NCBI RefSeq assembly: GCF_030538595.1
Contig: NZ_JAUNTS010000007.1
Location: forward strand, 62,001-126,000
Length of the DNA: 64,000 nucleotides
Origin: Kocuria sp.
GTDB taxonomy: Bacteria > Actinomycetota > Actinomycetes > Actinomycetales > Micrococcaceae
Direction: 5' to 3'
Below the pieces are notes generated by a model. The model searched no databases. It worked only from the letters and a program-made list of their open reading frames with translations, and was not told where the DNA came from. The translations under genes were made by a program, and so were the position numbers. Every line of letters begins with the position of its first letter. The stretch's first letter is position 1. Shown in pieces: positions 1 to 64,000 of the stretch.

Positions 1-679
1 ACGGATTCCACACCACCGTGTTGGCAGCGCCCTCCATGGTGATGTGCAGCTTGCGGCCCAGCAGGGGGTCCAGCACCGTCAGGGTTTCACCGCTGCGATA
101 CACCCGGTCCGTCTCACCGGTGAACGTCACGGCACCGTCCTGGGTCACCGTGTCCTCCCCGCTCACCTTGTCCACGTAGTCCACACCGTCCAGCCCTTCA
201 ACCGTGACAGAGCGGATGTCGCCTACGGCCAGGTAGGTGTGCAGGGCTTCTTCAATCTCCAGTGGTTGATCGCCCGTGTTGGTGGTGGCCAGTTCCAGCT
301 TCAGCTCCGCACCCACTGTCACGGTGTAGCGGCAGGCGAACGCATGAGGGAAAGCAGCACGGGCCTCCTGGGAAAAGTCGTCCTGACTCAGGGAGAACAC
401 CGCCACGGCGTCGTCGGAAGAATCCAGGTACCACGGGGTGGTGCGTGCGTAACCGTGTGCGGGAGTCCGGTCTCCGTGACGTCCGGGACCGAACCACGGA
501 AAACAAATGGGCACGCCCCCGCGGATGGCTTTGCCCTCCACAAAGTGCGCCTGGCGGGAGAGAAACAGCACGGGATCCTGCCGAGCCGGCGTCCAGGAGG
601 CCACGTGGGCTCCCTGTTGGTACACAGTTGCAATTCCGGAGTCATTGGCCAGCGCGAGCGGCTGTTGCAGAGCAGTCAT
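1..679 (-). CDS. D-hexose-6-phosphate mutarotase (aldose 1-epimerase, YeaD family), 3' end cut by window
   Basis: This open frame starts at ATG 679 and runs off the left edge with no stop, so only the first 226 codons are visible. It was read directly from the minus strand. The N-terminal half carries GGVPICFPWFG followed by an HGYART stretch, the hallmark of the YeaD branch of the aldose-1-epimerase superfamily, which interconverts alpha and beta anomers of hexose 6-phosphates in the cytoplasm. The rest is beta-rich, as expected of a galactose-mutarotase-like beta-sandwich. It lies downstream of the AGCS symporter gene on the same strand, but a 12-bp-stem hairpin separates them, so co-transcription is doubtful. 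Family assignment is fairly sure; the exact sugar phosphate is not shown by the sequence. Confidence 0.85.
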   Translation of the reverse strand, partial: MTALQQPLALANDSGIATVYQQGAHVASWTPARQDPVLFLSRQAHFVEGKAIRGGVPICFPWFGPGRHGDRTPAHGYARTTPWYLDSSDDAVAVFSLSQDDFSQEARAAFPHAFACRYTVTVGAELKLELATTNTGDQPLEIEEALHTYLAVGDIRSVTVEGLDGVDYVDKVSGEDTVTQDGAVTFTGETDRVYRSGETLTVLDPLLGRKLHITMEGAANTVVWNP

Positions 680-693
680 GAGCCCACCATATG

Positions 694-736
694 CTGATGG
701 CCCCCACTCACCACAGGGGTGACCGGGGGCCATCAG
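694..736 (-). terminator. Stem-loop terminator after the AGCS symporter gene
   Basis: CTGATGGCCCCC at 694-705 is perfectly complementary to GGGGGCCATCAG at 725-736, giving a 12-bp stem with a 19-nt loop in the 73-bp gap between the symporter stop and the mutarotase start. There is no U-tract on the minus strand, which is common for actinobacterial terminators. Its position makes termination of the symporter transcript the simplest reading. Confidence 0.6.
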
Positions 737-752
737 AATGACGACGACGCAG

Positions 753-2264
753 TCAGCGTCCCGTGATCTCGTAGGTGTCGATACCACCGTCATGGCCACG
801 CATGAACAGGTCCACCTCCGACTTGCCCGCCCGCAACTTGGGGTCGTTCTTGAGGTAGTACCTGGTCTCACGGACCACCAGGCCGGAGAGGATGATCAAG
901 CCCAGCAGGTTGGGCAGGGCCATCAGACCGTTCATGACGTCCGCAAAGTTCCACACGGCTTCCAGGGGAATGGTGGCTCCCACATACACCACGCAGGAGT
1001 AGAAGATGCGGTAAGGCATCACACCACCGCGGCCGAACAGGCGCTCCATGCAGCGCTCGCCGTAGTAGGCCCAGCCCAGAATGGTGGAGTAGGCAAACAT
1101 GACCAGCCCCAGGGTCACGATGATGTGGCCCCATTCGCCCGGCAGACCGTGGCTGAAGGCTTCACCGGTCATGGTGGCGGCAAACTCGCTGCCTTCTTGC
1201 CACACACCCGTGGTGATGATGACCAGTCCGGTGCAGGAGACCACGATGATGGTGTCAATGAAGGTCTGGGTCATGGACACCAAGCCCTGACGCACGGGGT
1301 GCGTGGTCTGGGCGGAGGCAGCAGCAATGGCCGCAGAACCCATACCGGATTCATTGGAGAACATGCCGCGAGCCACACCCATCTGGATGGCCAAGATGAT
1401 GGCAGACCCGGCAAAACCACCCACGGCTGCCGTCCCGGAGAAGGCATCGGTGAAGATCAGGGCAATGGCGGCGGGGATGTCTGCCACGTTGACCAGCAGG
1501 ATGAACAGGGCGCCCAGCACGTAAAACACGATCATGAACGGGACAAAAGCAGAGGTCACACGGCCGATGGACTTGATACCGCCGACCAGAACGGCCAGGG
1601 TCAGAACCGCCAGAATGGCACCGGTTGCCCGGGTGGGGATGTCAAAGGAAGCCACCACGTTGCTGGAGATCGAGTTGCCCTGCGTCATGTTGCCAATGCC
1701 GAAAGAGGCCAGTACGGCGGCAATGGCAAAGAACAGCGCCAGGAACTTACCGAATCCATTGGGAATGCCGCGCTGCAGGTAGTACTGCGGGCCACCGGAA
1801 ATCTCTCCCTTGGCATCCGTGGTGCGGAAGCGAACACCCAGGAAGGCTTCCGAGTACTTGGAGGCCATGCCCAGCACACCCGTGACCCACATCCAGAACA
1901 GCGCGCCGGGGCCGCCGATGGAGATGGCGGTGGCCACACCCACAATGTTTCCCGTACCCACAGTGGCCGCAAGAGCCGTGGTCAGGGCCTGGAATTGTGA
2001 GATGTCACCGCCAGGTGCGTCCTTGTCCTTGCGCTCGAACAGCGCCAGGCGCAAGGAGGGGCCCAATTTGATGAGCTGCACAAAACCCAACCGGATGGTC
2101 AGGTACAGACCTGTCACCAACAGCAGGGGGATCAGCAGGAACGGCCCCCAGATGATGCTTGCAGCAGAACCGAAGCACTCGGCCATGTCCATCTGGGAGG
2201 GAGTGAAGCAATAGGTGCCGATACCGGAGAACTGGCTCAGCAGATTCTGAATGAGCTGGTCCAC
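753..2264 (-). CDS. Sodium:alanine/glycine symporter family (AGCS) transporter
   Basis: The 503-residue integral membrane protein belongs to the AGCS family, which imports alanine or glycine (in some members glutamine) with Na+ or H+. The diagnostic stretch ATVGTGNIVGVATAI lies at about residues 100-114 and GGPGALFWMW at 117-126. About ten hydrophobic segments follow through residue 460, with a charged C-terminal tail. Length matches the family (450-550). The ATG at 2264 is used; the next gene upstream on the same strand is a drug exporter, separated by about 240 bp containing a hairpin, so this gene is probably monocistronic. Substrate specificity cannot be read from sequence. Confidence 0.92.
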   Translation of the reverse strand: MDQLIQNLLSQFSGIGTYCFTPSQMDMAECFGSAASIIWGPFLLIPLLLVTGLYLTIRLGFVQLIKLGPSLRLALFERKDKDAPGGDISQFQALTTALAATVGTGNIVGVATAISIGGPGALFWMWVTGVLGMASKYSEAFLGVRFRTTDAKGEISGGPQYYLQRGIPNGFGKFLALFFAIAAVLASFGIGNMTQGNSISSNVVASFDIPTRATGAILAVLTLAVLVGGIKSIGRVTSAFVPFMIVFYVLGALFILLVNVADIPAAIALIFTDAFSGTAAVGGFAGSAIILAIQMGVARGMFSNESGMGSAAIAAASAQTTHPVRQGLVSMTQTFIDTIIVVSCTGLVIITTGVWQEGSEFAATMTGEAFSHGLPGEWGHIIVTLGLVMFAYSTILGWAYYGERCMERLFGRGGVMPYRIFYSCVVYVGATIPLEAVWNFADVMNGLMALPNLLGLIILSGLVVRETRYYLKNDPKLRAGKSEVDLFMRGHDGGIDTYEITGR

Positions 2265-2427
2265 TATTCAGATCCTCTCAGGGGTCACAACAGTCATGAG
2301 GAAGGTGGAGGGTGGGCGAGCGGTGACCCCGGATATGGCACTCGTCACAGGGTGATCTAACCACACAGACCGTTGCCACCTTGTTACCTGGACTCGAATC
2401 GCCCTGGACTGCCACCATTGCCACTGG

Positions 2428-2454
2428 TCAGCAGTCATGGTCACTGACTGCTGA
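2428..2454 (-). terminator. Stem-loop between MFS and AGCS genes
   Basis: TCAGCAGTCA (2428-2437) pairs perfectly with TGACTGCTGA (2445-2454), a 10-bp stem with a 7-nt loop. It sits about 50 bp past the stop of the MFS gene and about 165 bp ahead of the symporter start. No U-run follows. It is most likely a terminator for the MFS transcript, although an operator role cannot be excluded. Confidence 0.5.
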
Positions 2455-2502
2455 ATCTACTGATGGCACCAACGACGGCGGTCCGTCAGGTTGCGCCGTG
2501 CC

Positions 2503-3723
2503 TCAAACCTTGCGAGGTTCAGACCAGCGGGCAGCCATCACGGCGGTGCCCAATGCTGCTGCAGTGAAAACAAACATCAGCACGCTCATGGGGACCGCGG
2601 TGTGCTCTCCACCCAATCCCGCCAGCGGGCTGACAGCCCCTCCCACCATGAACTGCATGAGCCCCTGGACCGCTGAACCCGATCCGGCACGGCCGGGAAC
2701 TTGCGCTTGGGCCAGGGCAATACCGTTGCCGATCAAGAACCCCACGCAGGTCTGTGCGGTGATGGTGTGCACCACGATGCTCCAAGCGGGGGCATCCACC
2801 AGCACGCCGATCAACCCCAGTGCGTTGATGAGACCCTGCGCGGCCAGTGCCGCAATCATGATCTGGGCCGGGGTGTATCGGTTGAGCAGCCGGACATTGA
2901 GCAAACCGGCAATCACCGAGCCGAAGGCAGCCGCCGCAAACGCCAAGCTGTAACCGATCGAGGAGAGTCCCACCACGTTCTGCATCACAAAGGAGGAGGC
3001 AGACACGTAGGAGAACAAGGAACCGAAACCCAAGGACATGGCCAGCGCCCAAGCCATGAACGGTTTGTTCACCACAACGTCACGGGCAAGACCCACGGCG
3101 GCAAGCGCCCCACCGCGGCGTCGTTGTTCAGGCGGCAGGGTTTCCGGAATCACAAAGACCACGCAGGCCACCATCAGGGCACCAAATCCGGCCAGCACCC
3201 AGAACACCACCTGCCAGGGTGCCCACGTGGCAATCAGCCCGCCCAGCACCGGGGCAACAATGGGAGCCACTGAAACGATGGTGCCCAGCAGGGAGTAGAG
3301 CTTGGCCGCCTCCACCCCGGAGGAGATGTCCGAGACAATGGCACGGGCGATCACCACGCCCGCGGCCCCGGCAAATCCTTGAACGCCACGCAGTACCAGC
3401 AGCACCGTGACGTCGGAGGAAAACGCGATACCGACGCTGGAGAGCAGGAACACCGTGGTTCCGGCCACCAACAAACGGTGGCGCCCCCAGACATCGGATA
3501 TGGGCCCCAGCAGGAACTGCCCCACAGCCATCCCCACCATGTAGGTGCTCAGGGACAGCTGGATGGTGGCTGCCGGAGTTCCGTAATACTGCGCCAGAGC
3601 GGGCATGGAGGCCAGGTACATGTCCGTGGCCATGGGACTGACCGCACTCAGGACGCCGAGCGCCAGGATGAAAAAGACGCGGTCCGGCCCAGGGGCCAAA
3701 CCAAGGCGGGAGGAAACGCGCAT
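2503..3723 (-). CDS. Bcr/CflA-family multidrug efflux MFS transporter
   Basis: The protein is 406 residues from ATG 3723 (an in-frame TTG lies two codons upstream). It is a 12-TM major-facilitator exporter of the Bcr/CflA drug:H+ antiporter group. The first helix contains SAVSPMATDMYLASMPALA, typical of Bcr/CflA proteins. The loop after TM2 has GPISDVWGRHR (the MFS motif A), and TM5 carries the antiporter-like stretch GTIVSVAPIVAPVLGG. Length is normal. It is expected to export bicyclomycin-like or other amphipathic drugs, or a metabolite. It is divergent from trmB, with about 90 bp between the starts. The cargo is unknown. Confidence 0.88.
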   Translation of the reverse strand: MRVSSRLGLAPGPDRVFFILALGVLSAVSPMATDMYLASMPALAQYYGTPAATIQLSLSTYMVGMAVGQFLLGPISDVWGRHRLLVAGTTVFLLSSVGIAFSSDVTVLLVLRGVQGFAGAAGVVIARAIVSDISSGVEAAKLYSLLGTIVSVAPIVAPVLGGLIATWAPWQVVFWVLAGFGALMVACVVFVIPETLPPEQRRRGGALAAVGLARDVVVNKPFMAWALAMSLGFGSLFSYVSASSFVMQNVVGLSSIGYSLAFAAAAFGSVIAGLLNVRLLNRYTPAQIMIAALAAQGLINALGLIGVLVDAPAWSIVVHTITAQTCVGFLIGNGIALAQAQVPGRAGSGSAVQGLMQFMVGGAVSPLAGLGGEHTAVPMSVLMFVFTAAALGTAVMAARWSEPRKV

Positions 3724-3814
3724 GACCAACTTTCGTCACAAGAGAGGCTTGCCACCGGGAGGCCGGGCAGAGAGGGACCGTCCCAGGCTAAGCCCTGACT
3801 AGACTCATGCGTTG

Positions 3815-4609
3815 ATGAGTGAGACCAACACCCCAGAATCTGAGCGCCCGGACAAGACTCCGGTGGATCAGAAGTTCCACCGGCAACCCCTTTCCTTTGT
3901 TCGCCGCGGTGATCGCCTGACTCCGCGCCGGGAAAAGGCGTGGGAGCAGTGGGCCCCCACCCGAATCCTGACGGTGCCGCGGCAGATCACGGACACTTCC
4001 GTGGCCGAGCACGCCCACTTTGACCAACAGGCCGTGTACGGGCGGCTTGCACCTCTGGTGGTGGAGATCGGTTCGGGGTTGGGTGAGGCCATGGCCCACC
4101 GGTCGGCGGAAGTTCCCGAACACGATTTTTTGGCCGTGGAGGTTTACACCCCCGGGCTGGCCGATCTGCTCATGAAGACTGCCGCCAACGGCGTGGAGAA
4201 CGTGCGCGCCGTCCAGGCCAATGCCCCGGAAGTGCTCAAACACTTCCTGGAACCGGCCTCTGTGGATGAGGTGTGGGTGTTCTTCCCGGACCCGTGGCAC
4301 AAGAAAAAGCACCACAAGCGGCGCCTGGTCTCCGCAGATTTCATTGCTCAGGTGGCTTCCGTGATCAAACCCGGTGGCACCTGGCGGCTGGCCACGGATT
4401 GGCAGGAATACGCCATTGAGATGCGCCGACTCATTGAAGCCGACGGCAGATTTGAGAACCTTCACCCCGGGCCGATTGCCACGGACTCCGCGCCTGATCA
4501 GGGGTGGGCACCGCGCTGGAGGGGTCGGACCCTGACCAGCTTTGAACGCAAGGCGCAGGAGGCCGGCCGCATTCCGCGGGACCTGACCTACCGGCGTCGT
4601 ACGGACTGA
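3815..4609 (+). CDS. trmB: tRNA (guanine-N7-)-methyltransferase
   Basis: TrmB methylates N7 of G46 in the variable loop of many tRNAs using S-adenosylmethionine. From ATG 3815 the protein has 264 residues; a TTG directly before the ATG is an alternative start. The SAM-binding loop is EIGSGLGE at about residues 84-91, and the family signature VFFPDPWHKKKHHKRR is at about 155-170, where the Asp and the basic run position tRNA and catalysis. A charged, low-complexity N-terminal 40 residues precedes the fold, as is usual in actinobacterial homologues. The gene is convergent with the DUF4188 gene downstream and shares a hairpin with it. Confidence 0.95.
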   Translation: MSETNTPESERPDKTPVDQKFHRQPLSFVRRGDRLTPRREKAWEQWAPTRILTVPRQITDTSVAEHAHFDQQAVYGRLAPLVVEIGSGLGEAMAHRSAEVPEHDFLAVEVYTPGLADLLMKTAANGVENVRAVQANAPEVLKHFLEPASVDEVWVFFPDPWHKKKHHKRRLVSADFIAQVASVIKPGGTWRLATDWQEYAIEMRRLIEADGRFENLHPGPIATDSAPDQGWAPRWRGRTLTSFERKAQEAGRIPRDLTYRRRTD

Positions 4610-4661
4610 ACGGCCCGGTCCGCAGGCCGGTTTCACCTGACTCACAGGCCCGTTCAACCCC

Positions 4662-4693
4662 GCCCGCGGGTCGGTTCAAGCCGATCCACGGGC
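4662..4693. terminator. Shared hairpin between convergent trmB and DUF4188 genes
   Basis: Positions 4662-4674 pair with 4681-4693 around a 6-nt loop (TTCAAG), a 13-bp stem with one mismatch and one G-U pair. It lies in the 100-bp gap between two convergent stop codons, so it can act on either strand. A second small stem surrounds the DUF4188 stop codon at about 4703-4720. Confidence 0.5.
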
Positions 4694-4709
4694 GAGTTCG
4701 GGCACCCTC

Positions 4710-5216
4710 TCACGGAGAGGTGGGTGCGGTCCCAAGACGTTCGGCGGCCCGCAACCCCCTCTTTGCCACGGGCACGGTGCCTGCGGCTGCCCCCAGTCCC
4801 ACCAGCGCACCTTCCGCGTAAATGGTTTCCACACCGGAGGCGGGAACCACGTACGTTTCATGCCAGACCCCCACCGCCCCCGGATGGCGGCGGGCGCTCT
4901 GATTGAACTGGCGCCAGGCCGGCAGGTGACGGTGCTCGGGATCACTTGCGTAGGCGTACAGCTGCTCCACACTGCGCCAGTACTGCACACACCACGGGCC
5001 CTTGGCACCCAGCAAATTCACGGCCCCCAGAAACCCCAGGTCCTCCGCCTCACCGCGTTCAGCCTGCGCTGTACGTTCGCGCAGTTCGGCCTGCATACGG
5101 GTCATGGCCAGCGCAACTGGGCCCCAGAGGTCTGGTCGGTGCAGTTTTTTGACGGTCATCCCAATCTGAAAAACGACGACGTCGCCGGCGTACGCATGCG
5201 TCAAAGCCTTGGCCAT
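4710..5216 (-). CDS. DUF4188 domain protein (monooxygenase-like)
   Basis: The protein has 168 residues from ATG 5216, which is preceded by a good GAGGTGAGA ribosome-binding site; an upstream TTG would add 7 residues. The opening VVFQIGMTVKKLHRPDLWGP and the middle segment GPWCVQYWRSVEQLYAYASD match the DUF4188 family, often annotated as monooxygenase-family proteins with a dimeric alpha/beta-barrel fold. No cofactor motif is visible and no reaction has been established for most members. It is divergent from a MerR-type regulator gene 81 bp away, a common arrangement in which the regulator controls the neighbour. Function beyond the family name is unknown. Confidence 0.75.
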   Translation of the reverse strand: MAKALTHAYAGDVVVFQIGMTVKKLHRPDLWGPVALAMTRMQAELRERTAQAERGEAEDLGFLGAVNLLGAKGPWCVQYWRSVEQLYAYASDPEHRHLPAWRQFNQSARRHPGAVGVWHETYVVPASGVETIYAEGALVGLGAAAGTVPVAKRGLRAAERLGTAPTSP

Positions 5217-5296
5217 GGTGACTCTCACCTCATCCAACTAGATAGTGTCAGTATCCATTATTGGGGAGCTAAGCTATCCAAAGTCAAGGGGTGATG

Positions 5297-6049
5297 ATGA
5301 AAATTTCCGCACTCTCCGCTCAGACCGGGGTTTCTGTTGCAACGCTGAAGTTTTACCTGCGTAAGGGATTGCTACAGCCTGGCCGCCCGCTGTCACGGAC
5401 CCAGGCTGACTACGACCACACCCACGTGGAGCGATTGCGGCTGATTCGGGCACTGACGGAGATTGCCGGGCTCTCCCTGGAGGACGTGGGGCGGGTGTTG
5501 GCAACGTTGGAAGATCCAGACATCGAACGCCTTGGCCTGCTGGGCACCGCTCAGCGTGCGCTCAGCGGCCCCAGCCAGGACTACCGCTGCGTCCCACCGC
5601 CGAACACCGGTCAAGACATGGCCGTCCTGGACGACTCACTTGATTCTGATTCGGCTCAACAGTCCGGGGCACTCGGGGACCACGCGGGCGGGCAACCCTC
5701 CCGGGCACGCGCGTGGATTGAGGCCCACGGGTGGCGTATTGGAGTGGATGACCCGCTGGTGGAGCAGTTGGATCAAGCCTGGGCTGCTTGCGATGACGCT
5801 GATTTGGGCGTGACAGAAAGCCGGATGAACGTCTACGCGGAGGCAGCGGAAAAAATTGCCCGCGTGGACGTCAACTCCGTTCCGTCTGACCCAGCAGGGG
5901 CTGTCCACCAGGTGATTCTGGGAACGCTCCTGATGGACCCCGTCCTCAAGGTGCTCCGGCGGCTGGCACAACAACACCTGTCAGCAACCACCCGCGCCGG
6001 TGTGGACCCCCAAGATGAAGACCCCACAGGGACCAGCTGGAGGCATTGA
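5297..6049 (+). CDS. MerR-family transcriptional regulator
   Basis: The N-terminal 70 residues form a MerR winged helix-turn-helix: MKISALSAQTGVSVATLKFY, then the RKGLLQPGRP wing and a long helix with ERLRLIRALTEIAGLSLEDV. The following 180 residues are not a known metal-binding MerR tail (no Cys cluster) and contain mostly helical, acidic sequence, so the inducer is probably organic. Three in-frame starts (GTG 5291, ATG 5294, ATG 5297) are stacked; AAGGGG at 5286-5291 is best spaced for ATG 5297. It is divergent from the DUF4188 gene, its likeliest target, and convergent with hspR, only 7 bp away. Confidence 0.85.
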   Translation: MKISALSAQTGVSVATLKFYLRKGLLQPGRPLSRTQADYDHTHVERLRLIRALTEIAGLSLEDVGRVLATLEDPDIERLGLLGTAQRALSGPSQDYRCVPPPNTGQDMAVLDDSLDSDSAQQSGALGDHAGGQPSRARAWIEAHGWRIGVDDPLVEQLDQAWAACDDADLGVTESRMNVYAEAAEKIARVDVNSVPSDPAGAVHQVILGTLLMDPVLKVLRRLAQQHLSATTRAGVDPQDEDPTGTSWRH

Positions 6050-6056
6050 GCCTCGG

Positions 6057-6503
6057 TCAGCTCGAACGGCGCGGGCGATACACCATCAAGGCGCTGGAGG
6101 TGGGCCCAGGCGGTGTACCCGGAGGCCGGGAACCCCGGGGCAACCGAATCACCTCTCCGGAAGGGGATGCCGCCCAGACACTTTGGTCATGACGCACCTG
6201 CTCCAGCGCGGCATCACGTTCGGCCTGCAGTTCCATCATGCGGCGCTGCAACGCGATGACCTGATTCTCCAACTGCAGGATGCGCCTGATCCCCTCCAGG
6301 GAAATTCCCTCCTGGGAAAGTCTCTGCACCTCACGCAGCTTCTCAATGTCCCGCGGGGAGTAACGGCGTGCTCGCCCCGGGGCGCGAGTGGGTTGCACCA
6401 GGCCCAAACGGTCGTACTGCCGCAATGTCTGCGGATGCATCTGCGCCAACTCCGCTGCCACGGAAATCACGTACAGCGCCCGTTCCTCCGGGTGGTTACT
6501 CAT
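6057..6503 (-). CDS. hspR: Heat-shock repressor HspR (MerR family)
   Basis: HspR represses the dnaK operon by binding HAIR inverted repeats and is held active by DnaK. The protein is 148 residues, with a MerR-type DNA-binding domain at about 8-80: YVISVAAELAQMHPQTLRQY, the RRYSPRDIEKLREVQRLSQ wing/helix, then a coiled-coil-like QLENQVIALQRRMMELQAER. The C-terminal 40 residues are Pro/Arg-rich and look disordered. The gene is last in the dnaK-grpE-dnaJ-hspR operon and its ATG overlaps the end of dnaJ by 8 bp, so translation is probably coupled. Perfect and degenerate HAIR sites lie at the operon promoter (10244-10264, 10295-10315), closing the autoregulatory loop. Confidence 0.96.
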   Translation of the reverse strand: MSNHPEERALYVISVAAELAQMHPQTLRQYDRLGLVQPTRAPGRARRYSPRDIEKLREVQRLSQEGISLEGIRRILQLENQVIALQRRMMELQAERDAALEQVRHDQSVWAASPSGEVIRLPRGSRPPGTPPGPTSSALMVYRPRRSS

Positions 6504-7521
6504 GAGCCCTCGCCATCACGTGTTCGCGTGGATCAACCTCTGCGGTGGCTGCAGCAAACGCTTCAGCGGCTGCTTTGGCGTCGTCGTTGAGTTCCTTGGG
6601 CACCTGAATCTCCACGGTGACAATCAAGTTGCCCGTGCCCTTGGTTGTGGTCACACCCTTGCCCTTGACCCGGAACTTGCGCCCGGAGCTGGTGCCTGCG
6701 GGGATCTTCAAAGACACCGGCGACCCTTCCACCGTGGGCACCTTGATGGTGGCCCCCAGGGCAGCCTCCGGGAACGTGATGGGCACGGTCACGGTGAGGT
6801 CATCGGTGCTGCCGCGGCGGGCAAACACGGGGTGCTCCCCCACCTTGATCGTCAAGATCAAGTCCCCGTTGCCACCTGGACCGGAGTGGCCCTTGCCACG
6901 CAGTTTGAGCTTCTGACCATCCCGCACACCCTGCGGGATGCGCACGGTGGTGGAGGAACCATTGCCGCGTTGCAGCTTGACCGTGGTGCCCTCCATGGCG
7001 GAGCGGAAGGGGATCACCGTGCTGGTGGTGATGTCTTCACCTTTGGCGGGCGGAGCTTGGAAACGGGGGTCTGCGCCCCCCGGGCCGAAACCGCCGGAGT
7101 AGCCGTCCGAATAGCTCCCACCGCCAAATCCGCCACCAAACCCGGCGCCACCGAACAGGTCTTCAAAGTTGATGTTGTGACCACCGCCGGTGGAGTACCG
7201 GGTGCGGGTTCGTCCGCCACCGAACACATCACCGAACAGGTCTTCAAACCCGGCGCCATCGGCACCACCGGCAAAGCGAGCGCCAGAGCCCATGGCCCGA
7301 ATGGCGTCGTACTCCTTGCGTTCTTCGGGGTCCGCCAGGACATCGTGAGCTTCGGAGATTTCCTTGAACTTCTGTTCGGCCGCGGCATCTCCCGCGTTGC
7401 GGTCCGGGTGGTACTTCTTGGCGAGTGAGCGGTACGCCTTTTTGATCTCAGCGTCGGTCGCCTCCTTGGAGACGCCCAGAACGGCGTAAAAGTCCTTGTC
7501 GATCCAGTCCTGACTGGCCAT
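6496..7521 (-). CDS. dnaJ: DnaJ-family co-chaperone lacking the zinc-finger
   Basis: The 341-residue Hsp40 begins at ATG 7521 behind a strong AAAGGAGG site. Residues 1-75 are a J domain with the HPD triad in KKYHPDRNAGD. A long Gly/Phe-rich region (about 85-165) follows, then two beta-barrel substrate-binding domains starting near PPAKGEDITTSTVIPF. The four CxxCxGxG zinc-finger repeats of classical type I DnaJ are absent, and I see no cysteine in the protein. It therefore has type II (CbpA/DnaJ-B-like) architecture although it sits in the dnaK operon. It stimulates DnaK ATPase and delivers clients. It overlaps hspR by 8 bp and is separated from grpE by 142 bp with two hairpins. Confidence 0.94.
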   Translation of the reverse strand: MASQDWIDKDFYAVLGVSKEATDAEIKKAYRSLAKKYHPDRNAGDAAAEQKFKEISEAHDVLADPEERKEYDAIRAMGSGARFAGGADGAGFEDLFGDVFGGGRTRTRYSTGGGHNINFEDLFGGAGFGGGFGGGSYSDGYSGGFGPGGADPRFQAPPAKGEDITTSTVIPFRSAMEGTTVKLQRGNGSSTTVRIPQGVRDGQKLKLRGKGHSGPGGNGDLILTIKVGEHPVFARRGSTDDLTVTVPITFPEAALGATIKVPTVEGSPVSLKIPAGTSSGRKFRVKGKGVTTTKGTGNLIVTVEIQVPKELNDDAKAAAEAFAAATAEVDPREHVMARAHE

Positions 7522-7576
7522 GACGCCTCCTTTCAGGGGGCAATGAAGTATTTTGTCAATTCTCTGTTGGACCCAG

Positions 7577-7657
7577 CGCGGCCGGTCAGCGGGATACTCC
7601 ACTCACCGGCCGCGGGTCGATTCAGCCACCCGGATGATTCACGAATCAGCCGGGGTG
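7577..7657 (-). other. Two hairpins in the grpE-dnaJ gap
   Basis: The 142-bp gap inside the heat-shock operon holds two stem-loops on the transcribed strand. CGCGGCCGGT at 7577-7586 pairs perfectly with ACCGGCCGCG at 7605-7614. Immediately after the grpE stop, 7627-7640 pairs with 7643-7657, with one bulge and one mismatch. No U-tract follows either. They may attenuate or mark an RNA-processing boundary, lowering dnaJ-hspR relative to dnaK-grpE. Confidence 0.5.
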
Positions 7658-7663
7658 CAGCAC

Positions 7664-8245
7664 TCAAGGAGCAACTGCCACCTGGGCAGCACGCACCACG
7701 CGGCCGCCAACCCGGAAACCGGAACGCAGCACCATGGAGATGTGGTCTGCCTCCACGCCCTCGGCGGGCTGCTGCAACACGGCCTCGTGCACATTGGGGT
7801 CAAAGGCTTCCCCAATGGCGCCAAGGCGCTCCAAGCCTTGCTTGGCCAGCAGGTCCTCCAGTTTGGTGGCGATGGCAGCAAAGGGGCCGTCGGTCAGATC
7901 TCCAGCTGCACGGGCGGCATCAATGTCATCAAAAACCGGAACCAGCGAACCCAGAACATCGCTGGCCACGTGATCCCGCAGTTGGGCACGCTCACGGTCC
8001 GTACGGCTCTTGTAGTTCACGAACTCCGCCTGTAAACGGCGCAGGTCTTCCAGCCGGTCATTGGCCAACTGGGCGAACTCGGAATCTTCCGCCGAGTTCT
8101 CCTGATCCGCGGCCCGAGCTTCCTCGGTCTGTTCCGCATTCAGGATTTCCTCCGCGGTCAGCGGGGTCTCCTGCTCAGCCCCTGCTCCCACGCCGGGTTC
8201 GCCACCCTGCCCGGTGTCTTGGGGCTCTTCTGCTGAAGTGCTCAT
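7664..8245 (-). CDS. grpE: Nucleotide exchange factor GrpE
   Basis: GrpE releases ADP from DnaK and acts as a dimer. The 193-residue protein begins at the second of two adjacent ATGs (8245; the first is 8248), because the AAGGA site is better spaced for it. The N-terminal 65 residues are acidic and Gln/Glu-rich (disordered plus start of the long paired helix). Residues from about 70 carry the family helix LRRLQAEFVNYKSRTDRE, and the C-terminal beta domain contains FDPNVHEAVLQQP and VLRSGFRVGGRVVRAAQV, the GrpE signature. It is the second gene of the dnaK operon, 65 bp after dnaK with a strong hairpin between. Confidence 0.96.
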   Translation of the reverse strand: MSTSAEEPQDTGQGGEPGVGAGAEQETPLTAEEILNAEQTEEARAADQENSAEDSEFAQLANDRLEDLRRLQAEFVNYKSRTDRERAQLRDHVASDVLGSLVPVFDDIDAARAAGDLTDGPFAAIATKLEDLLAKQGLERLGAIGEAFDPNVHEAVLQQPAEGVEADHISMVLRSGFRVGGRVVRAAQVAVAP

Positions 8246-8267
8246 CATGTTCCTTCCATGGGGTGGG

Positions 8268-8301
8268 GATGGTGGTGGCCGATTGCTCGGCCACCACCAT
8301 C
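8268..8301 (-). other. Perfect 14-bp hairpin between dnaK and grpE
   Basis: GATGGTGGTGGCCG (8268-8281) is perfectly complementary to CGGCCACCACCATC (8288-8301), leaving a 6-nt loop. It fills most of the 65-bp space between dnaK and grpE on the transcribed strand. With no U-tract it may be a partial terminator or a 3'-end stabiliser that raises dnaK over the distal genes. Confidence 0.6.
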
Positions 8302-8310
8302 AGAGGTCGA

Positions 8311-10371
<2,061 letters not shown>

Positions 10372-10451
10372 TTACCCCTGCGGGGTCCCCGACGGGGTTT
10401 TGGTTGCCCTCGCATCAACACCGGGTCGGCAGAACCCCTAAAATGGGGCGC

Positions 10452-10973
10452 ATGTACCGAATCGCCACCGTGTGCACCGGCAACATCTGCCGTTCACCCA
10501 TGGCCGAGTTGGCTCTGCGCCGCGCCTTTGACCGGGCCGGTCTTGCAGATCACGTCACTGTCGACTCCGCCGGGATCTCCGATGAAGAGCACGGCAACCC
10601 CATTGATCCACGGGCCCAGCGCCTCCTGAAGCGGGAGGGGCTGAATCCCCATGGCCACCGCGCGCAGCAATTCACACCGCAGTGGTTCGGTGACCATGAC
10701 CTGATTTTGGCCATGGACACCCAGCACGCCCGTGCTCTGGCTTCCATGGCGCCCCACGACGACGACGCCCGCGGCAAGGTGCGCATGTACCGTTCCTTTG
10801 ATCCCGCCGTGGCAGATCTACCCGCCCGTGAACAAGGCATTGTTGACCCGTGGTACGGCAATGCCCAGGGCTTTGAGCAGACGTGGGAGATGGTGACCGG
10901 GGCGCTGGATGGAATCGTGGAGTACACGCGCCACGCGCTGGCGTCATCAGCCGGCACACAGCGGGAGGCCTGA
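10452..10973 (+). CDS. Low-molecular-weight protein tyrosine phosphatase
   Basis: The enzyme hydrolyses phosphotyrosine through a cysteinyl-phosphate intermediate. From ATG 10452 it has 173 residues. The P-loop is VCTGNICRSP with the CX5R motif at Cys8-Arg14, and the general acid is Asp132 in the IVDPWYG loop; both are intact. An alternative ATG lies three codons upstream without a better ribosome-binding site. The gene is divergent from the dnaK operon, and the P-loop kinase gene follows after 3 bp, so the two are probably co-transcribed. In actinobacteria such enzymes may act on capsule regulators or be exported; nothing here decides this. Confidence 0.93.
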   Translation: MYRIATVCTGNICRSPMAELALRRAFDRAGLADHVTVDSAGISDEEHGNPIDPRAQRLLKREGLNPHGHRAQQFTPQWFGDHDLILAMDTQHARALASMAPHDDDARGKVRMYRSFDPAVADLPAREQGIVDPWYGNAQGFEQTWEMVTGALDGIVEYTRHALASSAGTQREA

Positions 10974-10976
10974 AGC

Positions 10977-11570
10977 GTGCAAGACGTTGAATTGCACATG
11001 GACCCGGCCATTGCGCAGGCCAATCCATCCGGGCTGGCACTGGTCCACCAGCTGGAAAACCCCACCCGAAAACCGCATCTGATCGGCATTGACGGCCGCT
11101 CCGGAGCCGGCAAGACCAGTTTGGCCAGCCAGCTTTCTGAGGTGCTTTCCGTGACCCGGGACGTGGTCACCTTTCACCTGGAGGACATCTATCCGGGATG
11201 GGATGGTCTGGCGCAAGGCATTGAGATCTACAACGACTCCATCCTGGCCACCCTGCGCGAAGAACAGGACGCCTACTGGGCCGCCTGGGACTGGCTTGCC
11301 GATTCCTCCGGCGGCCCCCGGCTGACCCGCCCCGCCGAGATCGTGATTCTGGAAGGTGTGGGGGCCTGCAACTGGGTGGCACGGGAGGTGCTGGACGTCT
11401 CCGTGTGGGTGGAGCTTCCGGAGGCTCAGCGCCGCACCCGCGCGCTGAACCGGGACGGCAAGTCCTACCTGGAGTTCTGGGACCGGTGGGCAGCCCAGGA
11501 AAACCAGTACCTGGAGGCTGATCCCGTGTGGGAGAGCGCAGACATCATCCAGCCCGGCCCCACTGCCTGA
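10977..11570 (+). CDS. P-loop NTPase, uridine kinase-like
   Basis: The 197-residue protein starts at GTG 10977, three bases after the phosphatase stop; ATG 10998 is an alternative. It has a Walker A loop GIDGRSGAGKTS at about residues 37-48, a DDIYPGWDGL-like segment (HLEDIYPGWDG) where uridine kinases bind the nucleoside, and a hydrophobic IVILEGVGA strand as Walker B. This pattern is that of the small uridine-kinase-like ATP-binding proteins common in Actinobacteria. The true phosphate acceptor is unknown. Tandem placement with a tyrosine phosphatase suggests translational coupling but not a shared pathway. Confidence 0.75.
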   Translation: MQDVELHMDPAIAQANPSGLALVHQLENPTRKPHLIGIDGRSGAGKTSLASQLSEVLSVTRDVVTFHLEDIYPGWDGLAQGIEIYNDSILATLREEQDAYWAAWDWLADSSGGPRLTRPAEIVILEGVGACNWVAREVLDVSVWVELPEAQRRTRALNRDGKSYLEFWDRWAAQENQYLEADPVWESADIIQPGPTA

Positions 11571-11574
11571 TCGA

Positions 11575-11594
11575 ACCGGGGCCCGCCGCCCGGT
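11575..11594. terminator. Weak hairpin in the kinase / ECF transporter convergent gap
   Basis: ACCGGG (11575-11580) and CCCGGT (11589-11594) form a 6-bp GC-only stem with an 8-nt loop just past the kinase stop. The remaining 95 bp of the convergent gap shows nothing convincing. Low confidence. Confidence 0.3.
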
Positions 11595-11688
11595 CAAGCA
11601 CTCTTTCGCTGCTCGGCCAAGCGCCGTCTCACTACTGGGACAACGGCACTGGGACAACGCCTACCTCGCTGCCCGCTCAACGGCTGCC

Positions 11689-14091
11689 TCACTGCCAGAT
11701 GAAGCGCTGCGCCCCCGTCAGGTGAGAAACCACCAGGGCACCCACGCCCAAGACCAGTGTCACGGCAACAAGCTGAACGTCTGCCCGGGTTCTGGTGATG
11801 GGCCTGGCCCACGTGCGCTGCTGGGCAGCCACCACGGAGCCAAAACCCCGCACTTCCATGGTGACAGCCAGTCGGGTGGCCCGCCGCAACGCCTGAACCA
11901 GCAGCCCGAATCCACGTCCCCACACTTCCGCCACAACCAGTCGCGGGCTGCGGGATGCCCCTGCTCCGCGAGCCCTGCGCGCGGTCACCAGAACCTGCCA
12001 CTGCCGCATCATGACGGTCATCAAGCGCAACCCCACCAGCGCGGCTATCACAAACCGAGCCGGTAGTTTTGCCGTGCGCGCCAACCCGTCGGCCAGATCC
12101 GTGGGATCGGTGGTGAGCAACAGCACCAACCCCGGCAGCGCCAGAGCCAGCCCTCGCAAGGCAATCGCGGCTCCAGCTGCCAGGGAGCCTTCCGAAATCG
12201 TGACCGGCCCCAGGAGCAGCAGCGTGGCTCCCGAATCTTCCGCCAGCAGTGCAGTTCCCCATCCGGAGAGCAGAGCTGCAAGCAGCAGGGGCCAAGCCAC
12301 CAGCAGGAGTCGCAGCGGCCGTTGGCCTGCCAAGACCAGCGCCAGCAGTTCCCCGCCCAGAATCAGCCCGGAGGTCACCGGATCGGCTGAAATCACCAAG
12401 GGCACCGTGAGCATGACGGCGCAGAAGAGTTTGGTCAGCGCATCCCGGCCACTGAGCCAGCCGCGCTGGTGGGTGAGTGGAGACTCAGGTGCCCGCTCCG
12501 CAACTTGCTCTGAAGAGTCCGCCGGTTCCACCCGCAGTTCAGTGGCGCCCAGCGCGTGAATCAGCTCGCGGTCATGGGTCACCACCACCACTGCGCGCCC
12601 GGCCCGTACCTGATCCGCCAGGAGGTTGACCACGGAATGCCAGGTGGCCGCATCCTGGCCAAAGGTGGGTTCGTCCAACACCAGCACATCGGGGGCTGCG
12701 GCCATCACGGTTCCCACGGACAAGCGGCGCTTTTGACCACCGGAGAGGGTGAACGGATTGGCTTGGGCCACCTCCACCAGATCCAGGCGTTCCAGCAGAT
12801 CGTCCACGGTGGCCTGGATGTCAGCGGAAGCCCAACCGGCACGGCGGGGGCCTTCTGCAAGTTCCGCCCGGACCGTGTTGGCCAGAAATTGATGTTCTGG
12901 TTCTTGGAACACGGTGCCGATCCGGGTCAGCAGCTCGGGCCCGGACCAGGCTGAGGGGTCCGCAACCGTGTCCCCAGCCAGCGCCGGCAGGGCGGTCACG
13001 CTTCCACCGGCGGGTACCAACAGCCCCGCCAAGGTCAGTGCCAGGGTGGACTTACCGGCCCCGTTGACTCCCGTCAGTGCCGTCGCCGTGCCACCGCGCA
13101 CCGTGTAATTCACCGGTTGAGCCACGGGTTGCCCGGCCACGGCATGCTCCGGCACGGTGCGCCCGGAACGCACCTTGCGGCGGCGTTGGGCCAGTGCCCG
13201 GGAAGAAGGCTGCTGACGGGAAACTCTGAGTTCTTGTAATTCCAATAATTCTGGGCCAGGTTCCGGACGTGCTTGCACCGGAGTCGGCAACCCACGCTGA
13301 GGCACCCAAATCCCCTGGCGGGCCAAGGTTTCCCGGCGGTGCAAATCCCCAAAAACCTCGCTGGGTAGCCCGTCCTGCTCCACGCCGTTCGGGCCCAGGA
13401 CCACCACCCGGTCCACCACGTCCGCCCAGACTTCCGTGCGGTGCTCCACCACAATCAACGTGGCACCGGTACGTTCCAGTACGGATTCCACGGCGGCGCG
13501 CACCGTGCGCACACCTTCCGGATCCAAGTTGGCCGTGGGCTCGTCCAAGAGCAGCAGTTGCGGGTGCATGGCAGTCACCCCGGCCAGGGCCAAGCGCTGC
13601 TGTTGTCCGCCGGAGAGGGCATCCGTTTGCCGGTCCAGGGGCACGCTCAGGCCAACGGCCTCCAGTGCGGCATCCACCCGTGGCCAGATCTTCTGGGGTG
13701 CCACGGCCAGATTCTCCGGGCCGAAAGCGACGTCGTCCCCCACCCTGGCCAGCACAATCCCCGCTTCCGGGTCCTGTTGCAGCAACCCCGTGATGCTGGC
13801 CCTCTCCAGAGCTGGGCGGCCCTGGATCAGCAATTCCCCGCTGGGCCCGGACCCTTGGGCAGTATTGTTTTCACCGTCCGCCGCGGCGCTGTCCGCGGAT
13901 GAGTCCTCCACCCCCGGGTCCAAAACCCCGGCCAAAGCGTGGAGCAAGGTGGACTTGCCCACACCGCTGGGGCCCACCACCAGAACTTTCTCCCCCGGTT
14001 CCACCCGGAACGTCACCCCGGACGGGGATGCCCGTGCTCGGTCCGGATGGCGCCAGGAAAAGTCCCTGGCTTCCACCAAGGCACCCCGCAT
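11689..14091 (-). CDS. ECF transporter energising module: two ATPases fused to EcfT (YkoD-YkoC-like)
   Basis: The 800-residue protein from ATG 14091 is a fusion of three parts. ABC domain 1 (about 1-270) has Walker A VVGPSGVGKSTLL and LSGGQQQRLALAG followed by LLLLDEPTANLDPE. ABC domain 2 (about 300-540) has TGVNGAGKSTLAL and LSGGQKRRLSVG with VLVLDEPTFGQDA. A C-terminal EcfT/CbiQ membrane domain (about 560-800, about five helices) carries two coupling motifs, TARRARGAGA and MEVRGFG. With the YkoE S-component encoded directly upstream (the ykoE stop is 2 bp before this start) and a TPP riboswitch ahead, this should power import of thiamine or its hydroxymethylpyrimidine precursor. In many bacteria YkoD and YkoC are separate proteins; here all energising parts are one chain. 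Confidence 0.92.
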   Translation of the reverse strand: MRGALVEARDFSWRHPDRARASPSGVTFRVEPGEKVLVVGPSGVGKSTLLHALAGVLDPGVEDSSADSAAADGENNTAQGSGPSGELLIQGRPALERASITGLLQQDPEAGIVLARVGDDVAFGPENLAVAPQKIWPRVDAALEAVGLSVPLDRQTDALSGGQQQRLALAGVTAMHPQLLLLDEPTANLDPEGVRTVRAAVESVLERTGATLIVVEHRTEVWADVVDRVVVLGPNGVEQDGLPSEVFGDLHRRETLARQGIWVPQRGLPTPVQARPEPGPELLELQELRVSRQQPSSRALAQRRRKVRSGRTVPEHAVAGQPVAQPVNYTVRGGTATALTGVNGAGKSTLALTLAGLLVPAGGSVTALPALAGDTVADPSAWSGPELLTRIGTVFQEPEHQFLANTVRAELAEGPRRAGWASADIQATVDDLLERLDLVEVAQANPFTLSGGQKRRLSVGTVMAAAPDVLVLDEPTFGQDAATWHSVVNLLADQVRAGRAVVVVTHDRELIHALGATELRVEPADSSEQVAERAPESPLTHQRGWLSGRDALTKLFCAVMLTVPLVISADPVTSGLILGGELLALVLAGQRPLRLLLVAWPLLLAALLSGWGTALLAEDSGATLLLLGPVTISEGSLAAGAAIALRGLALALPGLVLLLTTDPTDLADGLARTAKLPARFVIAALVGLRLMTVMMRQWQVLVTARRARGAGASRSPRLVVAEVWGRGFGLLVQALRRATRLAVTMEVRGFGSVVAAQQRTWARPITRTRADVQLVAVTLVLGVGALVVSHLTGAQRFIWQ

Positions 14092-14093
14092 GT

Positions 14094-14723
14094 TCACCGT
14101 CCGGAGGACAGCGCGGAGAGCACGCCGGTGGCACGCAGGGCTCGGGTCAGCGCCCACATCAGCAACCCGGCGATCACCGCACCGGAGACCGTGGCAAAGA
14201 CCACATAGACCACCTGATGGGCACTCTGCCATTCGTAGTAGTAGATGATGCACTCGGACACGCTGCCGAACAGCCCCGCCAGGGCACCGGCAGCGGTGGC
14301 CACCACCGGGCCGAACCGCCGGTAGCCCGTGGCTGCAAAGATCAACTCCGCGCCCAAGCCCTGAACCAGCCCGGAAATCACAACGGTCAACCCAAAATGC
14401 GTGCCCATCAACCCTTGGAAAACCGCCGCCAACAGTTCACAGACCAACGCGGCCCCTGGTTTGCGGATGATCAACCCGCCCAAAGTGCCAGCGATCAACC
14501 ATCCACCCATCATGAACCCGGAAGCAGGCGGATAAGCCACGGCGGCGCTGGTGATCATGGGGTAGACCAGATTGGACCAGGCCCAGAAGATCACGCCGCA
14601 AGCTGCCGCCAGCACGGCCAAGACCACCAAATCCACCACCCGCCACTGCATGCGCGAGCGCCTGGTTCCGGGGCGGGCTGCGGTGGTGGTGCGCCGATCC
14701 GCAGAATGTGACGTCTTGTTCAT
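14094..14723 (-). CDS. ykoE: ECF transporter S component YkoE (thiamine/HMP uptake)
   Basis: The 209-residue membrane protein from ATG 14723 (GGGAGGAAACC site) has six hydrophobic segments after a basic N-terminal 35 residues. The segments around WSNLVYPMITSAAVAYPPAS and GGWLIAGTLGGLIIRKPGAAL, with ELLAAVFQGLMGTHFG, are typical of YkoE, the substrate-binding subunit of the YkoEDC importer. It is the first gene after a TPP riboswitch and is followed immediately by the fused ATPase/EcfT gene, so substrate capture and energy coupling are one operon. It should be shut off by thiamine pyrophosphate. Whether the cargo is thiamine or hydroxymethylpyrimidine cannot be told from sequence. Confidence 0.92.
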   Translation of the reverse strand: MNKTSHSADRRTTTAARPGTRRSRMQWRVVDLVVLAVLAAACGVIFWAWSNLVYPMITSAAVAYPPASGFMMGGWLIAGTLGGLIIRKPGAALVCELLAAVFQGLMGTHFGLTVVISGLVQGLGAELIFAATGYRRFGPVVATAAGALAGLFGSVSECIIYYYEWQSAHQVVYVVFATVSGAVIAGLLMWALTRALRATGVLSALSSGR

Positions 14724-14821
14724 GGTTTCCTCCCGATCCGGGGCGCAGCGCCACCGGCATGTGTTCAGGAGGGGGAGGTGCCCGGTCCGTGCCACACGGA
14801 CCCCGGACACCCCGAGATGCT

Positions 14822-14908
14822 CGACTCCCTAGCGCCGGTACTAACCGGATCAGGTTCGAGGGTCTGCGGTCGCCCGCACTCTCAGCGCTTACGCGCTCCC
14901 CTGTCGTT
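14822..14908 (-). ncRNA. TPP riboswitch (THI element)
   Basis: On the minus strand the aptamer shows the two conserved blocks: GCTGAGAGTGCGG (pyrimidine-sensor helix) and, after the P3 helix, ACCTGATCCGGTTAGTACCG followed by GCGCTAGGGA (pyrophosphate-sensor helix). It ends about 100 nt before the ykoE start, leaving room for an expression platform that occludes the AGGAGG. It binds thiamine pyrophosphate and should repress ykoE and the ATPase fusion. The rest of the 308-bp gene-free stretch (14724-15031) holds the expression platform, a probable upstream promoter, and a 10-bp inverted repeat (14939-14948 with 15005-15014) past the DUF4235 stop. Confidence 0.95.
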
Positions 14909-15031
14909 ACAGTGCCCGCTCACTCTAGCAAGCACGTGACGACGCCGGCGCCCACACCTGGCAACCCGTGCTCACTCAAGCGGAGGTCACGCAGGCCGGG
15001 GACACCGGCGTCGTTGAAAAATTGAGGGGGT

Positions 15032-15289
15032 TCAGGCGCCGATCTGGTCGCTGTCACCCTGCATCTTGGCCACCTGACGGGTCACGCCCACCTTGATGAC
15101 GGTGGTCACCACACCCGTGATGACGGCCCACAGGAGAATGTCAGCCCAACGTTCCTGCGGGTCCGGGTTCTTGGCCGGGGGTTCATGGCCCGTGACCTTG
15201 CCCCAGATGGCGGTCAGACCCTTGTTGGCCACCGTGACGCCCGCAATGGAGGCAGCGGTTCCCACCAGGCTCAATACTTTGTCGTTCAT
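15032..15289 (-). CDS. DUF4235 small membrane protein
   Basis: The 85-residue protein starts at ATG 15289 behind AAGGAG; a GTG two codons upstream is an alternative start. It has one hydrophobic stretch near residues 8-22 (SLVGTAASIAGVTVANKG) and a clear transmembrane helix around 52-68 (ILLWAVITGVVTTVIKVGV), separated by a Pro-rich, charged linker. This is the DUF4235 pattern common in Actinobacteria, with no assigned function. It follows the mrp operon on the same strand with only 57 bp between, so it may ride on that transcript, but a 14-bp palindrome lies in the gap. Confidence 0.8.
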   Translation of the reverse strand: MNDKVLSLVGTAASIAGVTVANKGLTAIWGKVTGHEPPAKNPDPQERWADILLWAVITGVVTTVIKVGVTRQVAKMQGDSDQIGA

Positions 15290-15303
15290 GGTCACTCCTT
15301 CAC

Positions 15304-15317
15304 CGGACCGCGGTCCG
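15304..15317. promoter_or_regulatory. 14-bp perfect palindrome upstream of DUF4235 gene
   Basis: CGGACCGCGGTCCG is its own reverse complement, with no loop. It lies 15 bp upstream of the DUF4235 ATG and 30 bp past the mrpG stop. A loop-free palindrome is more like a protein-binding site than a terminator, but no family can be named. Confidence 0.35.
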
Positions 15318-15346
15318 AGTTCGTGGACAATTCTCCCGGCACAACC

Positions 15347-15745
15347 TTAGCGCGCGGCTGAATCAGGATTGTCAGCAATCTGCTCAACGCGAGTTTCCAC
15401 CGGAGTGTTGCCTTTCAGAGCAAGGGCGAGTTCGTCCTTGGTGACGCCCTCCTCCTTGACGTGCTTGCTGCGGTAGCTGGCGCGGCCCACCATGTGGGCG
15501 TTCACCGGGGCCGTCAGCAACATGAACACCCAGCCCAACATGGCCAGCGGGAACAGCTCCCAAGCGCGGTTGATGATCACCACCGCCAGCAAAACGCACA
15601 GCAATCCCAGCACCTGCGGCTTGGTGGCTGCGTGCATGCGGGTCAGGACATCCGGCAAGCGCACCAAACCCAATCCGGCAGCCAGGGACATCAGGCAGCC
15701 CACCAGCAACAAGACCGAACCGATCACATCCAGTACAAGGTCCAT
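15347..15745 (-). CDS. mrpG: Mrp-type cation/proton antiporter subunit G
   Basis: The 132-residue subunit from ATG 15745 has three transmembrane helices (about 4-24, 40-60, 65-85). The family segment LGLVRLPDVLTRMHAATKPQ joins helices 1 and 2. A hydrophilic C-terminal tail of about 45 residues follows. The ATG overlaps the mrpF stop by one base (TGATG), so translation is coupled. The frame is open further upstream, but that part overlaps mrpF. Mrp antiporters are hetero-oligomers exporting Na+ (or K+) in exchange for H+; subunit G is a small accessory subunit needed for assembly. Confidence 0.95.
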   Translation of the reverse strand: MDLVLDVIGSVLLLVGCLMSLAAGLGLVRLPDVLTRMHAATKPQVLGLLCVLLAVVIINRAWELFPLAMLGWVFMLLTAPVNAHMVGRASYRSKHVKEEGVTKDELALALKGNTPVETRVEQIADNPDSAAR

Positions 15746-16221
15746 CAGCGTCCCTCCGTTTCGGTTCCGGAACCGCCGGTCTGGCTGGGCCGCTCCCACT
15801 GTGATCCGGGACCAACTCCCGGGCCGGTGGCCGCTTCCCGGGCCGACTGCGGTGAATGGATGATGGTGATCTCCCCCGTTCCAGTACCCGGTTCCCGTGG
15901 CCGGGACGGCGCCTCCGCGTCCTCCCATTCAGAGCGGGTTCGCCCCGCATCCGGGTGCTGGGACGGGCGGGTCTGCACAAAGCGGGCAAACGTCACGGAG
16001 GCCAGGAAACCCACCAGGGAAATCATGACGGTCAACACCAGGTAGTCCGTGTTCTGCTGCCACAGCATGTCCACACACACCGCGGCCGCCACAATGGCCA
16101 ACAGAACATCACTGGCCAGCACCCGGTCCAACAGTGCGGGGCCCTTGACCAACCGGTACAGCACACCGGCGGCGGCTCCGGCCAGCATCAGGACGGCCAG
16201 GAACAACACGATCGAATTCAT
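15745..16221 (-). CDS. mrpF: Mrp antiporter subunit F with long C-terminal tail
   Basis: The protein has 158 residues; the first 90 hold the three helices of MrpF (MNSIVLFLAVLMLAGAAAGV, KGPALLDRVLASDVLLAIVA, TDYLVLTVMISLVGFLASV). The family segment RLVKGPALLDRVLASD is intact. The last 70 residues are polar and rich in Gly, Pro, Arg and Ser, well beyond the usual length of about 85-100, and probably disordered. The start overlaps the mrpE stop and the end overlaps mrpG by one base. The tail is unlikely to be a missed gene, because the coupled overlap with mrpG needs it in frame. Confidence 0.93.
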   Translation of the reverse strand: MNSIVLFLAVLMLAGAAAGVLYRLVKGPALLDRVLASDVLLAIVAAAVCVDMLWQQNTDYLVLTVMISLVGFLASVTFARFVQTRPSQHPDAGRTRSEWEDAEAPSRPREPGTGTGEITIIHSPQSAREAATGPGVGPGSQWERPSQTGGSGTETEGR

Positions 16222-16910
16222 CAGCGATCTCCTGACTGTTCGGGGGCACGCAACACAGCCATGGGGTGCTTTCTGCCCAAGCGCTCGTCTTCGGCGTGCA
16301 AGATTGCCAGTTCATGCTGATCGCCCATGGTGCGGATCCACGCCGCTTCCGTGTCCAGGACCACCTGGCGGAAGGACTCCACTTCCTCCTCATTCTTCAC
16401 ATTCAGCACGTGGAAGAACAAGGTGCCGGTGGAGCGGTCCACCTCGATCAGCACAGAACCCGGGATGAGGCCCGTGGTGTTGGCCACCGCGGTGACCAGG
16501 AGGTCATTGCCGGTACGCAGCTGAACACCCACAATGGCGCTGCGCACGTTGGGGCCCTCCTTGATGGCCACCCACAGCACCTGGAAGCTGGCTTTGGTCA
16601 CCTGGTACAGGAAGGTCACACCCATCACCAGGGCCTGCAGCACGTTGAAGCGATACGACAGGGTCACCGGCGGCAGCGCCAGAACGCGGGTCACCAGCAG
16701 AGCAAAAATCACACCGACCGTCAGATTGGTCAGGTTGAACTCACCCCACAGCACTGCCCAGACCACCACCAGCCACAGGATCAGGGGGATCTCCACAATG
16801 AACCGGTGATTACGACGTCGAACTTTGGCTCGCTTGGTGGCCAATCGCTCACGACGTTGCCGGCGCGCCGTCTCTTCTGCGCCGGGCGCAGCGTTGGTGC
16901 TCTCACTCAT
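16221..16910 (-). CDS. mrpE: Mrp antiporter subunit E
   Basis: The 229-residue protein has a basic N-terminal 35 residues, then two or three helices (IPLILWLVVVWAVLWGEF, NLTVGVIFALLVTRVLALPP, LQALVMGVTFLYQVTKASF). A cytoplasmic domain follows with VQLRTGNDLLVTAVANTTGLIPG and the MrpE signature GSVLIEVDRSTGTLFFHVLN. It overlaps mrpD by 4 bp (ATGA) and mrpF by one codon position. The N-terminal and C-terminal extensions make it longer than the 160-residue Bacillus protein, as is usual in actinobacteria. Subunit E is required for full transport activity. Confidence 0.95.
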   Translation of the reverse strand: MSESTNAAPGAEETARRQRRERLATKRAKVRRRNHRFIVEIPLILWLVVVWAVLWGEFNLTNLTVGVIFALLVTRVLALPPVTLSYRFNVLQALVMGVTFLYQVTKASFQVLWVAIKEGPNVRSAIVGVQLRTGNDLLVTAVANTTGLIPGSVLIEVDRSTGTLFFHVLNVKNEEEVESFRQVVLDTEAAWIRTMGDQHELAILHAEDERLGRKHPMAVLRAPEQSGDR

Positions 16911-18691
16911 GGCGTCTCCTCACTGCCGGTTGCAGCGGGTTCGGGTGACTCCGTGGGGCCCGGGTAAATGTCCACGGCCAGGCCCTCCTGTTCACCGTTG
17001 CCGTATTGGGTGCCGGCGGGAACATCAGCACCGTCCGTTGAACCTGCCGTGCCGTCATCTGCGCCGTTCTCCAGCGCACCACCCGGTTGGCCCTCCGGTC
17101 CGAACACAGCCTCCACGTAGGCGGCAGGATTCTTCAGATTGGCGGCGGCATTGTCCGCCACCGCAAACAGCGGGCCGGCAAACACAGTCAGGGCCACGCC
17201 CACCAGCACCAGAGCGGTGGTGGGCCAGACCATCAGGCGCGGCAACAAGCTCACTCGTTGCGCCGGATCTCCGTTACGGCTGGTGATCGTCTGCTGGGCG
17301 CCTGCACCCCAGTGGCCCTCACGGGTGGTGGCCAGCAGCACGGGGTCGGGGAAATCGGCGTCGTCCGGGGTGCGCAGGAACACGCGGTTCCACACGCGCA
17401 TCATGGCGATCAGCGTCAGCAAGGAGGCCAGGACGGCACCGGCAATCACCACGTAGGTCTGCCAGGTGGCCACGTCCACACCGGCCTGGAACAGGCCGAT
17501 CTTGCCCAGGAAGCCGGAGAACGGCGGGATACCACCCAGGTTCAACGCCGGGATCATGTAGAGCAGAGCCAGCACCGGGGCCAAGCGCGCCATGCCCCCC
17601 AGACGGTCCGTGTTGGTGGACCCCCCGCGACGCTCAATCAAGCCAGCCACCAGGAACAGGCTGGTCTGAATGATGATGTGGTGAGCCACGTAGTAGACCA
17701 CCGCCGAGTAGGCCGCCACGGTACCCACCGCAATACCAAAGATCATGTACCCGATGTGGCTGACCAGCGTGAAGGACAACATACGTTTGATGTCGATCTG
17801 GGCCAGGGCACCCAGGATGCCCACCACCATGGTCAGAAGGGAGACCCACATCAACAACGTGTTGACCCGGTCGGCGGTGAACAGCAAGGTTTCCGTCCGG
17901 ATGATCGCATACACGCCCACCTTGGTCAGCAGGCCGGCAAACACCGCAGTGACCGGAGCAGAAGCCGTGGGGTAGGAGTCCGGAAGCCAGAAGGACAGCG
18001 GGAAAACCGCCGCCTTGATGCCAAAGGCAACCAGCAGCATCAAGTGCAGCTGCATCTGAGTGCCTGCGGGCAGTTCCGCCAGCTTGATGGACAGATCCGC
18101 CATGTTCACGGTGCCCGTGGCGGCATAAATCATGCCGATGGCAATCAGGAACAGCACGGAGGAAATGATGGAAACCACCACGTACGTGACACCGGCGCGA
18201 ATCCGCTGTGTGGTGCCACCCATGGTCATCAGCACGTAGGAGGCCACCAGGAAGATCTCGAAACCCACGTAGAGGTTGAACAGGTCCCCTGCCAGGAAGG
18301 CGTTGGAAACACCGGCAACCAGGATCAAGAACGTGGGGTAGAAGATGGAGATGGGGCCTTCGGCATCACCGTCTGCCACACCCTGACCTGTTGCGTAGAT
18401 CAGCACCGCCAGAGACACGATGGTGGAGACCACCAGCATGATCGCGGAGAGCTGGTCCACCATCAGCACAATGCCGAATGGCGCTTCCCATCCACCCAGG
18501 TTGACCGCGGTGGGCGGTGCGTCCCAGGTCTGAATCAGCACCAGGGTCTCCACCACCAAGGACAGCGCCAAGGTGGCAATGGCCATGACCCGCTGCATGC
18601 GGTTGTGCCGGAACAGCACCAACGTCATGGCCGCACCCACGAACGGCACGATGATGGCCAAGGGGGCCAACTGGGCAATCTCTATGCTCAT
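16907..18691 (-). CDS. mrpD: Mrp antiporter subunit D (proton-translocating, NuoN/L-like)
   Basis: The 594-residue polytopic protein resembles complex I antiporter subunits. About 14 helices lie in residues 1-500, with the discontinuous-helix region HLMLLVAFGIKAAVFPLSFW (catalytic Lys) followed by LPDSYPTASAPVTAVFAGLL, and DIKRMLSFTLVSHIGYM carrying the second key Lys. The C-terminal 90 residues are acidic, Gly/Pro-rich and disordered. It overlaps mrpC by 4 bp (ATGA) and mrpE by 4 bp. Together with MrpA it forms the ion-conducting core that trades Na+ for H+ and supports pH and salt homeostasis. Confidence 0.96.
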   Translation of the reverse strand: MSIEIAQLAPLAIIVPFVGAAMTLVLFRHNRMQRVMAIATLALSLVVETLVLIQTWDAPPTAVNLGGWEAPFGIVLMVDQLSAIMLVVSTIVSLAVLIYATGQGVADGDAEGPISIFYPTFLILVAGVSNAFLAGDLFNLYVGFEIFLVASYVLMTMGGTTQRIRAGVTYVVVSIISSVLFLIAIGMIYAATGTVNMADLSIKLAELPAGTQMQLHLMLLVAFGIKAAVFPLSFWLPDSYPTASAPVTAVFAGLLTKVGVYAIIRTETLLFTADRVNTLLMWVSLLTMVVGILGALAQIDIKRMLSFTLVSHIGYMIFGIAVGTVAAYSAVVYYVAHHIIIQTSLFLVAGLIERRGGSTNTDRLGGMARLAPVLALLYMIPALNLGGIPPFSGFLGKIGLFQAGVDVATWQTYVVIAGAVLASLLTLIAMMRVWNRVFLRTPDDADFPDPVLLATTREGHWGAGAQQTITSRNGDPAQRVSLLPRLMVWPTTALVLVGVALTVFAGPLFAVADNAAANLKNPAAYVEAVFGPEGQPGGALENGADDGTAGSTDGADVPAGTQYGNGEQEGLAVDIYPGPTESPEPAATGSEETP

Positions 18692-19218
18692 CGCTGACCT
18701 CCGTCCCGGTCGTTGTTCTCACGCTCTTGTTTCTGGGCCTGGACCCATTCCATCTCACGCTGATGCCGCAGTTCGCTTTCGCGTTCATTGGCCTCCAGCT
18801 GGTCGTCGTCGAACTCGGAGGTGTCCTCCGGCAGTTCGGCGTCTTCCTCATCCACAAAGGATGATTGGGCGGCCACGCGGCGGTCTTCGTCGTCGTCTGC
18901 AATGACGTCCCGGCGTGAAAGCACCCAGGAGCGGTAAATCAGTCCCAGCAGGAATGCGGTGACGGCCAACCCGATCACAATGGCGGTCAGCACCAGGGCT
19001 TGCGGCAGGGGATCCGTGTAATCCTGCGGGTCCGTGTCCGCCGAGTACAGCGGCGCCAACCCGGGCATGCCCGCAGCGTGCACAATCAGCAGGTTGGTGG
19101 CGTTGGTCAGCAGCATCACGCCCAGCAGTACGCGGGTCAGGGAGCGCTCCAGCACCAGGTACACACCCACGGCGTACAGCACACCCATCACAATCAACAG
19201 AGTCAGATTGACGCTCAT
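18688..19218 (-). CDS. mrpC: Mrp antiporter subunit C (NuoK-like)
   Basis: The 176-residue subunit has three helices in the first 115 residues. The NuoK-like signature is YLVLERSLTRVLLGVMLLTNATNLLIV, and GLAVTAFLLGLIYRSW forms helix 3 after a DPLPQALVLTAIVIG loop. A very acidic C-terminal tail of about 60 residues (many Asp/Glu) is extra to the usual 110-residue protein. It overlaps mrpA and mrpD by 4 bp each, so the operon is translationally coupled. Confidence 0.95.
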   Translation of the reverse strand: MSVNLTLLIVMGVLYAVGVYLVLERSLTRVLLGVMLLTNATNLLIVHAAGMPGLAPLYSADTDPQDYTDPLPQALVLTAIVIGLAVTAFLLGLIYRSWVLSRRDVIADDDEDRRVAAQSSFVDEEDAELPEDTSEFDDDQLEANERESELRHQREMEWVQAQKQERENNDRDGGQR

Positions 19219-22200
19219 GGTGCGGAGTCCTCCTCTGTCAGCTCAACGGGTTCTTCTCTGGTCACGGTCACCGTGCCCGTGGCACCGGCATCCGATGCCG
19301 GACCGCGAGTCACCCGAATCCGGGCGCCCTTCCCCTGGGCCCGACGACGACGCCGCATGATCTCGTCCTCATGCTGCTCATCCACGTGGCCGCCCAGAGA
19401 CCGCAGGATGTCCAGCACCAGGCCGATCACGATCAGGTACACGCCGATGTCAAAGATCACCGAAGTCACCACGTACGTGTAGCCGTAGAGCGGAAGCTCA
19501 GCGCCCAGCGTGTAGCTCTGCATGATGGAGCCACCGAAGAACACGGGAACCACGGCGTAGAGGCAGCAGATGGCCAGGCCCAGGCCCAACATGGTGCCGG
19601 CGTTGATGGGGGTGGCCCGCTCCAGCTCGTAACGGCCACCTGCCAGGTAGCGCAGCGTCAGGGCCAAACCGGCGGTCAAACCGGCGGCAAAACCACCGCC
19701 GGGCAAGTTGTGTCCGGCGATCAGCAGGTACAGGGAGACCAGCATGATCGTGTGGAACAACAGGCGGGTGATGACTTCCAGCACAATGGAGCGGATCTCC
19801 GGTGCCACAGTTTTGCCCGCCAGAATGTAGGGGCTTGAAGGCTCCACCTGGAAGTTACGGGCAGAGCGGTATCCGTCCGGACCCAGAGCTTGGGTGGCGC
19901 GGTCCTGGATGCGTTCCAGTTGAGCGGTGTCCGGGGCCACCGCACGGCGGACCAGACGGTCACCACGGCCCTGGACGAACAGCAGGGAAGCCACGCCGGT
20001 GGCCGCCACCACCACCACGGTCAGCTCGCCGAAGGTGTCCCAGGCTCGGATGTCCACCAGGATCACATTGACCACGTTGGCCCCGTTGCCCAGTTCATAT
20101 GCCATTTCCGGCATACTCAGGGAAATTGGGGAGGCGGTGCGGGAAGCCATGGAGAAGGCCGCCAGCAGCATCATGAACACGCCAAAAGTCACGGCCACAA
20201 TGGCCCGCGGGACCCGGCCTCTGTCCTTGCGCCCACGCCACACGGGAGCCGGGAGGGAACGCAGCGCCAGCACAATGGCCACCAGGGCAATGGTCTCCAC
20301 CAACATCTGGGTCAGGGCCAGGTCCGGGGCGCCCTGCAGGGCAAAGATCAGGACCATGCCAAAGCCCGTGACGGAAACCAGCAGCACGGCCAGGAAGCGC
20401 TTTTGCACCTTGATCACGGCCAGGGCTGCCACCACCATGATGGCCCCGGCAATCACCTGCCCCCAGGAGTCCGCAATGCGCATGGCCCCCAGCGGCGGAG
20501 TCTCCTCCACGAACAGAGCCACCACCGGCACCACAATGGCGGTGACCAGGATGACGGACAGGTAGAAGCTCAGCGAACCACGCTGGGTGCTGCCGGTGAC
20601 CTTGACCGCCAGACGGTCCAAAGCATCAATCACGCCGCGGTAGACCCGCTCGCCGGCCGGGAGATGCGGCAGTGCGTTCTGGAACTTGGCCACGGGGATG
20701 CGCAACCAGAACAGCACCAGGCCGATTGCCAGGACACTTGCGGACAGGCCCAGGGCCGGGGTCAAACCGTGCCACCACGACAGATACGTGGTGGTTTCAC
20801 CATCAAAAGTGTCAACCCACGGGGTCAGGAAGGTTTCCACCGGACCGGGGTAGAGCCCGTAGGCAATGGTGATGACCGTGAGTACGGCAGCCGGGGCTTG
20901 GAAGGCCCAGGACACGCTGTGCGTGGGGGTACGCACCGGACGGCCGTCCGCGCCCACGGGGAGGTCGGCAAATTCGCTGCGCTTGGTGGCAAAAGCACCC
21001 CACACAAAACGGGCGCTGTAGGCCACGGTCAGAACTGAACCCGCCAGCACGCCGACCAGACGAATCCAGGAGGCGGGGTCGCCGTCGACCTCCACCGCGT
21101 GCAGCAGCCCCTCCAGCACCGATTCCTTGGCCACAAAACCGCCCAGCAGCGGGAAACCGGCCATGGAGGCCGCCCCGATCAGGGCAATCACGAACAGGCC
21201 CTTCATGGGGTGGTAGAGCCCGGAGAGCTTACGCACGTCACGGCTACCGGTTTCGTGGTCAATGATGCCCACCACCAGGAACAAGGTGGCCTTGAAGCAA
21301 CCGTGGGCCAGCATCAGCGCCAACCCGCCCAGGGCGGCGTCGGCAGTTCCCTGCCCCAGAATCAGGATCAGGAAGCCGAGCTGACTGACGGTGCCGTAGG
21401 CAAGGATGAGTTTGAGGTCGTACTGCCGCAAGGCCACCCAGCCGCCGAACAGCATGGTGCCCAGACCCAAGGTGATGATCATGGGCTGCCAGGCAGCGGT
21501 CTGGGAGTACTCCGGGGCAAAGCGGGCCACAATGAACACGCCGGCCTTGACCATGGCCGCTGCGTGCAAATAAGCGGAGACCGGCGTGGGTGCTGCCATG
21601 GCTGCGGGCAGCCAGAAGTGGAAGGGAATCAGCGCGGACTTGGTGACCGCCCCCACCAGGAGAAGGGCTATGGCCACATTGATCATGGCTTCGTGCTCGG
21701 CAATGATCTGCGGGGCATTGGCCAGCAGCTCGGAAATCCGATAGGTGCCACCCAGCTGGCCCAACATGACCACACCAACCAGCATGGTCAAGCCACCAGC
21801 GGTGGTGATCACCAGCGCCTGCATGGCAGCACGCCGCGCTGACATTCTGGTGCGCGCGTAGGTGATCAGCAGGAAGGAGAGCACGGAGGTGATCTCCCAG
21901 AAGATGAACATCAACATCAGGTCATCGGAGGTGACCAGACCGAACATCACGCCCGCAAAGGCCACCAGCTGGGCGCCAAAGGCTCCGGTGTCCGGTGAAT
22001 CCGTGGAGAAGTACCTGGCGCAGTAGGCCAGCACCAAGGAACCAACCCCCAGCACCAGCAGGGAAGTGGCCCACGCCAGGGCATCCATCCGGAAAGCAAG
22101 TTCCAAGTCAAGCGCGGGCACCCAGTTGACCAGCTGCATGGGGTCCTGACCGTCCCGGACGGCAGGCCACTGCAACAACAGCCAGATGAACGAAACCCCC

Positions 22201-22301
22201 GGCACAGCGGCCAGCAAGTAAAAGGCATTACGGCCAATGCGGGGGAAAATCAGGGGTGCCAGCAGCGCTGCCAAGGCATGGGCAATGAGCACTGCGAGCA
22301 T
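19215..22301 (-). CDS. mrpA: Fused Mrp antiporter subunits A and B
   Basis: The 1028-residue protein is the first gene of the operon. Residues 1-800 are the NuoL-like MrpA core with about 20 helices; key segments are FWEITSVLSFLLI, KSALIPFHFWLPAAMAAPTP (catalytic Lys) and HGCFKATLFLVVGIIDHETG. Residues about 830-990 are a MrpB domain: ILEVITRLLFHTIML-like helix, then SLYLLIAGHNLPGGGFAAGL and a terminal DIGVYLIVIGLVLDILRSLGG. The C-terminus is basic then mixed-charge. MrpA/MrpB fusion is known in several bacterial groups, explaining why no separate mrpB is present. The product carries the proposed Na+ path and a proton channel. The gene is divergent from a UMF1-type MFS gene 209 bp away. Confidence 0.95.
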   Translation of the reverse strand: MLAVLIAHALAALLAPLIFPRIGRNAFYLLAAVPGVSFIWLLLQWPAVRDGQDPMQLVNWVPALDLELAFRMDALAWATSLLVLGVGSLVLAYCARYFSTDSPDTGAFGAQLVAFAGVMFGLVTSDDLMLMFIFWEITSVLSFLLITYARTRMSARRAAMQALVITTAGGLTMLVGVVMLGQLGGTYRISELLANAPQIIAEHEAMINVAIALLLVGAVTKSALIPFHFWLPAAMAAPTPVSAYLHAAAMVKAGVFIVARFAPEYSQTAAWQPMIITLGLGTMLFGGWVALRQYDLKLILAYGTVSQLGFLILILGQGTADAALGGLALMLAHGCFKATLFLVVGIIDHETGSRDVRKLSGLYHPMKGLFVIALIGAASMAGFPLLGGFVAKESVLEGLLHAVEVDGDPASWIRLVGVLAGSVLTVAYSARFVWGAFATKRSEFADLPVGADGRPVRTPTHSVSWAFQAPAAVLTVITIAYGLYPGPVETFLTPWVDTFDGETTTYLSWWHGLTPALGLSASVLAIGLVLFWLRIPVAKFQNALPHLPAGERVYRGVIDALDRLAVKVTGSTQRGSLSFYLSVILVTAIVVPVVALFVEETPPLGAMRIADSWGQVIAGAIMVVAALAVIKVQKRFLAVLLVSVTGFGMVLIFALQGAPDLALTQMLVETIALVAIVLALRSLPAPVWRGRKDRGRVPRAIVAVTFGVFMMLLAAFSMASRTASPISLSMPEMAYELGNGANVVNVILVDIRAWDTFGELTVVVVAATGVASLLFVQGRGDRLVRRAVAPDTAQLERIQDRATQALGPDGYRSARNFQVEPSSPYILAGKTVAPEIRSIVLEVITRLLFHTIMLVSLYLLIAGHNLPGGGFAAGLTAGLALTLRYLAGGRYELERATPINAGTMLGLGLAICCLYAVVPVFFGGSIMQSYTLGAELPLYGYTYVVTSVIFDIGVYLIVIGLVLDILRSLGGHVDEQHEDEIMRRRRRAQGKGARIRVTRGPASDAGATGTVTVTREEPVELTEEDSAP

Positions 22302-22510
22302 GGCACCTCCGAGGCCGGCATTAACGCGGGAGATTGGTCTTCAAGGGTGTCAGCTCTACCGGACCCGCGGGCCATGCCGTCTAAACCCTTGGTGACATGG
22401 CAATAACGCTCGGGTCGGTTCGAGCTGGGGACAATCCTACCAAGGCCCGGGCTGACCCCCATGAGCTCAACCCGCACCCGATGTGGCCTCCAGCACTTTA
22501 CGCTGGGGTC

Positions 22511-23839
22511 ATGACCGCCCAGACCGCCCCTCCGGTCCGCCCATCCCCCGCCCAACCAGCCCCCAGGACAACGCTCACGGCCTGGTATTTCTACGACGTC
22601 GCCATTTCCGTGATCGACGCCCTGATGATCACGTTCGTGTTCACCACGTACCTGACAAGTTCAGCTTTCGGCAGTACCGAGCACACCTCCCAGGTGCTCT
22701 CCATAGCCACCGCCCTTGCCGCGGTGAGCATCGCCGTGTTCGCCCCCTTGGTAGGGCGTCTGTCTGATCGCAGTGGGCGCCGAGCTCCCGCCATCGCGGT
22801 GCTCACAGCTCTGTGTGTACTGGCTACCGCCGGATGTTTTTTTGCGGCTCCCGCCGAGCAGTTCCTCTTGCTGGGCGTGATGCTGCTCTCCGCCGCCAAC
22901 GCTGCCAAGGAACTGGCGGCCGTGGACTACTACGCCGTACTTCCCACCATCGCTCCGGCGGACCGCGTGGGGCGCATCAGCGGACGAGGGTGGGCTGCCG
23001 GGTACATCGGCTCCATCCTTGCCACGGCTTTTGTCCTGTTCGGCTTTGTCTCCCCCGGATTCGTGGGACTTCCCACCGAAGACGCCGTCAACGTACGCGC
23101 CGTCGCCCTGTTCTGCGCCGCGTGGTGTGCCGTGTTTGCCATCCCCCTGGTGGTCTCCCTGCACCGCCGGGAACGATTGATGGCACCTGCGGTCTCACCC
23201 GATCAACACCGTGAGGGACCGCTGGGGCCCTACCGCGAGATTCTGGGCATGGTCCGGCAACTGTGGCGAACTGACCGCACCGCGCTGTTCTTTTTGCTGG
23301 CCTCCGCCGTGTTCCGGGACGGGCTCTCCGGAATTTTCACCTTCGGCGGGGTGATTGCAGCCGGCACCTTTGGATTCACGCTGGCGGAAGTCATGACTTT
23401 TGCCATCGTGGGCAATCTGGCCGCAGGCATCGGCGCATTGATCGGGGGCCAACTGGATGATCGTGTTGGCCCCAAGACCGTGATTGTGGTGGCCCTGGTG
23501 TGGGTGATGGTCTTTGCCGTGCCTCTGCTGTTCCTGGACGGGCACACAGTTTTCTGGATTTGCGGACTGGCCCTGTGCTTGGCGGTGGGCCCAGCCCAGG
23601 CATCCTCCCGGGCCTATCTGGCCCGGCTCACCACGGAGGGCACCGAGGGTTCCCTCTACGGCCTCTACGCCACCACCGGCCGGGCCGTGAGCTTCTTGGC
23701 TCCGGCGCTGTTCACCGTTGCCATCTACATTTCCGGTGAACAACGGTGGGGGATTTTGGGAATCCTGACCGTGGTGCTCCTGGGTTTGCTGTTGCTGCTG
23801 CCGTTACCAGACCCCCGCCGTCGCACCCCAACCCCCTAA
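22511..23839 (+). CDS. MFS transporter, UMF1 (Atg22-like) family
   Basis: The protein has 442 residues from ATG 22511; the frame is open upstream but without a start supported by a ribosome-binding site. It has 12 helices. The N-terminal WYFYDVAISVIDALMITFVF corresponds to the conserved YDWANSAY-like first helix of the UMF1 family, though with several substitutions. FAPLVGRLSDRSGRRAP is the MFS motif A, and GGQLDDRVGPKTV is its second copy in the C-terminal half. UMF1 members are related to yeast Atg22 vacuolar amino-acid effluxers, but no bacterial substrate can be assigned. It ends at a perfect 26-bp hairpin shared with the convergent dcd gene. Confidence 0.8.
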   Translation: MTAQTAPPVRPSPAQPAPRTTLTAWYFYDVAISVIDALMITFVFTTYLTSSAFGSTEHTSQVLSIATALAAVSIAVFAPLVGRLSDRSGRRAPAIAVLTALCVLATAGCFFAAPAEQFLLLGVMLLSAANAAKELAAVDYYAVLPTIAPADRVGRISGRGWAAGYIGSILATAFVLFGFVSPGFVGLPTEDAVNVRAVALFCAAWCAVFAIPLVVSLHRRERLMAPAVSPDQHREGPLGPYREILGMVRQLWRTDRTALFFLLASAVFRDGLSGIFTFGGVIAAGTFGFTLAEVMTFAIVGNLAAGIGALIGGQLDDRVGPKTVIVVALVWVMVFAVPLLFLDGHTVFWICGLALCLAVGPAQASSRAYLARLTTEGTEGSLYGLYATTGRAVSFLAPALFTVAIYISGEQRWGILGILTVVLLGLLLLLPLPDPRRRTPTP

Positions 23840-23845
23840 CCCCTA

Positions 23846-23910
23846 CTGCCGAGTGTCCGTTTTTGGTCGTTGTGGGGCAGCAGAAACGACCAAAAACGGA
23901 CACTCGGCAG
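23846..23910. terminator. Perfect 26-bp-stem hairpin between convergent MFS and dcd genes
   Basis: Positions 23846-23871 are perfectly complementary to 23885-23910, with a 13-nt loop. The stem includes a TTTTTGG/CCAAAAA segment, so a U-tract forms inside the stem on both strands rather than after it. It starts 7 bp past the MFS stop and ends 24 bp before the dcd stop. A bidirectional terminator is likely. Confidence 0.8.
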
Positions 23911-23933
23911 TCGAGGCCAGGCGGGGGTGGGGG

Positions 23934-24509
23934 TCAGATCTGGGTGCGGTGGAAGTTCAGGTGGGAGCGGGAGGCCGTGGGGCCGCGTTGCCCCTGGTAC
24001 CGATTCTTGTGATCCCCCGTGCCGTACGGGTACTCGGCCGGTGAGGACAGGCGGAAGAAGCACAACTGCCCCACTTTGGAACCCGGCCAGAGCTTGATCG
24101 GCAAGGTAGCCATGTTGGACAGTTCCAGCGTCACGTGCCCGGAGAAACCGGGGTCTATGAAACCTGCGGTGGAATGGGTCAGCAGCCCCAACCGCCCCAG
24201 GGAGGACTTGCCTTCCAGGCGGGCGGCGACGTCGTCCGGCAGCGTCACCTTCTCGTACGTGGAACCCAGAACGAACTCACCTGGATGCAGCACGAACGGT
24301 TCGTTCGGGTCCACCTCCACCAGCCGGGTGAGATCCGGTTGGTCCTGGGCGGGGTCAATCACCGCGTACTTGTGGTTGTCAAAGAGCCTGAAAAAGCGGT
24401 CCAGGCGAACATCAATACTGGAAGGCTGGATCATCTCCGGAACACAAGGCTCCAGTTCAACCCGTCCGGCTTCCAGTTCAGCGCGTATGTCACGATCAGA
24501 GAGCAGCAC
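23934..24509 (-). CDS. dcd: dCTP deaminase
   Basis: The enzyme converts dCTP to dUTP (or directly to dUMP in bifunctional forms), feeding dTMP synthesis. The 191-residue product is taken from GTG 24509 because family members begin MLLSDRDI; a GTG three codons upstream is also in frame. The characteristic segments are [16 protein letters not shown] (nucleotide binding), [37 protein letters not shown] and [15 protein letters not shown], with the catalytic Glu and Ser/Arg residues in place. It ends with a Gln/Arg-rich tail that orders on dCTP binding. It is convergent with the MFS gene. Whether it is mono- or bifunctional needs structural comparison. Confidence 0.96.
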
Positions 24510-24585
24510 GCCGCCCACGCTAGCGCACCCACCCCAGCAGCCTCCTGAACGTGCACTGCCGCGGCACCCAAGAACCGTCCGTGAG

Positions 24586-24615
24586 TTGACGCCATTGTGA
24601 CCAGCTCACTACAGT
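24586..24615 (+). promoter_or_regulatory. Putative promoter of tRNA-Gly
   Basis: TTGACG (24586-24591), 18 bp, TACAGT (24610-24615) gives a good sigma-70-like pair ending 51 bp before the tRNA. No other gene lies in this direction before the tRNA. Confidence 0.6.
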
Positions 24616-24666
24616 CAAGCCGTGCAAGATGCACACTGTGCACAGATTGAAGAATCTGAGTTCAAT

Positions 24667-24740
24667 GCGGCTGTAGCTCAATGGTAGAGCGCACGCTTCC
24701 CAAGCCTGATACGCGGGTTCGATTCCCGTCAGCCGCTCCA
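24667..24740 (+). tRNA. tRNA-Gly (anticodon CCC)
   Basis: The sequence folds as a tRNA: acceptor GCGGCTG pairs with CAGCCGC, the D-arm is GCTCAATGGTAGAGC, the anticodon loop is TTCCCAA, the T-arm is GGGTTCGATTCCC, and CCA is encoded at 24738-24740. Anticodon CCC reads GGG. The anticodon stem CACGC/GCCTG has one C-C mismatch at the middle pair (29-41), which is unusual for a working tRNA. A promoter lies 50 bp upstream and a terminator starts 11 bp downstream. Confidence 0.95.
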
Positions 24741-24751
24741 AACGCCTTGAG

Positions 24752-24787
24752 CGCCCGTGGTCACTCACATTGTCTACGGGCGTTTTT
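24752..24787 (+). terminator. Rho-independent terminator of tRNA-Gly
   Basis: CGCCCGT (24752-24758) pairs with ACGGGCG (24776-24782) and is followed at once by TTTTT (24783-24787). This is one of the few classic stem-plus-U-tract terminators in the window. Confidence 0.8.
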
Positions 24788-24849
24788 GCGTGCGAGCCAC
24801 ACCGTGACTCCAACTGCATCAACCCCCGCTGCACCCGGAAGGAGATCCC

Positions 24850-25536
24850 GTGGAGAGCACCGGAAACTCCGGGCCAACTCAGCAACCATTGGCCCCGCAG
24901 GGAGCACCGGCCGACCGATTGATCACCCTGTGGGAATCCGTGGTGGAACGCGACCCCACTCATTCCAACCGCTACATCGAACGCTTCCAGAAGATGCGCG
25001 AAGCTGGTGCAGATCTTCACGGTGAGGCCCGTTTTGTTGATGCCATGCTGCCCCGCGAAAGCAGAATTCTGGATGCGGGCTGCGGCCCTGGGCGGATCGG
25101 TGGTGAGTTGATCCGCCGCGGCCATCACGTGGTGGGTGTGGACGTTGACCCCGTGCTGATCACAGCAGCCACCCAGGATCACCCGGACGGAATGTGGCTG
25201 CACGGAGATCTTGCGCACTTGGAGGTCTTGGACCTTGTGCACGCGCACGCAGACGCCGATGATACTGAGGGATTCAAGGCCATTGTGTGCGCCGGAAATG
25301 TCATGACATTTTTGGCCGCCGGCACCCACCGCGCGGTCCTGGAAGGCTTCCGGCGGCACCTGAGCCCGGATGGTCGGGCCGTGGTGGGATTCGGCACCAC
25401 CCGCGGCTACGACCCCCAACAGTTTTTTGACGACGCCGAATCAGCTGGGTTCAGCTCTGTTCAGCGTTTTGCCACCTGGGAGATGCACCCCTACCGCCGG
25501 GACAGCGACTTCCTGGTGGCTATCCTCAATCCCTGA
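24850..25536 (+). CDS. Class I SAM-dependent methyltransferase
   Basis: The 228-residue protein starts at GTG 24850 with a GGAAGGAGATCCC leader. Motif I is [15 protein letters not shown] at about residues 73-87, followed by the acidic strand end [13 protein letters not shown] (motif II) and a [12 protein letters not shown] region (motif III). The C-terminal part has [27 protein letters not shown], as in ubiquinone/biotin-type methyltransferases. No domain indicates the substrate. The gene is alone between the tRNA and panD, 79 bp before panD, so it may be co-transcribed with it. Confidence 0.85.
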
Positions 25537-25615
25537 GTGCGCCGGATCACCCGGCGCAGAATTCACATCATCCTCATCCGGTCCCCTGGGGCCTCAGCAC
25601 TACGACGGAGGCGCC

Positions 25616-26035
25616 ATGTTGCGCACCATGTTCACTGGCAAGATTCACCGCGCCACCGTGACCCACGCGGATCTGAACTACGTGGGTTCGGTGACCGTTG
25701 ACCTGAACCTGCTGGAGGCTGCCGACATCCTGCCCGGACAGCAGGTGCAGATTGTTGACGTCACCAACGGCGCCCGCCTGGAGACCTACACCATTGCCGG
25801 TGTCCGCGGCTCCGGGGTGATCGGGATCAACGGTGCCGCAGCGCACCTGGTGCACCCCGGTGACACCGTGATCTTGATTGCTTACGCCCAGATGGACGAC
25901 GCCGAAGCTCGCGCTCACGTACCCCACGTGGTGCACGTTGATGCCCAGAACCGCATGGTCCACGTGGGTGATGACCCCGCCGAGGCCGTGCTGGACAACG
26001 TTCGCACCCCTGCCGGTGCGATCAGCGGTCACTAA
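25616..26035 (+). CDS. panD: Aspartate 1-decarboxylase proenzyme
   Basis: PanD decarboxylates L-aspartate to beta-alanine for pantothenate and CoA synthesis. The 139-residue proenzyme self-cleaves between Gly24 and Ser25 to make the pyruvoyl cofactor; the site [10 protein letters not shown] is intact, with Lys9 and Tyr22 and the catalytic Tyr/Arg region ([10 protein letters not shown]) present. ATG 25616 is preceded by ACGGAGG. The larger open frame upstream (from 25370) is chance readthrough across the end of the methyltransferase gene. The AEC transporter gene follows 5 bp later. The panB and panC genes are not in the window. Confidence 0.97.
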
Positions 26036-26040
26036 TCTCA

Positions 26041-27051
26041 GTGGCGGGGGTGCTGGCGGGTTTCGCCGTCATCTGGACCATCATCCTGGTGGGCACACTG
26101 GTGGCCCGCACCGGGGTTTTGGGGGACAGCGCTCAACGTGTTTTGAGTCAGTTCGCCTTCTGGGTGGCATCCCCCTGCCTGTTGTTCCTCACGGTCTCGG
26201 AAGCCGAGATCGCCGTGATCCTCTCCATCCCATTGGTGGTTGCCGCAGTTGCAGCCTGGTCCACGGTGGCCCTGTGGTGGGGGCTCTTTGCGGCCTACTC
26301 GTGGTTACGTGCCCGCCGTGACCCCAAGCGCCCTGGCAGAAGGGCGCCCACGGTGCGCGACGGCGTCGTCATCCGGGATCAAGAGCACCGCCCCGGACTG
26401 GGGCAGGTGGTCATGTCCGGGCAAGCGGCCTCCCAGGTGAACTCGGCCAACCTTGGTATTCCTCTGACCACGTTCGTTTTGGGTGATGCCTCCTACGTGG
26501 TGCCCGTGATCCTGTTCCAGCTGGCCATCAACACTCCGGTGTACCTGACCGTCATGGACATAGCGGTACTGGGAAGGCGCCCCAACATCGGCTCGATTGT
26601 GCGTTCCGTCTTCACCAACCCCATGGTGATGGGCTCCCTGCTGGGTGTGCTGTTTGCCGCCACGGGATGGCAACTGCCAGAAATTGTGCTGCAACCGGTG
26701 GAGCTGATCGCCGGTGCTGCCATCCCCTGCATGTTGGCCGCATTTGGCATGTCCCTCACGCAGCACAAACCCCTACAGGGGACCCGCGCCCACAAATTCC
26801 AGGTGGCCGTACTGAGTGTGCTGAAACTCTTGGTCATGCCGGGACTGGCCTGGCTGTGTGGGGTGGCCCTGGGGCTGGAAGGCCAAGCCCTGTTCGGAGT
26901 TGTCCTGATGGCCTCCCTGCCAACCGCCCAAAATGTCTACGTTGCGGCCGTTCGTTACAGAACTGCGGAGCCCGTGACCCGCGATGTGGTGCTGGTGACC
27001 TCCGTGGTGGCCATGGTGACCATGGCCTTGGTGGCACTTCTTCTGGCCTGA
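26041..27051 (+). CDS. AEC (auxin efflux carrier) family transporter
   Basis: The 336-residue membrane protein starts at GTG 26041, 5 bp after panD. It has about ten helices in two halves. The conserved crossover segments are VNSANLGIPLTTFVLGD in the middle and ASLPTAQNVYVAAVRY near the end, both typical of the AEC/malonate-type carrier family (SLC10-like fold). A polar loop of about 30 residues (around 95-125) links helices 3 and 4. Bacterial members carry dicarboxylates or other organic anions. Placement behind panD suggests co-transcription but does not show the substrate. Confidence 0.85.
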   Translation: MAGVLAGFAVIWTIILVGTLVARTGVLGDSAQRVLSQFAFWVASPCLLFLTVSEAEIAVILSIPLVVAAVAAWSTVALWWGLFAAYSWLRARRDPKRPGRRAPTVRDGVVIRDQEHRPGLGQVVMSGQAASQVNSANLGIPLTTFVLGDASYVVPVILFQLAINTPVYLTVMDIAVLGRRPNIGSIVRSVFTNPMVMGSLLGVLFAATGWQLPEIVLQPVELIAGAAIPCMLAAFGMSLTQHKPLQGTRAHKFQVAVLSVLKLLVMPGLAWLCGVALGLEGQALFGVVLMASLPTAQNVYVAAVRYRTAEPVTRDVVLVTSVVAMVTMALVALLLA

Positions 27052-27334
27052 CACAGGCCACCATTTCAACAGGTCAGCACGGAAGAGAGCCGTTCAACAC
27101 CGCCGCCATGGTCCTCGCACGGCAATAAATGCGGGACAGGTTCACGCACGCAGCAGCCCTAGCACCCCGTGCCCTTTTCACGAAACCCTTGGCGTCAGCT
27201 GGGAGCAACCTCAGAAATACGTAACTCTCGATTGTGTCCAGCTTCACACTGCGGAGTACCCTGGCTCACTGTCAGAGGACTGTCCGGGGATTTACGGGTG
27301 ATTCCTCTGCGCAAGAGAACAACGGAGGAAACTC

Positions 27335-28633
27335 GTGACAGCAAAACCCCACAGGCGCGCCCTGCGCGCGGTTGCGGTGGCGGCGGTCGGCGCATTCGTG
27401 ATGGCAGGTTGCTCATCCAATGACGGCGGCACCGTCCAACTGACGTGGTACATCAACCCGGACGACGGCGGACAGGCTGAGCTTGCCCAGCAGTGTTCAG
27501 ATGCCTCGAACGGGGCCTACAACATCAGCACTTCCCTGCTGCCCCGTGACGCCGCCAGCCAACGAGAGCAGTTGGCCCGCCGCCTGGCAGCCGGTGACAC
27601 CACCATGGACATCATGAGCCTGGACCCGCCGTTCATCCCTGAACTGGCTGAGCCCGGTTTTTTGGCTGCACCACCATCGGACGTCATTGAGCGCACCACC
27701 AGTGACACTCTTGAAGGTGCTGCCGCGGGTGCGCAGTGGAACGGCGAATACGTGACGGTGCCGTTCTGGGCCAACACGCAGCTGCTGTTCTACCGCAAGT
27801 CCGTGGCCGAGGCCGCAGGTTTGGACATGTCCCAGCCTGTGACCTGGCAGCAGATCATTGACGCCGCGGAATCCCAGGACAAGTACCTGGGCGTCCAGGG
27901 CACACAGGCCGAATCCATGACCGTGTGGGTCAATGGTTTGGTCGAATCTGCCGGTGGACACATCGTCGGTGGAGACCCCTCTTCCGTGGACACCATTCAG
28001 CTTGATCTGGATTCGGAAGCCGGCCGTGAGGCTGCCAACATTGTGGGCACCATCGGCGAAAAGGGCCTGGGTGGCCCCGGTATCTCCTCCCAGGATGAGA
28101 ATGCTGCCATGGTGCAGTTCCGCGGTGACAACGGGTCCTTCATGGTCAACTGGCCCTTCGTCTACTCGGCAACCGCGGGTGCCGTGGAACAGGGATCCGT
28201 GGACCAGTCTGTACTGGACGATTTTGCGTGGACCACGTGGCCCCGCGTGAATGCGGATACTGAGGCTGCCCCTCCGCTGGGTGGTATCAACCTGGGTGTT
28301 GGTGCCGAATCTCAGCACCAGAATGAAGCATGGGATGCCATCCAGTGCATCGTGAGCCCAGAAAACCAGGCCCAGTACATGGTGACCAACGGCAACCCCG
28401 CATCATCTGCATCGGCATATGACGACCCTGACGTGCAGGACGCCTTCCCCATGTATAGCACCATCCGGGATTCAATTGAGATCGCGGCACCGCGTCCTCA
28501 GACGCCGTACTACAGCGAAATCTCAGAGAGTATCCAGCAGAACTGGACACCAATCTACAACGTCAATGAGAACACTCCGGGGACCACCGATGAGTTCATC
28601 ATGTCCGTGCTGAAGGGAGAGTCGCTGCTATGA
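27335..28633 (+). CDS. lpqY: Trehalose-type ABC transporter lipoprotein (LpqY-like)
   Basis: The 432-residue family 1 solute-binding protein is exported and lipid-anchored: basic N-terminus, hydrophobic core and lipobox VMAGC with Cys26. The mature part shows LpqY-like segments: PRDAASQREQLARRLAAGD, VPFWANTQLLFYRKS, GVQGTQAESMTVWVN, and near the end DDPDVQDAFPMYSTIRDSIE with RPQTPYYSEIS. GTG 27335 follows AACGGAGGAAA. It captures the sugar, probably trehalose or a related glucoside, for the SugAB-SugC importer in the same operon. The preceding 283 bp carry no gene. The end overlaps the permease start by 4 bp (ATGA). Confidence 0.88.
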   Translation: MTAKPHRRALRAVAVAAVGAFVMAGCSSNDGGTVQLTWYINPDDGGQAELAQQCSDASNGAYNISTSLLPRDAASQREQLARRLAAGDTTMDIMSLDPPFIPELAEPGFLAAPPSDVIERTTSDTLEGAAAGAQWNGEYVTVPFWANTQLLFYRKSVAEAAGLDMSQPVTWQQIIDAAESQDKYLGVQGTQAESMTVWVNGLVESAGGHIVGGDPSSVDTIQLDLDSEAGREAANIVGTIGEKGLGGPGISSQDENAAMVQFRGDNGSFMVNWPFVYSATAGAVEQGSVDQSVLDDFAWTTWPRVNADTEAAPPLGGINLGVGAESQHQNEAWDAIQCIVSPENQAQYMVTNGNPASSASAYDDPDVQDAFPMYSTIRDSIEIAAPRPQTPYYSEISESIQQNWTPIYNVNENTPGTTDEFIMSVLKGESLL

Positions 28634-29595
28634 GCACCGCCTCTGAGCAAGCCCCCACGCGTCGGGGCGACAAAGAAGGCAAGCAGAGCAAGGCCCCCAT
28701 CTCCGACCGCACGCGCGCAGAACGCCGCCTGGGTTGGATGCTGGCCGGTCCTGCCTTCCTGGTCATGCTGTTGGTGACCATGTACCCGATTGTCCAGGCG
28801 CTGTGGGACTCCATGTTCTCCTACCGTCTGACGGCACCGGATGACCGGTCTTTCGTGTTCTTGCAGAACTACTGGACCGTCTTGACCAGCGCTGACGTTT
28901 TCTGGCCCGCGCTGGGCGTCACGGTCCTGATCACCGTGGTGACCGTGGCCGTGGAACTGGTGCTGGGCTTTGCCCTGGCCCTGGTGATGAACAGCGTGCT
29001 CAAGACCTTCCGCGGCGTGATCCGTACCGCCATCCTGGTGCCCTACGGCATCATCACCGTGGTTTCGGCCTTCGCCTGGTTCTACGCCTTTGACATCAAC
29101 ACCGGTTACGTCAACAACTGGCTGTCCTGGCTGCCGGTCATCGGCCCGGACTTCAACTGGTTCGGCCAAGGCTGGTCGGCGTTGATCGTCATCATGGCTT
29201 CCGAAATCTGGAAGACCACCCCGTTCATCTCCCTGCTCCTGCTGGCCGGTCTGGCCCAGGTTCCCGGTGAGCTGAATGAGGCCGCCAAGGTGGATGGCGC
29301 CGGCTGGTGGCAGCGGATGTACAAGGTCACCCTGCCCTCCATGAAGGCAGCGATCATGGTTGCGGTGGTCTTCCGCGCCCTGGATGCCTTCCGCATCTTT
29401 GACAACGTATTCATCATGACCAACGGTCAGTACGGCACGGAGACACTTTCCCTGCTGGCCTACCGCACCTCCATCACGCGCTTGGAGATCGGTCTCGGTT
29501 CCGCCGTGTCCGTGATCCTGTTTGTCTGCGTGCTGCTGATCGCCTTCACCGCGATCAAGGTGTTCAAGGTCGACCTGGCTGGAGGTAAGGGCTGA
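28630..29595 (+). CDS. sugA: ABC sugar permease 1 (SugA/MalF-like)
   Basis: The 321-residue permease has a hydrophilic, basic N-terminal 40 residues then six helices. The EAA motif that docks on the ATPase is NEAAKVDGAGWWQRMYKVTLP (about residues 216-236; Glu-Ala-Ala then Gly). It belongs to the BPD_transp_1 MalF-type family and pairs with the next gene. The start overlaps the binding-protein stop by four bases, and the second permease begins 1 bp after its stop, so the operon is tightly coupled. Confidence 0.92.
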   Translation: MSTASEQAPTRRGDKEGKQSKAPISDRTRAERRLGWMLAGPAFLVMLLVTMYPIVQALWDSMFSYRLTAPDDRSFVFLQNYWTVLTSADVFWPALGVTVLITVVTVAVELVLGFALALVMNSVLKTFRGVIRTAILVPYGIITVVSAFAWFYAFDINTGYVNNWLSWLPVIGPDFNWFGQGWSALIVIMASEIWKTTPFISLLLLAGLAQVPGELNEAAKVDGAGWWQRMYKVTLPSMKAAIMVAVVFRALDAFRIFDNVFIMTNGQYGTETLSLLAYRTSITRLEIGLGSAVSVILFVCVLLIAFTAIKVFKVDLAGGKG

Positions 29596-29596
29596 C

Positions 29597-30430
29597 ATGA
29601 CTACCAAGCAGAAACTCGGTTGGGCGATTGCAATCGTCGTCGTCCTGATTTGGAGCCTTTTCCCGGTTCTGTCCATCCTGATGAACTCGTTCAAATCGGA
29701 TGCGGACTTGCAGGCCGGTGGCTTCCTGCCCAGCAGCTTCACGTGGGCGAATTACGAGATGATCTTCACCGGTTCGGCGCAGAGCCTGTTCCTTCCGGCA
29801 CTGCGTAACTCAATCGGCATCACGCTGATTGCCACGGCCATAGCCGTGATTCTGGCCACCTTGTGTGCTTACGCGATTGCTCGCCTGGACTTCCCCGGCA
29901 AGCGGATCATCCTGATCACCGCGTTGGCCGTGTCCATGTTCCCCGTGGTCTCGATTGTGACCCCGCTGTTCAACGTGTGGCGCCAGGTTGGGCTCTACGA
30001 CACCTGGTTGGGTCTGATCCTTCCGTACCTGTCACTGACCCTGCCGATCTCCATCTGGACCCTGGCCGCGTTCTTCCAGCAGATCCCCTGGGATCTGGAA
30101 CGCGCCGCTCAGGTGGACGGGGCAACCTCTTTCCAGGCATTCCGGAAGGTGATTGTTCCGCTGGCCGCACCGGGTGTGTTCACCACGGCGATCATCGCGT
30201 TCTTCATTGCGTGGAACGACTTTGTGTTCGGTATCGGTCTGACCTCCACGGGTGCAGCACGCCCGGTCCCGGCAGCCCTTGCCTTCTTCACCGGCGCCTC
30301 CCAGTTCGAGGATCCCGCCGGTGCCATCTCCGCCGCGGCAATCGTGGTGACCATCCCGGTCATCCTCCTGGTGCTGGCCTTCCAGCGTCAGATCGTCGCC
30401 GGCCTGACCCAGGGTGCGGTCAAGGGCTGA
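29597..30430 (+). CDS. sugB: ABC sugar permease 2 (SugB/MalG-like)
   Basis: The 277-residue MalG-type permease has six helices and the EAA loop LERAAQVDGATSFQAFRKVI. The N-terminal helix (LGWAIAIVVVLIWSLFPVLS) and the following NSFKSDADLQAGGFLPSSFT periplasmic segment are family-typical. It forms the heterodimeric membrane pore with the upstream permease. The ATPase gene starts 59 bp downstream and has its own ribosome-binding site (GAGAGG). Confidence 0.92.
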   Translation: MTTKQKLGWAIAIVVVLIWSLFPVLSILMNSFKSDADLQAGGFLPSSFTWANYEMIFTGSAQSLFLPALRNSIGITLIATAIAVILATLCAYAIARLDFPGKRIILITALAVSMFPVVSIVTPLFNVWRQVGLYDTWLGLILPYLSLTLPISIWTLAAFFQQIPWDLERAAQVDGATSFQAFRKVIVPLAAPGVFTTAIIAFFIAWNDFVFGIGLTSTGAARPVPAALAFFTGASQFEDPAGAISAAAIVVTIPVILLVLAFQRQIVAGLTQGAVKG

Positions 30431-30489
30431 TCAGCCCCGCTCACCCCCTGACCGACACCTCACATTGAGTCTCTGAGAGGCAAATCAAA

Positions 30490-31743
30490 ATGGCATCCAT
30501 CACGATGAACAACATCGTCAAGAAGTACGACGACGGTTTCCCTGCGGTCAACGACGTCTCGATTGAAATCGCCGACGGCGAGTTCCTGATCCTGGTTGGC
30601 CCGTCCGGCTGCGGTAAATCCACCCTGCTGCGCATGGTGGTGGGTCTGGAGGACATCACCTCCGGGGATCTGATGATTGACGGCAAGCGCGTCAATGAGA
30701 AGGAACCGCGCCAGCGCAATCTGTCCATGGTGTTCCAGAACTACGCCCTCTACCCGTTCCTGACGGTGTACGAGAACATTGCCTTCCCGCTGCGACTGGC
30801 CAAGGGCAAGTTCTCCGATGACGAGATCGACAAGAAGGTCCGCAACGCCTCTGAGCTGTTGGACCTCAACGATCACCTGGAGCGCAAGCCGGGCAACCTC
30901 TCCGGTGGTCAGCGCCAGCGTGTGGCCATGGGCCGCGCGATCGTTCGTGATGCGGACGCGTTTCTGTTCGATGAGCCCCTGTCCAACCTGGACGCCAAGC
31001 TGCGTGGTCAGATGCGCACCGAAATTGCGCAGCTCCAGCGCCGCCTGGGCATCACCTCCCTGTACGTGACCCACGATCAGACCGAGGCCATGACCTTGGG
31101 CGACCGTGTGGCCGTGCTCAAGAAGGGCCGTTTGCAGCAGATCGCCTCCCCGCGTGAGCTCTACGAGCAGCCGGCAAACCTGTTCGTGGCGGGCTTCATT
31201 GGCGCCCCGTCCATGAATTTCCTGCCGGCCCGCCGTGACGGCAACACGTTCCACACCCCGATCGGCGACATCCCGGTTCCGGAACATGCCCAGGGCAAGC
31301 TGGATCAGGCTGGCGAGCTGTTGATCCTTGGTGTCCGCCCCGAGCACTTTGCGGATGCCCGCGATGTCCAGGACTCCCCCTGGGCCGCCAAGGGTGCCAC
31401 GTTCGAGGCCGAGCTGTCCCACACCGAATGGTTGGGCAACCAGCAGTACGGCTACGTCCGCTATGAGCAGGACCAGGACGTCAAGGCCAAGCTGGATGAG
31501 TTGGCCAAGGACTTGGATGCGGACGAGATGCCGGCCACCGTCGTCGTCGAACTGGATGCCTCCTCCCGCATTCGGGGTGGCAGCACTGCCAGCCTGTGGG
31601 TCAACACCCGCAAGATGCACATCTTTGATCCCGAGTCCGGTCTGAACCTGACCCGGGACGAGGAAGCCGGTGCGGAGTTGACCCGCGAGGCCAACGAGGA
31701 GCGCAAGGCCGAGATCGAACGGCTCAAGCAGCACGACTCCTGA
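30490..31743 (+). CDS. sugC: ABC transporter ATP-binding protein (SugC/UgpC/MsmK type)
   Basis: The 417-residue ATPase has Walker A GPSGCGKST (37-45), Q-loop FQNYALYP, signature LSGGQRQR (137-144), Walker B FLFDEPL (158-164) and switch His195 in VTHDQTEA. Residues from about 235 form a MalK-type OB-fold regulatory domain, with GVRPEHF (NIRPEH-type motif) intact. A Glu-rich C-terminal helix extends beyond the usual length by about 40 residues. It powers import of the sugar bound by the LpqY-like protein. The operon ends 12 bp later at a perfect 30-bp hairpin. Confidence 0.94.
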   Translation: MASITMNNIVKKYDDGFPAVNDVSIEIADGEFLILVGPSGCGKSTLLRMVVGLEDITSGDLMIDGKRVNEKEPRQRNLSMVFQNYALYPFLTVYENIAFPLRLAKGKFSDDEIDKKVRNASELLDLNDHLERKPGNLSGGQRQRVAMGRAIVRDADAFLFDEPLSNLDAKLRGQMRTEIAQLQRRLGITSLYVTHDQTEAMTLGDRVAVLKKGRLQQIASPRELYEQPANLFVAGFIGAPSMNFLPARRDGNTFHTPIGDIPVPEHAQGKLDQAGELLILGVRPEHFADARDVQDSPWAAKGATFEAELSHTEWLGNQQYGYVRYEQDQDVKAKLDELAKDLDADEMPATVVVELDASSRIRGGSTASLWVNTRKMHIFDPESGLNLTRDEEAGAELTREANEERKAEIERLKQHDS

Positions 31744-31755
31744 TCTGCGCCCACC

Positions 31756-31819
31756 GAAAGCCGTGCGCAGTTTGATACCCCATCACCTCTGATGGGGTAT
31801 CAAACTGCGCACGGCTTTC
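31756..31819. terminator. Perfect 30-bp-stem bidirectional terminator
   Basis: Positions 31756-31785 are perfectly complementary to 31790-31819, with a 4-nt loop (CCTC), followed by CCTTTT on the plus strand. It lies between the convergent sugC and membrane-protein genes, 12 bp past the sugC stop and 4 bp before the other stop codon. Confidence 0.9.
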
Positions 31820-31823
31820 CCTT

Positions 31824-32486
31824 TTAGGCGTTCCAGGCCAACCAGTAGACCGCAGCCACGGTTCCGACCAGCAGCGCCCCCGTGAACACGGACTTGATCC
31901 ACGGGTAGCGCATGAGGGGTGTGACGAGTTTGGGCCAGGCCTGGGCCAGTTCCTTGGGCTCCACCCGTTGGATTCGATTGACCGCAACGCCCAGCTGGTC
32001 AGCCAGTTCATTCATGGAACGGGCATCCCACACCGTGCCGTCCAGCCTGAAAATGGGCTTGCCGGCGTGGTCAACCAACCAGAGATACGGGCGGGCAAAT
32101 CCCCGTTTGGGCGCCTTACCACCGCGTTGAGCCGAAAAACCGGGCCGCTCCAAAGATTCCACCACGACGACGCTGCGCGCCTTCTCCCGCGCCGCATTAC
32201 TGAAGCCCACAGCGCGGGAGCCCAACACGTGCGTGGCGGTCACCGCCACGGTGTTCGGGCGCAGCCACACCCAGCACAATGCGATGCACACCAGGATCAC
32301 CACCACGATGATCGCCGAAATCGCGGGCGTCGGCCGCCGCATCCACAACATCACCAGGCAGACCAACCCCAGGAAGGCTGCGGGCAGGCAAGCCAGGATC
32401 CGCCGTCCCATGGAGCTGATCCGCGGATGCCACACCCGCTGCACGGGACCGAACCGCTCAGGGATGTGACGGATGTTGTCGGCCAC
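31824..32486 (-). CDS. Hypothetical membrane protein, PH-like fold possible
   Basis: I do not recognise this protein. From GTG 32486, placed by an AAGGAG site 7 bp upstream, it has 220 residues. Two helices lie at about 30-48 and 54-72, a soluble segment of about 115 residues follows, and a last helix at about 197-215 precedes the C-terminus. The middle region includes ARPYLWLVDHAGKPIFRLDG and WDARSMNELADQLGV, which read like a small beta-rich domain; bacterial PH-domain membrane proteins have similar layouts, but that is a guess. It is divergent from the next gene and convergent with the sugC operon. Confidence 0.7.
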   Translation of the reverse strand: MADNIRHIPERFGPVQRVWHPRISSMGRRILACLPAAFLGLVCLVMLWMRRPTPAISAIIVVVILVCIALCWVWLRPNTVAVTATHVLGSRAVGFSNAAREKARSVVVVESLERPGFSAQRGGKAPKRGFARPYLWLVDHAGKPIFRLDGTVWDARSMNELADQLGVAVNRIQRVEPKELAQAWPKLVTPLMRYPWIKSVFTGALLVGTVAAVYWLAWNA

Positions 32487-32625
32487 GGGTGGGCTCCTTG
32501 CAGTAGGGGTGCTGCCGCGCAACGCCTGTGGCGCAGCTCAGTGCGGTTGATGCGAGCGCAACAGCTGGTGACAAAGCACGTCCGACCCTAGCAACAGGGC
32601 CGTCACCAACGCGGGTCTGGGCACA

Positions 32626-33630
32626 ATGTGGACTACCGTGGTGCGGATGGAACGTAACGATCGGGTAAGTCGGGCGCTGCTGGTGTGGCTGCTCATGGTG
32701 CTCTTGGCCATTGCCGCAGCATGGGTGACGATTTCCCTGGTCAACAAGTACATGTACGGCCCGGAAACTGATGTGCGGTCCTACTTCAACCACCTGGAGG
32801 ACGGCGACGGCGCCCGCGCCCTGGGAGCCATCAACGCCCAGGTCCCCGACGGCACGGACGCCACCCTGCTGGATGGCGACGCCCTCAAACAGGCCACTGA
32901 AACGTTGGAGGACGTGAGGATATCCACGGTGTCCCAGGATGCGGACAGCGCGGTGGTTCGAGCCGAATACACCCTGGACGGTGAACCACAGTCCACGGAG
33001 TATCACTTGCATCCCGCCGACACCCAGTGGGGTTTCTTCACGGTGTGGGCCTTTGACCAAACTCCCCTGCCCACCCTGACAGTTTCCATGCCGGGGGTGA
33101 CCAGCGCGGACATCAATGGAACGTCTGCCGCGCTACCGAACTCCACGCAAGAGTTCGCGGCCCTGCCACCGGGGGTCTACACCGCGTCCTATGCCTCCGA
33201 ATACGTGGATGCCGACCCCCAATCCGTGGCCCTGACCTCCCCGGATCAAGGGGAATCCGTGACCTTGACCCCCACCCCCTCCCAAGCCATGGAAGACCAG
33301 GTGCAGCAGTCGATCACCGCTGATCTGAAAACCTGCACGGATCAGCAGACGCTCTACCCTTCCGGCTGCCCGTTCTCCTACGAATTCGATGGTCGCGTTC
33401 AAGGCACCCCCACGTGGAAAATCGTGGAGGCACCCACCCCCAAGATCTCTGTCTCCGCCAAAACCGCCACCGGCTGGTACATGTCCAAGGCCAACGGGGT
33501 GGCTGAAGTCAGCTTCACGTCCGTGGATCTTTACGACGGCACCACGGAGAAAGTCACCGAGCGCGTGCCCTTCACCTATCAGGCCACCATCGGATTCAAC
33601 GACGCCGACACAGTGATCGTCACCCGCTGA
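32626..33630 (+). CDS. Hypothetical membrane-anchored extracytoplasmic protein
   Basis: I do not recognise the family. The 334-residue protein has one N-terminal helix (about 17-38, RALLVWLLMVLLAIAAAWVT) and then an extracytoplasmic region rich in Thr, Ser, Asp and Pro. Two Cys residues (in DLKTCTDQQTLYPSGCPFS) about 12 apart may form a disulfide. The layout, a signal anchor followed by repeated beta-type modules, is common in actinobacterial hypothetical proteins. Possible starts are ATG 32626, GTG 32641 and ATG 32647; none has a clear ribosome-binding site, so the start is uncertain. It shares a 139-bp divergent promoter region with the preceding membrane-protein gene. Confidence 0.7.
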   Translation: MWTTVVRMERNDRVSRALLVWLLMVLLAIAAAWVTISLVNKYMYGPETDVRSYFNHLEDGDGARALGAINAQVPDGTDATLLDGDALKQATETLEDVRISTVSQDADSAVVRAEYTLDGEPQSTEYHLHPADTQWGFFTVWAFDQTPLPTLTVSMPGVTSADINGTSAALPNSTQEFAALPPGVYTASYASEYVDADPQSVALTSPDQGESVTLTPTPSQAMEDQVQQSITADLKTCTDQQTLYPSGCPFSYEFDGRVQGTPTWKIVEAPTPKISVSAKTATGWYMSKANGVAEVSFTSVDLYDGTTEKVTERVPFTYQATIGFNDADTVIVTR

Positions 33631-33669
33631 CTGCCGATCACCGGCCGCCGACCACTGCAAGTGACAGCA

Positions 33670-33702
33670 TCTGTCCCGCAGCACCACCGGATGCGGGACA
33701 GA
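33670..33702. terminator. Hairpin in the 33.6-33.8 kb convergent gap
   Basis: TCTGTCCCGCA (33670-33680) pairs with TGCGGGACAGA (33692-33702), an 11-bp perfect stem with an 11-nt loop, between the anchored-protein stop and the NHL-protein stop. Probable bidirectional terminator. Confidence 0.55.
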
Positions 33703-33791
33703 CACCTACCGGCACAACCCTGCAGGCACTACGTGGCACAGCACCACCTTGTGCACTGCCTGGCGCAGTATCCTCTTGTGCCCGGCGGGGC

Positions 33792-35702
33792 TCAGTTCAA
33801 CCCGCGCAGTTCCAAGGTGAGGGAGTCCTCCGCTCCGTCCACCACCGTGAACGGGATGCCCCAGTCCTGCTGATAGAGGTGGCAGGCGGCGTGATCGGGG
33901 ATTTCACCGCCGGGTTCACCGTCGCAGGCCGCAGCCCGGGCCGTGATGTGCAAAACGCCTTCCGTCACACCGTCAGCCAGGGTCAGCTCACGCTGCAACC
34001 CCTGCGCTGTACCGTCCCCACCGGCCAAGGCTTCCGGCGGGGACGTGGTGATCTTCAACTGGGTGGGATCTCCCCACCGGTCATCCAACTTCTGCCCCGC
34101 GGGCGCTGCAAACCGAACATCTATTCGCAATGCACCGGGTGCCACGGGGGTGCGCTGACGTTGGGAGACGGAAGCCCCCTCGTCCACGGCTTCCAATGCC
34201 TGAGCGGGAACGGGTACCCGCACCACACGGTGCTGGTTGGTTTCCACCACAATCAGTACCGGCGTTGGCGCAGCCAGATCCAACAACACATCCGATGGTT
34301 CTTCCAGACCACGGGTCAGCGTGGACAAGTGCCCCACCGCTTCCGTGCCGGCTGGTTGCCACCGCCTGATCGCCCCGTTGTAGGTGTCCGCCACCGCCAC
34401 GGAACCATCCGGCAGGGCCGCCACCCCCAGGGGATGCTGCAGGCGAGCTTGTTGGGAATCGCCATCGCGGAAGCCGAAGTCGTAGAGGCCGAGCCCCACG
34501 GCGGTGTCCGCGGTGGTTACGGCGTTGCCCTGCACCCGGAGGGCACGCACGGCGGAAGATTCTGAATCGGCCATCCAGATGGAGCCGTCGGGAGCTTCCG
34601 TGAGACCCGATGTTTGGGCAAACCAAGCGTTGCGCGCGGCCCCGTCCAGAAGCCCCTCGTCACCGGTTCCGGCCACCACGGACAGCGCGCCCGTGCGCGG
34701 GTCAAAACCGAAGATCTGGTGCGTACCCGCCATGGCCACAATCAGTTGGTCCGTGGCCACCGACCACAGCACATCCCACGGGGAGGACAGCGCCACAGTC
34801 AGCGGATCCGCCCCGGCTGCAATGAAGTCAGGGTCCACGCCCTGGGCGCGCGCCGAATCCAGCAATCGCTGCACGCCGTTGCCCGCCACTGTGCTGATCT
34901 CTCCCGTGCCGAGGTTCAACCCCCGCAGGCGGTGATTGACGGTGTCAGCCACAACGACGTCGTACCCCACCTGTTCCCGCACCTCAGCCGGGAGCAACGC
35001 CAGTCCGCGGGGTTCGTTGAACTGGGCGGTGGCGGAATCGCCGTCGTGATGACCCTTGGTGCCGGACCCGAAAGTGGTCCGGACCGTGGTCAAGTCTTCT
35101 TCCAACTGGACCAGACGGTGATGCCCTGTGTCTGCCACCAGGAGGCTGTGATCCTCCAGCAAAATGGCCTTCTCCGGGAACCGGAGATCACCCTCCGGTT
35201 GAGGACGCGGAACGTAGGGACCGTCACCGCGGTGCAGGGTTCCGTTGGCCTCGTGCTGAGCCACCAGGTCTTCCACCAGGGAAACCAGCCCCTGAACGTG
35301 GCCCTCACCGGAGAGGTGCGCCACGATGTAGCCCTCCGGGTCCACCACCACCAGCGTGGGCCAGGCCCGGGCGGTGAAAGCATCCCAGGTGACCAACTCG
35401 GGGTCGTCAAGGACGGGGTGGTGAATGTGATAGCGGTCCACGGCAGCGGCCAGAGCATCCGGGTCCGCTTCGTGCTCGAACTTGGGTGAGTGCACTCCCA
35501 CCGTGACCAGGACGTCCCGGTATTGCTCTTCCAACGGCCGCAGTTCATCCAGCACGTGCAGGCAGTTGATACAGCAGAAGGACCAGAAATCCAGAATCAC
35601 AATTTTGCCGCGCAGCTTGTGCCAATCCAGGTCCTCTCCCCCGGTGTTGAGCCAAGTACGCCCCGTCAGTTCAGAGGCGCGCACGCGCGAGATGCCGGTC
35701 AT
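33792..35702 (-). CDS. Thioredoxin-fold / NHL-repeat protein (NHLRC2-like)
   Basis: The 636-residue protein starts at ATG 35702 behind AAAGGA. Residues 1-150 are a TlpA/AhpC-type thioredoxin fold: KIVILDFWSFCCINCLHVLDEL with the redox pair Cys44-x-x-Cys47 and an extra Cys43, then WPTLVVVDPEGYIVAHLSGEG. Residues about 175-480 form an NHL beta-propeller with repeated units such as LVADTGHHRLVQL, VVADTVNHRLRGL, WMADSESSAVRAL and VAVADTYNGAIRRW. The last 150 residues are a beta-rich domain. This matches NHLRC2-type proteins found from bacteria to humans; their biochemical role is poorly known. No signal peptide is visible, so it is probably cytoplasmic. Confidence 0.85.
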   Translation of the reverse strand: MTGISRVRASELTGRTWLNTGGEDLDWHKLRGKIVILDFWSFCCINCLHVLDELRPLEEQYRDVLVTVGVHSPKFEHEADPDALAAAVDRYHIHHPVLDDPELVTWDAFTARAWPTLVVVDPEGYIVAHLSGEGHVQGLVSLVEDLVAQHEANGTLHRGDGPYVPRPQPEGDLRFPEKAILLEDHSLLVADTGHHRLVQLEEDLTTVRTTFGSGTKGHHDGDSATAQFNEPRGLALLPAEVREQVGYDVVVADTVNHRLRGLNLGTGEISTVAGNGVQRLLDSARAQGVDPDFIAAGADPLTVALSSPWDVLWSVATDQLIVAMAGTHQIFGFDPRTGALSVVAGTGDEGLLDGAARNAWFAQTSGLTEAPDGSIWMADSESSAVRALRVQGNAVTTADTAVGLGLYDFGFRDGDSQQARLQHPLGVAALPDGSVAVADTYNGAIRRWQPAGTEAVGHLSTLTRGLEEPSDVLLDLAAPTPVLIVVETNQHRVVRVPVPAQALEAVDEGASVSQRQRTPVAPGALRIDVRFAAPAGQKLDDRWGDPTQLKITTSPPEALAGGDGTAQGLQRELTLADGVTEGVLHITARAAACDGEPGGEIPDHAACHLYQQDWGIPFTVVDGAEDSLTLELRGLN

Positions 35703-35752
35703 GATGGTCCTTTCGGAGTGTGCCTTGCCGTTGGGTGCAACCAAGGGTTCAC

Positions 35753-35801
35753 CCGGAACTATTCCGGATGCGCTCGCCGCGTCAATTATCCGTTCCGGAA
35801 C
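35753..35801 (-). promoter_or_regulatory. Two TTCCGG dyads upstream of the thioredoxin/NHL gene
   Basis: CCGGAA-cta-TTCCGG at 35753-35767 and GTTCCGGAAC at 35792-35801 share the TTCCGG half-site and lie 51-99 bp upstream of the start. A GATAAT hexamer on the minus strand lies close to the second dyad. This could be a two-site operator; no regulator can be named. Confidence 0.4.
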
Positions 35802-35881
35802 CGGTTGTCACGGCCGGGCTGGTGCCCATGGCCCGGAGTGGCTGCCTGGTTGGGCTGGGGTGGGGAGCCGCGGGTCCGGCA

Positions 35882-38089
35882 TCACTGGCGCCGAGCGTCC
35901 TGTTCTGCCAGTTGCTCCATCATCTGGTTGTAGGCCTTCAGTTCGGCGTCATCCGTGCGGTCGGCTTCCCGATCCACGCGTTTGTTTTCCTTGTTGCCCG
36001 CCATGGACCACTGAATCATGACCACCACGGCCAGGATGGCGGTGGGTAGCTCTCCAATGCCCCACATCAAAGCGCCGCCACGCTGCTGATCCTCAATGGC
36101 GGTGATCCCCCAGTCATGTCCCATGTTGCCGAACCAGGAGGCTTCCAGGAGCATGTCCATCCCCATGATGGCCACTCCCACAAAGGCGTGGTAAACCATG
36201 GTGGCAATCAGCATGATCAGCCGCATGAAGTACGCGGGCCGTTTGGGGATGGGGTCCTGCCCCACCAGCACCAGCGCAAACATGTATCCGGTGAACAGGA
36301 AGTGGGCCATCATGAACTCATGCCCCACGTGCGTGCGCAGTGTGAAGCCCAACAGCGGCGTGAAGTAGAACAGCACAATGGAGCCGGCAAAGTTCACCGC
36401 GGCAAAAATCGGGTTGGTCACAATCTTGCCCCACGTGGAGTGCACCAGCCGCAGGATCCATTCACGCGGTCCGCGAGTGCCGTCCTGGCGTGGTTCCAGA
36501 GCGCGCAGCAGCAGAGTCACCGGTGAGCCCAGCACCATGAACACCGGGACAATCATGGTCAGGGACATGTGCTCCACCATGTGCCAGCTGAAGAGCACCC
36601 GCGCGTACACGGCCACGGGGCCGGAGGTGGCAAGGAACAGCAGGATCAACCCGATGTACCAGGACACTGCCCGCAGCACGGGCCACTTGCCTCCCGTGCG
36701 CACCAGCTTGAACAGGGCCCACCCGTAGGTGATGCCGAAGAGGGCAATGATGGCCACCCACAGCCAGTCGGGACGCCACTGGGTGATGGCATTGGCCCAA
36801 GTGGGTTCCGGGGGGAGCTCGTAAAAGGTCAGAATGCGAGCCGGGGTGGCATCCGGCTCCAGGTCCTCCGGAACCGGTGGGGCGGAATTACCCAGAGCCA
36901 CAGCCACCCCCACCAGGGCCCCCATGAGCAGCAGTTCGCCCAGGATGATCTGCCACACTGCGCGGCGACCGCTCATCCGATCCGCGATCAGCGCCGGGAT
37001 CACCGCACGCCGGTGGACGTATCCAGCCACACCTAGTGCCAGGGTCAGCACCAGCTTGACCATCACGAGCGTCCCGTACGGACTGGTCAGCTGCGTCCAC
37101 GTACCAATACGCACCGTCGCGTTGATCACCCCGGAGGCCAGGACCAGTACAAAACACCACAGGGCCAGGTGGGAAAAACGGTTCAGAATCACGGCTTCCA
37201 GCGAAACCTGCCGCCCGCGGGCGGCATGGTCGGAATCCGACTCCCGGCGAGCGCGCGTCCCAATGGGCAACCGCGCCGTGCCGCGCTCGGCTGCCAGTAG
37301 CGGAGAGATCCAGGCCAGAGCCATCAGACCGCCCATCCAGAGGCAGACCCCCAACAGGTGCAGGCCCAGGGAATTCACGGCGCCCATGTGGTCATCCCCA
37401 CCGGAGGAGTGACCGTTGAGTGCCATGGTGACCAGGGCAATACAGGCCAGAGCTGTGGTCAGCAGCAGCCCCAGTAAGGAGCGCACCCCGAACACCAGGG
37501 TGGTGACCACCGCGGCGATGATGACGCCCACACCCAGCGCTTGGCCCGTTGGAATCTCCGTCACAAAACTCATGAGCTGTTGGGTGTAGGCGGCACTGGG
37601 GCTGAGCCGCACACCGGAGACTTCCGCGTAGGTGAAAATTGCCACCACGGCGGCAGCCACCGTCCACACCACGGCGGAGGCGCCAGCCAGTTGGAGCACT
37701 TGGGTGAACAGGGGGTGTTCGCCGCCGTCGTCGTCTGGGGAGTGTTCGCCGTGGCTGTCACGCTGTGGCGCGCGAACCGTGTGCGGCACCACGCCCACCG
37801 CCAGGACCAGGGAGCCAATGGTGCTGATCAGTGCCACGTTGCGCAGCGTTTCTGCCAGCGGCAGACCCCAGCGCACCAGGGCACCGGGATCTGCCACCTG
37901 CTGGGGTGCAGCCGCCCCGGAAAAAGCCAGGGCAAGTACCAGGGCCACCAACATGGCCACCAGGGGACCGGTCAACCACCACGGTTTGAGACCGACGACG
38001 GCGCCCCGGCGCCCCTCTCCCTGCGGCCCCACTGCATCGGTGCGGTCCTGCTCCTGCCGGCCACGCCGTGTTCTAGAACTGGTACTCAT
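35882..38089 (-). CDS. Fused CopD copper-resistance / CtaG cytochrome oxidase assembly protein
   Basis: The 735-residue polytopic membrane protein has two parts. Residues about 60-380 resemble CopD (copper import/resistance) with HLLGVCLWMGGLMAL and SLEAVILNRFSHLALWCFVL, conserved His residues in membrane helices. Residues about 460-700 are a CtaG-type cytochrome c oxidase assembly domain, including LFSWHMVEHMSLTMIVPVFMVLG and HVGHEFMMAHFLFTGYMFA. This CopD-CtaG fusion is common in Actinobacteria. Its ATG overlaps the Dyp-peroxidase stop by 4 bp. It probably moves or inserts copper for a respiratory oxidase. The C-terminal 40 residues are charged and soluble. Confidence 0.92.
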   Translation of the reverse strand: MSTSSRTRRGRQEQDRTDAVGPQGEGRRGAVVGLKPWWLTGPLVAMLVALVLALAFSGAAAPQQVADPGALVRWGLPLAETLRNVALISTIGSLVLAVGVVPHTVRAPQRDSHGEHSPDDDGGEHPLFTQVLQLAGASAVVWTVAAAVVAIFTYAEVSGVRLSPSAAYTQQLMSFVTEIPTGQALGVGVIIAAVVTTLVFGVRSLLGLLLTTALACIALVTMALNGHSSGGDDHMGAVNSLGLHLLGVCLWMGGLMALAWISPLLAAERGTARLPIGTRARRESDSDHAARGRQVSLEAVILNRFSHLALWCFVLVLASGVINATVRIGTWTQLTSPYGTLVMVKLVLTLALGVAGYVHRRAVIPALIADRMSGRRAVWQIILGELLLMGALVGVAVALGNSAPPVPEDLEPDATPARILTFYELPPEPTWANAITQWRPDWLWVAIIALFGITYGWALFKLVRTGGKWPVLRAVSWYIGLILLFLATSGPVAVYARVLFSWHMVEHMSLTMIVPVFMVLGSPVTLLLRALEPRQDGTRGPREWILRLVHSTWGKIVTNPIFAAVNFAGSIVLFYFTPLLGFTLRTHVGHEFMMAHFLFTGYMFALVLVGQDPIPKRPAYFMRLIMLIATMVYHAFVGVAIMGMDMLLEASWFGNMGHDWGITAIEDQQRGGALMWGIGELPTAILAVVVMIQWSMAGNKENKRVDREADRTDDAELKAYNQMMEQLAEQDARRQ

Positions 38090-39576
38090 GCTCCGTCTTC
38101 CTGGTCACCGGCATCTGCTGCGGTGTTGAACAGTACGTCTCCCACAAAACCACCTTCTTGGCATCCGGGCGGAATGGCAAAAACTGCTGATCCCACCGGC
38201 ACGGTCCACACGTTGAGCATGTCCAGCTCGTCCAGGCGCCGTTGGATGGGAACAAACTGTTGAGCCACGTCCGCCTGGTAGCAGGCGAACAACAAACCGG
38301 AGTCGCTGACCCCACCGGAGGTTGCCCCGGCGGTCGAAAATCCGGCGGCGTCAAATACCGGGACGTCGTAGTTGTAGGGGCGCCGGTGAATCCGAACCCG
38401 CGGATCGGGGTGGCGGGAGCGGCGAATGTGCGAATAGTCCGGAATCACCGTGAAACCCAGCGGGCCCAGCGCCTCAAAATCGGGTTCGTCGTGCTCTTGG
38501 CTACCCGTGAGTGGCGCCCCGTTGTCCAATGTCCTGCCCACTGCGTCCTCCCGTGCCGGGCGGTCGGCCTCATCCCAGGTGTCCAGATTCATGTGAATCC
38601 GCCGCAGCACCAGGGAGGTGCCGTCCGTGATCCATGGTTTGAAGGCCGAATCCCCCACGCCCCAGACAATTTGCTCATGCTCTGCTGTCTTGGGCTTGGT
38701 GTCCACCGTGCCGTCCACCTGACCGAACAAGTTACGCATGCTGGGTGGGTCAGCAGCTTCAGCCCCCGGCACGGAACGAAAGCCGTTCTGCACCCAGCGC
38801 ACCGTGCCAAAGGAACGGATGTCCTTGAGCAGAACGCGTTGGGCGTGAGCCAGGCTCACAGTGTCTTCGCAGCCCAGTTGCAGGAGAAGATCGCCGTCGT
38901 TCCAGCGGTCTTCCAGTTGATCAATGCCGAAGGCAGGCAGCGGACCCAACCATTCGGGGGTCAGCTGCGGTGCCACCAGCTCCAGGATGCGGGGGCCAAA
39001 ACCAAAGGTCACGGTCAGGCGGGACGGGTTCACGGCGAGTTCGGGCTCTTGGTCGTTGACGGGGGCATCACCACCGGTGAGGGCTGCGGCATCCACGGTG
39101 AGGACCCGCATCATCCGACGCACCGTGTCACTGTCGGCATCCGGGGCCATGTCCACGGCAATGAACGTGGCAAAGGACTGCGGCAAGGTGTCAACACCGG
39201 CCTGACGTGTGCCGTAGAAGGTCTCCTGCCGGACTCCCACCGGCTCGGTCAACATTGCGCCATCCGCAACGTCTCCGGCTTCCCCGGCTCCATCAGCTGC
39301 ATCTGGCCCGGAGAACAATCCCGCGCGTTGAGCTGCTGCAGCCCCCAGGCCGGCGGCAGCGCCAACACCGGCTGTGCCGCCCACGATCAGCGCCCCGCGG
39401 CGGCTCACTCCACCGCGGTTTGCGCCACCACCACTTGCTTCACCATTGGGTTTTCCGACGGCATCACTTGGTTCACCATCAGGCTTCCCCGCAGAACGTG
39501 CACCGGCGGTGCCGGGTGCAGCGTTGTCATGTTGCGCGGCCCCCGGCACCTGGTGTGGGTCGGACCCAGAACTCAC
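38086..39576 (-). CDS. Dyp-type haem peroxidase with Tat signal (EfeB-like)
   Basis: The protein has 496 residues from GTG 39576. This start gives a GTGA overlap with the preceding stop and has AGGA 7 bp upstream; a GTG five codons earlier is also in frame. A disordered N-terminal 55 residues precedes a twin-arginine signal, GGVSRRGALIVGGTAGVGAA, so the folded enzyme is exported. The peroxidase part carries the Dyp GxxDG motif in RNLFGQVDGTVD, plus RIHMNLDTWDE and IRRSRHPDPRVRIHRRPYNY. EfeB-type enzymes are proposed to act in iron uptake or haem handling; here it sits in a copper operon with PCuAC and CopC. Confidence 0.92.
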   Translation of the reverse strand: MSSGSDPHQVPGAAQHDNAAPGTAGARSAGKPDGEPSDAVGKPNGEASGGGANRGGVSRRGALIVGGTAGVGAAAGLGAAAAQRAGLFSGPDAADGAGEAGDVADGAMLTEPVGVRQETFYGTRQAGVDTLPQSFATFIAVDMAPDADSDTVRRMMRVLTVDAAALTGGDAPVNDQEPELAVNPSRLTVTFGFGPRILELVAPQLTPEWLGPLPAFGIDQLEDRWNDGDLLLQLGCEDTVSLAHAQRVLLKDIRSFGTVRWVQNGFRSVPGAEAADPPSMRNLFGQVDGTVDTKPKTAEHEQIVWGVGDSAFKPWITDGTSLVLRRIHMNLDTWDEADRPAREDAVGRTLDNGAPLTGSQEHDEPDFEALGPLGFTVIPDYSHIRRSRHPDPRVRIHRRPYNYDVPVFDAAGFSTAGATSGGVSDSGLLFACYQADVAQQFVPIQRRLDELDMLNVWTVPVGSAVFAIPPGCQEGGFVGDVLFNTAADAGDQEDGA

Positions 39577-40280
39577 TGGGCATCCTGACACATGGGAAGG
39601 CTGCTGTGGCTGGTGCCTTCCGTGGCGTGCATGTCATCCATCCCGTGCTCGGCATCACCGATAGCGGAGTCAGAGGGCTCTGCACCGTGGTCCTCATGGG
39701 CGTACTCTTCCTGCGCGCCCTGATAGTCCCGAACCGGAACCTCAACCGTCTGACTGTCACCACCGTCAAAATCCAGCTGGATCTCCAGGTTCTGACCGGC
39801 CATGGGTGCACAGGTCAGGTCCATCAGCATGATGTGATCCGCTCCCGGTTCCAGTGTCACTGAGGCACCGGGTTCGATCACCAAGGGCTCGGTCATCTCT
39901 TGCATCTTGGTGGAACCGGTGGCTTCATCCATCACCGTTTCATGCAGTTCCGCGGACTCGGAAATGCCGTCGGCTTGGGCACCGGTGAGGGTGACGGGGG
40001 TGTCGCCGTCGTTGGTGAGGGTGCCAAAAACAGCTGTCATTCCGGAGTCCGCAGCCTTCATCCACGGTTGCTCCACGGTGAGGGTCGCGTTCTGCGTCGT
40101 AGCCGCGGCTGTGGCAGTACCGGTGTCTGTGCCACCGGGGGTGGCCGCCTGTCCGGTACCGCCGGTGTTGGCGCAGCCGCTGAGGGCCAGCGCGCCCATG
40201 GCCACCGCAGCCGCCATGAAGCGCCCGGAGGACTTCCTGCCCAGTTCGGGGCGGGCAGCAGTGTTCTTGATGTTCTTCAT
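39573..40280 (-). CDS. Periplasmic copper chaperone PCu(A)C, lipoprotein
   Basis: The 235-residue lipoprotein has lipobox LALSGC with Cys36. The copper site is the spaced His/Met set His113, Met126, His149 and Met151 (segments SAELHETVMDEATGSTKM and GADHIMLMD), as in PCuAC proteins that deliver Cu(I) to the CuA site of cytochrome c oxidase. The C-terminal 50 residues are rich in His, Asp, Glu and Met (EEYAHEDHG, HGMDDMHATEG), an extra likely metal-binding tail. Its stop overlaps the Dyp-peroxidase GTG by 4 bp, and copC lies 70 bp upstream. Confidence 0.93.
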   Translation of the reverse strand: MKNIKNTAARPELGRKSSGRFMAAAVAMGALALSGCANTGGTGQAATPGGTDTGTATAAATTQNATLTVEQPWMKAADSGMTAVFGTLTNDGDTPVTLTGAQADGISESAELHETVMDEATGSTKMQEMTEPLVIEPGASVTLEPGADHIMLMDLTCAPMAGQNLEIQLDFDGGDSQTVEVPVRDYQGAQEEYAHEDHGAEPSDSAIGDAEHGMDDMHATEGTSHSSLPMCQDAQ

Positions 40281-40350
40281 TGTTGTCTCATTTCAGGTTC
40301 GTGCTGATTCGGCCACCGTTGCGAGCCAGAAGGCCACTTCAAGGCAGGAA

Positions 40351-41016
40351 TCAGCGATCGGAGTTGCTTCCACCGATCCGGCGAACCAGGACCACCGCAC
40401 CCAGCACCAGCAGGGCCAGCACCACGCCGCCCACCACGAACAGCCAGACCGGGGCGCCGTCAGCGTCTTGGGTCGTGGTGCTGTCCGGTGTGGCCAGGGT
40501 TTCACCCGTGGCCTCACTCTCTGCGGTGGGTGTGGCGGTGGCACCGGCGGGGCTTGTGCCCTCACCTGTGGAGCCGGCGCCGACGTCGTAGCTGAATGTG
40601 CCCTCAATGGGGTGCCCGTCCGAGGACACCACGCGCCACACCACGGTGTAGCTCTCGTCCTCGGTCTGGGCGGGAGTGATGTCCTGGGTGACCGTGGTAC
40701 CGGACACCTGTGGTTCGCCGTCAGTGACATCCGCACCCTGGGAGTCAGTCACGCGCACCTGCGTGCCAACGTCCAGAAGGTCGGCCGAGTAGGTCAGCTC
40801 AACCTCCGTGGGTGCTTGGGTGACCCGAGCGCCGTCGCCCGGGTTGGAGGAAACCAACGTGTCATGAGCCCACACCGGCCCGGGGAGCGCCACAAGGCCC
40901 GCGGTTGCCACGGCAGCGGCGAGCCGCGCCAGACGCGCCCGTCTGGGAAGCCTCCCCGGGGCAGTGCCCGGTGTGTTCTGCTGCTTGTGGTGGGGAAAAC
41001 GGGTCAAAGTGGTCAT
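40351..41016 (-). CDS. copC: CopC-domain copper-binding protein with C-terminal membrane anchor
   Basis: The 221-residue protein starts at ATG 41016 (AAGGAAGCACC site); the open frame continues upstream without support. A signal peptide ends at Ala50, making His51 the mature N-terminus, the classic CopC Cu(II) ligand. The CopC domain follows with HDTLVSSNPGDGARVTQAP, and VVSSDGHPIEGTFSYDV supplies the second conserved His. After a Thr/Ala/Ser-rich linker (about 150-190) a single helix at about 193-213 anchors it, facing outward. It works with the nearby CopD domain to bind copper outside the membrane. Confidence 0.92.
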   Translation of the reverse strand: MTTLTRFPHHKQQNTPGTAPGRLPRRARLARLAAAVATAGLVALPGPVWAHDTLVSSNPGDGARVTQAPTEVELTYSADLLDVGTQVRVTDSQGADVTDGEPQVSGTTVTQDITPAQTEDESYTVVWRVVSSDGHPIEGTFSYDVGAGSTGEGTSPAGATATPTAESEATGETLATPDSTTTQDADGAPVWLFVVGGVVLALLVLGAVVLVRRIGGSNSDR

Positions 41017-41200
41017 GGTGCTTCCTTCTGCTGGCGTGCTCCCGTTTCGGGTCAGCACGTGCGGGTTACGGTGCGAACGTTCCCCCAGCCGAACAACCAC
41101 GCCGCCAACACCACGTGTCCTCACTGCCGCAATGCAGCACATCTTGCAAGGCACGCCAGAAAATTCGGTTGTCTCAAGAACCGATGTTGGTGTGAAGCGC

Positions 41201-42082
41201 TCAGGCCAGGGCCAACGCCCGCGGTGGACCGCGATATTGCAGTGCCCCACGCGCCCAGACCAGAATGCGGGCCGGCAGCGGCTCCGTGAAGCCCGGCTGC
41301 CACGGCCGAACTGAAACCCAGGGCATGATCACGGCCACGGCCAGGCGGACGGCGCGGACCAGCAGAGTGGCCAGAGTCCGCAGCAACCCGGCTTCGCCAT
41401 GACGCAACACCACAATGGCCACGACGGCGGCCACCACGTGCATCACCAACATGGCATGACCACCCAGAAGCGCGGCACTCGCGGCGGCGGGATCACCCAT
41501 GCTCATGGCGGATGCTGAATCACCCAGGTGCATGGTGTGGCCGGCATGTCCGGCTTGCGATCCAGATGTTGTGGCTGCTCCGGCGGGAACCAGGACAAGC
41601 TCGGGCCCACCCGAGGTCACCGCTTGGCCCGCATGGGCGGCGTGCCCCGTGTGGTCTGCGGCCACCACGTATCCGCCGGAGAGGGAGAGCAAGATGTGGA
41701 AAAGAGTTTGGGAACCCGCTACGGCCAGGCTCAGCCCGGCCAGGCTTTTGAAGGTGGCCAGGCTGCCAATGTTGGCCGGGGTGCCAGAGGTGGTCAGGTT
41801 GCCAGAGGTGGCGAGTTTGGCCCGGTTGGCCAACCTCCCTGTGCAAAACATGCTGGTGCGGGCGGAGGATTCGGGCCGTACCTCTCCACGTTCACGGGCA
41901 ATGCTCGGTATCTTCCGGCCAGCCAGAATCATGCAGACCGGGGCAGACAGTGCCGTGCACAGCGCGAACAGCATGGGGTGGGGCCAGGCTCCACCCGCTG
42001 CAACGTGCGCCAGGACCGCAAAGGTGGTTGCCACAAACGCAGCCGCCCACCCGCGGGTCAGGCGCAGTGCGCGTGCAGTCAT
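41201..42082 (-). CDS. His/Met-rich membrane protein heading the copper cluster
   Basis: I do not recognise this 293-residue protein by family. From ATG 42082 (GAAAGGGAC site) it has about five helices in two groups (about 14-60 and 124-240). Between helices lies a His/Met-rich segment: HTGHAAHAGQ, GSQAGHAGHTMHLGD and SASAMSMGD at about 140-200. A preceding stretch with recurring LATSGNLTTSG, PANIGSLATFKS units is repetitive. The last 50 residues are amphipathic. Its place upstream of copC, PCuAC, the Dyp peroxidase and copD, and its metal-ligand-rich loop, suggest copper handling; that is inference. Confidence 0.65.
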   Translation of the reverse strand: MTARALRLTRGWAAAFVATTFAVLAHVAAGGAWPHPMLFALCTALSAPVCMILAGRKIPSIARERGEVRPESSARTSMFCTGRLANRAKLATSGNLTTSGTPANIGSLATFKSLAGLSLAVAGSQTLFHILLSLSGGYVVAADHTGHAAHAGQAVTSGGPELVLVPAGAATTSGSQAGHAGHTMHLGDSASAMSMGDPAAASAALLGGHAMLVMHVVAAVVAIVVLRHGEAGLLRTLATLLVRAVRLAVAVIMPWVSVRPWQPGFTEPLPARILVWARGALQYRGPPRALALA

Positions 42083-42301
42083 TGCCCGTCCCTTTCGATT
42101 TTTCGGCATGCCCTGATGGGCTCGTGGTCTGTCTGAGTGCGGTCCTGTGGCATCGCTCGAACGTCGCAACGCTCACTCATCGCGTGACGCCACCTTCCAT
42201 TATGCCGGGAGCGCACCCCACCTCGACACACCCCCACCGCCGCGCTCCCACCCCACCCCATCGCCGCACCGGCCGCACCGGCCGCACCGCCCTCACTCTC
42301 G

Positions 42302-42364
42302 ACTTCCCATCCAGCTGCCAGATCACCGCCTATAACGTGGGAGCTCGGCACTGTTGGGGGAAGT
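42302..42364. repeat. 63-bp dispersed palindromic repeat, copy 1
   Basis: The unit begins ACTTCCC (42302-42308) and ends GGGAAGT (42358-42364), perfect terminal inverted repeats. It aligns without gaps to 51008-51070 with 48 of 63 positions identical. The internal core CAGATCACCGCC is strongly conserved. Both copies are intergenic, like REP or BIME elements. Confidence 0.7.
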
Positions 42365-42396
42365 GGACAGCCAGGTGGGAGGTCGACGTCGTATCG

Positions 42397-42475
42397 CATC
42401 AGTCCCAGCGTCACCACTCAGTCCCAGCGCCGCGCATCAGCCCCACCGCGGCAACTCAGTCCCAGCGTCACCACT
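42397..42475. repeat. Imperfect tandem repeat, 18-20 bp unit
   Basis: Units built on CATCAGTCCCAGCGTCACCA recur about four times with substitutions (TCAGTCCCAGCGCCGCG, CATCAGCCCCACCGCGGCAA, CTCAGTCCCAGCGTCACCA), followed by partial units to about 42500. The block is adjacent to repeat copy 1 and downstream of the HU terminator. Confidence 0.55.
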
Positions 42476-42527
42476 CCCACCGCACCAGTCCCAACCGCTC
42501 CGCCTACCGGGAACTAGGGTCAACAAA

Positions 42528-42569
42528 AACGAGCGGTGTCATCCTCCTGGGAGGATGTCACCGCTCGTT
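42528..42569 (-). terminator. Rho-independent terminator of the HU gene
   Basis: Positions 42528-42547 pair with 42550-42569: a 20-bp stem with a single mismatch. On the minus strand the stem is followed by TTTTTGTT, a usable U-tract. It lies 36 bp past the HU stop and is a strong intrinsic terminator. Confidence 0.85.
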
Positions 42570-42604
42570 GTTCGGTCACCGACCATGAGTCGGTGGGCCG
42601 GAGA

Positions 42605-42889
42605 TCACTTGCCGGAGGCAGCAGCCTTCAGCTTGGAACCAGCGGAGAGCTTGACGCTGTGACCAGCCGGGATGTTGATGGTCTCACCGGTCTGCGGGTT
42701 ACGTCCGGTGCGTGCCTTGCGCTCGGTGCGCTCGACGGAGAGCCAGCCGGGGATGGTGACCTTCTCGCCGTTGGCAACGGAAGTCTCCAGGGACTGGAAC
42801 AGTGCGTCCAGCACGCTGTTGACCTGAGCCTGAGTGGTGCCGGCCTTTTCGGCAACCTCTGCCACGATCTCGCTGCGGTTCTTAGCCAT
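42605..42889 (-). CDS. hup: DNA-binding protein HU
   Basis: The 94-residue nucleoid protein has the HU fold: N-terminal helices MAKNRSEIVAEVAEKAGTTQ and QVNSVLDALFQSLETSVANG, then GEKVTIPGWLSVERTERKAR leading to the beta arm tip GRNPQTGETINIPAGH. It lacks the long Lys/Ala-rich C-terminal tail of mycobacterial HupB. It lies 67 bp downstream of rpsN on the same strand, so it may be part of the ribosomal-protein transcript or have its own promoter. It ends at a strong terminator. Confidence 0.96.
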   Translation of the reverse strand: MAKNRSEIVAEVAEKAGTTQAQVNSVLDALFQSLETSVANGEKVTIPGWLSVERTERKARTGRNPQTGETINIPAGHSVKLSAGSKLKAAASGK

Positions 42890-42956
42890 GTTGATGTCCT
42901 CCTGGAACGTCGGGTCTGTGTTGGGGTCCCTAGTGAGAACCCACTACAGGTGGAAA

Positions 42957-43262
42957 TTACCAGCTGGACTTGGTGATTCCCGGCAATTCGCCCCGGTGTG
43001 CCATTTCGCGGAACCGAACTCGGGAGATTCCGAACTTCTGGAAGGTGCCGCGAGGACGGCCGTCAATCTGGTCACGGTTACGCACGCGGGCGGGGGAAGC
43101 GTCACGGGGCAGCTTCTGCAGGCCCAGGCGTGCGGCTTCGCGGTCCTCCGGGGAGGCGTTTTCGTCAACCAGGGTCTTCTTCAGCTCTGCGCGCTTGGCG
43201 GCGTAGCGAGCCACGATGACCTTGCGCTGCTCGTTCTTGGCGATCTTGGACTTCTTAGCCAT
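42957..43262 (-). CDS. rpsN: 30S ribosomal protein S14, zinc-independent long form
   Basis: The 101-residue protein is the long S14 type without the CxxC zinc ribbon: [20 protein letters not shown] at the start and [20 protein letters not shown] with [11 protein letters not shown] at the end. The C-terminal RFREMA-G-PG block is the S14 signature. It starts at ATG 43262, 3 bp after the rpmG stop. Actinobacteria often carry this C-minus form as a paralogue made when zinc is scarce, or as the only copy. Confidence 0.96.
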
Positions 43263-43265
43263 TAC

Positions 43266-43433
43266 TCAGCGCTCCTCACGGAAATCGACGTGCTTGCGAA
43301 CAACGGGGTCGTACTTCTTGAGCACGATCCGGTCCGGGTTGTTGCGGCGGTTCTTGCGCGTCACGTAGGTGAACCCGGTCCCCGCGGTGGACTTCAGCTT
43401 GATGATGGGACGTACGTCCTTGTCCTTGGCCAT
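43266..43433 (-). CDS. rpmG: 50S ribosomal protein L33, zinc-independent form
   Basis: This 55-residue gene was read directly from the minus strand. The protein starts [20 protein letters not shown] and contains [20 protein letters not shown], ending HVDFREER, the L33 pattern. The two CxxC pairs of zinc-binding L33 are missing. It begins 1 bp after the rpmB stop and ends 3 bp before rpsN, so rpmB-rpmG-rpsN are one unit. Confidence 0.95.
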
Positions 43434-43434
43434 C

Positions 43435-43671
43435 TCAGATCTTCTCCCCTCGGGCGATCATTTCTGCGACGACGGCGTCGATCCCGCGGGCGTCAATGAC
43501 CTTGATGCCCTTGGCGCTGAGGTTCAGCGTGACGGTACGGCGCAGGGACGGAACCCAGTAACGCTTCTTCTGGATGTTGGGATCGAACCGACGCTTGGTG
43601 CGCCGGTGCGAGTGCGAAATGCTGTGCCCGAAGCCCGGCTTGGCCCCGGTCACCTGGCAGTGCGCTGCCAT
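43435..43671 (-). CDS. rpmB: 50S ribosomal protein L28, zinc-independent form
   Basis: The 78-residue protein starts at ATG 43671 (GGAGGAGAGC site); the frame is open upstream but that part is leader. [20 protein letters not shown] and [20 protein letters not shown] are L28 signatures. Only one Cys is present (Cys5), so the zinc-binding CxxC of the C-plus form is absent. It is the first gene of the rpmB-rpmG-rpsN cluster and should follow the promoter at about 43905-43933. Confidence 0.96.
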
Positions 43672-44094
43672 AGTGCTCTCCTCCAAATGTCGACGAATGA
43701 CGGAACTCTCACGGTGCTCACTGGTGAACGAATCACCGGTGCAGCTCCTGTAGAGCGTCCCGTCCCCTTTTGTTGCAACCACCGTTCATGAACCCGGGGG
43801 TCTGTCCAACAGACCTCCGCACGGTGGCTACCGGTTACGGGTTCGCCACGACGACGGTGAAGATCTTGGTGTCGGGTGCGGACTGCCCCATACAACAGCC
43901 TAAAATCATAGGCTTGAGGTAGCGTGCCCGCAACTTTTTGCCCCTGACCCGGCAGCCGCGCGCCGAAAGGCGTGCAGCGTACGTGAACTCGGATGAGGGA
44001 CAACAGACAAGTCTAGACGACGCGGCACGCCCGGCCAACCACCGGTGGCGGGAATCACCATCCGGAAGGATGCACCGTCAGCCAGACACCACGC
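43672..44094 (-). other. Leader and upstream region of rpmB; no gene seen
   Basis: The 423-bp stretch separates rpmB from malQ (same strand). It contains the promoter described separately and a leader of about 220 nt with a 7-bp hairpin (GGTCTGT 43799-43805 with ACAGACC 43809-43815). Open frames here are chance readthrough. A leader this long before a ribosomal-protein operon could carry an autogenous regulation site. The remaining 150 bp up to the malQ stop show no clear terminator. Confidence 0.5.
43897..43933 (-). promoter_or_regulatory. rpmB operon promoter with overlapping dyad (possible Zur site)
   Basis: On the minus strand, TTGCGG (43928-43933), 17 bp, TATGAT (43905-43910) forms a good promoter. 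The -10 is inside an 18-bp dyad, AGCCTA-N6-TAGGCT (43897-43914). Its centre AAAATCAT matches the core of actinobacterial Zur boxes (TGAAAATCATTTTCA), though the outer bases differ. The downstream genes encode zinc-free L28, L33 and S14, typical Zur targets. Confidence 0.5.
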
Positions 44095-46461
44095 TCAGGA
44101 TTGTGATTCGTGAGTTGCCGTGTGCCACGGTTTGGCGGGGGCCTCCGAGTCCACGGTTAGGGGTTGCTCGGGAGCTTGGGCGCCGCGGTGGGACCGGTCG
44201 GTTGAACCCAATGCCTGGTTCATGACCTGAGCCAGGGAGGCCACTCGCGCAGAGCGCTGCAGGGCTTCCACCAGAACCACCTTGCCGGAGTCATCCGCCA
44301 ACGGAATCTGCCAGTTGGGGTACTCGTCCGAGGTCCCCGGCTGATTCTGCACTCGCTTTTCTCCCACGGCATCCACCAGCTGCACACAATGCAACAACGA
44401 CGGCGCCTGGGCCAGGTACCGGTACAGCCCTTCGATTTTTTCCTGGTCGCTGAGCTCCTCCAGGGGACGTCCCGAGGGAAGATCACCGGATTCGGCTGCC
44501 GCCTCCAGGTACATGCTCACCTGCCGCTGAGCTTCTGCCCGCTCCACCTCCACCGGGCGCTCCAAAACACCCAGGTCAGCCCGCAGATCCACCTGAATGC
44601 CCTCCAGGAAACCGGCAGTCGGTGGAAGATCGTGCGTGCCCACGGAGGCAAATGCCTCCACGCGGTAGGTGCTCGGATCCTTGGGCGCGCCATCTTCCTG
44701 TTCAAACCACAGAACGGAGGTGCCCAGCACCCCGCGTTCGGACAGGAACTCTCGGGCGGATGGTTCCACGGTGCCCAGGTCCTCACCCACCACCACCACA
44801 CCGGCGCGTTGGGCCTCCAACGCCAGGATGCCAACCATCGCCTCATGGTCGTAGTACACGTAGGCGCCGTCGGAAGCCTTGTTGCCTTCTGGAATCCACC
44901 ACAGACGGAACAACCCGATCACGTGATCCACGCGAATGCCGCCGGCGTGGCGGAAGATGGTCCGCAGCATTTCCCGCCACGGCTTGTAGCCGGCCTGGGC
45001 CAGTTTTTGCGGGTGCCAGGGCGGCTGGGACCAGTTCTGTCCCTGCTGGTTGTACATGTCCGCCGGTGCCCCCACGGAGACCCCGTGGGCCAGGACGTCA
45101 TGGAGCGTCCAGGCATCGGCACCGTCCTTGGTGACGCCAACGGCCAAATCGTGCATGACGCCGATTTCCATTCCGGCTGACTGAGCTGCGCGTTGGGCCG
45201 CCCCCAGCTGGTTGTCCAGCAACCACTGGAGCCACACAAAAAAATTCACGCGGTCTTTGAGTCGTTCCCGAGCCTCGGCAGCATATGGCCCATCCGGTGT
45301 GGCAGCCTCCGTGGCCCACAGTTCGTGCTCAACGCCCAGTTCCTCCCGCAGCGCGCACCACAACGCAAAGTCCTGCAGGTGCGTACCGCCGTCGCGGACA
45401 AATTTCTCCAGCTGCTGTTGGCGCTGCGGTGAGCGGCGAACGGTGTAGAGCAGTTCCAGGCTCTTTAGTTTGGCGGCGTAAATGCCATCCCGGTCAATGT
45501 GGTCCGCATCCAGCACTTTGCGACGTTCAAGGGCAGCCAACGTGGACACCACTTCCAGATCACTGGGGCGCAGGTAGGCGTATTCACGTACATCGGCTAC
45601 ACGCAGATACAGCGGGTTGAAGAACCGGCGTGTGGTGGGCAGGTACGGGGAAGGCTCAATGGGCGGCACGGGTTCGGAGGCATGCAACGGGTTGACCAGG
45701 ATGTAGTCCGCTCCCTGCTGCCCACCGATCGCAGCCAGGGCGGCAAGGTCGTTGATGTCGCCCACTCCCCAGGAGCGGTTGGAGGCCACGGAGTAGAGCT
45801 GCACGGCCCATCCCCATCGACGCCGCCCCTCCAGCCGGTCCGTTGTCCGCAGTCGTGCCGGGGTCACCGCAACTTCGGTGCTGTACTGGTCGCCGTCAAC
45901 CACGGCACGCAGCGTGTACCACTCCGGAGCCAGGTCAGTGGGCAGGTCTAAAAACACCCGGTGCACTGCCGCACCATTGACCTGCCGGGTTTCAGCCGGA
46001 GTGTCCGAATGCGACAGGGCAACGACTTGGTCCCCCACCAGAATCTCCACCGTGGGCTGGGGCATGGCCTCGTCAGGCTCTGTCATGGCCGCGTCAGGCT
46101 CCGATTCCTGCACCGGGATGTGCAGCGCAACCGTGGTGGGTTCACCCTCCGTGGTCACCACCACGGGTGGGAGGACCCCTTGCCAGGATTCGTCCTGCTT
46201 GGCCGCCAGCGATGCCTGCGCGGTGTCCTCGTCCGTCAGGTCCGCCCCCAGTGCGCTCAGCACGGCTTCCAAGGTGGCCTGCGGAACGGTGACCTCACCG
46301 CCATCGAACCCGTCATAGCGGGTGCGTACACCGTAAGCGGCGGCCAATTCGGTCAGCGAGTCGCCACTCACCTGCCCGGCGCCGACACCGTCCTGGGTGC
46401 TGGCACTTCCCGTGCTCTGGGGATCTGAGGGAGTCGGCGATGCTGAGGCGGAAGACTGCAT
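44095..46461 (-). CDS. malQ: 4-alpha-glucanotransferase
   Basis: MalQ (amylomaltase, GH77) disproportionates maltodextrins by transferring alpha-1,4-glucan chains. The 788-residue protein has an N-terminal extension of about 210 residues (beta-rich, seen in actinobacterial and plant-like forms) before the barrel. Catalytic segments: GIRVDHVIGLFRLWWIPEG (nucleophile Asp), VVGEDLGTVEPSAREFL (acid/base Glu) and SVGTHDLPPTAGF (third Asp). GVGDINDLAALA and YNQQGQNWSQPPW line the sugar groove. ATG 46461 is used. It is divergent from the HAD phosphatase gene, with 114 bp between the starts. Confidence 0.96.
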   Translation of the reverse strand: MQSSASASPTPSDPQSTGSASTQDGVGAGQVSGDSLTELAAAYGVRTRYDGFDGGEVTVPQATLEAVLSALGADLTDEDTAQASLAAKQDESWQGVLPPVVVTTEGEPTTVALHIPVQESEPDAAMTEPDEAMPQPTVEILVGDQVVALSHSDTPAETRQVNGAAVHRVFLDLPTDLAPEWYTLRAVVDGDQYSTEVAVTPARLRTTDRLEGRRRWGWAVQLYSVASNRSWGVGDINDLAALAAIGGQQGADYILVNPLHASEPVPPIEPSPYLPTTRRFFNPLYLRVADVREYAYLRPSDLEVVSTLAALERRKVLDADHIDRDGIYAAKLKSLELLYTVRRSPQRQQQLEKFVRDGGTHLQDFALWCALREELGVEHELWATEAATPDGPYAAEARERLKDRVNFFVWLQWLLDNQLGAAQRAAQSAGMEIGVMHDLAVGVTKDGADAWTLHDVLAHGVSVGAPADMYNQQGQNWSQPPWHPQKLAQAGYKPWREMLRTIFRHAGGIRVDHVIGLFRLWWIPEGNKASDGAYVYYDHEAMVGILALEAQRAGVVVVGEDLGTVEPSAREFLSERGVLGTSVLWFEQEDGAPKDPSTYRVEAFASVGTHDLPPTAGFLEGIQVDLRADLGVLERPVEVERAEAQRQVSMYLEAAAESGDLPSGRPLEELSDQEKIEGLYRYLAQAPSLLHCVQLVDAVGEKRVQNQPGTSDEYPNWQIPLADDSGKVVLVEALQRSARVASLAQVMNQALGSTDRSHRGAQAPEQPLTVDSEAPAKPWHTATHESQS

Positions 46462-46575
46462 GGCTCCATGCTAACGAGGCCGCGGGCCGCAGCAGCCACC
46501 GGCACCTGCGCCCAATGCACTCACCGGGGCCGCGAGCGCTCTGACAGCACACCTGGCTTCAGGCATGCTGGGGGC

Positions 46576-47298
46576 ATGGAATCCACTGCTGCCCCCGCCC
46601 CACGCCCGTTGTACCCAGAACTTGTGCCCGCTGCGGTGGTTTTTGACTGCGACGGCGTTCTTCTGGACACCGAATCCGCGTGGGCAGAAGTTCAGGCGGA
46701 GATTTTCCGCCGCCACGGCCTGCCTTACAGTTCCCAGGACCAACGGCGCCTGATGGGCTGGTCCGCCGCAGATGTTGCCCAGGAGGTTGCCCGTCTGGTG
46801 GCTGAAGGACCCGGGTCTGTGCAGCCCACCGCACAGCAGAAGCCCACTGCACAGCAGATTCGTGCTGATGTCTTGGAGGTTGAGGCTGAAATCCTCACCG
46901 GCCGCATGCCACCCATCCCGGGGGCGCTGGCGCTGGTCCAGCGGATTTCACGCGCTGTCCCCACCGCCGTGGCCTCCAACTCAACGGCAAAGATTTTGCA
47001 CACCAAAATGACCGCCACAGGCATTGCCGATCATGTTCACACGTGGGTGTCTTCGGACGACGTCGAAAACGCCAAACCCGCCGCGGACATGTACGTGGAG
47101 GCTGCCCGCAGGCTGGGAGTGGCACCCGAACAGTGTTTGGCCGTGGAGGACTCCCCCGCAGGCGCCACAGCAGCCAACCGGGCAGGGATGCGAGTGATCG
47201 GGCTCAGCCACGACGGCGAACCGGTCCCGGCGTCCTGGACCATCAGCAGCCTGGAGCAACCGGAGTTCATGGAGCTTGTGGAGTCCTGGGGCTGGTGA
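46576..47298 (+). CDS. HAD-superfamily hydrolase, beta-phosphoglucomutase-like
   Basis: The 240-residue protein starts at ATG 46576 (GGGGGC just upstream). Motif I VVFDCDGVLLDTESAW holds the nucleophile Asp and the acid Asp; motif II is the VASNST strand; motif III Lys is in NAKPAADMYVEA; motif IV is CLAVEDSPAGATAAN. The helical cap of the subfamily I phosphosugar type lies at about 35-95. Such enzymes dephosphorylate or isomerise small sugar phosphates. The divergent malQ neighbour hints at sugar metabolism, but the true substrate is unknown. Confidence 0.88.
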   Translation: MESTAAPAPRPLYPELVPAAVVFDCDGVLLDTESAWAEVQAEIFRRHGLPYSSQDQRRLMGWSAADVAQEVARLVAEGPGSVQPTAQQKPTAQQIRADVLEVEAEILTGRMPPIPGALALVQRISRAVPTAVASNSTAKILHTKMTATGIADHVHTWVSSDDVENAKPAADMYVEAARRLGVAPEQCLAVEDSPAGATAANRAGMRVIGLSHDGEPVPASWTISSLEQPEFMELVESWGW

Positions 47299-47327
47299 CC
47301 AGTGGGCGGGTGAAAGCGGTTGCCCGC

Positions 47328-48176
47328 TCAGCGGTTCCAGAGGCCGTATGTCTTGGCCAAGTCGGAGACCTTACGGGCGCGGGCCAAGCGCGGCAAGTAG
47401 CTGCCGTCCATGGTGCCATTGTCCCCGGTCTCGAACTTTTGGATCAGCTCCCGAGCCCAGGCGATTTCCTGTTCGGACGGCGCCAACCCAACGTTGATGC
47501 CGTCGGTTTGATGGGGGTCCAGCGTCAGCTTGCCCGTCATGCCCATGGACTGGGTGACTCCACAAGCCTTCGCCAGATCATCCCCGTGTGCCCCCACGCT
47601 GGGACCGTCAATGGGCCCGGGCAGCAGGCCCACGCGGGAAGCCACCACCAGCACCGACCGTGCATAGGCCAGGGCCATGGGGTCATCCGAGGCACCGGTG
47701 TCACGGCGGAAGTCACCCACCCCAAAAGCCAGCCGGAACACACCGGGGGCCCGGGCGATGTCGTTGGCGTTCACCAGACCCACGGCAGATTCAATCAGTG
47801 CAATCACGGGTGTTCCCGCGGGCATCATCATGGCGGTGCGGGTGATGTGATCGGGATGCTCCGTTTTGGCCAGCATCAAACCGCGTAGGTTCTTGGCTTC
47901 GGCCAGAGCCTCCAGATCGTCACGCCAGTGTTCGGAGGTGATGTCATTGATGCGAACCCAGGCACCGGCGCCGTCGTTGAGCGCATCCACCACCGCCGCA
48001 CGCCCCTGCGCTTTCTGCTCCTCCGGCAAACCGTCCTCGATGTCAAAGATGACCGAGTCGGCTTCGGATGCCAGTGCGTCAGGAAAAGTGGATGGGTCAG
48101 AGGCCCCCACCAGCAAAACCGAGCGGGACAGGCGAGCGGGCAGCGCGGCGGCGCGTTGATTGCGGAACGGGCTCAC
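47328..48176 (-). CDS. CitE-like HpcH/HpaI aldolase/citrate lyase family protein
   Basis: The protein has 282 residues from GTG 48176, placed by AGAAGGAATCCC immediately before it; the frame is open upstream without a start supported by a ribosome-binding site. The barrel motifs are present: LSRSVLLVGASDPSTFPDAL, SVIFDIEDGLPEEQKAQGR (metal/phosphate-binding DIEDG), WVRINDITSEHW and TPVIALIESAVGLVNAN (metal Glu). This is the CitE/malyl-CoA lyase-like group, which cleaves CoA or free hydroxyacid adducts. No citC, D, F or G genes are nearby, so a citrate lyase complex is unlikely; a malyl- or citramalyl-CoA lyase role is possible. Confidence 0.85.
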   Translation of the reverse strand: MSPFRNQRAAALPARLSRSVLLVGASDPSTFPDALASEADSVIFDIEDGLPEEQKAQGRAAVVDALNDGAGAWVRINDITSEHWRDDLEALAEAKNLRGLMLAKTEHPDHITRTAMMMPAGTPVIALIESAVGLVNANDIARAPGVFRLAFGVGDFRRDTGASDDPMALAYARSVLVVASRVGLLPGPIDGPSVGAHGDDLAKACGVTQSMGMTGKLTLDPHQTDGINVGLAPSEQEIAWARELIQKFETGDNGTMDGSYLPRLARARKVSDLAKTYGLWNR

Positions 48177-48294
48177 GGGATTCCTTCTGGTGGTGGGGCG
48201 GGGACTGGTGCTCCCATGATACGGGTGGGCGTACCCATGACGGGTGCATCCACCCGCCCGCCAGAGCACCAACAGCGCCTCACTCACACCGGAC

Positions 48295-49401
48295 TCACAC
48301 CGGCAGCGGGGTGTGCCGTTGATCCACCCGTTCGCCCTCCGGAACAGGGCCGGGGGCCGTTCCTGCGCCGAACGGTTCACCACCCAAAGATTCCCGCCCG
48401 TGGGACTGCAACCAGTTCTGCAGATCCGGGCCCACGGGCACAATCTGGGTGGGGTTGATGTCCGTGTGCACCACGTAGTAGTGCTCCTTGATCTGCTGAA
48501 AGTCCACGGTGTCGCCAAATCCTGGGGTGGTGAAGAGGTCACGGGCGTACCCCCACAGATTGGGCATTTCGGTGAGCTTGTTGCGGGAGCACTTGAAATG
48601 CCCGTGATACACGGGGTCAAAGCGAACCAGCGTGGTGAACAACCGGACATCAGCTTCCGTGATGTGATCACCCATCAGGTAGCGGCGGTCTGCCAGCCGT
48701 TCCTCCAGCCAGTCCATGGCCACCCACAGGCGGTCATAGGCCTGGTCATAGGCTTCCTGCGAACCGGCAAAACCACACCGGTACACACCGTTGTTGATCT
48801 CCGTGTAGATGCGCTTCATGACGGCGCGCATCTCATCTTCCAGCTCTGCGGGCCACAGATCAGGGGCACCAGTGCGGTGGAAGGCGCTCCACTCCTTGGC
48901 AAAATCCTCTGTGATCTGCGGGAAGTTGTTGGTCACCGCCTGACCACTTTCAATCTCCACCACGGCCGGAACCGTGATCCCCCGTGGATAGTCGGGGAAG
49001 CGCGCAAAGTAGGCCTCCTGCAAACGCTCGATTCCCAGCACCGGGTCTTTGCCGTCAGCATCCAGTTGAAAATCCCAGGACCGGGCGTCATGGGTGGGTC
49101 CGGGCAACCCCACGGAGATGGCATCTTCCAGCCCCAAGAGGCGGCGCACAATCAGGGTGCGGTTGGCCCACGGACAGGCCCGTGCCGCCACCAGCCGATA
49201 CCGCCCGGCCTCAACCGGCCACGCCCGTGCACCTTCAGGGATTGTGGCTGTGGCTGGGTCAGCCACAATGCGGTCCTCAATGTAGTTGGTGTCACGGTCA
49301 TAGGACTCACCTGCGTGAACGTAAGCACCTTGGGTGCTGTGCTGCGGGCCGGCATCCTGCTGGTCCGGCTGCTTCTGGGGGTCGGTGCTGTCCTGGCTCA
49401 C
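48295..49401 (-). CDS. Glutathione S-transferase family, glutathionyl-hydroquinone-reductase type
   Basis: The 368-residue protein matches the YqjG/EcmB (xi-class GST) family that reduces thiol-conjugated hydroquinones. The catalytic Cys is Cys76 in ARACPWANRTL, followed by GLPGPTHDARSWDF. TVPAVVEIESGQAVTNNFPQI ends the thioredoxin fold, and RRYLMGDHITEADVRLFTTL with FDPVYHGHFKCSRN lies in the helical domain. GTG 49401 is preceded by GAGAGGACATC. Actinobacteria lack glutathione and use mycothiol, so the real cosubstrate may be mycothiol. It lies about 2.1 kb (two genes) from catA; a role against quinones made from catechol is possible but unproven. Confidence 0.9.
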   Translation of the reverse strand: MSQDSTDPQKQPDQQDAGPQHSTQGAYVHAGESYDRDTNYIEDRIVADPATATIPEGARAWPVEAGRYRLVAARACPWANRTLIVRRLLGLEDAISVGLPGPTHDARSWDFQLDADGKDPVLGIERLQEAYFARFPDYPRGITVPAVVEIESGQAVTNNFPQITEDFAKEWSAFHRTGAPDLWPAELEDEMRAVMKRIYTEINNGVYRCGFAGSQEAYDQAYDRLWVAMDWLEERLADRRYLMGDHITEADVRLFTTLVRFDPVYHGHFKCSRNKLTEMPNLWGYARDLFTTPGFGDTVDFQQIKEHYYVVHTDINPTQIVPVGPDLQNWLQSHGRESLGGEPFGAGTAPGPVPEGERVDQRHTPLPV

Positions 49402-49587
49402 GATGTCCTCTCGGGGTTCGCCTCAGTGGTCTCCACCTTCACATTTGATGATACGTCACCAAAATTGCCCCGGTCGAGGGTTCTCACTCACGGAACTGCA
49501 ACGATCAGCCAACACCCCGCAGGCCCGAGCAGTACCCTGATCACACCGGCTCATTCAGCGGTAGGCACTCGCCTCAGGAGAAATCTC

Positions 49588-50316
49588 ATGACCCCCAGCC
49601 AGCATCCACCGGAGCAACCGCAGGATTCCCCGCTGCCCCAGTGGGGTCGCATGCGCCCAGTCGGCCACGCTGCGGCCAATCCCGCTGCCGCCGCTGATGC
49701 CACCAAACAGACACCGCAACCATCCGCGCAGACAGTTGCGGCCCGGCGTCGTGCAGTGCGAGGGCTGTCACTGGCGCTGATCATGTTGGGAACACTTCTA
49801 GGTTTTGGGTTGGCGGCGTTGGGCCGACCATGGATGGGTGCCATTGGGTTGCTACCCGTGTTGACCGGGCTGGCCGGGTACGCGGCAGTTCACTGGGGCG
49901 TCCACGCCGCCTTGCGACCACCGCACGTGGCACCGTCACGGCCGGGGCGCAGCTGGTGGTGGCTGCCCGCCACCTTCGGCATCTTGGGGCTGGCCGCCGT
50001 GGGGGCGGCTTTCGGCACGGATGCGGCAACTCCGGAAACCGGCAGCCCGTGGACCGTGGTGTGGCTGGTGACGGCCGCCACCTTGCTCACCGCCGCCGGG
50101 CTGGGATGCGGCCTGGTGGCGGTCTCTCGTCTGACAGTGGACGATGACGACGACGCCCCCTTGCGCAAAGTCGACTGGGATCACGAATACCCGCAGCGCT
50201 ATCCCAATCAGCCCCGACAGCCGCGTCCGCTGTACGACTCGTCGTGGATCACGGGGCAGTCCGGGTCGTCACACTCCCACACACAACCGCCGCAGAATGA
50301 TCCTGACCAGAACTGA
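49588..50316 (+). CDS. Hypothetical membrane protein, four helices
   Basis: I do not recognise this protein. From ATG 49588 (CAGGAG 8 bp upstream) it has 242 residues. The first 60 are disordered (Gln/Pro/Ala-rich). Helices are at about 66-84, 87-106, 128-148 and 158-180. The C-terminal 60 residues start with a run of Asp (TVDDDDDAPLRK), then a Pro/Gln/Arg-rich soluble tail. Such layouts are common among Micrococcaceae hypothetical proteins. It is divergent from the GST gene, with 186 bp of shared upstream DNA. Confidence 0.7.
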   Translation: MTPSQHPPEQPQDSPLPQWGRMRPVGHAAANPAAAADATKQTPQPSAQTVAARRRAVRGLSLALIMLGTLLGFGLAALGRPWMGAIGLLPVLTGLAGYAAVHWGVHAALRPPHVAPSRPGRSWWWLPATFGILGLAAVGAAFGTDAATPETGSPWTVVWLVTAATLLTAAGLGCGLVAVSRLTVDDDDDAPLRKVDWDHEYPQRYPNQPRQPRPLYDSSWITGQSGSSHSHTQPPQNDPDQN

Positions 50317-50439
50317 TGTGCAATTCTGGTGCAGCCTGCACCCCACCGGGCCATGGGCCGTCCGCGCAGCACTTTCCCGCGATCAGCACCCTCAGCCCTT
50401 GCACACAGCCGAGACCCCGGCCACTGAAAGTGATTGCCC

Positions 50440-50979
50440 ATGCACCCCGTGGAACACACCTCCATCACCCGGCAACAGCCGCAGACCGACCACTCAGCGG
50501 CCACCGAACACCCCCAAGAACCGCACTGGCTCACGGCTGCGGAGCAGCGCACGTGGCGCAGTTTTCTTTTTGGCTCCCGCGCCATGCTGCGCGCCATTGA
50601 CAAGCAACTGACCCGCGACAGCAACCTCTCCGGTGCTGAATATGACGTTCTGGTCCCACTGTCCGAATCCCCCAGCGGCGTACTGCGCTCGCGTGACCTG
50701 CTGGAGTTCCTGGGGTGGGAACGCAGTCGCCTGTCGCACCTTCTGGTGCGCATGGATCGCCGCAGTCTGATCCAGCGCAAACCGTGCGACGACGACGCCC
50801 GCGGCCTGGATGTTTCCATCACACCCCAGGGGCGCCGAGCCATCGAGGCTGCCGCCCCGGCTCATCTGGCCATGGTTCGCGCGGTGCTCATGGATGAGCT
50901 GACAGAGGACGAAACACGCGCGATCAACAGCATTTACGACAAGCTCACGGCCAACCTCAGAGCACATGACCTGGGTTGA
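50440..50979 (+). CDS. MarR-family transcriptional regulator
   Basis: The 179-residue regulator is taken from ATG 50440; TTG 50434 in frame is an alternative. An N-terminal extension of about 40 Gln/Thr/Pro-rich residues precedes the winged helix domain: LTRDSNLSGAEYDVLVPLSE, LLEFLGWERSRLSHLLVRM (recognition helix) and the wing RKPCDDDARGLDVSITPQGR. MarR proteins sense small phenolics or oxidants, and the Cys in the wing could be redox-active. The nearest genes are a membrane protein upstream and, across 541 non-coding bp, catA. A link to aromatic catabolism is plausible but untested. Confidence 0.88.
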   Translation: MHPVEHTSITRQQPQTDHSAATEHPQEPHWLTAAEQRTWRSFLFGSRAMLRAIDKQLTRDSNLSGAEYDVLVPLSESPSGVLRSRDLLEFLGWERSRLSHLLVRMDRRSLIQRKPCDDDARGLDVSITPQGRRAIEAAAPAHLAMVRAVLMDELTEDETRAINSIYDKLTANLRAHDLG

Positions 50980-51007
50980 TGGCCGCTAGGCGTACCCGGA
51001 GGCGCCG

Positions 51008-51070
51008 AGTTCCCACCTGGCTGCGAGATCACCGCCCACAGCATGGGGACTCGGCGCATTTGTGGGAAGT
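51008..51070. repeat. 63-bp dispersed palindromic repeat, copy 2
   Basis: The unit begins AGTTCCCAC (51008-51016) and ends GTGGGAAGT (51062-51070), inverted with one mismatch. It is the same length as copy 1 at 42302-42364 and matches it at 48 of 63 positions. An inner hairpin, CGCCGAGTTCCC (51003-51014) with GGGGACTCGGCG (51045-51056), overlaps the left end. Confidence 0.7.
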
Positions 51071-51106
51071 CAGTCACGGGTTATAGGGGCTGACCCCACG
51101 AATAGG

Positions 51107-51143
51107 GACGGGCCCTGCCACTTGGGGAATGGCAGGGCCCGTC
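51107..51143 (+). terminator. Strong hairpin downstream of marR
   Basis: GACGGGCCCTGCCA (51107-51120) pairs perfectly with TGGCAGGGCCCGTC (51130-51143); loop 9 nt. It is followed by CAAACG rather than a U-tract. It lies about 130 bp past the marR stop, so the marR transcript may carry a long 3' region including the 63-bp repeat. Confidence 0.65.
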
Positions 51144-51466
51144 AAACGTCCATATCGGGGGAACAGGACGTCAACCACGCGCGGGAATCATCCGGTAGCA
51201 CATTGGGGATCGCTACCGGGCCGATACGCGCAGCAACTTCAATATAGGGGACAACCTGTCCCCACACAAGTGGTCGATTTATCATCGGTTTGGAAAAGCA
51301 CCGAGGTGGGCGGTGCCGCGCCCACCTGCGCAGAGACCAGAACGCCCCAAGTGGGAGCTTTTCACCCCGCAAATACACCCTGAGCAGCACATTTGCCGCC
51401 ACACCTCCTACATCTTTATTGATCTTCATATATCTGCACAGCGCCGAAAACCTGCGACAACAAATG

Positions 51467-51508
51467 ACAACTAGGTCCGCCACACCTGTGTGTGACGGAC
51501 CTAGTTGT
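51467..51508 (-). terminator. catA terminator
   Basis: Positions 51467-51485 pair with 51490-51508 (one mismatch, 4-nt loop), a 19-position stem beginning 13 bp past the catA stop. On the minus strand it is followed by CATTTGTTGT, a modest U-rich tract. Confidence 0.75.
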
Positions 51509-51520
51509 GACTACAAACAA

Positions 51521-52405
51521 TCAGCGGGATTCGCCTTCACGCGCCAAGACGTAGTCGTACACGGCTTCCTCACCCTCGCCGCCGTCGGTACGCGGTGTGG
51601 GGGCAAGCATGAGTTCGGGTTTGACTGCCGATGCAATGTCGTCCTCGTTGTGCGGATCACCCGGGAAGTACAGCTGCTGGGTCACCAGCTGATAGCCGGG
51701 AGCGTGCACCTTGATGTGAATGTGCGCCGGGCGCCACGCGTGCCATCCAGCTGCGGCAATGAGCTGACCACAGGCGCCGTCGGTGGGGATCTGGTAGGGC
51801 GCCGGGCGCATGGTGTTGATCTCAAAGTTGCCGTCCTGATCCGCCAGGACCACACCCCGGAAGAGCCACTTGGGCAGTTCGGGCGCGTACTGAGAGTAGA
51901 AGCCCAGTGCATCCGCGTGCCAGATTTCAATCACAGCATCCTTGATGGGCTCACCCGCGGTGTCTTTGAAGGAGCCCGTGAACTTCAAGGGGGTTCCGGA
52001 TTCGTCCTCACGCATTTCCAAAGTGGCCGGCGTGGACATCTCCGGCGCATTGGGGACGTAGTACGGACCTTCAATGGTGCCCACCGCTCCGGGGCGATCC
52101 ACGGAGTTGATGTCCTCGATGGTGTGCTCCAGCCAGACGTCCAGGAACAGGGGCCATTCACCGTCTGTGCCCACCTTGATCAGCCAGGCCTTCAGCGCGT
52201 TGTACTCGTCGTACGTCACGCTGTGCTTGACGGCCACGTCATTGATGGCCTGAATGACCTCACCCGCCAAGGCGGAAACCCGCTCCTGGGAGACCTCCAT
52301 CCCGTGCAACTTGCCGGATTCACTGAATCGCTGAGTGGCCAAGGTCCCGGCCTCAACGGCAGTGCCTTCATTCTCCTGCCGGGTATCGGTACTGGACTCG
52401 CTCAT
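51521..52405 (-). CDS. catA: Catechol 1,2-dioxygenase
   Basis: CatA cleaves catechol between its hydroxyls to cis,cis-muconate, using non-haem Fe(III). The 294-residue enzyme starts at ATG 52405 behind GGAGGAAGAC. The N-terminal helical dimer domain (about 35-105) leads to the intradiol signature segment IEIWHADALGFYSQYAPELP. Iron ligands are Tyr170, Tyr204 (PAPYQIPTDG), His228 and His230 (WRPAHIHIKVH), all present. It is transcribed away from benABCD, sharing a 274-bp regulatory region that contains a GTCAC/GTGAC dyad. This is the ring-opening step for benzoate-derived catechol. Confidence 0.96.
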   Translation of the reverse strand: MSESSTDTRQENEGTAVEAGTLATQRFSESGKLHGMEVSQERVSALAGEVIQAINDVAVKHSVTYDEYNALKAWLIKVGTDGEWPLFLDVWLEHTIEDINSVDRPGAVGTIEGPYYVPNAPEMSTPATLEMREDESGTPLKFTGSFKDTAGEPIKDAVIEIWHADALGFYSQYAPELPKWLFRGVVLADQDGNFEINTMRPAPYQIPTDGACGQLIAAAGWHAWRPAHIHIKVHAPGYQLVTQQLYFPGDPHNEDDIASAVKPELMLAPTPRTDGGEGEEAVYDYVLAREGESR

Positions 52406-52431
52406 GTCTTCCTCCGCGTGGTTGTCAGGTG

Positions 52432-52457
52432 AGGTCACTCTGGATCAATTGTGACCT
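52432..52457. promoter_or_regulatory. Inverted repeat in the catA-benA divergent region
   Basis: AGGTCAC (52432-52438) and GTGACCT (52451-52457) are perfect inverted halves separated by 12 bp, 27-52 bp upstream of the catA start. A LAL/LuxR (probable BenR) or the LysR protein encoded nearby could bind here. The rest of the 274-bp region is relatively AT-rich around 52497-52545, but no clear consensus promoter could be fixed for benA. Confidence 0.5.
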
Positions 52458-52679
52458 GAACTACATCGAGGCTACGGCGCAGATTCCCCCTCAGACAAAT
52501 ATCAATCAACGGTGATTTATGCACTAATCCACAATTTCCAACCCCCTTGGTACCCACTAGGTATTCACCTGATGTGCCGGGCATCACAGCCTTCCAGACT
52601 GTTCTCTCAACGGGCAACGATCCATGACCGAGCGACCTCGGCGCGGATACCAGCCACACATCTGGAACAAGGGGCAGAG

Positions 52680-54062
52680 ATGACCGAGAACCTGACGCAC
52701 CTGCGAGACGTACTCAACGACGCCGTCGTGGATGACCGCCACAACGGCGTCATCAAGGCCAAGCGGGAGATCTTCACGGATGAGGAGATCTTTGAGTTGG
52801 AGATGAAGTACATCTTTGAGGGCAACTGGATCTACCTTGCCCACGAGTCCCAGATTCCCAATGTGGGTGACTACTACACCACCTACATTGGCCGCTCCCC
52901 CGTGGTCATCACCCGGGACAAGGACGAAAACCTCAACTGCCTGATCAACGCGTGTGCCCACCGCGGTGCCATGCTGTGCCGGCGCAAGACCGACAACCGC
53001 ACCACTTTCACCTGCCCGTTCCACGGGTGGACTTTCCGCAACTCCGGCGAACTGCTCAAGGTCAAGGACAGCCGCAACGGTGCCTACCCGGAGTCCTTCA
53101 ACAAGGAGGGCTCCCACGACCTCACCAAGGTGGCGCGCTTTGAGTCCTACCGCGGTTTCCTGTTCGGCTCACTGAATCCGGATGTCAAACCGCTGGAGGA
53201 GCACCTGGGGGATGCCGCCAAGGTGCTGGATTCGATTGTGGACCAGTCCCCGGATGGGCTGGAAGTTCTCCGCGGAGCCTCCACCTACACCTTTGACGGC
53301 AACTGGAAGGTCCAGGCTGAGAACGGGGCCGATGGCTACCACGTGACCTCCGTGCACTGGAATTACGCCGCCACAACTTCCCGCCGCGCCTCCGGAGATT
53401 CCACCAACACCACCAAGGCCATGGACGCGGGCAAGTGGGGCAAACAAAAGGGTGGGTTCTACTCCTTTGAGCACGGTCATCTGCTGCTGTGGCAAGAATG
53501 GGGCAACCCGCAGGACCGCCCGCTGTGGGACCGCCGGGAGGAATTGGTGGAGAAGTACGGGGAGGAGATGGCCAACTTCATGGTCAACATCTCCCGCAAC
53601 CTGTGCCTGTACCCGAACGTCTACATCATGGATCAGTTCTCCTCCCAGATCCGCAAGTTCCGCCCCATCTCCGCGGACAAGACGGAGGTGGAGATCTACT
53701 GCATAGCTCCCAAGGGGGAATCCGCTGCCAACCGAGCCAACCGGATTCGCCAGTACGAAGACTTCTTCAACGCCTCCGGCATGGCCACCCCTGATGACCT
53801 GGAGGAGTTCCGCTCCTGCAACAAGACCTACTGGGCAGCCAGCGCCCCCTGGAATGACATGACCCGCGGCATGGAGCACGAAATCAAGGGCCCGGATGAG
53901 CAAGCCGCTGCCCTGGGCATGAACCGGGTTCTTGCCTCCGGGGTCAAGACCGAGGACGAAGGTCTCTACCCCATTCAGCACTCCTACTGGCACCAGGTCA
54001 TGGAGTCCGGGTTGCAGTCGGAGGAAACCGCCGCGGCCGACGACGTTGCCACCACCGCCTGA
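52680..54062 (+). CDS. benA: Benzoate 1,2-dioxygenase large (alpha) subunit
   Basis: BenA is the catalytic subunit of the ring-hydroxylating dioxygenase that turns benzoate into a cis-dihydrodiol. From ATG 52680 (AAGGGGC upstream) it has 460 residues. The Rieske [2Fe-2S] ligands are Cys92-x-His94 ([11 protein letters not shown]) and Cys112-x2-His115 ([11 protein letters not shown]). The mononuclear iron region starts with [17 protein letters not shown], with the conserved Asp and the two His. Length is normal. benB follows after 35 bp. No benzoate transporter or catC is in the window. Confidence 0.96.
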
Positions 54063-54097
54063 GCCCGTCCGCTGACTTCAAAGGAGCCCCAGCAACC

Positions 54098-54640
54098 ATG
54101 ACTGACACCGCCGTTGAGCCCCAGACCAGCACTTTGATGAGTCTGGAGGACATTCAAGTTCTGGAAACCGTCCGCGCCTTCCTCCACCGTGAGGCCCGGC
54201 TGCTGGACGACCGGGATTTTGACGCCTGGATTGAGTGTTACCACCCGGACGCCGAGTACTGGATGCCGTCCTGGGACGTGGACGACACCTTGGTCTCCGA
54301 CCCCCAGACCGAGATCTCCCTGATCTATTACCCCAACCGGGGTGGTCTGGAAGACCGCGTGTTCCGTATCAAGACCGACCGGTCCTCGGCCACTTCCCTG
54401 CCGGAGCCGCGGCACAACCACAACCTCACGGACATTGAGGTCCTTGGCCGGGACGGGGACGTGGTCCACGTCCGTTACAACTGGCTGACCGGCTACTTCC
54501 GCTACAACACCAACATGTACTACTGGGGCTACGCGGAAGTGGACATTGACCTGAGCGGGCCGACCCTGCAGATCACCAAGAAAAAGATTGTTCTCAAGAA
54601 CGACTACATCCACCAGGTGATCGACGTCTACATGATCTGA
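54098..54640 (+). CDS. benB: Benzoate 1,2-dioxygenase small (beta) subunit
   Basis: The 180-residue subunit forms the structural alpha3-beta3 core of the dioxygenase. It has the NTF2-like fold typical of beta subunits: VRAFLHREARLLDDRDFDAW, CYHPDAEYWMPSWDVDD, RTDR-type segment and DVVHVRYNWLTGYFRYNTNM. ATG 54098 follows AAAGGAG. Between benB and benC is a 111-bp gap with a GC-rich leader that contains AGGAG before benC. Confidence 0.95.
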   Translation: MTDTAVEPQTSTLMSLEDIQVLETVRAFLHREARLLDDRDFDAWIECYHPDAEYWMPSWDVDDTLVSDPQTEISLIYYPNRGGLEDRVFRIKTDRSSATSLPEPRHNHNLTDIEVLGRDGDVVHVRYNWLTGYFRYNTNMYYWGYAEVDIDLSGPTLQITKKKIVLKNDYIHQVIDVYMI

Positions 54641-54751
54641 GCGCAGCACACGGCTCAATCGGGCAGTGACTGCCCTGAACCGCGGGGTGCGTCGTCCGCC
54701 ACGAGTGTGCGGCGCGCCCAGAGCGGTTACCCCAAGCTCCAGGAGATTTTC

Positions 54752-56365
54752 ATGGCACATCAAGTAGCACTGAACTTTGAAGACGGCGTCACCAAGGTCA
54801 TCCGAGTGGGTGATTTTGAGACCGTCATGGACGCGGCCTACAAGGCGCGGATCAACATTCCTTCCGATTGCCGCGACGGCGCCTGCGGCACGTGCAAGTC
54901 CTTCTGCGACTCCGGCTCTTTTGATCCGGGGGACTTTGTGGAGGACGCCATGACGGAGGAAGAACTGGAAAAGGGGTACCTGCTGACCTGTCAGGCTCTT
55001 CCGGAGTCGGACATGTCCATCAACATCCCGGGAACCTCTGAGGCAGCCAAAACCTCCGCCGCCTCCTTCACCTCCACCATCACCGCCCTGGACAAGCATT
55101 CCGATTCCACCATTTCCTTCACCCTGGATGTGGACAACCGCCATGACCTTGCTTTCCTGCCGGGTCAATACGTGAACATCAAGGTTCCGGGCACGCAGGA
55201 CATACGCTCCTACTCCATGTCCAGCGGACCCAACGTGGAGGCCGCTTCCTTCATGGTTCGCATCACCCCGCAGGGCGCCATGTCCGAGTATCTGCGTGAC
55301 CGTGCGGCGGTGGGCGACTCCATCGAGTTCTCCGGCCCCTACGGTTCTTTTTTCCTGCGTGAGCCCAAGCGCCCCCTCCTGTTGTTGGCCGGGGGCACCG
55401 GGTTGGCCCCGCTGGTCTCCATTCTGGAAAAGCTCGCGGAAAAAGATCCGGGTCAACCGGTCCATCTGATCTACGGGGTCACACACCAGGCCGACATAGT
55501 GGGTCTGGACTGGCTGACGGACTACGAATCGCGTTTGAGCCAGTTCACATGGGATCTGATTGCCTCCGAGCAAGGCACTTCCGCGCCGCACACCGGCTAC
55601 GTCACCCAGATCATTGCCCCGGAACACCTCAACGACGGCGACGTGGACATCTATCTGTGCGGACCCCCGCCCATGGTCAACGCCGTTTCATCCTGGCTGG
55701 ATGCTGAAGGTCTCCAGCCTGCGAACTTCTACTTTGAACGATTCGCCCCCAAGGACAAGACCGGTGGCGACGCCGAAACGGGTGCCCCCGTACCCGCTGC
55801 CACCGTGGCAGCCGAAGGCGAGCAGATCTCCGGGGCGGAAGCAGTGTCCTCCATGCAGACCGGGCGTCTGCAATTTGGAACTGCCGACACCGCAGCACAT
55901 CTGGATGCGCGTGCGGGACTGGAGAGCGCCGTCGTGCAGCTGATGATCACCAAGATCACCGACGAACAGCTCAACAACTGGGACCGGCTGGCCACTGAGG
56001 TGGACGCAACCGTGGAGGCTGGCAGGGTGAGCAACGCACGGGAGTTTGTGCGCACCAATTTTGCGTTCCACGAGTACCTGTTCACGGTGGCCAACAACCC
56101 CGTGCTGTTGGAGGCCTACCGCGGTCTGGACACCCAGGGGCAGATGTCTGCCACGATCCAGGACGGATCACCGATCTTTGAGTCCGTGGCGCGGGATCAT
56201 CACGATCTTGTGGCGGCTTTCAGGGCAAAGGACACGGCTCGGGCGTTGGAGATCGTTCAGGCGCACACCAACGCGGCCAAGGGCACCATGGAGGAAGCCG
56301 TGGTGGCGGTGGAAACCGGAACCATGCCCATGGTGACTCCCTCCGCGAACGGCCTGCGCTCATGA
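54752..56365 (+). CDS. benC: Benzoate dioxygenase reductase BenC fused to a C-terminal FCD domain
   Basis: The 537-residue protein starts at ATG 54752 (AGGAG site). Residues 1-95 are a plant-type [2Fe-2S] ferredoxin with Cys40, Cys45, Cys48 and Cys80. Residues 105-205 are the FAD domain (RSYSMSS at 152-158) and 208-335 the NADH domain (LLAGGTGLAP, CGPPPMV), ending in YFERF as normal BenC proteins do. After a linker rich in Pro, Ala and Glu (335-375) comes about 145 residues matching an FCD domain, the ligand-binding domain of GntR-type regulators: helices 385-415, FAFHEYLF (His440), ARDHHDLVAAFRAKDTARAL (His483/484) and AHTNAAK (His505), the usual metal-binding triad. No DNA-binding domain is present. 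benD overlaps the stop by 4 bp. The reductase call is secure; the role of the FCD part is unknown. Confidence 0.93.
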   Translation: MAHQVALNFEDGVTKVIRVGDFETVMDAAYKARINIPSDCRDGACGTCKSFCDSGSFDPGDFVEDAMTEEELEKGYLLTCQALPESDMSINIPGTSEAAKTSAASFTSTITALDKHSDSTISFTLDVDNRHDLAFLPGQYVNIKVPGTQDIRSYSMSSGPNVEAASFMVRITPQGAMSEYLRDRAAVGDSIEFSGPYGSFFLREPKRPLLLLAGGTGLAPLVSILEKLAEKDPGQPVHLIYGVTHQADIVGLDWLTDYESRLSQFTWDLIASEQGTSAPHTGYVTQIIAPEHLNDGDVDIYLCGPPPMVNAVSSWLDAEGLQPANFYFERFAPKDKTGGDAETGAPVPAATVAAEGEQISGAEAVSSMQTGRLQFGTADTAAHLDARAGLESAVVQLMITKITDEQLNNWDRLATEVDATVEAGRVSNAREFVRTNFAFHEYLFTVANNPVLLEAYRGLDTQGQMSATIQDGSPIFESVARDHHDLVAAFRAKDTARALEIVQAHTNAAKGTMEEAVVAVETGTMPMVTPSANGLRS

Positions 56366-57264
56366 CCGCCCAGGCACCGGCATCCACCACCGCCGGGGGC
56401 ACCGGAACCGATGTGTCCGGAATGCCCACCGTGACAGCCGACTCACAAACCCCGGCGCTGATCACACCGGGCAGATTTTCCGGCAAGGCCGTGGTGGTCA
56501 CCGGTGCTGCGCAGGGCATTGGCCGCGCGGTGGCCGAACGCATCACCGCAGAGGGCGGTGAAGTCCTGTTGGTGGACCGCTCCGAAGTGGTGGAGGACGT
56601 GGCCGCTGAGATCAACGATCGCGCCGCGCACACCGAAGGGTACGGCTACGCACTGCCCCTGGGCGGGGTTGACTTGGAAGACCCCGCCGGCTCACAGCAC
56701 TGTGTTGAGGTGGCGGTCAAGGAGTACGGACGGGTTGACGTGCTGATCAACAACGTGGGCGGCACCATCTGGGCCCGGCCGTTTCAGGAGTACGACGTCC
56801 AAAAGATCGACCGGGAAATCCGGCGCTCCCTGTTTCCCACGCTCTACGCCTGCCACGCCGTCTTGCCAGTGATGCTGGAGGCGGGGAGGGGAACCATTGT
56901 CAATGTCTCCTCCATTGCCACCGGCGGGATCAATCGTGTGCCCTACGCCGCTGCCAAGGGTGGGATCAACACCTTGACCAAAGCACTGGCCTTGGAGGTG
57001 GCCGAATACGGGGTCCGCGTGGTGGCAACGGCCCCCGGCGGCACCTTGGCCCCGCCACGCAAGGTCCAGCGCGGACCGGGCCCTGAAGGTGAGCGGGAGG
57101 AAGGCTGGTACCGGGCCATCGTGGAACAAACCGTGGAGTCCTCGTTCATGAAGCGCTACGGGACGTTGGCCGAACAGGCCGCTCCCATTGTTTTCCTGGC
57201 TTCTGATGAAGCCTCCTACATCACCGGCTCCGTCCTACCGGTGGGCGGTGGCGACCAGGGCTGA
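56362..57264 (+). CDS. benD: cis-Diol dehydrogenase (1,6-dihydroxycyclohexa-2,4-diene-1-carboxylate dehydrogenase)
   Basis: BenD oxidises and decarboxylates the benzoate cis-diol to catechol, producing NADH. The 300-residue short-chain dehydrogenase has the NAD site AVVVTGAAQGIGRAVAERI, the NNVGGT segment after beta4, the catalytic Ser in IVNVSSIATGG and YxxxK in VPYAAAKGG. A Thr/Ala/Pro-rich extension of about 45 residues precedes the fold. The ATG overlaps the benC stop (ATGA), so reductase and dehydrogenase are translated together. The LAL regulator starts 37 bp downstream in the same direction. Confidence 0.95.
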   Translation: MTAQAPASTTAGGTGTDVSGMPTVTADSQTPALITPGRFSGKAVVVTGAAQGIGRAVAERITAEGGEVLLVDRSEVVEDVAAEINDRAAHTEGYGYALPLGGVDLEDPAGSQHCVEVAVKEYGRVDVLINNVGGTIWARPFQEYDVQKIDREIRRSLFPTLYACHAVLPVMLEAGRGTIVNVSSIATGGINRVPYAAAKGGINTLTKALALEVAEYGVRVVATAPGGTLAPPRKVQRGPGPEGEREEGWYRAIVEQTVESSFMKRYGTLAEQAAPIVFLASDEASYITGSVLPVGGGDQG

Positions 57265-57301
57265 CATCGTGACACCTGTCCCGGTGGATACCATCTGGCT
57301 C

Positions 57302-60139
57302 ATGGCCGATGAAGCATCCGCGCAAGCACACAGCTACCCCATGGTGGGTCGTGATGCCCAAAAGGCAGCTCTGCGTGAGGTGTTCAAAGAGGTCAAGAAG
57401 GGGCATTGCCGCTCAGTGGTGCTCAGCGGTCCGCTGGGCAGCGGTAAGTCCAGGCTCCTGGAGGAGTTCCTGACGGAAATCGGCACCCGTTCCACCACGG
57501 TGCTCTCGATCATCGGGGACGAATGGGAATCCTCCCTCAACTTGGCCGGCTACACCCAGCTGATGTCAACGGCACCGCTGCGCAGCTCCAAGGGATTCGA
57601 CGGCGATGAGCAACCGCCGTCGAAAATCCATGCGGAACTGACCCCGGATCAAGCGGTCAAATACGCGCAGACCTTGCACATCCATCTGGAGCAACTGCAA
57701 CGCCGCGGCCCCGTTGTGGTGGCGGTGGATGACCTGCAATGGGTGGATGAGGCCACCTTGCGCATTCTGGTGTTCACGGCGCGGCGACTGCACGGCGCCA
57801 AGGTGATGTTCCTGTTCACCATGGACACCGAACGCGCTCAGAACCTTCCGGTGGGCGTGCTGGACCATGTGGCCTCGCACCAGATGCGCAAGGTGGTGCT
57901 GCCGCCATTGCCCGTGGAAGCCGTGGGCCAGCTGGGACGCCATCTGCTGGGCACGGATCTGGACGTGACCACGCTACGGAACCTGATTGAACACACCGGC
58001 GGCCTTCCGTTGCCGCTGGTGGAGCTGATGCAGGAGATTCCGCGGAACTCCTGGCAGGGCAAACTGCCGCAGCTTCCGCCCAGCCAGCGGGTCCGAGCCC
58101 GGGTCCGCTCCCAACTGGCCGGTGCCTCAGATCAACTGCTGGCGGTGGCTCAATCGGTTGCGGTACTGGGCGGTGGTGCCGAACTCCAGGCGGTGGCAGA
58201 ACTGGCGCGGGTCCCGGACGTCCTGGTGGCATTGGATGAAGGGCATGAACTTCAGCTCCTGGTCTTCACGGTGTCTCAGACCCGCAGTTCGGTGACCTTT
58301 GCCGACCCGGGAGCGGCACAAGCCGTTTATGACGCCATAGCGCCCACCGTGCGCATGAACCTGCACCGGACGGCCGCCGAGGTGGTCACCGACCCCGGTG
58401 TCCAGTTGAGTCACCGGGTGGCTGCCACCCCCGGACCGGATGCTCAGCTGGCGGATGCGCTGGAGGATTACGCCGCGCAGCAGGCCCGCGCCGGCGTATG
58501 GTCCGCAGTTGCCACGGCAATGTTGGCCGCCTCCCGGCTCTCCGCCCAGCCACGGCAGCATGATCTGCGGCTGCTGCATGCCGTGGACGCCATGATCGGT
58601 TCGGGTGATCTCACCCGTGCGGCCACCTATCTGAGCACCATCGAGTCCTTTCCGTCTTCACCCTTGCGTTCAGCGGTGTTGGGCTATCTGGCCGTGGTCA
58701 CGGGACAGTTCGCCAGCGCCAGAGCACACCTGGACATGGCCTGGCGCACGGTTCGTCCCGAACACGACGCCGTCACCGCAGCCCGCATTGCCCAACGGCA
58801 GATCCTGCACGGCCTGGCCAACTGGGACGGTGAGGCCATGCTGGAATGGGCCCAGCGCACCCGGGAACTGGTGGATCGTGCCGAACCAGTCTGGGTTGAA
58901 GCTGAGGCCATTCACGGGCTGGGGTTGTTTGCCAGCCAAGCTGTGGAAGAGGCGGATGCCATCTACCGCACCCGGATGGCAGAAGCAGCCGAAACCGCAC
59001 AAAAGCAGCGCATTCAGATGGGTTATGCCTGGTTTGCCCTGCGCACTGACGACGTCGAATCCGCTCACCTTCACTTTGAAGCCGCCATCCCCACCGAGTA
59101 CCGCGGAGGTTCGTTACGCATCTCCCTGTGGGCCGAAGCCTGGCTGGCCCGGTGCCAGCTGGTTCTGGGCGATTGGGATGCTGCGGCAGCCACGATTGCC
59201 CGCGCCTCCGTGCGTTTGGAGTCCTCCGGCATGCGGCTCATGCGTCCGCTGTTGTATTGGACGGCTGCCGAGCTTTATGCCATTCGCGGTGATTGGGACC
59301 GGGCCCAGCATTACGTCCAGCTGAGCACCGCACCCACGGATGGTTACCGGGCCATGGCTGTTCCATCCGCCTTGGCCCGCGCTCGGTACCATGAGGCGCG
59401 GGCGGACTACGAAAGCGCCTATGAGGCCATGTATCCGCTGCTGAGCACCGACCCGCAGACCCGCGAGCGCTCGTCGTTCTGGCCGTGGCAGGACACCATG
59501 GTCAATGTGCTGGTCATGACGGACCGGCTGGATGAGGCCCAGGAGTTTTTGGACCGTCACGTTGCCGCGCTCCCCGCCCATGCCGCCGACACGGACCGGG
59601 CGCGGATGGCTTGGGCCCGCGGGCGCCTGCAGGCAGCCCGCGGGGAGGCTGAGGAAGCTCGGCTCAGCTTTGAGCAAGCGCTGGAGCATCTGCATTCCCA
59701 CCACAGGCCATATTTGAAAGCCCGGATCTGCTTTGCCTACGGCCAGAGCATGCGCCGCGCTGGTAAACGCCGCCTGGCTTCTTCCATTCTGCGCACGGCG
59801 CGAGAACTCTATGTTGCCCTGGGCGCCACAACCTACGTGGCCCGTTGCGACCGTGAGTTGAAAGCTGCCGGCGTGGACACAGACGCCGGTGTGCTCGGCC
59901 ACGGATCAGGTACCGACGATCCCCCGTTGAGACAGCACCAGGACACCGTGCAATTGACGGCACAGGAACAAGCGGTGGCGCAGTTTGTGGCACAGGGGGC
60001 CACCAACAAAGAGGTGGCGCGCGCCCTGTTCATTGCGGAAAAGACCGTCCAGTATCACCTGACGCGGATCTACGGAAAGTACGGGATCCGCTCCCGTAGC
60101 GAGTTGGCCGCCCGCTACCGTTCTGTCCCTTCCCCGTGA
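57302..60139 (+). CDS. LAL-type LuxR-family regulator, probable BenR
   Basis: The 945-residue protein starts at ATG 57302 (GTG 57269 is an alternative). The N-terminal STAND-type ATPase has Walker A GPLGSGKSRLLEE (about 43-55) and Walker B VVVAVDDLQWVDEATLRILV. The long middle is helical and TPR-like (repeats such as AYESAYEAMYPLL). The last 65 residues are a LuxR helix-turn-helix: LTAQEQAVAQFVAQGATNKE, EKTVQYHLTRIYGKYGIRSR. A LuxR-family activator next to ben genes is known in corynebacteria. Being the last plus-strand gene, it is probably co-transcribed with benABCD and activates the ben and perhaps cat promoters on binding benzoate or muconate. Its stop codon lies within a 34-bp hairpin arm. 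Confidence 0.9.
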   Translation: MADEASAQAHSYPMVGRDAQKAALREVFKEVKKGHCRSVVLSGPLGSGKSRLLEEFLTEIGTRSTTVLSIIGDEWESSLNLAGYTQLMSTAPLRSSKGFDGDEQPPSKIHAELTPDQAVKYAQTLHIHLEQLQRRGPVVVAVDDLQWVDEATLRILVFTARRLHGAKVMFLFTMDTERAQNLPVGVLDHVASHQMRKVVLPPLPVEAVGQLGRHLLGTDLDVTTLRNLIEHTGGLPLPLVELMQEIPRNSWQGKLPQLPPSQRVRARVRSQLAGASDQLLAVAQSVAVLGGGAELQAVAELARVPDVLVALDEGHELQLLVFTVSQTRSSVTFADPGAAQAVYDAIAPTVRMNLHRTAAEVVTDPGVQLSHRVAATPGPDAQLADALEDYAAQQARAGVWSAVATAMLAASRLSAQPRQHDLRLLHAVDAMIGSGDLTRAATYLSTIESFPSSPLRSAVLGYLAVVTGQFASARAHLDMAWRTVRPEHDAVTAARIAQRQILHGLANWDGEAMLEWAQRTRELVDRAEPVWVEAEAIHGLGLFASQAVEEADAIYRTRMAEAAETAQKQRIQMGYAWFALRTDDVESAHLHFEAAIPTEYRGGSLRISLWAEAWLARCQLVLGDWDAAAATIARASVRLESSGMRLMRPLLYWTAAELYAIRGDWDRAQHYVQLSTAPTDGYRAMAVPSALARARYHEARADYESAYEAMYPLLSTDPQTRERSSFWPWQDTMVNVLVMTDRLDEAQEFLDRHVAALPAHAADTDRARMAWARGRLQAARGEAEEARLSFEQALEHLHSHHRPYLKARICFAYGQSMRRAGKRRLASSILRTARELYVALGATTYVARCDRELKAAGVDTDAGVLGHGSGTDDPPLRQHQDTVQLTAQEQAVAQFVAQGATNKEVARALFIAEKTVQYHLTRIYGKYGIRSRSELAARYRSVPSP

Positions 60140-60214
60140 GATCACCGCTTGTTGTTGAGAGCACCTGTTGTAGGCGGTGTTCTCAACAACAAGCGGTGAT
60201 CTCACGGGGAAGGG
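60127..60214. terminator. Perfect 34-bp-stem hairpin between convergent benR and catB
   Basis: Positions 60127-60160 are perfectly complementary to 60181-60214, with a 20-nt loop that itself can form CACC/GGTG. The left arm contains the last codons and stop of the LAL regulator (TGA 60137-60139); the right arm ends 1 bp before the catB stop. It shares GAGATCACCGC with the 63-bp repeat. A bidirectional terminator is likely. Confidence 0.8.
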
Positions 60215-60215
60215 C

Positions 60216-61316
60216 TCAGTTCAAGCGGTAGTGCTCCAGCTTCTGCGGGTCGATCTCCGTTCCGGCACCGGGCACAGTGGGTACCGTGATGGCTCCGTCT
60301 GCAATCTGCAAAGGCTCCGCCAAGAGGTCATCGGTCATGTCCAGGAAGTTGGACAACTCCCCCGCCCGGCGGGATGTATGGGCCAGCGCAGCACCGAACA
60401 CCACGGAGGCAACGGTCCCCACCTGGGTGTCAATCTGATTGCCCACATACACATCCACTCCGGCGGCCTCCGCAAATGCCACCACCTTGGCGGATTCGGT
60501 GAAGCCCGTCCGGGCGGTTTTCACCGCCAGCATGGAGGCACCCCCGGTCAAGATTTCCCGGGCAGCTTCCCCCATATTGGGGGCTGATTCATCCGCCGTG
60601 ATGGGGATGGGGGAATTCTTCACCAGACGACGGCGCCCGGTCACCTCCCGGGCATCGTCCGGCTCCTCCAGGAAGGTCAGTCCCAGATCGGCAGTCTGCC
60701 GCAAGACTTCCGCCGCCTCATTGGCGCTCCACCCACGGTTGGCATCCATGTAGAGTTCAACCTCTTCACCCAGGCCATCCCGCAGAACGCGGGCAGCCTC
60801 TATGTCCAGGTGCAGGGGATGCCTGCCGGTCTTGAGTTTGAACGTGGTGATGCCGTATTGCTCGCGGAAGCTGCGGGCCAGGTCCAGCAGTTCTCCAGCC
60901 GGTTTGAACCCCAGCATGTGAGAGACCTTCATCCGGTCCGAATAACCACCCAGCAGTGCGCTGACGGGCTGCCCCAGAATCTTGCCGATGCAGTCCCACA
61001 TGGCAATGTCCACGGCACCTTTGGCACATTCGTTGTGGACCGTTCGCGCCATCACGGCCTGCGCCTTTTCCCGCTCAAAAACGTTGAGGCCCGTGAGCGC
61101 CGGAGCAAAAACATCCTCCACCACGGCCGCAATTGATTTCTGCGTCTCCCCGTAGGTGTAGGGCCGCGGGGGTGCATCCGCCCACCCGACCACGCCGTCG
61201 TCGGTGGTGATCTTGACCAGTACGTGATCGGCCACGTGCACGGCCCCGGAGGCAAAGTGCAGGGGGGTCCGGTAAGGGATGGAGTAGGCAATCGCCTCCA
61301 CGGCCGCAATCTTCAT
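60216..61316 (-). CDS. catB: Muconate cycloisomerase (enolase superfamily)
   Basis: CatB cyclises cis,cis-muconate to muconolactone. The 366-residue enzyme has the muconate-lactonising enzyme pattern: KxK at Lys160-x-Lys162 (ITTFKLKTGRH), metal ligands Asp191 (YMDANRGW), Glu217 (FLEEPDD) and Asp242 (ITADESAPN), and the opposite base Lys266 (MLAVKTARTGF). ATG 61316 has GAAAGG upstream. The context next to the ben and cat genes makes CatB more likely than a dipeptide epimerase or other MLE-family enzyme. catC is not next to it; the LysR gene comes 42 bp upstream. Confidence 0.88.
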   Translation of the reverse strand: MKIAAVEAIAYSIPYRTPLHFASGAVHVADHVLVKITTDDGVVGWADAPPRPYTYGETQKSIAAVVEDVFAPALTGLNVFEREKAQAVMARTVHNECAKGAVDIAMWDCIGKILGQPVSALLGGYSDRMKVSHMLGFKPAGELLDLARSFREQYGITTFKLKTGRHPLHLDIEAARVLRDGLGEEVELYMDANRGWSANEAAEVLRQTADLGLTFLEEPDDAREVTGRRRLVKNSPIPITADESAPNMGEAAREILTGGASMLAVKTARTGFTESAKVVAFAEAAGVDVYVGNQIDTQVGTVASVVFGAALAHTSRRAGELSNFLDMTDDLLAEPLQIADGAITVPTVPGAGTEIDPQKLEHYRLN

Positions 61317-61358
61317 GAGTGAAGTGGCCTTTCATTCAGAGCTGGAGCCAGCGAATTA

Positions 61359-62270
61359 TTATGGATTCAATACTGAATCTCCACTCAGAACATCCTGGGA
61401 AATATCAGTAGTGACCAGTGTGACGAAATTGGCCAGAAGTTGCGAGCGTTCTTCGCGTCTCCAGGCAATTGCCAGCTCAACTTCCGGGGCCTGCTCCAGC
61501 TCCCGATAGTGCACACCTTCCAGCTGAACTGCCCGCACGCTGGACGGCACCACCGCCACCCCGGCACCGGCCGCCACAAAGGACAGCACCGTGGAAGTTT
61601 CATGCGCAATGTGCGCCACTCGGTGTTTGAACCCCGCGCCCCGGCACAGTTCAACGGTTTGGCGGTACACCACGGACCCCGGCGGATAGGTGACAAACTG
61701 CTGGTCGGTCAGCTCCGGCATGGACACGGGACGGTCCTCAGCCAGCGGGCTGTGGGCAGGAATCGCCACCATCAGCGGCTCCCGCTGCATGATGCGATAC
61801 TCAATCTCTTGACTGGTCACGGGCGGCCGCAGGATGGCGGCGTCCAGACTGCGGTCCAGGAGCGCCGACTCCATGTCCGGGGTCAACATTTCTCCGTGCA
61901 GCTCCACATTCAGCCCCGGGTAGGCCACCCCAGCCGCCCGCACAATCCGTGGCATCACGCTGTAGGTGGCAGACCCGGAGAAGCCCACGCGCAGCACACC
62001 GGTGGCACCGGCCCCCACCTGATACACGTCAGCCTTGAGTGCTTCAACATCGTTGACAATCGCCCGGCCCCGCTCCAGCAGCAACTCACCGGCCGCCGTG
62101 AGATCCACACGACGAGTGGTGCGGTCAAAGAGCTTGACCCCCAGGTTCTCCTCCAGCTGCCGGATCTGCTGGGACAGCGGCGGCTGGGCAATGTGCAGAC
62201 GCTTGGCCGCACGACCGAAATGGCGTTCCTCCGCCACGGCAATGAAGTAGTTGAGTTGACGCAGATCCAC
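61359..62270 (-). CDS. LysR-type transcriptional regulator (BenM/CatR group)
   Basis: The 303-residue regulator starts at GTG 62270 (AAAGAGG upstream), 12 bp after the acyl-CoA ligase stop. The N-terminal helix-turn-helix is MDLRQLNYFIAVAEERHFGR, HIAQPPLSQQIRQLEENLGV, and the remaining 210 residues are the periplasmic-binding-like effector domain (VGFSGSATYSVMPRIVRAAG, AAGAGVAVVPSSV). It reads toward catB, which starts 42 bp later, instead of divergently as is usual for LysR genes. A GATTCA-N4-TGAATC dyad at 61364-61379 overlaps its 3' end, a possible site for controlling catB. The effector may be muconate. Confidence 0.9.
   Translation of the reverse strand: MDLRQLNYFIAVAEERHFGRAAKRLHIAQPPLSQQIRQLEENLGVKLFDRTTRRVDLTAAGELLLERGRAIVNDVEALKADVYQVGAGATGVLRVGFSGSATYSVMPRIVRAAGVAYPGLNVELHGEMLTPDMESALLDRSLDAAILRPPVTSQEIEYRIMQREPLMVAIPAHSPLAEDRPVSMPELTDQQFVTYPPGSVVYRQTVELCRGAGFKHRVAHIAHETSTVLSFVAAGAGVAVVPSSVRAVQLEGVHYRELEQAPEVELAIAWRREERSQLLANFVTLVTTDISQDVLSGDSVLNP
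61364..61379 (-). promoter_or_regulatory. GATTCA-N4-TGAATC dyad at the lysR/catB junction
   Basis: A perfect 6-bp inverted repeat with a 4-bp spacer lies 48-63 bp upstream of the catB start and overlaps the last codons of lysR. It contains ATTCAGTATTGAAT, which fits the T-N11-A pattern of LysR-type sites. No catB promoter could be fixed. Confidence 0.4.
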
Positions 62271-62282
62271 AGCTGAACCTCT

Positions 62283-64000
62283 TTAGCCCTTGTGGCTCAG
62301 ATCGACCTCGCGCCCCTGTAGGTCTTCCCGGACCAGTCGGCGCTGAATCTTGCCCAGCATGGTCCGCGGCAGGTCCTCCACCTCAATGATGCGGCGGGGC
62401 ACTTTGTACCGGGTGACCTTTTGGTAGCAGTGCTCACGCAGCGCAGATTCATCAAACCCGTGACCCGCAGCGGGAATCACGGCAGCCACCACTATTTCCG
62501 TACCGTCCTGATTCTTCAACCCTACGACGGCGGCGTCCTCCACGGCGTCGTGCATCCGCAACGCGGTCTCCACCTCACTGGGCGCCACGTTGAAGCCACC
62601 CGTGATGATGATTTCTTTCAGGCGATCCACCACGGTGATGAAACCGTCGTCATCCACCGTGACAATGTCACCGGTGCGCAACCACCCCTCATGGACGGAC
62701 TCGGCCGTGGCCTCCGGACGCTTCCAATAGCCCTGGAACACCTGCGGTCCACGCACCCACAGTTCACCCTCCTGGCCTTTGTCCACGTCCACCAGGGTTT
62801 CCGGATCAACGGTGCGGATTTCCGTGGAGGGGAAGGGAATGCCGATGGACCCGGCTCGCCGACTGTCATTGAGCGGATTGCAGGAGACCAGGGGCGAACA
62901 CTCCGTGAGGCCGTAGCCTTCGATCAACATGCCATGCGTGTGCTGCTCCCACTCGTCCACCAGGTGAACCGGAAGCGCCATGGCACCGGAGACGCCCACT
63001 GTGATGCCCTCCAGGGACACCCCTTTGGAGTCGGCTGCTTCCATGACTTTCTGGTACACGGGAGGCACCGCCGGCAGCACCGTGGCTCGGTGCTTTTTCA
63101 TGGCGCCGATGATCAGATCCGGGCGCGGCGTGGGAAAGAGCACCAACGTGGCGCCCAAGGACATGGCAAAGGTCATGCCCAAGGTCAGCCCAAAGGCGTG
63201 GAACAGCGGCAGTGCGCCGTACACCACTTCCTTGGAGCCGGAATCCAACCACTCGCGCCCCATCACGGCGTTGGACTCCAGATTGCGGTGGGTCAACATG
63301 GCGCCCTTGGGCAGCCCGGTGGTTCCGGAGGTGTACTGCAGCACAGCCAGGTCATGGGCGGTGGGATAGGGGTGATCATGGGCCAGCGGCTCATGATCCA
63401 GGAGGTCTTTCCACGGTATGGTGCCCACCGCTGGGGCCGTGAGCCCTGCGCGCTGCTCTTTGAGCTTCTTGACGGGCAGCTTCAACGCCATCCTCATGAG
63501 CCGCGGCATGGCGGTGGTGATGTCCACGGAGACAATGTGCTCCAGCCCCAGGTCCTTGGGGAGGGACTGCACCGCAGCGGCGGCCTTGTCCCACACAATG
63601 GCCACCTTGGCGCCGTGGTCCTCAAACTGATGCCGCAACTCCGGGGCCGTGTAGAGCGGGTTGTGCTCCACCACCACGGCACCCAAACGCATGGCGGCGT
63701 AAAACGCCACAATGTGTTGTGGGCAGTTGGGCAGCACAATGGCCACACGATCCCCGGCCTCCACGCCCAGAGCACGCAGCCCTTCGGCCACCCGCTCCAC
63801 ATCGGCACCCAGGTGCTCATAGGTCACGTCAGCACCAAAAAAACTCACCGCAGCCTTGGCGCCGAACTGGGCCACCGACCGTTCAAACATGTGGCTGAGG
63901 GAAGTTTCCGGAAGGTCCAGATCACGGGCCACACCGGCGTCGTAACTGGCCTGCCAGGGCCTGCCTGCCAAAAAGTCCAGGGAGGTGCCGGGGGGCGCGT
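62283..64000 (-). CDS. Acyl-CoA ligase (AMP-forming, FadD-like), 5' end cut by window
   Basis: The frame stays open to the right edge; a TTG at 63971 is the first candidate start, but upstream codons (APPGTSLDFLAGRPW) look like the normal N-terminus, so the gene is probably cut. About 570 residues are visible. AMP-binding motifs: LQYTSGTTGLPKGAMLTHRN (P-loop), GYGLTECSPLVSCNPLND, and GWLRTGDIVTVDDDGFITVVDRLKEIIITGGFNV, with the catalytic Lys in RTMLGKIQRR. Long-chain-fatty-acid-CoA ligase type. A benzoate-CoA ligase is less likely because a dioxygenase route is present. The LysR gene starts 12 bp after its stop, so the three minus-strand genes may form one operon. Confidence 0.9.
   Translation of the reverse strand, partial: APPGTSLDFLAGRPWQASYDAGVARDLDLPETSLSHMFERSVAQFGAKAAVSFFGADVTYEHLGADVERVAEGLRALGVEAGDRVAIVLPNCPQHIVAFYAAMRLGAVVVEHNPLYTAPELRHQFEDHGAKVAIVWDKAAAAVQSLPKDLGLEHIVSVDITTAMPRLMRMALKLPVKKLKEQRAGLTAPAVGTIPWKDLLDHEPLAHDHPYPTAHDLAVLQYTSGTTGLPKGAMLTHRNLESNAVMGREWLDSGSKEVVYGALPLFHAFGLTLGMTFAMSLGATLVLFPTPRPDLIIGAMKKHRATVLPAVPPVYQKVMEAADSKGVSLEGITVGVSGAMALPVHLVDEWEQHTHGMLIEGYGLTECSPLVSCNPLNDSRRAGSIGIPFPSTEIRTVDPETLVDVDKGQEGELWVRGPQVFQGYWKRPEATAESVHEGWLRTGDIVTVDDDGFITVVDRLKEIIITGGFNVAPSEVETALRMHDAVEDAAVVGLKNQDGTEIVVAAVIPAAGHGFDESALREHCYQKVTRYKVPRRIIEVEDLPRTMLGKIQRRLVREDLQGREVDLSHKG

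Follow-up and report, generated by a model that had tools for sequence, protein, structure and literature searches.

The protein encoded at positions 54752..56365 of the window (the whole stretch of DNA that was analysed, 64,000 nucleotides in length) is a benzoate dioxygenase reductase carrying a complete VanR-type effector-binding domain (FCD) on a flexible linker. From its sequence, we infer that the FCD is most likely a metal-dependent carboxylate-binding module by which the reductase would be tuned or assembled. FCDs ordinarily serve gene regulators in the binding of small acids, and the reductase-linked form is present in many soil bacteria. The gene and its parts are as follows.

54752..56365, + strand: benC-FCD gene, 537 amino acids, with a start matching those of the aligned relatives
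54752..55750, + strand: BenC reductase, residues 1-333, with 2Fe-2S ferredoxin, FAD-binding and NAD-binding domains (Pfam, NCBIfam)
55751..55885, + strand: flexible linker, about residues 334-378 (pLDDT < 50; length and sequence vary among relatives)
55886..56296, + strand: FCD domain, about residues 379-515 (Pfam match 384-507), by Pfam, predicted model and fold matches

Domain organization and gene neighbourhood

The coordinates, frame and start of benC-FCD were right: the frame is free of stop codons between the ATG at 54752 and the stop codon ending at 56365, and AGGAG is located immediately upstream of the start. Residues 3-333 were recognized as BenC by the NCBIfam model NF040810 at 474.7 bits (cut-off 430), as in the original prediction of a complete BenC in residues 1-335, and the Pfam domains Fer2 (residues 9-84), FAD_binding_6 (111-200) and NAD_binding_1 (211-313) were found in this order. 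NADH-driven reduction of benzoate dioxygenase, the role of the BenC family, is predicted for this part, and benA and benB are located just upstream. The N-terminal winged helix-turn-helix of the GntR family (FadR/VanR) was not among the five Pfam families listed at E <= 10, and the N-terminal part is BenC, in agreement with the claim that a DNA-binding domain is absent.

The C-terminal tail had been read as an FCD, for which a profile search and a structure prediction were proposed as checks, and both agree with this reading. Residues 384-507 match FCD (Pfam PF07729) with 62.3 bits against a gathering cut-off of 24.3 (E 8e-17), the domain modelled alone has the all-helical FCD fold with a pLDDT of 94.1, and the nearest solved folds by Foldseek are GntR-family regulators. 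The window's own genome contains 11 FCD matches, and that in benC-FCD is the sole one inside the window. In the model of the full-length protein, pLDDT was below 50 at residues 38-47, 331-378 (the linker) and 528-537. The linker had been described as rich in Pro, Ala and Glu, and the same composition (Ala/Pro/Glu-rich) was found across 45 BenC-FCD linkers.

The surrounding ben genes are as follows.

52677..54062, + strand: benA, oxygenase large subunit (start inferred); as a query it matches the gene beside benC in relatives
54098..54640, + strand: benB, oxygenase small subunit; as a query it matches the gene beside benC in relatives
56362..57264, + strand: benD, cis-diol dehydrogenase; its start overlaps the benC stop, and it is FCD-fused in other actinobacteria
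57188..60139, + strand: large ATPase/LuxR-type regulator, an open frame with approximate start, its kind read from the sequence

The benC-FCD gene is placed after benB, and its final four bases, ATGA, are common to the start of benD. Genes resembling those for catechol 1,2-dioxygenase (51521-52438, - strand), muconate cycloisomerase (60216-61316, - strand) and a LysR-type protein (61359-62270, - strand), named from sequence reading, flank the ben genes. The FCD was considered as the missing regulator of the cluster and was rejected as such: relatives of the LuxR-type regulator are present near both FCD-bearing and short benC, because of which transcription control is an unlikely job for the FCD.

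The metal and ligand site

The codons of the residues concerned are as follows, with counts among the distinct BenC FCDs.

55910..55912, + strand: Arg387, Arg of helix 1; 149 of 149, and 34 of 37 other FCDs
56057..56059, + strand: Asn436, expected fourth metal ligand; 146 Asn and 3 Thr among 149
56069..56071, + strand: His440, expected metal ligand; 149 of 149
56198..56200, + strand: His483, expected metal ligand; 149 of 149
56264..56266, + strand: His505, expected metal ligand; 149 of 149

The BenC FCD set comprised 164 rows (80 motif-scan loci and 84 from whole-protein searches), and 149 distinct ones were left after 15 rows repeating another in the core were set aside. The FCD was excised by a text pattern with N436 and H440 in 115 of the 164 rows and by profile in 49, with no FCD-bearing protein omitted; Arg387 and His505 were absent from every search pattern. 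The 37 comparison FCDs were presumed regulators; L071, L218 and L220, which are BenC FCDs, were dropped from them, as was L073, whose sequence was unreadable.

The Asp/Asn and three His residues of the metal-binding FCD subgroup were found as N436, H440, H483 and H505. His440, His483/484 and His505 had been named as the metal site, of which H440, H483 and H505 hold, whereas the place of H484 varies, with Leu occupying it in 113 of the 164 relatives. Asn436 had been presented as a replacement of the usual Asp; the Asn is present but is not unusual, since 9 of the 37 other FCDs (from 7 genomes or records), as well as solved sites, have Asn at the fourth place; Asp stands there in 22 of the 37. 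The three His were found in 30 of these 37. According to excerpts of the respective reports, Asn with three His holds Zn or Ni in the solved FCDs Atu1419 and Ps5454, forming the Zn site of the former (PMC7797058) and the metal site of the latter (PMC7674646). Asn436 as the sign of a broken metal site was accordingly ruled out.

By excerpts of the same kind, Arg97 and His191 are required for citrate in CitO, in which Ni is held (PMC4746285), and R102 and the metal residues are required for galactonate in DgoR (PMC7674646). Arg387 is, from its position, the likely equivalent of CitO R97 and DgoR R102. A binding role of the FCD is likely because its metal and ligand site is intact and conserved; the domain is real and old, and the residues with which it would hold a metal and a small acid are still in place.

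Distribution, history and selection

The suggestion that longer BenC proteins may exist in other actinobacteria was borne out, the fused form being widespread in two actinobacterial families. In the window's family, the whole protein matched 64 of 295 genomes at E <= 1e-60; the match extends to residue 516 or beyond in 44 of them (fused, 30 of which were read as proteins) and only to residue 332-356 in the other 20 (short, 25 rows, 13 of which were read as loci). The short forms are located in related, seemingly complete ben clusters.

In the second family, to which Rhodococcoides and Gordonia belong (two genomes of this family are also represented in the set of named loci), 101 of 301 genomes matched at E <= 1e-80 and were sorted into 41 with BenC-FCD, 52 with BenC-FCD-BenD-like frames, 4 without FCD (L194-L197) and 4 undecided, at contig ends. 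The BenC-FCD group consists of 35 genomes whose match reaches at least residue 517 (FCD confirmed in 30, L157-L186), and 6 more with a long linker and confirmed FCD (L187-L192). The 52 frames, of 858-1394 amino acids, fit BenC-FCD-BenD, with domains checked in 3 genomes (G591, G571, G862). L187-L192 are from one genus and have a very long BenC-to-FCD linker in chains of 636-707 amino acids. A different fusion, of an AntC/BenC-like reductase with a FAD-dependent oxidoreductase or halogenase-like part, was observed in three second-family genomes (L046 5205-7817; L047 5576-8221, - strand; L048 5384-7921), with 33-35% identity and 845-881 amino acids, and FCD was not found in these three.

A motif scan was done with patterns that held N436/H440 or H483, and the best 80 of at least 146 confirmed loci were kept by likeness to one FCD, making them a biased sample for architecture share, site and FCD identity. 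Reductase, FCD and BenD are encoded as a single chain in 80 of these best 80, with benA and benB matches in the locus, again in 80 of 80; the genera among them are Rhodococcus, Gordonia, Williamsia, Mycolicibacterium, Nocardioides, Pseudonocardia, Amycolatopsis, Saccharopolyspora, Geodermatophilus and others. In Tsukamurella tyrosinosolvens, BenC-FCD-BenD is located on a plasmid. Across the phylum, matches at E <= 1e-50 were obtained in 7 of 396 genomes, and in three of the seven the match was due solely to a different fusion of a reductase. In long BenC-FCD-BenD linkers (for example L104 and L137), a short R-x-I/V-AGQ-like motif occurs in up to four copies; AGQ was counted 152 times, in 69 of 84 such linkers, compared with 7.5 on average and at most 16 in 500 shuffles, which ignore kinship.

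On five Paraburkholderia plasmids, a reductase-FCD-P450 chain of 929 amino acids (from the annotated or first matching start) is encoded (L035 8001-10790; L037 and L038, both 6001-8790; L064 and L065, both ending at 10790), and in one of these chains FCD and P450 scored 61.9 and 74.4 bits by Pfam, respectively. Matches to benA or benB were absent from the 13-17 kb fetched around each of the five loci. The chain is possibly a self-sufficient P450 of unusual layout, and the design may be useful as such.

A separate FCD gene near FCD-less benC was weakly ruled out: with a BenC-FCD-tuned profile, none was found among ORFs of at least 80 amino acids in 19 of 19 loci, a weak negative, as these loci span 5-13 kb and two (L193, L206) are cut by contig ends.

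In a tree of 69 BenC and 37 other FCDs, the BenC FCDs, those of Paraburkholderia included, are on one side of a branch with 100/100 support, although the columns are few, the branches among comparison FCDs long and the bootstrap unsettled. The sampled BenD-fused FCDs group in a single clade (99/95), separate from the clade of the unfused actinobacterial FCDs (96/79); because of this, a single joining of BenD is the simpler history, and the idea that BenC-FCD is left over from the splitting of a BenC-FCD-BenD chain was rejected. In the reductase tree (94 rows, in which L193 and L206 are labelled short although cut by contig ends), FCD-bearing and FCD-less forms interleave, so losses or transfers occurred. 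The Paraburkholderia reductases group there with proteobacterial short BenC (100/98), which conflicts with the FCDs forming one clade; either movement of the module or old losses would account for this discrepancy. L194 (genome G750, second family) is nested among FCD carriers (nearest fork 89/89, wider fork 100/97), and its BenC ends just past the linker start and runs directly into benD (L194 4438-6731). This clean natural absence of the FCD offers a useful comparison form.

The FCD is under purifying selection. In nine pairs of relatives, dS being near or above 0.8 and thus near saturation in three of them, dN/dS was 0.10-0.24 for the FCD, 0.03-0.17 for the reductase and 0.07-0.90 for the linker, and the FCD value was higher than that of the reductase in seven pairs, equal in one and lower in one. 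Mean identities of reductase and FCD were 0.760 and 0.586, respectively, in 30 loci of the window's family, where the FCD changes faster, 0.823 and 0.782 for 29 second-family BenC-FCD loci, and 0.693 and 0.773 in the 80 BenD-fused chains, which were picked by FCD similarity as the best 80 of at least 146 confirmed loci.

Possible functions and comparison with known systems

Control of oxygenase systems is generally ascribed to gene expression and to the binding of substrate by the oxygenase. As the best explanation, to which we tentatively give preference, the FCD would bind a ligand and tune the reductase. One divalent metal would be held by N436, H440, H483 and H505; a pathway carboxylate (benzoate, its cis-diol or muconate) would be bound by the FCD with R387; this binding would alter how the FCD dimerizes or is positioned, and electron passage from the reductase to BenAB would be tuned by the altered FCD. 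Alternatively, the FCD may work with BenD, with which it is made as one chain in many relatives. We infer both steps, from the intact site to a bound acid and from the bound acid to changed electron flow. If such a regulator-type binding site on a reductase works, electron supply in benzoate degraders would be under direct metabolite control, and the question lends itself to direct testing, given the three His, the single Arg and naturally occurring forms that carry or lack the FCD.

Several points count against the tuning reading. The FCD is faster-changing in the window's family, with a dN/dS mostly above that of the reductase, and the gate is not seen in the full-length model because this has no firm FCD-reductase contact (pTM 0.52). 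The FCD is dispensable, because BenC without it occurs in seemingly complete ben clusters and it is cleanly absent from L194; dispensability suits a regulator but also an ornament. The wider history, in which an effector domain of gene regulators was taken once as a working, metal-dependent acid sensor of an electron-transfer enzyme, electron flow into an oxygenase is set directly by a pathway acid, and the sensor-reductase unit was joined to BenD in actinobacteria and to P450 in Paraburkholderia, is possible but less likely than not as a whole.

Assembly roles fit nearly as well as the gating of electron flow by benzoate, muconate or metal that had been proposed. It is quite possible, if less so than tuning, that the metal does no more than lock the fold of the FCD and that the FCD pairs reductases (and BenD, where fused) into a fixed complex with the oxygenase, no small-molecule signal being read. 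FCD regulators pair or form tetramers, and according to excerpts of PMC7797058 Atu1419 is stabilised by metal, with a Tm of 52.6 C against 34 C without the three His. Consistent with such a role, the linker is disordered in the full-length model, and the FCD stands between two enzymes in all 80 motif-scan loci (the best 80 of at least 146) and separates reductase from P450 in all 5 Paraburkholderia loci; the retention of Arg387 in 149 of 149 is left unexplained by assembly itself, though the Arg may be structural.

That the FCD and linkers serve as a tether for cofactor recycling, keeping BenC, which uses NADH, and BenD, which makes it, suitably spaced, with the BenD enzyme bound by the FCD where its gene is separate, is improbable. 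The single BenC-FCD-BenD chains, found in all of the best 80 of at least 146 motif-scan loci, would suit it, but the partner in the Paraburkholderia chain is P450, not BenD. In loci with a separate benD, benC ends in CTGA (17), GTGA (7) or ATGA (6) among 30 loci of the window's family, and in ATGA (28) or GTGA (8) among 36 loci of the second family, so that an overlapping ATG or GTG benD start is permitted in 13 of 30, 36 of 36 and 49 of all 66 loci, respectively; the actual benD start was inspected visually in two cases, the window and L194. However, a four-base overlap with benD is also seen for short benC, in at least 7 of 17 uncut short loci (L049, L050, L052, L058, L059, L195, L196). It is very improbable that the FCD is an old fusion with no function of its own: absence of the FCD is tolerated in several groups and single genomes, but the FCD is under purifying selection with an intact metal/ligand site and is retained in two actinobacterial families and Paraburkholderia.

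A fused reductase-sensor had been proposed as a new kind of metabolite feedback; for the architecture itself 'new kind' is too strong, as the form is present in many genomes and, in excerpts of PMC11858498, the benC-xylZ gene of Rhodococcus sp. TG-1 is already named 'FCD domain-containing protein'. Like the window gene, it is a BenC gene in a benzoate cluster, here named after its FCD; those excerpts report only its expression under Fe3+ and do not discuss the domain. In a figure legend of PMC6498646, benC of Rhodococcus ruber Chol-4 is given as reductase/diol dehydrogenase. NCBI-style annotation calls the relatives BenC with the FCD unmentioned, and a literature search, with most subscription papers outside its reach, returned no published function for an FCD in BenC.

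Among solved structures, PDB 1KRH, the benzoate 1,2-dioxygenase reductase of Acinetobacter, aligns with window residues 3-332 across the entire reductase (E 2.7e-108); with 338 amino acids and no FCD, it stops where the linker of the window protein starts. The second-best solved relative of the reductase part, PDB 5OGX ('Cytochrome P450 reductase', presumably GcoB; 336 amino acids), is of a type that serves a P450 and also has no FCD, whereas reductase, FCD and P450 are in a single chain in the Paraburkholderia relative. For the FCD, the top Foldseek rows are those of Atu1419, a VanR-group FCD regulator (PDB 6Z74 and 6ZA0; 16-20% identity). Ps5454 (PDB 3C7J) is, unlike the window protein, a VanR-group DNA-binding regulator, and Atu1419 likewise has a DNA-binding domain, whereas the window protein has an electron-transfer enzyme in that place.
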